Assembly (NCBI GenBank): GCA_028290385.1
Contig: JAQGJZ010000255.1
Location: forward strand, 1-12,043
Direction: 5' to 3'
DNA: 12,043 bases
Source of the DNA: Enterovirga sp.
Lineage (GTDB): Bacteria > Pseudomonadota > Alphaproteobacteria > Rhizobiales > Beijerinckiaceae
Positions 1-12,043 of the stretch are shown here, piece by piece (positions within the stretch are counted from its first letter, which is position 1; the number at the start of each line of letters is the position of its first letter). The notes under the pieces are model-generated. The model did not search any database. It was not told the origin of the DNA and saw nothing but the letters and a program-made list of their open reading frames with translations. Position numbers and translations under genes: made by a program.

Positions 1-1259
1 AGTACGTCTCCCGCGCGAAGTTCCTGTCGGCTCTCGAGAAGGGTCTGGGGTTCTGCGACGTCGTTGTGGGCTGGGACTCGAACGACCAGCTCTACGACAA
101 CGTCTCTTACACGGGCTGGCACACGGCCTATCCGGACGTGCCCGTCCGCATCCTTCCCGACACCTGCCGGACGCTGCCCTTCGAGGGCGACGTCCCGTTC
201 TTCCTGTGCGAACTCGCCGAGAAGGCGGAGGCGATCTGCCCGCGCGGCGTGCTGCGCCGCGTGCTGGCCAAGGCCGACCAGATGGGGTTCGCGGTCTCGG
301 CCGCCTGCGAATACGAGTTCTTCGTCTTCGACGAGACGCCGGATTCGGTGCGGCAGAAGGGCTATCGCGACCTGAAGCCGATCACGCCCGGCTTCTTCGG
401 CTATTCGGTGCTGCGCTCCTCCGTGCACGGCGAGCTGTATCGCGAGCTGCTGTAGACTTGCGAGACCATGGATATGGCCCTGGAGGGGCTGCACACAGAG
501 ACGGGGCCGGGCGTGCTCGAGGCCGCGATCGCGGTCGACGACGCCCTCAGGGCCGCCGACAAGGCCGCGCTGTTCAAGACCTTCGTCAAGGTGCTCGCCC
601 AGCGGCGCGGGCTGATGGCCACCTTCATGGCCAAGTGGTCCAACGACTGGCCGGGCCAGAGCGGCCATATCCACCTGTCGCTCCGGGACAAGGAGAGCGG
701 GAGGCCCGTTTTCCGGGAGGAGGGGGCCGAGCACGGGCTCGGTCGGACGATGCGCCACTTCATCGGCGGCCAGCAGGCGTTGATGCCGGAGCTGCTGGCG
801 ATGGTCGCTTCGACCGTGAATTCCTATTCGCGGCTCATCCCGGGTTTCTGGGCGCCGACCTCGGCGACCTGGGGGATCGAGAACCGCACAACGGCGCTGC
901 GAGCCATCCCAGGTTCAGCCGCGGCGCAGCGGGTCGAGTACCGAATCGCGGCCGCGGACGCGAACCCCTACCTCGCCCTCGCGGCGGCGCTCGCGAGCGG
1001 GCTCTACGGCATCGAGAACGAGATCGAGCCCGACGCGCCGGTCACCGGCAACGCTTATGACCTGAAGGATGGAGGCGGGCGGGACCTGCCGCGCACCCTG
1101 TGGGACGCGGCCCAGCGCCTGAAGGGGTCGGAGGCGGCCGGCGAGCTCTTCGGCCCCGCCTTCGTCGAGCATTTCGCCGCGACCCGCGAGTGGGAGGAGC
1201 GCGAGTTCCGCCGTCACATCACGGATTGGGAGCTGAAGCGCTACTTCGAGATCATCTGA
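1..1259 (+). pseudogene. Glutamine synthetase family protein, 5'-truncated by the window and interrupted by an in-frame TAG
   Basis: The reading frame is open from base 3 to TGA at 1257-1259, except for a single TAG at 453-455. Both halves are clearly one ligase of the glutamine synthetase family (ATP-dependent amide formation between glutamate and ammonia or an amine). The first half holds the EYEFF strand (309-323) with its metal-ligand glutamates. The second half holds the ETGPGVLEAA segment (about 495-530), the GHIHLSL motif (about 664-684) and the RVEYR/ANPYLA region (about 933-975) that bind metal, ATP and glutamate. About 30-40 N-terminal residues probably lie outside the window. The residue expected at the stop is acidic; if it was GAG, one G-to-T change explains the TAG. 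No frameshift follows, so the lesion looks recent, or is a sequencing error. Re-initiation at ATG 468 would give only a C-terminal fragment without the first glutamates. Whether the ancestral substrate was ammonia, a polyamine or methylamine cannot be told from the sequence. Confidence 0.82.
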
Positions 1260-1307
1260 CGCCGGCGGAAGCCGGCGCCAGGGGCTGGACGCGGTCAGCG
1301 CGTCCAG
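1260..1307. terminator. Two adjacent GC hairpins between convergent genes, possible bidirectional terminator
   Basis: The first hairpin is CGCCGGC (1260-1266), loop GGAA, GCCGGCG (1271-1277), a perfect 7-bp stem starting right after the glutamine-synthetase-like stop. The second is CTGGACGCG (1285-1293), loop of 5, CGCGTCCAG (1299-1307), a perfect 9-bp stem whose loop contains the stop codon of the outer-membrane protein gene on the minus strand. Neither is followed by a T-run, so neither is a classical intrinsic terminator. Their position between two converging genes is the main argument for a role in ending or insulating transcription. Confidence 0.35.
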
Positions 1308-2131
1308 TTGAACGAGTAGGAGATGCTGGCGCCGAACGTCCACTGGTCGCGCGAGCCGATCAGCCGCGTGATCGGGCTGCGCCCGGCATCGCCGATCAGG
1401 CGGTTGTAGCCGCCATAGACCGTGGTGCCCCAGGTGTCGTTCCACTGGTAGGAGGCCGCGGCCAGCACGCCGACGCCGGTCACGTCCGCACCAGGCCGAT
1501 AGGCGGCCGGGATCACGACGTTGGCGGCCGCCTCGGCCGGCGTGACGCCGAAATAGCGGCGCACGTAATTGGCGTCGCCGAAGCCGATCCGCGGGCCGAT
1601 CGACAGGGTGAGCCGGTCGATCGGCGCGATGAAGTCGATTCCGGCATTGCCGACGAGGCCCTCGGCGCCATTCAGGGCGTAGCGGAGCTCGGCGCGGGCG
1701 CGGATGAAGCTGACCGGGAAATACTCGACGAAGAAGCCCGGCTCGACGCTCCAGTTGATCTTGCGCAGGCCGACAAGGCGACGGTCGTCGGAATAGTACC
1801 GACCACCCTGCACGCGCACCACGGGGCCGAATCGCAGCTCCGGAATTTCGTCGTAGAGCGAGATGCTGAAGCCGTCGTCCGGCGCGGCGAAGCGCGGCGG
1901 CTCACTTGCGCGGCGGACGTTCAGGGACGGGTAGGCGAGGCCCGTCAGCTTATCGGAGCCGGGGAAGCGGGGCATGAACTGCCCGTTCGCCGTCACCGTG
2001 ACGACATAGGTCTCGGCCTGCGCCGTGATCGGGCTGCGCAGCGTGCGGAAGCTGCCGAGATCGGCCGCCCCGGCTAGGGTGGAGCAAAGTGCCAGAGGCG
2101 CGGCGACCAACGCCGCGGAACGGAACGTCAT
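1295..2131 (-). CDS. MipA/OmpV family outer-membrane beta-barrel protein
   Basis: A 278-residue protein with an N-terminal signal peptide: MTFR, a hydrophobic stretch, then a likely signal peptidase I site after STLAGA, so the mature chain would start near ADLGSF. The rest alternates polar and aromatic residues with many Gly and Tyr, as in a small outer-membrane barrel. Segments such as FPGSDKLTGLAYPSLNVRR, GFSISLYD and the C-terminal WGTTVYGGYNRLIGDA...TFGASISYSF resemble the MipA/OmpV (MltA-interacting) family. The start at 2131 is chosen because the signal peptide begins there and AGGA lies 9 nt upstream; the frame is open to 2236, but the extra residues are not signal-like. MipA-like proteins are linked to murein-hydrolase scaffolding, but the role of most members is unknown. 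The gene lies downstream of the amidinotransferase on the same strand, 146 bp apart, and could be read from that promoter or its own. Confidence 0.72.
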   Translation of the reverse strand: MTFRSAALVAAPLALCSTLAGAADLGSFRTLRSPITAQAETYVVTVTANGQFMPRFPGSDKLTGLAYPSLNVRRASEPPRFAAPDDGFSISLYDEIPELRFGPVVRVQGGRYYSDDRRLVGLRKINWSVEPGFFVEYFPVSFIRARAELRYALNGAEGLVGNAGIDFIAPIDRLTLSIGPRIGFGDANYVRRYFGVTPAEAAANVVIPAAYRPGADVTGVGVLAAASYQWNDTWGTTVYGGYNRLIGDAGRSPITRLIGSRDQWTFGASISYSFNWTR

Positions 2132-2142
2132 CTTCTGCAATC

Positions 2143-2182
2143 CTGAATCGGCGCGATCAAACCGCACCACTTGTCGATTCAG
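2143..2182 (-). promoter_or_regulatory. 8-bp perfect inverted repeat in the leader of the outer-membrane protein gene
   Basis: CTGAATCG (2143-2150) and CGATTCAG (2175-2182) are perfect reverse complements separated by 24 nt. On the minus-strand transcript the repeat lies between the candidate -10 element and the start codon at 2131. Its proximal arm runs into the AGGA ribosome-binding sequence, with the AG included in the stem. It could be an mRNA hairpin that partly hides the ribosome site, or a binding site for a dimeric regulator. Function is inferred only. Confidence 0.35.
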
Positions 2183-2211
2183 AGTTAACGTCCCGTGCCC
2201 CGCGACATCAA
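2183..2211 (-). promoter_or_regulatory. Candidate promoter of the outer-membrane protein gene
   Basis: On the minus strand TTGATG (2206-2211) is followed after 17 nt by TTAACT (2183-2188). The -35 match to TTGACA is good, the -10 match to TATAAT is weak, and the spacing is ideal. It sits about 50 nt upstream of the start codon at 2131. The rest of the 146-bp gap between the two minus-strand genes shows only an imperfect hairpin (GGAGGCAC at 2229-2236 with GTGCCTTCC at 2250-2258) near the end of the amidinotransferase gene. Confidence 0.25.
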
Positions 2212-2277
2212 CGCGACGAAGCCGTGTCGGAGGCACTCCGATGCTCGCTGTGCCTTCCCGACATCAGGCTTGGCCGT

Positions 2278-3450
2278 TCAGGAGTAGTCCTGCAGCGTTC
2301 CGCGGCGCCGAATGTCCAAGGTCGCACAATGGAACGCGCCGCCGAACGGCCCATAGGCCAGGAAGGGAATCGGCAGCGGCTCGAAGCCCCAATCCTTCAG
2401 GGCGCGGATCAGGGTCGGCTGCGAGGCATCCACCACGACCTTCTTCTCGGTTAGCGAGAGGACATTGATGGAGGTCCAGGGCGAGCACATCGAGATCTTG
2501 GCCATGATGCCCGACACCGGATCGGGCCGCGGCGCGACCAGCACGTCCCAGCGCTTCAGCGCGGGCGGCAGGTTGGCGACGTCGCAGTAATCCGGGTTCA
2601 CTAGCACCTTGCCGGGCGCCAGCGGCATGAACGTCGAATCGATGTGCATCGGCTGGGTGCACAGGCTCGGGATCTCGTGGATGCGGTAGGTGTCGCCGAG
2701 GTGGCGCTGAAGCCAGGCAATGCCGAAGCGGTTGGTCACGTTGGAGACCGTGACGAACAGGTCGCGCCCGCAGCGGACGAAATCGGCGGCATCGAAGACC
2801 GGCTCGAACTCGTTGATCGTGTACTCGATCGGTCCGCCCTTGGTCGGCAGCTTGTAATCGTAGCGGTACAGATCGTCGGTCAGCTGGGGGCGCGGAGCCG
2901 AGGTCCAGCGCGCGCCGCCCTGGAAGTATTCCTTGAACAGGGGACGGTAGGCGTCCTGCTCGAAATGGCGCGAGCGCCAGCACATCGGGCTTTCGATGAT
3001 CTCGTCACCGACCACCATGTAGCCGTCACGCGGGCAGGCGATGGTGAAGCCGCGCGAGGACCAGCTCGGCGTCCGGTACTTCTTGGAGAAGTCCATGATC
3101 TCCGGGCGGCGCACCTTCACGCCTTCGCCCTCGAGCAGCGCAATGAAGCCGTCGAGCTCCTTCTGCGCGAGCTTCTTCATCCAGCCCGGATATTTCCAGC
3201 CAGCCGCGAACCGATACAGCCCCATCACCGAGGGCGGCAGGTTGTACGTGACCGTGATGTGGTTGGACGGGATGGTCGCGCCTTCGAGGCGGCCGACGAT
3301 GACCTCCTCCAGCGGATCCCACTCGTTGTAGGACATCACCGTCGCGGAGGACGTTGCAGGCCCCCGCGTCTCTCCGCGAGAGGTGCCGCCTGGCGTCTCC
3401 GTCAGGTCGCGCTCCACCACGTCCGATTGCGAGGTCACCCCGAGATCCAC
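2278..3450 (-). CDS. L-arginine:glycine amidinotransferase (AGAT) family protein; candidate hopanoid aminocyclitol amidinotransferase
   Basis: The family transfers an amidino group from arginine to an amine, leaving ornithine. Similarity to vertebrate AGAT, judged from memory, runs through the whole core: SYNEWDPLEEVIVGR near the N-terminus, VVGDEIIESPMCWRSR, EFEPVFDAADF, QPMHIDSTF and GGAFHCATLDIRRRGTLQ near the end. In the 390-residue form the catalytic triad is Asp220 (first Asp of FDAADF), His269 and Cys375, with the same Asp-to-His spacing as the human enzyme (49). The Asn two residues before the Met-His pair in human AGAT is Gln here, in a loop that contacts the acceptor, so the acceptor need not be glycine. 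I chose GTG at 3450 because GGAGAGAGG lies just upstream. The frame is open to GTG 3513, and the core itself starts only near ATG 3336, so the first residues form a polar tail of uncertain extent. The gene is divergent from hpnL-hpnI-hpnJ-hpnK. The family call is firm; the hopanoid acceptor is inference. Confidence 0.9.
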   Translation of the reverse strand: MDLGVTSQSDVVERDLTETPGGTSRGETRGPATSSATVMSYNEWDPLEEVIVGRLEGATIPSNHITVTYNLPPSVMGLYRFAAGWKYPGWMKKLAQKELDGFIALLEGEGVKVRRPEIMDFSKKYRTPSWSSRGFTIACPRDGYMVVGDEIIESPMCWRSRHFEQDAYRPLFKEYFQGGARWTSAPRPQLTDDLYRYDYKLPTKGGPIEYTINEFEPVFDAADFVRCGRDLFVTVSNVTNRFGIAWLQRHLGDTYRIHEIPSLCTQPMHIDSTFMPLAPGKVLVNPDYCDVANLPPALKRWDVLVAPRPDPVSGIMAKISMCSPWTSINVLSLTEKKVVVDASQPTLIRALKDWGFEPLPIPFLAYGPFGGAFHCATLDIRRRGTLQDYS

Positions 3451-3605
3451 GTCGCCTCTCTCCAGTTGCTGCCCGGTTGTTCCAGCCGGCCGATTTTCAG
3501 CCAATGCGACCACAAACCGGGGGCATCGTTGAACGATTTCGGATAGATGCCGCAGCCTAAAGCACGAGTTTGGTTCGGAAAGCCAGAGCGGGACCCCTGG
3601 GCAAG
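3451..3605. promoter_or_regulatory. Divergent control region between the amidinotransferase and the hpnL operon
   Basis: This 155-bp interval separates the divergent starts at 3450 (-) and 3606 (+) and must hold signals for both genes. I see no convincing -35/-10 pair on either strand. It contains a near-perfect dyad, ATCGTT-G-AACGAT (3525-3537), which could be an operator. If the longer forms of the two proteins are used (GTG 3513 and TTG 3570), the true gap shrinks to 56 bp and the dyad stays inside it. Confidence 0.4.
3455..3463 (-). promoter_or_regulatory. Strong ribosome-binding site deciding the amidinotransferase start
   Basis: The minus strand reads GGAGAGAGG followed by CGAC and then GTG at 3450-3448. 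This is the best Shine-Dalgarno sequence near any start candidate of this gene. GTG 3513 has no comparable sequence upstream, and ATG 3336 would remove most of the tail before the conserved core. Confidence 0.55.
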
Positions 3606-4619
3606 ATGAAGCGCTTGACGATCCTGGCTGCCCTTGCCGGCCTCGTTCTGTTCACCCTCGTGGTGGCGTTTTCCGGCGCCGGCGAGGTCCTGGACGCCGT
3701 GCGGAGCGCCGGCTGGGCGACGCTGATCGTGGTGCTGATCCGGGCGGCCGCGATCGCGGCGGACGGCATCGGCTGGAACCTGCTCTTTCCGCCGGGCCGG
3801 CGGCTCGACACGCATGTCGCGATCCTTCTGCGCTGGGTGCGCGAGGGCATCAATCAGCTCCTCCCGGTCGCGGCGGTCGGCGGCGATTTCATCGGCGCAC
3901 GCCTCGCGACCTTTTGGCGCTGCGAGGGCGCGATGGCCTGGGCGAGCGTGATCGCCGACATCGCCGTTCAGGCCGGGACCCAGCTCCTGTTCGCGGTGCT
4001 CGGGCTCGGGCTTCTGGTCTGGCTCGTCGGTGACAGCGAGATCGTCCACTACCTGGCGGGCGGGCTCGGGCTCGCCGCGCTCGGCATCGTCGGCTTCTTT
4101 CTTCTGCAGCGCCGCGGCGGCGCGAGGCTGTTCCTGGCCATCGGGCAGAAGCTCGCGGCGGGGCGCGAATGGGCGGCGCTGGCCGCGGTGGAGCGTTTTT
4201 ACGAGCGCCTGCGTGAGATCTACGCGAATCCGCGCGGGGTCACGGCCTCGGTCGCCGTGCATTCGGCGGTCTGGATCTTCGGCTCGCTCGAAGTCTGGGT
4301 CGCGTTCCACTTCATGGGCCACCCGATCAGCTTCGCCGAGGCGATCGTGATCGAGAGCCTCAGCCAGGCCGTGCGCGGCGCGGCCTTTGCCATCCCGGGC
4401 GGCCTCGGCGTCCAGGAAGGCGGCTTCGTCGCCATCTGCGCGCTGTTTGGCATCCCGGCGGGCCCCGCGGTGGCGCTGTCGCTGGTGAAGCGCGTCTCCG
4501 ACCTCGCGATCGGGCTGCCGGCGCTTGTCGCCTGGCAATGGATCGAGGGCCGCCGCGCGCTCGGCGGACCATCGTCCGCGCTCGGCGCCGAGGGCGGCCT
4601 GGCGGAGAGCCGCCGGTGA
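3606..4619 (+). CDS. hpnL: Hopanoid biosynthesis-associated membrane protein HpnL
   Basis: A 337-residue polytopic inner-membrane protein of the lysylphosphatidylglycerol-synthase transmembrane-domain/UPF0104 type. It begins with a hydrophobic segment (about residues 4-22), followed by segments near 36-52, 113-142, 148-167, 213-235, 258-283 and 288-310. The family signature PGGLGVQEGG is at residues 264-273. Its place directly before hpnI, with a 4-bp overlap, identifies it as HpnL. Its biochemical role is not established; transport or flipping of a tailored hopanoid or of a sugar donor is a guess. The start at ATG 3606 puts the hydrophobic segment at the very N-terminus; TTG at 3570 in the same frame would add 12 residues. 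It is the first gene of the string hpnL-hpnI-hpnJ-toxin/antitoxin-hpnK. The hydrophilic C-terminal tail (about 315-337) may simply carry the ribosome site of hpnI. Confidence 0.85.
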   Translation: MKRLTILAALAGLVLFTLVVAFSGAGEVLDAVRSAGWATLIVVLIRAAAIAADGIGWNLLFPPGRRLDTHVAILLRWVREGINQLLPVAAVGGDFIGARLATFWRCEGAMAWASVIADIAVQAGTQLLFAVLGLGLLVWLVGDSEIVHYLAGGLGLAALGIVGFFLLQRRGGARLFLAIGQKLAAGREWAALAAVERFYERLREIYANPRGVTASVAVHSAVWIFGSLEVWVAFHFMGHPISFAEAIVIESLSQAVRGAAFAIPGGLGVQEGGFVAICALFGIPAGPAVALSLVKRVSDLAIGLPALVAWQWIEGRRALGGPSSALGAEGGLAESRR

Positions 4620-5761
4620 GCCTCGCCGCCGGCCTCGCGGGGCTGCTGCTGCTGCTGTCCGTTGCGGGTCTCGCCTACTTGGTGATGGCGATCGTCTTCG
4701 TGCGACGGCTCGCGGACCGTCCGACGCCGCCCTCGCCGTCGGCACCGTCCGTCACGATCCTGAAGCCGCTCCACGGGGCCGAACCCGGCCTCGCCGAGAA
4801 CCTCGCGACGTTTCTGCGCCAGGATTATGCCGGGCCGGTGCAGATCGTCTTCGGGGTGCAGAATCCCGGCGATCCCGCCCTCGCAATCGTGCGCGATCTC
4901 GCGCAGGCCTACCCCGAGGCGGATATCGAGCTGGTGGTCGACGGCCGGCTCCATGGGACCAACCGCAAGGTCTCGAACCTCATCAACATGGCCGAACGGG
5001 TCCGGCACGAGGTGATCGTGCTCGCCGACAGTGACATGAGCGTGCGGTCGGACTACCTGCGGCGGCTCGTCGGCGAACTGAGCCGCCCCGGTGTCGGCGC
5101 GGTGACCTGCCCGTATCACGGCCTGCCGCGCGGAACGCTCTGGTCGCGCCTCTCCGCCATGGCGATCGACACCCATTTCCTGCCGAGCGTCGCGGTCGGG
5201 CTCGGGCTCGGGCTCGCCAAGCCCTGCATGGGCTCGACGATCGCGCTTCGCCGAGAAACCCTGGACGCGATCGGGGGCTTCCGTCCGCTGGCCGACGAAC
5301 TCGCCGACGATTACCTGCTCGGCGCCGCCGTTCGGCGTCTCGGGCAGGACGTCGCGGTGGCGCCGTTCACGGTCGGCCACGCCTGCAACGAGAGCTCTTT
5401 CCGCGAGCTCGCCCGGCAGGAGCTGCGCTGGGTGCGCACGATCCGGCAGATCGACCCGGCTGGGCATGCGGGGTCGCTGGTGTCGCATCCGCTGCCCCTG
5501 GCTCTCCTCGCGCTCTGCCTTGCCCCGGGCCTGCCGGCGGCCGCGGCCGCGACGGCAGCCGTCGCCCTTCGGTTTGCCCTATGCCTTGCCGTGAGGCAGG
5601 CCTTCGGCGTAAAGGGACCGGTTTACGGGCTCGCGCCGCTGCGCGACCTGCTTTCCTTCGGCATCTTCGTCGCGAGCTTCTTTGGCCGCGGCGTGAGCTG
5701 GCGAGGGCACAGCTACGACGTGACGTCGACGGGCGTCCTCACCGCCAAGACGAGGCACTGA
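4616..5761 (+). CDS. hpnI: Hopanoid glycosyltransferase HpnI (GlcNAc transfer to bacteriohopanetetrol)
   Basis: A 381-residue ceramide-glucosyltransferase-like (GT21/GT2) enzyme. The HpnI family adds N-acetylglucosamine to the terminal hydroxyl of bacteriohopanetetrol. Residues 4-29 form an N-terminal membrane anchor. The catalytic domain follows: VTILKPLHG (46-54), an Asp at 86 in the nucleotide-sugar site, DSD at 138-140 (the metal-binding DxD), ADD at 230-232 (third Asp region) and QELRW at 268-272 (the QxxRW motif). Further hydrophobic segments occur at the C-terminus, as in ceramide glucosyltransferases. The start is GTG 4616, overlapping the hpnL stop as GTGA, with GGAG at 4604-4607; an ATG at 4538 would add 26 Arg-rich residues that look like out-of-frame hpnL sequence. 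GGGCTC is repeated three times at 5198-5215 and encodes Gly-Leu repeats in a hydrophobic segment. HpnK and HpnJ act on its product. Confidence 0.9.
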   Translation: MSLAAGLAGLLLLLSVAGLAYLVMAIVFVRRLADRPTPPSPSAPSVTILKPLHGAEPGLAENLATFLRQDYAGPVQIVFGVQNPGDPALAIVRDLAQAYPEADIELVVDGRLHGTNRKVSNLINMAERVRHEVIVLADSDMSVRSDYLRRLVGELSRPGVGAVTCPYHGLPRGTLWSRLSAMAIDTHFLPSVAVGLGLGLAKPCMGSTIALRRETLDAIGGFRPLADELADDYLLGAAVRRLGQDVAVAPFTVGHACNESSFRELARQELRWVRTIRQIDPAGHAGSLVSHPLPLALLALCLAPGLPAAAAATAAVALRFALCLAVRQAFGVKGPVYGLAPLRDLLSFGIFVASFFGRGVSWRGHSYDVTSTGVLTAKTRH

Positions 5762-5768
5762 ACGCGAG

Positions 5769-7205
5769 ATGATGCGCACGCTCTTCCTTCAGGCGCCGTC
5801 CTTTGACGGCTTCGACGGTGGCGCCGGCTCGCGCTACCAGGCGCGCCGGGAGATCCAGTCCTACTGGTATCCGACTTGGCTGGCGCAGCCAGCCGCGCTG
5901 GTCGAGAACTCCAAGCTGATCGACGCGCCGCCCCACAAGACGAGCCTTCAGGACGTGCTCGGCCAGGTGCGCGACTACGATCTCGCGATTCTGCACACCT
6001 CCACCCCGTCCTTTGATTCGGACGTGAAGGTGATCGAGGCCATGAAGGCCACGAACCCGAACCTGAAGGTCGGGCTCATCGGCGCCAAGGTCGCGGTTCA
6101 GTCCAACGAGAGCCTGGAAGAGGCCCCGGTGGTCGATTTCGTGGCCCGCAACGAGTTCGACTTCACGGTCAAGGACGTCGCCGACGGCAAGGCGTGGTCC
6201 GACATCAAGGGTCTGTCCTACCGCAACAGCCAGGGCGTCATCGTGCACAACGAGGACCGGGCCGTGATGCACGACATGGACACGCTCCCGTTCGTGACGC
6301 CGGTCTACAAGCGCGACCTCGTCATGGAGAACTACTTCATCGGCTACCTGAAGCACCCCTACATCTCGTTCTACACGGGGCGGGGCTGCAAGAGCCGGTG
6401 CACGTTCTGCCTGTGGCCGCAGACGGTCGGCGGGCACCGCTATCGCACCCGCTCCGTCGGGCACGTCATCGAGGAGGTGAAGTACATCCTCAAGGCGTTC
6501 CCGCAGATGAAGGAGCTGATGTTCGACGACGACACCTTCACGGACGATCTTCCGCGCGCGGAGGCGATCGCGAAGGAGCTCGGCAAGCTCGGCGTCACCT
6601 GGTCGTGCAACGCCAAGGCGAACGTGCCGCGCGACACCCTGAAGGTGCTGAAGGACAACGGCCTTCGCCTGCTGCTCGTCGGTTACGAGAGCGGCAACCA
6701 GCAGATCCTGCACAACATCAAGAAGGGCATGCGGGTCGAGGTCGCCGAGGAGTTCACGAAGAACTGCCACGAGCTCGGCATCAAGATCCACGGCACCTTC
6801 ATCCTCGGCCTGCCAGGCGAGTCGCAGGAGACGATCCGCGAGACGATCAAGTTCGCGACGCGGATCAACCCGCACACTATCCAGGTCTCGCTGGCCGCGC
6901 CTTACCCGGGCACGTTCCTGTACAAGCAGGCGATGGAGAACGGCTGGCTCGACGAGAAGAACGCCGAGCTCATCAACGACAACGGCATCCAGATCGCGCC
7001 GCTGCACTATCCGGGCCTGAGCCACACCGAGATCTTCACCTCGGTCGAGGATTTCTACCGGAAGTTCTACTTCCGCATCCCGAAGATCGCCTCGATCGTC
7101 GGCGAGATGGTGACCGAGCCGGACATGATGAAGCGCCGGCTGCGCGAAGGCGTGGAGTTCTTCCGCTTCCTCAAGGAGCGCCGGGGCGTCGCGCAAGCGG
7201 CGTAG
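5769..7205 (+). CDS. hpnJ: Radical SAM protein HpnJ (cyclitol ether formation)
   Basis: A 478-residue radical SAM enzyme. The [4Fe-4S] motif is Cys207-X3-Cys211-X2-Cys214 in GRGCKSRCTFC. The N-terminal ~170 residues resemble the Rossmann-like domain of B12-binding radical SAM proteins, but I see no DxHxxG cobalamin motif. The barrel contains MFDDDTFTDD, LLVGYESGNQQIL and HGTFILGLPGES, all typical of the superfamily. In the established pathway HpnJ converts the hexose ring of BHT-glucosamine to the five-membered amino-cyclitol of BHT cyclitol ether. It starts 7 bp after hpnI; the start could be either of two adjacent ATGs (5769 or 5772), with only a weak ribosome site. An antitoxin gene follows after 15 bp, so the next hopanoid gene, hpnK, lies 469 bp downstream rather than adjacent. 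Confidence 0.93.
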   Translation: MMRTLFLQAPSFDGFDGGAGSRYQARREIQSYWYPTWLAQPAALVENSKLIDAPPHKTSLQDVLGQVRDYDLAILHTSTPSFDSDVKVIEAMKATNPNLKVGLIGAKVAVQSNESLEEAPVVDFVARNEFDFTVKDVADGKAWSDIKGLSYRNSQGVIVHNEDRAVMHDMDTLPFVTPVYKRDLVMENYFIGYLKHPYISFYTGRGCKSRCTFCLWPQTVGGHRYRTRSVGHVIEEVKYILKAFPQMKELMFDDDTFTDDLPRAEAIAKELGKLGVTWSCNAKANVPRDTLKVLKDNGLRLLLVGYESGNQQILHNIKKGMRVEVAEEFTKNCHELGIKIHGTFILGLPGESQETIRETIKFATRINPHTIQVSLAAPYPGTFLYKQAMENGWLDEKNAELINDNGIQIAPLHYPGLSHTEIFTSVEDFYRKFYFRIPKIASIVGEMVTEPDMMKRRLREGVEFFRFLKERRGVAQAA

Positions 7206-7220
7206 ATCCAGGGACTGGCT

Positions 7221-7421
7221 GTGGCCAACGTCGCAGAGATCGAGAAGGCGGTCGCCGAGCTCCCTCCGCAGGAGCTCGCCGAATTTCGGGCTTGGTTCGA
7301 GCGCTTCGAGGCTGAACGTTTCGATCGTCGAATCGAGCAGGACGGCTCGGCTGGCCGGCTCGACCGGCTCGCTGACGAAGCATTGGTCGAGGCCCGGTCC
7401 GGTCGCGCTCGCGAGCTGTGA
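7221..7421 (+). CDS. Small antitoxin-like protein, partner of the following ParE/RelE-type toxin
   Basis: A 66-residue acidic, helical protein. An opening VAEIEKAVAELPPQELAEFRAW helix pair is followed by a segment rich in Asp, Arg and Leu (RLDRLADEALVEAR). This pattern matches short antitoxins encoded just before RelE/ParE-like toxins in Proteobacteria. It would bind and neutralise the toxin. No DNA-binding ribbon or helix-turn-helix is obvious, so autoregulation is doubtful. It starts with GTG, preceded by AGGGA about 6 nt upstream, and its TGA overlaps the GTG of the toxin gene (GTGA at 7418-7421), the translational coupling usual for such pairs. It sits in the same direction as, and only 15 bp after, hpnJ. 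Confidence 0.7.
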   Translation: MANVAEIEKAVAELPPQELAEFRAWFERFEAERFDRRIEQDGSAGRLDRLADEALVEARSGRAREL

Positions 7422-7672
7422 GGCATTTCGCGAGCGGTCGATTCTGGACGGCTTACGCGGCTCTGCCACCAGCTGTTCGTGAACTCGCCGATCGCAATTA
7501 CGAACTGCTCAAGCGCGACCCGCATCATCCTTCGCTCCACCTGAAGAAAGTTGGGCGGTTCTGGTCTGTCCGCGTCGGGCTGCGCTACCGGGCGCTTGCG
7601 GTCGAGGAAAAGGGCGATCTTGTCTGGTTTTGGATCGGCTCTCACGCCGATTATGACGCCCTGATCGGTTGA
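7418..7672 (+). CDS. RelE/ParE family toxin
   Basis: An 84-residue basic protein with the compact RelE/ParE fold pattern. A helical N-terminal part (FWTAYAALPPAVRELADRNYELLKR) is followed by the strand region HPSLHLKKVGRFWSVRVG, LRYRALAVEE and the closing VWFWIGSHADYDALI. The W-S-V-R-x-G-x-x-Y-R-A-L block and the terminal G-S-H-x-x-Y-D motif are characteristic of type II toxins of this superfamily, which act on mRNA at the ribosome or on DNA gyrase; which of these applies cannot be told here. The start is GTG overlapping the antitoxin stop. Its TGA (7670-7672) overlaps a TTG and precedes the hpnK ATG by 2 nt. The reading frame looks intact. It could be a functional module or a domesticated remnant. 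Confidence 0.75.
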   Translation: MRHFASGRFWTAYAALPPAVRELADRNYELLKRDPHHPSLHLKKVGRFWSVRVGLRYRALAVEEKGDLVWFWIGSHADYDALIG

Positions 7673-7674
7673 GC

Positions 7675-8520
7675 ATGGATCAGGCCGCAACTTCCCTCGT
7701 GGTCACGGCCGACGATTTCGGCCTCTCGCCCGAGGTCAACAAGGCCGTCGAGATCGCGCATCGGGACGGCATCCTGTCGGCCGCGAGCCTGATGGTTGCG
7801 GAGCCCTGGTGCGCCGACGCCGTCGCGCGGGCCCGGCGGCTGCCGAACCTCGCTGTCGGCCTGCACCTGACGCTGGTCGAGGGGAGGGCGGTGCTCCCCC
7901 GTGCCGCGATCCCCGACCTGATCGGGCCGGACGGTCGGCTGCGCACCGATCTCGCCCGCTACGGTGCGGAGATCTTCTTTCGCCCCCGCGTGAAGCGGCA
8001 GGTCGCGGCCGAGATCCGGGCACAGTTCGAAGCCTTTGCCCGGACAGGCCTCGCGCTCGACCACGTCAACGCCCACAAGCACTACCACCTCCACCCGACG
8101 ATCGCGGGCCTTGTCCTGCAGATCGGGCGGGAGTTCGGCATGACGGCCCTGCGCGTCCCGGTCGAGCCGGCGGCAGTGCTCTCGGTTGTCGAGCCGGTCG
8201 CGCGCGGGCTCGAGGCCCGGGTGGCGGGACCATACGCCACGCTGCTGCGGCGACGGGCGCGGCGCGCCGGCTTCGCGGCGGCCGATCAGGTCTTTGGGCT
8301 CGCTTGGTCAGGCGCGATGACGCCCACGCGGGTTGCGGGGCTCCTGCGGCATCTGCCGCCGGGCCGCACCGAAATTTATACGCACCCGGCAGTCGCCGGC
8401 GGGTTTGACGGCGCCGCGTCGGGCTACCGCTACGCCGAGGAACTCGCCGCGCTCGTCGCCCCGGAGGTGATCGAGGCTGCGGCGGCGATTCCGCGCGGCG
8501 GCTGCGCGGCCTGGAGCTGA
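7675..8520 (+). CDS. hpnK: Hopanoid deacetylase HpnK (ChbG/YdjC family)
   Basis: A 281-residue YdjC/ChbG-like carbohydrate deacetylase. The family signature TADDFG (residues 11-16) gives the catalytic/metal Asp pair 13-14. Metal-binding histidines are at VGLHLTL (His64) and in the His-rich segment DHVNAHKHYHLHP (129-141). In the established pathway HpnK removes the acetyl group from BHT-N-acetylglucosamine to give BHT-glucosamine, freeing the amine that remains on the cyclitol ether. The start is ATG 7675, 2 nt after the toxin stop; TTG 7669, overlapping that stop, would add two residues. Translation is probably coupled to the toxin gene. It ends the tight + strand string; a 329-bp gap follows before ispH. 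Confidence 0.9.
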   Translation: MDQAATSLVVTADDFGLSPEVNKAVEIAHRDGILSAASLMVAEPWCADAVARARRLPNLAVGLHLTLVEGRAVLPRAAIPDLIGPDGRLRTDLARYGAEIFFRPRVKRQVAAEIRAQFEAFARTGLALDHVNAHKHYHLHPTIAGLVLQIGREFGMTALRVPVEPAAVLSVVEPVARGLEARVAGPYATLLRRRARRAGFAAADQVFGLAWSGAMTPTRVAGLLRHLPPGRTEIYTHPAVAGGFDGAASGYRYAEELAALVAPEVIEAAAAIPRGGCAAWS

Positions 8521-8849
8521 AATTGCCGCGGCCCAAGATCGCCCGAAATGCCCGCAGGGTGCCGGGGCGCTTCAACCGGTCGCACGGTCAGGACTCGTAC
8601 ATGCCTTCATTTCAGCCGTTGCGCGCTTCACGGTGACGCCGGCGGCCGATACGCGACCATTCCCAGTCCGGTCCTCCGCCTTTATTTGCGAAGGACGGCA
8701 TTGTGGACGGCGCGAACCGCGGCGCATTGGGTCTGCTGCTCGACGAGAGGCGTCGAAGAGGGCATAATGCTGGGCGTGACCGGTCGAATGGTGTATCTGC
8801 ACGCGATCCGCGGCCCCCTGGGCCTGACTCACAGCACATGGGTAGGGGC
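8521..8849. other. Non-coding gap between hpnK and ispH
   Basis: Open frames here are short, Arg-rich and without ribosome sites, so I see no gene. The stretch holds a good promoter (8740-8768) and an overlapping dyad for ispH. No T-run terminator is visible after hpnK. ACCGGTCG occurs twice (8575-8582 and 8779-8786), which may be chance in GC-rich DNA. About 210 bp before the promoter has no recognisable feature and could hold an hpnK terminator or a small RNA that I cannot identify. Confidence 0.5.
8740..8768 (+). promoter_or_regulatory. Candidate ispH-hpnH promoter with overlapping dyad
   Basis: TCGACG (8740-8745, 4 of 6 to TTGACA) is followed after exactly 17 nt by CATAAT (8763-8768, 5 of 6 to TATAAT). 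Transcription would start near 8775, giving a leader of about 75 nt before ATG 8850. The -35 hexamer is also the left arm of a perfect inverted repeat, TCGACG-AGAGG-CGTCGA (8740-8756), placing a possible operator across the -35 and spacer. A separate promoter means ispH and hpnH can be expressed independently of the cyclitol-ether genes. Confidence 0.5.
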
Positions 8850-9806
8850 ATGAAGGTCGTTCTCGCGCAGCCGCGCGGATTTTGCGCTGGCGTCGTTCGG
8901 GCGATCGACATCGTCGAGCGTGCGCTCACGAAATACGGCGCTCCGATCTACGTTCGGCACGAGATCGTTCACAACCGGCACGTGGTCGAGACCCTGAAGG
9001 CGAAGGGCGCGATCTTCGTGAAGGAACTCTCGGAGGTGCCCAAGGGCGCCACCACGGTTTTCTCGGCCCACGGCGTTGCGCGTTCGGTGCAGGCCGAGGC
9101 GAAGGAGCGCGAACTGCCGGTTCTCGACGCGACGTGTCCGCTGGTCACGAAGGTGCACAACCAGGGTCGGCGCTACGTCACCCAGGGCCGCACCCTCGTG
9201 CTCGTCGGCCATGCCGGCCATCCGGAGGTGGTCGGCACGCTCGGCCAGATCGACGGGCCCGTCCACCTGGTGCAGACCGCGGCCGAGGTCGCGACGCTGC
9301 CGCTCCCGGTCGACACCCCGATCGCCTACATCACGCAGACCACCCTGTCCGTGGACGACACGCGCCACATCATCGAGGCGCTCACGAGCCGCTTCACGGA
9401 TGTGATCGGTCCCGACACGCGGGACATCTGCTACGCGACCCAGAATCGGCAGGCTGCTGTGCGCGACCTGATCAAGGTCGTCGACGTCCTGCTCGTCGTT
9501 GGGGCGCGCAACTCCTCGAACTCGAACCGCCTGCGCGACGTTGGCGAGGAGGCGGGCGTTCCGTCCTATCTCGTGAACGACGGCAGCGAGGTCGATCCGA
9601 ACTGGCTCGCGGGCGTCGAGCGCGTCGGCCTCACTGCTGGCGCATCGGCACCGGAAGTTCTGATCGACAGCGTCATCGAGGCGCTCCGGCGGCTCGGCCC
9701 GCTCGAAGTCTCGGTGCTCGATGGCACCGAAGAAAACATCACCTTCAACCTCCCCCAAGTGCTCCGCATCCCGGATGCCGGCCAGCCGGCCGCGGTGAGC
9801 GCCTAA
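8850..9806 (+). CDS. ispH: 4-hydroxy-3-methylbut-2-enyl diphosphate reductase (IspH/LytB)
   Basis: A 318-residue cytoplasmic iron-sulphur enzyme, the last step of the MEP isoprenoid pathway, reducing HMBPP to IPP and DMAPP. The three cluster cysteines are Cys12 (PRGFCAGV), Cys96 ([11 protein letters not shown]) and Cys194 (DICYATQNR). Substrate-binding His41, His74 and His124, catalytic Glu126 (HAGHPEVVG) and the SSNSNRL segment near 222-228 are all present. Length is normal for the family. I chose ATG 8850 because it aligns with the standard N-terminus; GGTAGGGG lies just upstream, very close. ATG 8838 would add four residues, and the open frame extends to 8703 with no family resemblance. 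It lies 19 bp before hpnH and probably forms a two-gene operon with it. Its presence inside a hopanoid locus suggests co-supply of precursor; whether this is the only ispH of the genome cannot be seen. Confidence 0.95.
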
Positions 9807-9825
9807 GAGAAGCGAGAGAAGCTCC

Positions 9826-10980
9826 GTGGGTATTCCTCTCCGCCAAGTCGTCGATGTCGGCGGCTACATCGTCAAGCAGCATCTGAAGGGCAACAAGCGG
9901 TATCCGCTGGTCCTGATGCTGGAACCGTTGTTCCGCTGCAATCTCGCCTGCGCGGGCTGCGGCAAGATCGATTATCCGGACGAGATCCTCAACCGGCGCA
10001 TCTCGGTCGAGGATGCGCTCGGGGCCGTGGACGAGTGCGGTGCGCCCGTCGTCGTGATGGCGGGCGGCGAGCCGCTCATCCACAAGGACCTTCCGAAGAT
10101 CGTCCAGGGCATCATCGCGCGCAAGAAATACGCGATCGTGTGCACGAACGCGCTGCTGCTCGAGAAGAAGATCGACGATTACAAGCCGTCGCCCTACTTC
10201 ACCTGGTCGATCCATCTCGATGGCGACGAGCAGATGCACGACAAGTCCGTCTGCAAGGCCGGTGTCTACGAGAAGGCCGTCGATGCGCTGAAGCTCGCCA
10301 AGCAGAAGGGCTTCCGCGTCACAATCAACTGCACCTTCTTCAACGATGCCGATGCCGATCGGATCGCCACGTTCTTCGACACGGTCACTGAACTCGGCGT
10401 CGACGGCATCACGGTGTCGCCGGGCTACGCTTACGAGCGCGCGCCGGATCAGCAGCACTTCCTGAACCGCGCCAAGACGAAGGAAATCTTCCGCGGCGTG
10501 TTCAAGCGCGGCAACGGCGGCAAGAAGTGGGCCTTCAACCAGTCGATGATGTTCCTCGACTTCTTGGCCGGCAACCAGACCTACAAGTGCACGCCTTGGG
10601 GCAACCCGACCCGCACCGTGTTCGGCTGGCAGAAGCCCTGCTACCTGCTCGGCGAGGGCTATGCGGCGACGTTCAAGGAGCTGATGGAAGACACGAACTG
10701 GGACAATTACGGCGTCGGCAACTACGAGAAGTGCGCCGATTGCATGGTCCATTCGGGCTTCGAAGCGACCGCCGTGAACGACACCGTGCGCCGTCCCTGG
10801 GTGGCCGCGAAGGTCGCCCTGTTCGGCATCAAGACCGATGGGCCGATGGCGCCCGAGATCCCGCTCGATAAGCAGCGTCCCGCCGAATACGTCTTCTCGC
10901 GGAACGTCCAGAAGAAGCTGTCAGAGATCCAGGCCGAGAAGGCTGCCGTCCAGGCTCAGAAGGCCGCGAACGCGGCCTAA
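9826..10980 (+). CDS. hpnH: Adenosylhopane synthase HpnH (radical SAM)
   Basis: A 384-residue radical SAM enzyme that attaches the 5'-deoxyadenosyl group to diploptene, the first step of C35 hopanoid side-chain formation. The cluster motif is Cys38-X3-Cys42-X2-Cys45 in RCNLACAGC, with the SAM-binding GGE at residues 80-82 (MAGGEPLIH). The C-terminal domain (DUF3463-type) carries four more cysteines: Cys255-X11-Gly267-X4-Cys272 and Cys303-X2-Cys306, resembling the twitch/SPASM auxiliary-cluster pattern. The tail (about 363-384) is an Ala/Gln/Lys-rich helix. It starts with GTG 9826 after a purine-rich GAGAGAAG stretch, 19 bp past the ispH stop. The last 60 bp overlap the 3' end of hpnG on the opposite strand. 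Confidence 0.95.
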   Translation: MGIPLRQVVDVGGYIVKQHLKGNKRYPLVLMLEPLFRCNLACAGCGKIDYPDEILNRRISVEDALGAVDECGAPVVVMAGGEPLIHKDLPKIVQGIIARKKYAIVCTNALLLEKKIDDYKPSPYFTWSIHLDGDEQMHDKSVCKAGVYEKAVDALKLAKQKGFRVTINCTFFNDADADRIATFFDTVTELGVDGITVSPGYAYERAPDQQHFLNRAKTKEIFRGVFKRGNGGKKWAFNQSMMFLDFLAGNQTYKCTPWGNPTRTVFGWQKPCYLLGEGYAATFKELMEDTNWDNYGVGNYEKCADCMVHSGFEATAVNDTVRRPWVAAKVALFGIKTDGPMAPEIPLDKQRPAEYVFSRNVQKKLSEIQAEKAAVQAQKAANAA

Positions 10981-11610
10981 GGTGCGAAACGCGACCGCGG
11001 CATCGCGCGCGGTCGCGATCAGCCCGGGGATCTGACGCGGCTCGCGCGCGAGCGAGCGCAGAACCCCGAGCACGTCCACCGAGCCGTCCGGCCGCATGGC
11101 CGTGCCGGCGGCCGGCGGCAGCACGTGATCCGCGCCGTCCGAGATGACGCGAAGCGCCCCGAAGGGCAGGCCGTGCCGCGCCGCGAAGGCGGCCGCCACA
11201 TGCGATTCCATGTCGACCGCGTCCGCCGCGTAGCGCCTGAACGCCGTCTGCTTGGCGGCGGGGGTCAGGAGAGGCTCGTCCGTCCCGGCGACCGCGCATG
11301 CGACGAACGGCACGCCCGCGCCGCGCAGGCGCTCCGCCCATTGCTTCTGAAACGCCGTCGCCGTCGGGCAGGATGCGTCCGCGCTCCGGATCTCCGTCGC
11401 GATCAGCACGTCGCCGACTTGGCGCGCCGGATCCAGCGCGCCCGCGATGCCGAAGCTCACGACGGCCCGAATGGAGGCGAGGTCCGCGGCCGCGAGCTGG
11501 CGCTCCAGCCCGGCCCGGCTGCCGCCCCCCGCAATGGCCAGGATTCCGGGACCTGCGGCGATCCGGGCCTCCTTGGTGAGGCCGGTAACCGCCAGGATCT
11601 TTGGGCTCAT
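10921..11610 (-). CDS. hpnG: Adenosylhopane nucleosidase/phosphorylase HpnG
   Basis: A 229-residue member of the PNP/UDP phosphorylase-MTA/SAH nucleosidase superfamily. HpnG removes adenine from adenosylhopane on the route to ribosylhopane and bacteriohopanetetrol. Visible motifs are an N-terminal GILAIAGGG strand-loop, VVSFGIAGALDP (51-61), AVDMESHVAAAFA with the nucleoside-binding Met-Glu (134-135), and ISDGAD with the catalytic Asp at 158. The start is ATG 11610; no strong ribosome site is visible. It lies 61 bp downstream of the shc stop on the same strand, so an shc-hpnG operon is likely. Its last 19 codons are read from the strand opposite the end of hpnH, so the two genes converge and overlap by 60 bp. 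Confidence 0.92.
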   Translation of the reverse strand: MSPKILAVTGLTKEARIAAGPGILAIAGGGSRAGLERQLAAADLASIRAVVSFGIAGALDPARQVGDVLIATEIRSADASCPTATAFQKQWAERLRGAGVPFVACAVAGTDEPLLTPAAKQTAFRRYAADAVDMESHVAAAFAARHGLPFGALRVISDGADHVLPPAAGTAMRPDGSVDVLGVLRSLAREPRQIPGLIATARDAAVAFRTLGRVRGLLSLDGSLLGLDL

Positions 11611-11671
11611 CGCTGAGAGCAGCGCCTGAGGCGCGCCGGCACCGGTCCGGCGCGGCCCGCCTCGGCGGCGA

Positions 11672-12043
11672 TCAGAGTCCCCAAACCACCTGCCGCGTGT
11701 TGGAGCGCTGCAGGTTGCGGTAGCGCGCCATGGCCCAGAGCGGGAAGTATTTCGCGTAGCCGTGGTAGCGCAGGTAGAACACGCGCGGGAAGCCGCCGCC
11801 CGTGTAATCCTCCTCCGGCCACAGCCCGTCTTCCTGCTGCGCCGCCGACAGATAGGCGATGCCGCGCGCGACGGCGGGGTGGTCGGCCTCGCCTGCCGCC
11901 ATCAGGCCCAGCAGTGCCCAGGCCGTCTGCGACGCGCGCGAGGGGGCGGGCTCATAGCCGCGATACTCCAGCTTGTAGCTGTCGCAATCCTCGCCCCAGC
12001 CGCCATCCGGGTTCTGGATGGACACGAGCCAGGTCACGGCCTT
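11672..12043 (-). CDS. shc: Squalene-hopene cyclase, C-terminal 123 residues (continues beyond the window)
   Basis: The minus-strand frame is open from the window edge to TGA at 11674-11672. It contains two QW repeats typical of triterpene cyclases: QNPDGGWGE near the start and QQEDGLW mid-way. The closing FPRVFYLRYHGYAKYFPLWAMARYRN is the characteristic C-terminus of squalene-hopene cyclases. The enzyme is a monotopic inner-membrane protein that folds squalene into hopene and diplopterol, the entry point of the pathway served by the neighbouring genes. The catalytic DXDD motif and most of the protein lie outside the window. It is followed by hpnG on the same strand. The name hpnF is also used. 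Confidence 0.95.
   Translation of the reverse strand, partial: KAVTWLVSIQNPDGGWGEDCDSYKLEYRGYEPAPSRASQTAWALLGLMAAGEADHPAVARGIAYLSAAQQEDGLWPEEDYTGGGFPRVFYLRYHGYAKYFPLWAMARYRNLQRSNTRQVVWGL

Follow-up and report, generated by a model that had tools for sequence, protein, structure and literature searches.

Organization of the locus

The window, the whole 12,043-nucleotide stretch of Enterovirga sp. DNA that we analysed (contig JAQGJZ010000255.1, assembly GCA_028290385.1), carries a gene for an AGAT-type amidinotransferase (2278–3513, minus strand) that lies head-to-head with hpnL-hpnI-hpnJ-hpnK. The gene encodes 411 residues from its longest start, with an alternative GTG start at 3450, 21 codons downstream, and its product is a predicted hopanoid cyclitol-ether/glucosamine amidinotransferase. 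Counted from the longest starts, an intergenic stretch (3514–3569) separates it from the divergent hpnL (3570–4619, plus strand), for which the ATG at 3606 is a likelier start than 3570. This hpnL belongs to an AGAT-linked subtype and encodes a flippase-like membrane protein of the LPG_synthase_TM type. It is followed on the plus strand by hpnI (4541 or later to 5761), encoding the bacteriohopanetetrol (BHT) N-acetylglucosaminyltransferase (TIGR03472, 465 bits, cut-off 310), by hpnJ (5769–7205), encoding the radical SAM protein of cyclitol ether formation (TIGR03471, 826 bits, cut-off 578), and by hpnK (7669–8520), encoding the deacetylase that yields a free amine (TIGR03473, 352 bits, cut-off 233). 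All four products score above their NCBIfam cut-offs, which confirms the divergent arrangement described in the original prediction. A ParE-like open reading frame (7418–7672) sits between hpnJ and hpnK.

Farther along lie ispH, the adenosylhopane synthase gene hpnH (9826–10980, plus strand; TIGR03470, 551 bits, cut-off 225), the gene for the hopanoid-associated phosphorylase HpnG (10921–11610, minus strand; TIGR03468, 200.5 bits, cut-off 187.1) and the 3′ part of shc, encoding squalene-hopene cyclase (11672–12043, minus strand). The shc product matches TIGR01507 at positions 529–639 of 640 with 149 bits; it stays below the full-length cut-off because the gene is cut by the window end and its 3′ end alone is present. 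The ferritin-like protein X matched PDB sequences at chance level.

The amidinotransferase and its active site

Searched against solved sequences (E 1e-3), the AGAT protein gave seven matches, every one an amidinotransferase, among them SxtG (416 bits), human AGAT (311 bits, the best of four sequences), HsvA (280 bits) and StrB1 (259 bits). A Pfam search returned no match even at E 1. The overall fold of AGAT and StrB1 is common to the locus protein. Asp241, His290 and Cys396 (longest start) align with Asp254, His303 and Cys407 of the human enzyme, and this catalytic triad is present in all 48 clade rows and all 34 other rows of our alignment. The locus thus encodes a complete AGAT-family enzyme, as had been predicted; the residues originally given as Asp220, His269 and Cys375 are the right ones, but were numbered from the GTG at 3450.

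The glycine-specific residues of human L-arginine:glycine amidinotransferase (GATM) are absent from the locus protein. Arg322, which we take to bind the substrate carboxylate, is replaced by Tyr309, and Asn300, which like Arg322 presumably has a role in substrate binding, is replaced by Gln287. The change from Arg322 to Tyr309 is the more uniform of the two (tyrosine in 45 and phenylalanine in 3 of 48 clade rows). The replacement of Asn by Gln in the acceptor loop, to which attention had been drawn earlier, is real in the locus enzyme but not uniform in the clade, where the column holds glutamine in 37, threonine in 8 and asparagine in 3 of 48 rows.

The known relatives differ from the locus enzyme in setting and acceptor. 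Human AGAT serves creatine synthesis, whereas the genomic setting here is hopanoid synthesis. StrB1, the inosamine-phosphate amidinotransferase of streptomycin biosynthesis, acts on a soluble inosamine phosphate and has an arginine at the position of human Arg322 (read via the L116 alignments), where the locus enzyme has a tyrosine. SxtG, going by its PDB title, belongs to the cyanobacterial saxitoxin pathway, a toxin pathway with another acceptor. HsvA is a polyamine amidinotransferase with a polyamine acceptor, and we know of no hopanoid link for it.

Linkage to hopanoid genes

To describe linkage we used the best 80 named loci, 55 of which come from Methylobacterium or Methylorubrum, and counted neighbours within 10 kb. 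HpnL was found at 73 of these loci, HpnJ at 67, HpnI at 64 and HpnK at 63; at least one of the four was present at 76, the exceptions being L038, L091, L098 and L101. HpnL lies no more than 420 bp from AGAT in 72 of the 80 loci, in three orientations, which rules out a chance neighbourhood of AGAT and hpn genes. M. extorquens and M. organophilum are absent among these best 80 named loci.

The clade spans three phyla: Pseudomonadota, Thermodesulfobacteriota and Cyanobacteriota. Two cyanobacteria and one Desulfuromonadales metagenome-assembled genome (MAG) hold AGAT directly inside hpnI/J/K clusters. In G045, four of five Acetobacteraceae loci, Paramagnetospirillum and Burkholderia sp. H160, an AGAT-HpnL pair occurs without hpnI/J/K in the stretch examined. 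Many clade AGATs are accompanied by an HpnL subtype of their own, even at sites away from the hpn cluster, which is a new finding; the partner exceeds the HpnL cut-off where examined. No hpn gene adjoins the clade AGAT in four cyanobacterial genomes (G436, G462, G463 and G482), and none was present in the stretches examined of a sister branch (G798, two Bradyrhizobium plasmids).

Co-occurrence with HpnJ and HpnI

In the order sample of 287 genomes, clade AGAT is present in 10, of which 9 contain HpnJ, compared with 13 of 287 overall. Enrichment with HpnJ was seen in the order and class samples and is weaker in cyanobacteria, where HpnJ occurs in 3 of 5 clade-AGAT genomes, a weak association (p = 0.015, rising to 0.07 when the centre of the sample is left out). 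A further set contained HpnJ in 15 of 17 clade-AGAT genomes. Where the AGAT-HpnL pair stands apart, HpnJ is encoded elsewhere in the genome in four of five genomes searched (G299, G301, G302 and G303, not G300), and also in G045. Of 15 chosen genomes, 12 have an HpnI that exceeds its cut-off. No acceptor-making genes were found for the sister-branch member G798 or for two MAGs of unstated completeness, G300 and G482; apart from these clear exceptions, the clade was not found to be frequent in genomes without hpnI, hpnJ and hpnK. The association of this clade with hpnJ, proposed from the single locus, is thus supported across genomes.

Clade AGAT is missing from most HpnJ-containing genomes (20 of 24 in the class sample and 19 of the 22 cyanobacterial ones), and the enzyme would therefore perform an accessory step at best. 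In the Desulfuromonadales order sample, clade AGAT occurs in 1 of 108 genomes, the sample's own centre. Two HpnJ-containing cyanobacteria (G565 and G566) have a distant AGAT alone. Two clade members, G304 and G462, contain HpnI and HpnH with no match to HpnJ; that they retain HpnI fits the reported guanidine-substituted BHT-glucosamine.

Reported lipids and producers

According to PMC5642901, the first descriptions of guanidine-substituted BHT cyclitol ether came from methylotrophs, Methylobacterium among them, and the lipid has been proposed as a tracer for Geobacter; the dominance of Methylobacterium and Methylorubrum among our loci matches the group of the reported lipid. Geobacter sulfurreducens, Zymomonas mobilis and Dolichospermum are producers named in the same source. 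For the first two, no clade member appeared among the named proteins of the best 120 homologs listed, most of which lack an organism name; for Dolichospermum, none appeared among the named matches listed, which include one plasmid match that is 38% identical.

A 2025 survey (PMC12583986) cultured Enterovirga rhinocerotis, Methylobacterium soli, M. oxalidis and Methylorubrum rhodesianum. Genomes of all four species carry clade AGAT (L027, L053, L045 and L043, respectively), with strain labels that agree with the survey for E. rhinocerotis and M. soli and differ for M. oxalidis and M. rhodesianum. The string 'guanid' does not occur in the survey's main text, although the cultured species carry AGAT, which counts against assigning the guanidine step to this gene. 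According to the survey, the neighbourhood of the cluster offers no additional obvious candidates besides hpnA, hpnB, hpnL and hpnM. In the open-access literature we found no assigned gene for guanidine substitution of BHT cyclitol ether, in agreement with the original prediction, no paper joining hopanoid or bacteriohopane with amidinotransferase or hpnL with flippase, and, for amidinotransferase in Methylobacterium, only works unrelated by title.

Proposed function and alternatives

The whole HpnI-HpnK-HpnJ pathway to BHT cyclitol ether is present at the locus, which adds AGAT to it; a guanidine step is absent from the pathway as presented in the main text of PMC12583986. As reported there, HpnI transfers N-acetylglucosamine onto BHT, HpnK frees the amine and HpnJ converts the sugar into the cyclitol ether. 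We propose that hopanoid side-chain biosynthesis has an amidinotransferase of its own, the product of the AGAT gene. Cys396, assisted by Asp241 and His290, would accept the amidino group from arginine, and the enzyme would then pass it to the amine freed by HpnK, on BHT cyclitol ether or, where HpnJ is absent, on BHT glucosamine, yielding the guanidine-substituted lipid and ornithine. The lipid would then probably be moved across the membrane by the adjacent HpnL subtype, or by an ArnE/F-like protein in some HpnL-less lineages. Our analysis shows the fold and the catalytic residues of the enzyme, the clade to which it belongs, and its linkage to and co-occurrence with hpn genes; the donor, the acceptor, the step order and the role of HpnL are inferred. 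We consider it probable that the locus enzyme amidinates the amine of BHT cyclitol-ether/glucosamine; comparative genomics thus supports the original interpretation, with the enzyme as a candidate for this activity. The tyrosine at the position of human Arg322 is in itself a point against this assignment.

The main substrate might instead be another hopanoid amine, either BHT-glucosamine before HpnJ acts or the 35-aminobacteriohopanetriol made by HpnO. The HpnJ-less genomes G304 and G462 are compatible with this, as are the guanidine-substituted BHT-glucosamine reported from cyanobacteria (PMC5642901) and the 81% of an aminotriol isomer reported for E. rhinocerotis, a carrier of the locus (PMC12583986). 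However, most genomes examined have HpnJ alongside clade AGAT, and the latter source describes HpnO in Hyphomicrobiales only among the species studied, whereas the AGAT clade extends to cyanobacteria and Thermodesulfobacteriota. We regard such a main substrate as improbable.

That the enzyme is a soluble-amine AGAT for glycine, lysine or a polyamine, carried with hopanoid genes by happenstance, is very unlikely. It shares its fold and triad with human AGAT and HsvA, JGI entries label it a glycine amidinotransferase, and neither the Bradyrhizobium plasmid sister branch nor four cyanobacterial clade members have hpn neighbours. Against this stand the recurrence of HpnL adjacency in differing orientations and lineages, the co-occurrence with HpnJ, and the loss of the equivalents of human Arg322 in 48 and Asn300 in 45 of 48 rows. 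Moreover, none of the 10 order-sample genomes with a distant AGAT (38–41% identity) contains HpnJ, and the AGATs from the 9 of these genomes that were placed all fall outside the clade. Linkage and residue changes thus make a glycine AGAT a weak rival at most. Equally hard to sustain is the idea that AGAT and HpnL together modify and export some other amino lipid or amino glycan, and that they lie beside hpn genes because both sets of genes have a function in the outer membrane. The pairs without nearby hpnI/J/K and the membership of HpnL in the LPG_synthase_TM family would fit this; the partner's HpnL score, the HpnJ genes elsewhere in most such genomes, and the AGATs lying within hpnI/J/K clusters argue against it.

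With the gene as the amidinotransferase of hopanoid side chains, it could serve as a marker by which genomes and metagenomes are read for the guanidine-substituted lipid, and the role of the charged hopanoid head group would become testable by a single knockout.

A possible role for HpnL

AGAT and its dedicated HpnL subtype may constitute a portable module of two genes, which converts hopanoids that bear an amine to guanidinium lipids and carries these across the membrane. In this branch, the part of hopanoid flippase would then fall to HpnL, with ArnE/F-like transporters taking its place in some cyanobacteria and Syntrophobacteraceae. We advance this proposal tentatively and rate it as somewhat doubtful. 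To our knowledge, there is no earlier case of an AGAT-family enzyme acting on a membrane lipid; if the module exists, it would provide the first, together with a function for HpnL. The function of HpnL is described as not yet established in the 2025 survey (PMC12583986), and its pairing with AGAT offers a concrete lead.

Linkage of the amidinotransferase gene to hopanoid genes

The AGAT-type amidinotransferase gene (2278–3513, minus strand) is flanked on its right by plus-strand hpnL, hpnI, hpnJ, a ParE-like ORF, hpnK, ispH and hpnH, in that order, with hpnG and the 3' end of shc on the minus strand at the right end of the window. The original prediction had placed the gene divergently to hpnL-hpnI-hpnJ-hpnK, and this arrangement bears it out. 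The best reading of its function is the role proposed there, that of a predicted hopanoid amidinotransferase acting on the amine of BHT cyclitol ether or BHT glucosamine.

A scan of named genomes with a 14-member AGAT alignment gave at least 588 pattern matches, at least 561 of them confirmed, and the best 80 loci were kept. Among these 80, which are the closest relatives (55 are Methylobacterium or Methylorubrum; raw counts overstate independence) and many of which are shortened by contig ends, matches within at most 10 kb of AGAT were found for HpnL in 73, HpnJ in 67, HpnI in 64 and HpnK in 63. The HpnL match lies no more than 420 bp from the AGAT match in 72 of the 80; 64 of these pairs are divergent, seven codirectional (Acetobacteraceae, Paramagnetospirillum and Burkholderia sp. 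H160) and one convergent (a Desulfuromonadales MAG). Outside Methylobacterium and Methylorubrum, HpnL is present in 18/25 and HpnJ in 12/25 of the best 80 loci. The nearest relative among them, Enterovirga aerilata, has identical gene order and 91% protein identity in AGAT.

Four of the 80 loci (L038, L091, L098 and L101) showed no HpnL, HpnJ, HpnI or HpnK within at most 10 kb of AGAT. HpnJ is encoded elsewhere in three of the corresponding genomes (G297, G298 and G305) and was not found in a search of the fourth, Crenalkalicoccus roseus (G304). Four more cyanobacterial genomes (G436, G462, G463 and G482) showed no hpn gene adjoining AGAT. Genome G053 has two AGATs, one of which (locus L022) has no adjoining hpn genes and is instead accompanied by protein X, a ferritin-like candidate, and a CDP-alcohol phosphatidyltransferase-like gene. 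The cyanobacteria Rhizonema and Scytonema encode consecutive HpnJ, HpnK, X, a second HpnK, HpnI and two tandem AGATs (L103:7203–9496 and L104:9959–12253). The tandem copies split into two sister subclades, and each may serve its own acceptor.

Phylogeny and co-occurrence with HpnJ

Maximum-likelihood analysis of 82 AGAT-family proteins, with deep placements uncertain owing to some long branches, groups every hpn-linked row in a single 48-row clade (support 100/99) that spans Pseudomonadota, Thermodesulfobacteriota and Cyanobacteriota; the more distant AGATs of the same samples fall apart from it. Its sister branch comprises AGATs of two large conjugative Bradyrhizobium plasmids and genome G798 (L246:8977–10101, L247:8986–10149 and L168:1480–2595), which share 81–88% identity with one another and about 58% with the window's protein. 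No hpn genes were found around these three in the stretches examined.

Co-occurrence of AGAT (match of at least 500 bits) with HpnJ, expected from the original prediction, was supported in two samples and weaker in a third. In the window's order (287 genomes), 10 genomes have AGAT, 13 HpnJ and nine both; in the class sample (289 genomes, sharing at least G000, G058, G158 and G238 with the order sample), the counts are 4, 24 and 4; and in a cyanobacterial order (176 genomes) they are 5, 22 and 3, including the sample's centre. Fisher tests, which ignore relatedness, gave 2e-13, 4e-5 and 0.015, respectively, the last rising to 0.07 without the centre. Two cyanobacterial HpnJ genomes (G565 and G566) have only a distant AGAT, at 35–39% identity. 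Among genomes of the order sample that belong to the window's own family, AGAT occurs in 7/7 HpnJ genomes and is absent from 6/7 HpnJ-less ones, the exception being G798 with its 58%-identical relative.

Among the HpnJ-less genomes with AGATs of the clade (G798 being counted with them here), both HpnI and HpnH exceed cut-off in G304 and G462; G482, a genome of 1.8 Mb, has HpnH and no HpnI match; G798 has HpnH, with HpnI below cut-off only; and the MAG G300 has neither HpnI nor HpnH, but two HpnL. In genomes that lack HpnJ, BHT glucosamine may serve as the acceptor, which would extend the original prediction.

An AGAT-linked HpnL subtype and other flippase-like proteins

Several genomes (G045, Acetobacteraceae G299–G302 and Paramagnetospirillum G303) keep AGAT apart from hpnI, hpnJ and hpnK, yet with an adjoining HpnL, and have another HpnL elsewhere. 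In 28 selected genomes, not a random sample, two HpnL over cut-off were found in seven of the 21 AGAT genomes, one in eight and none at E 1e-40 in six; the AGAT-less HpnJ genomes have exactly one in 7/7. An HpnL tree of 37 rows places 18/20 AGAT-adjacent HpnL in one 21-row clade (support 99/95), of which three rows do not adjoin AGAT, one being from the AGAT-less G632. The adjacency label changes five times on this tree versus a shuffled mean of 12.5 (0/500 shuffles as low). Clade AGATs are often accompanied by their own HpnL subtype.

Among the genomes examined for HpnL, none was found in three cyanobacterial and two Syntrophobacteraceae genomes or in G798. Four of the six encode EamA/ArnE/F-like proteins close to AGAT or HpnI: directly upstream of AGAT in G298 (L091:9626–10012), after AGAT and X in G463 (L155:8363–9172), and next to HpnI in G305 (L220:623–1463) and G290 (L221:3017–3884); none was found in the stretches examined of the other two, G436 and G798. 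Outside the set of genomes searched for HpnL, such proteins follow AGAT and X in G482 (L154:49–849) and adjoin HpnI in G462 (L219:2834–3673). Scores are well below curated ArnE/F cut-offs and indicate family resemblance only. Because two unrelated flippase-like protein types occupy similar places, the arrangement suggests that a hopanoid lipid is moved across the membrane.

Relation to published work

Named producers of guanidine-substituted hopanoids include M. extorquens and M. organophilum. A 2025 survey of Alphaproteobacteria (PMC12583986) gives the order HpnI-HpnK-HpnJ and reports no obvious further candidate genes near the hpn cluster; neither 'guanid' nor 'amidino' occurs in its main text. 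Four species cultured there have genomes carrying the AGAT locus, with strain labels agreeing for two. The absence of these terms may speak against production of a guanidine-substituted hopanoid in culture; alternatively, the study may not have looked for the compound or may not have detected it. In the open-access literature, we found no paper joining an amidinotransferase with hopanoid or bacteriohopane.

Protein X and flanking genes

Protein X (~280 residues) is encoded at L103:3964–4839, L155:7539–8366, L154:846–1673, L232:10157–12027, L237:6172–8018, L226 near 7280, L242:8310–9206 and L022:1–515. It has no Pfam match over cut-off, and its rubrerythrin and DUF455 matches are chance-level at E 0.1. 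Residues E54, E83-E84xxH87 and E125 are kept in 8/8 rows and an ExRH motif in all seven full-length rows, a pattern resembling that of ferritin-like di-iron proteins. In 4/20 AGAT-less hpnJ regions examined, all four from family f4, X is encoded between HpnJ/HpnK and HpnL; it also occurs in two cyanobacterial hpn clusters and adjoins AGAT in three genomes. Protein X is a candidate hopanoid enzyme, perhaps a hydroxylase.

The source genome of the contig (3.1 Mb, 552 contigs) is 78% complete. The ParE-like toxin-domain ORF (7418–7672) lies between hpnJ and hpnK, overlaps the hpnK start and recurs in one of the best 80 of at least 561 loci (L025). At the left end, a glutamine-synthetase-like gene (3–1259) contains an in-frame TAG at 453–455, which is either a true interruption or an assembly error. 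Adjoining AGAT is a MipA/OmpV-like outer membrane protein gene (1295–2236, minus strand), also present in nine of the same 80 loci, from Enterovirga, Methylobacterium and one Rhizobiales MAG.
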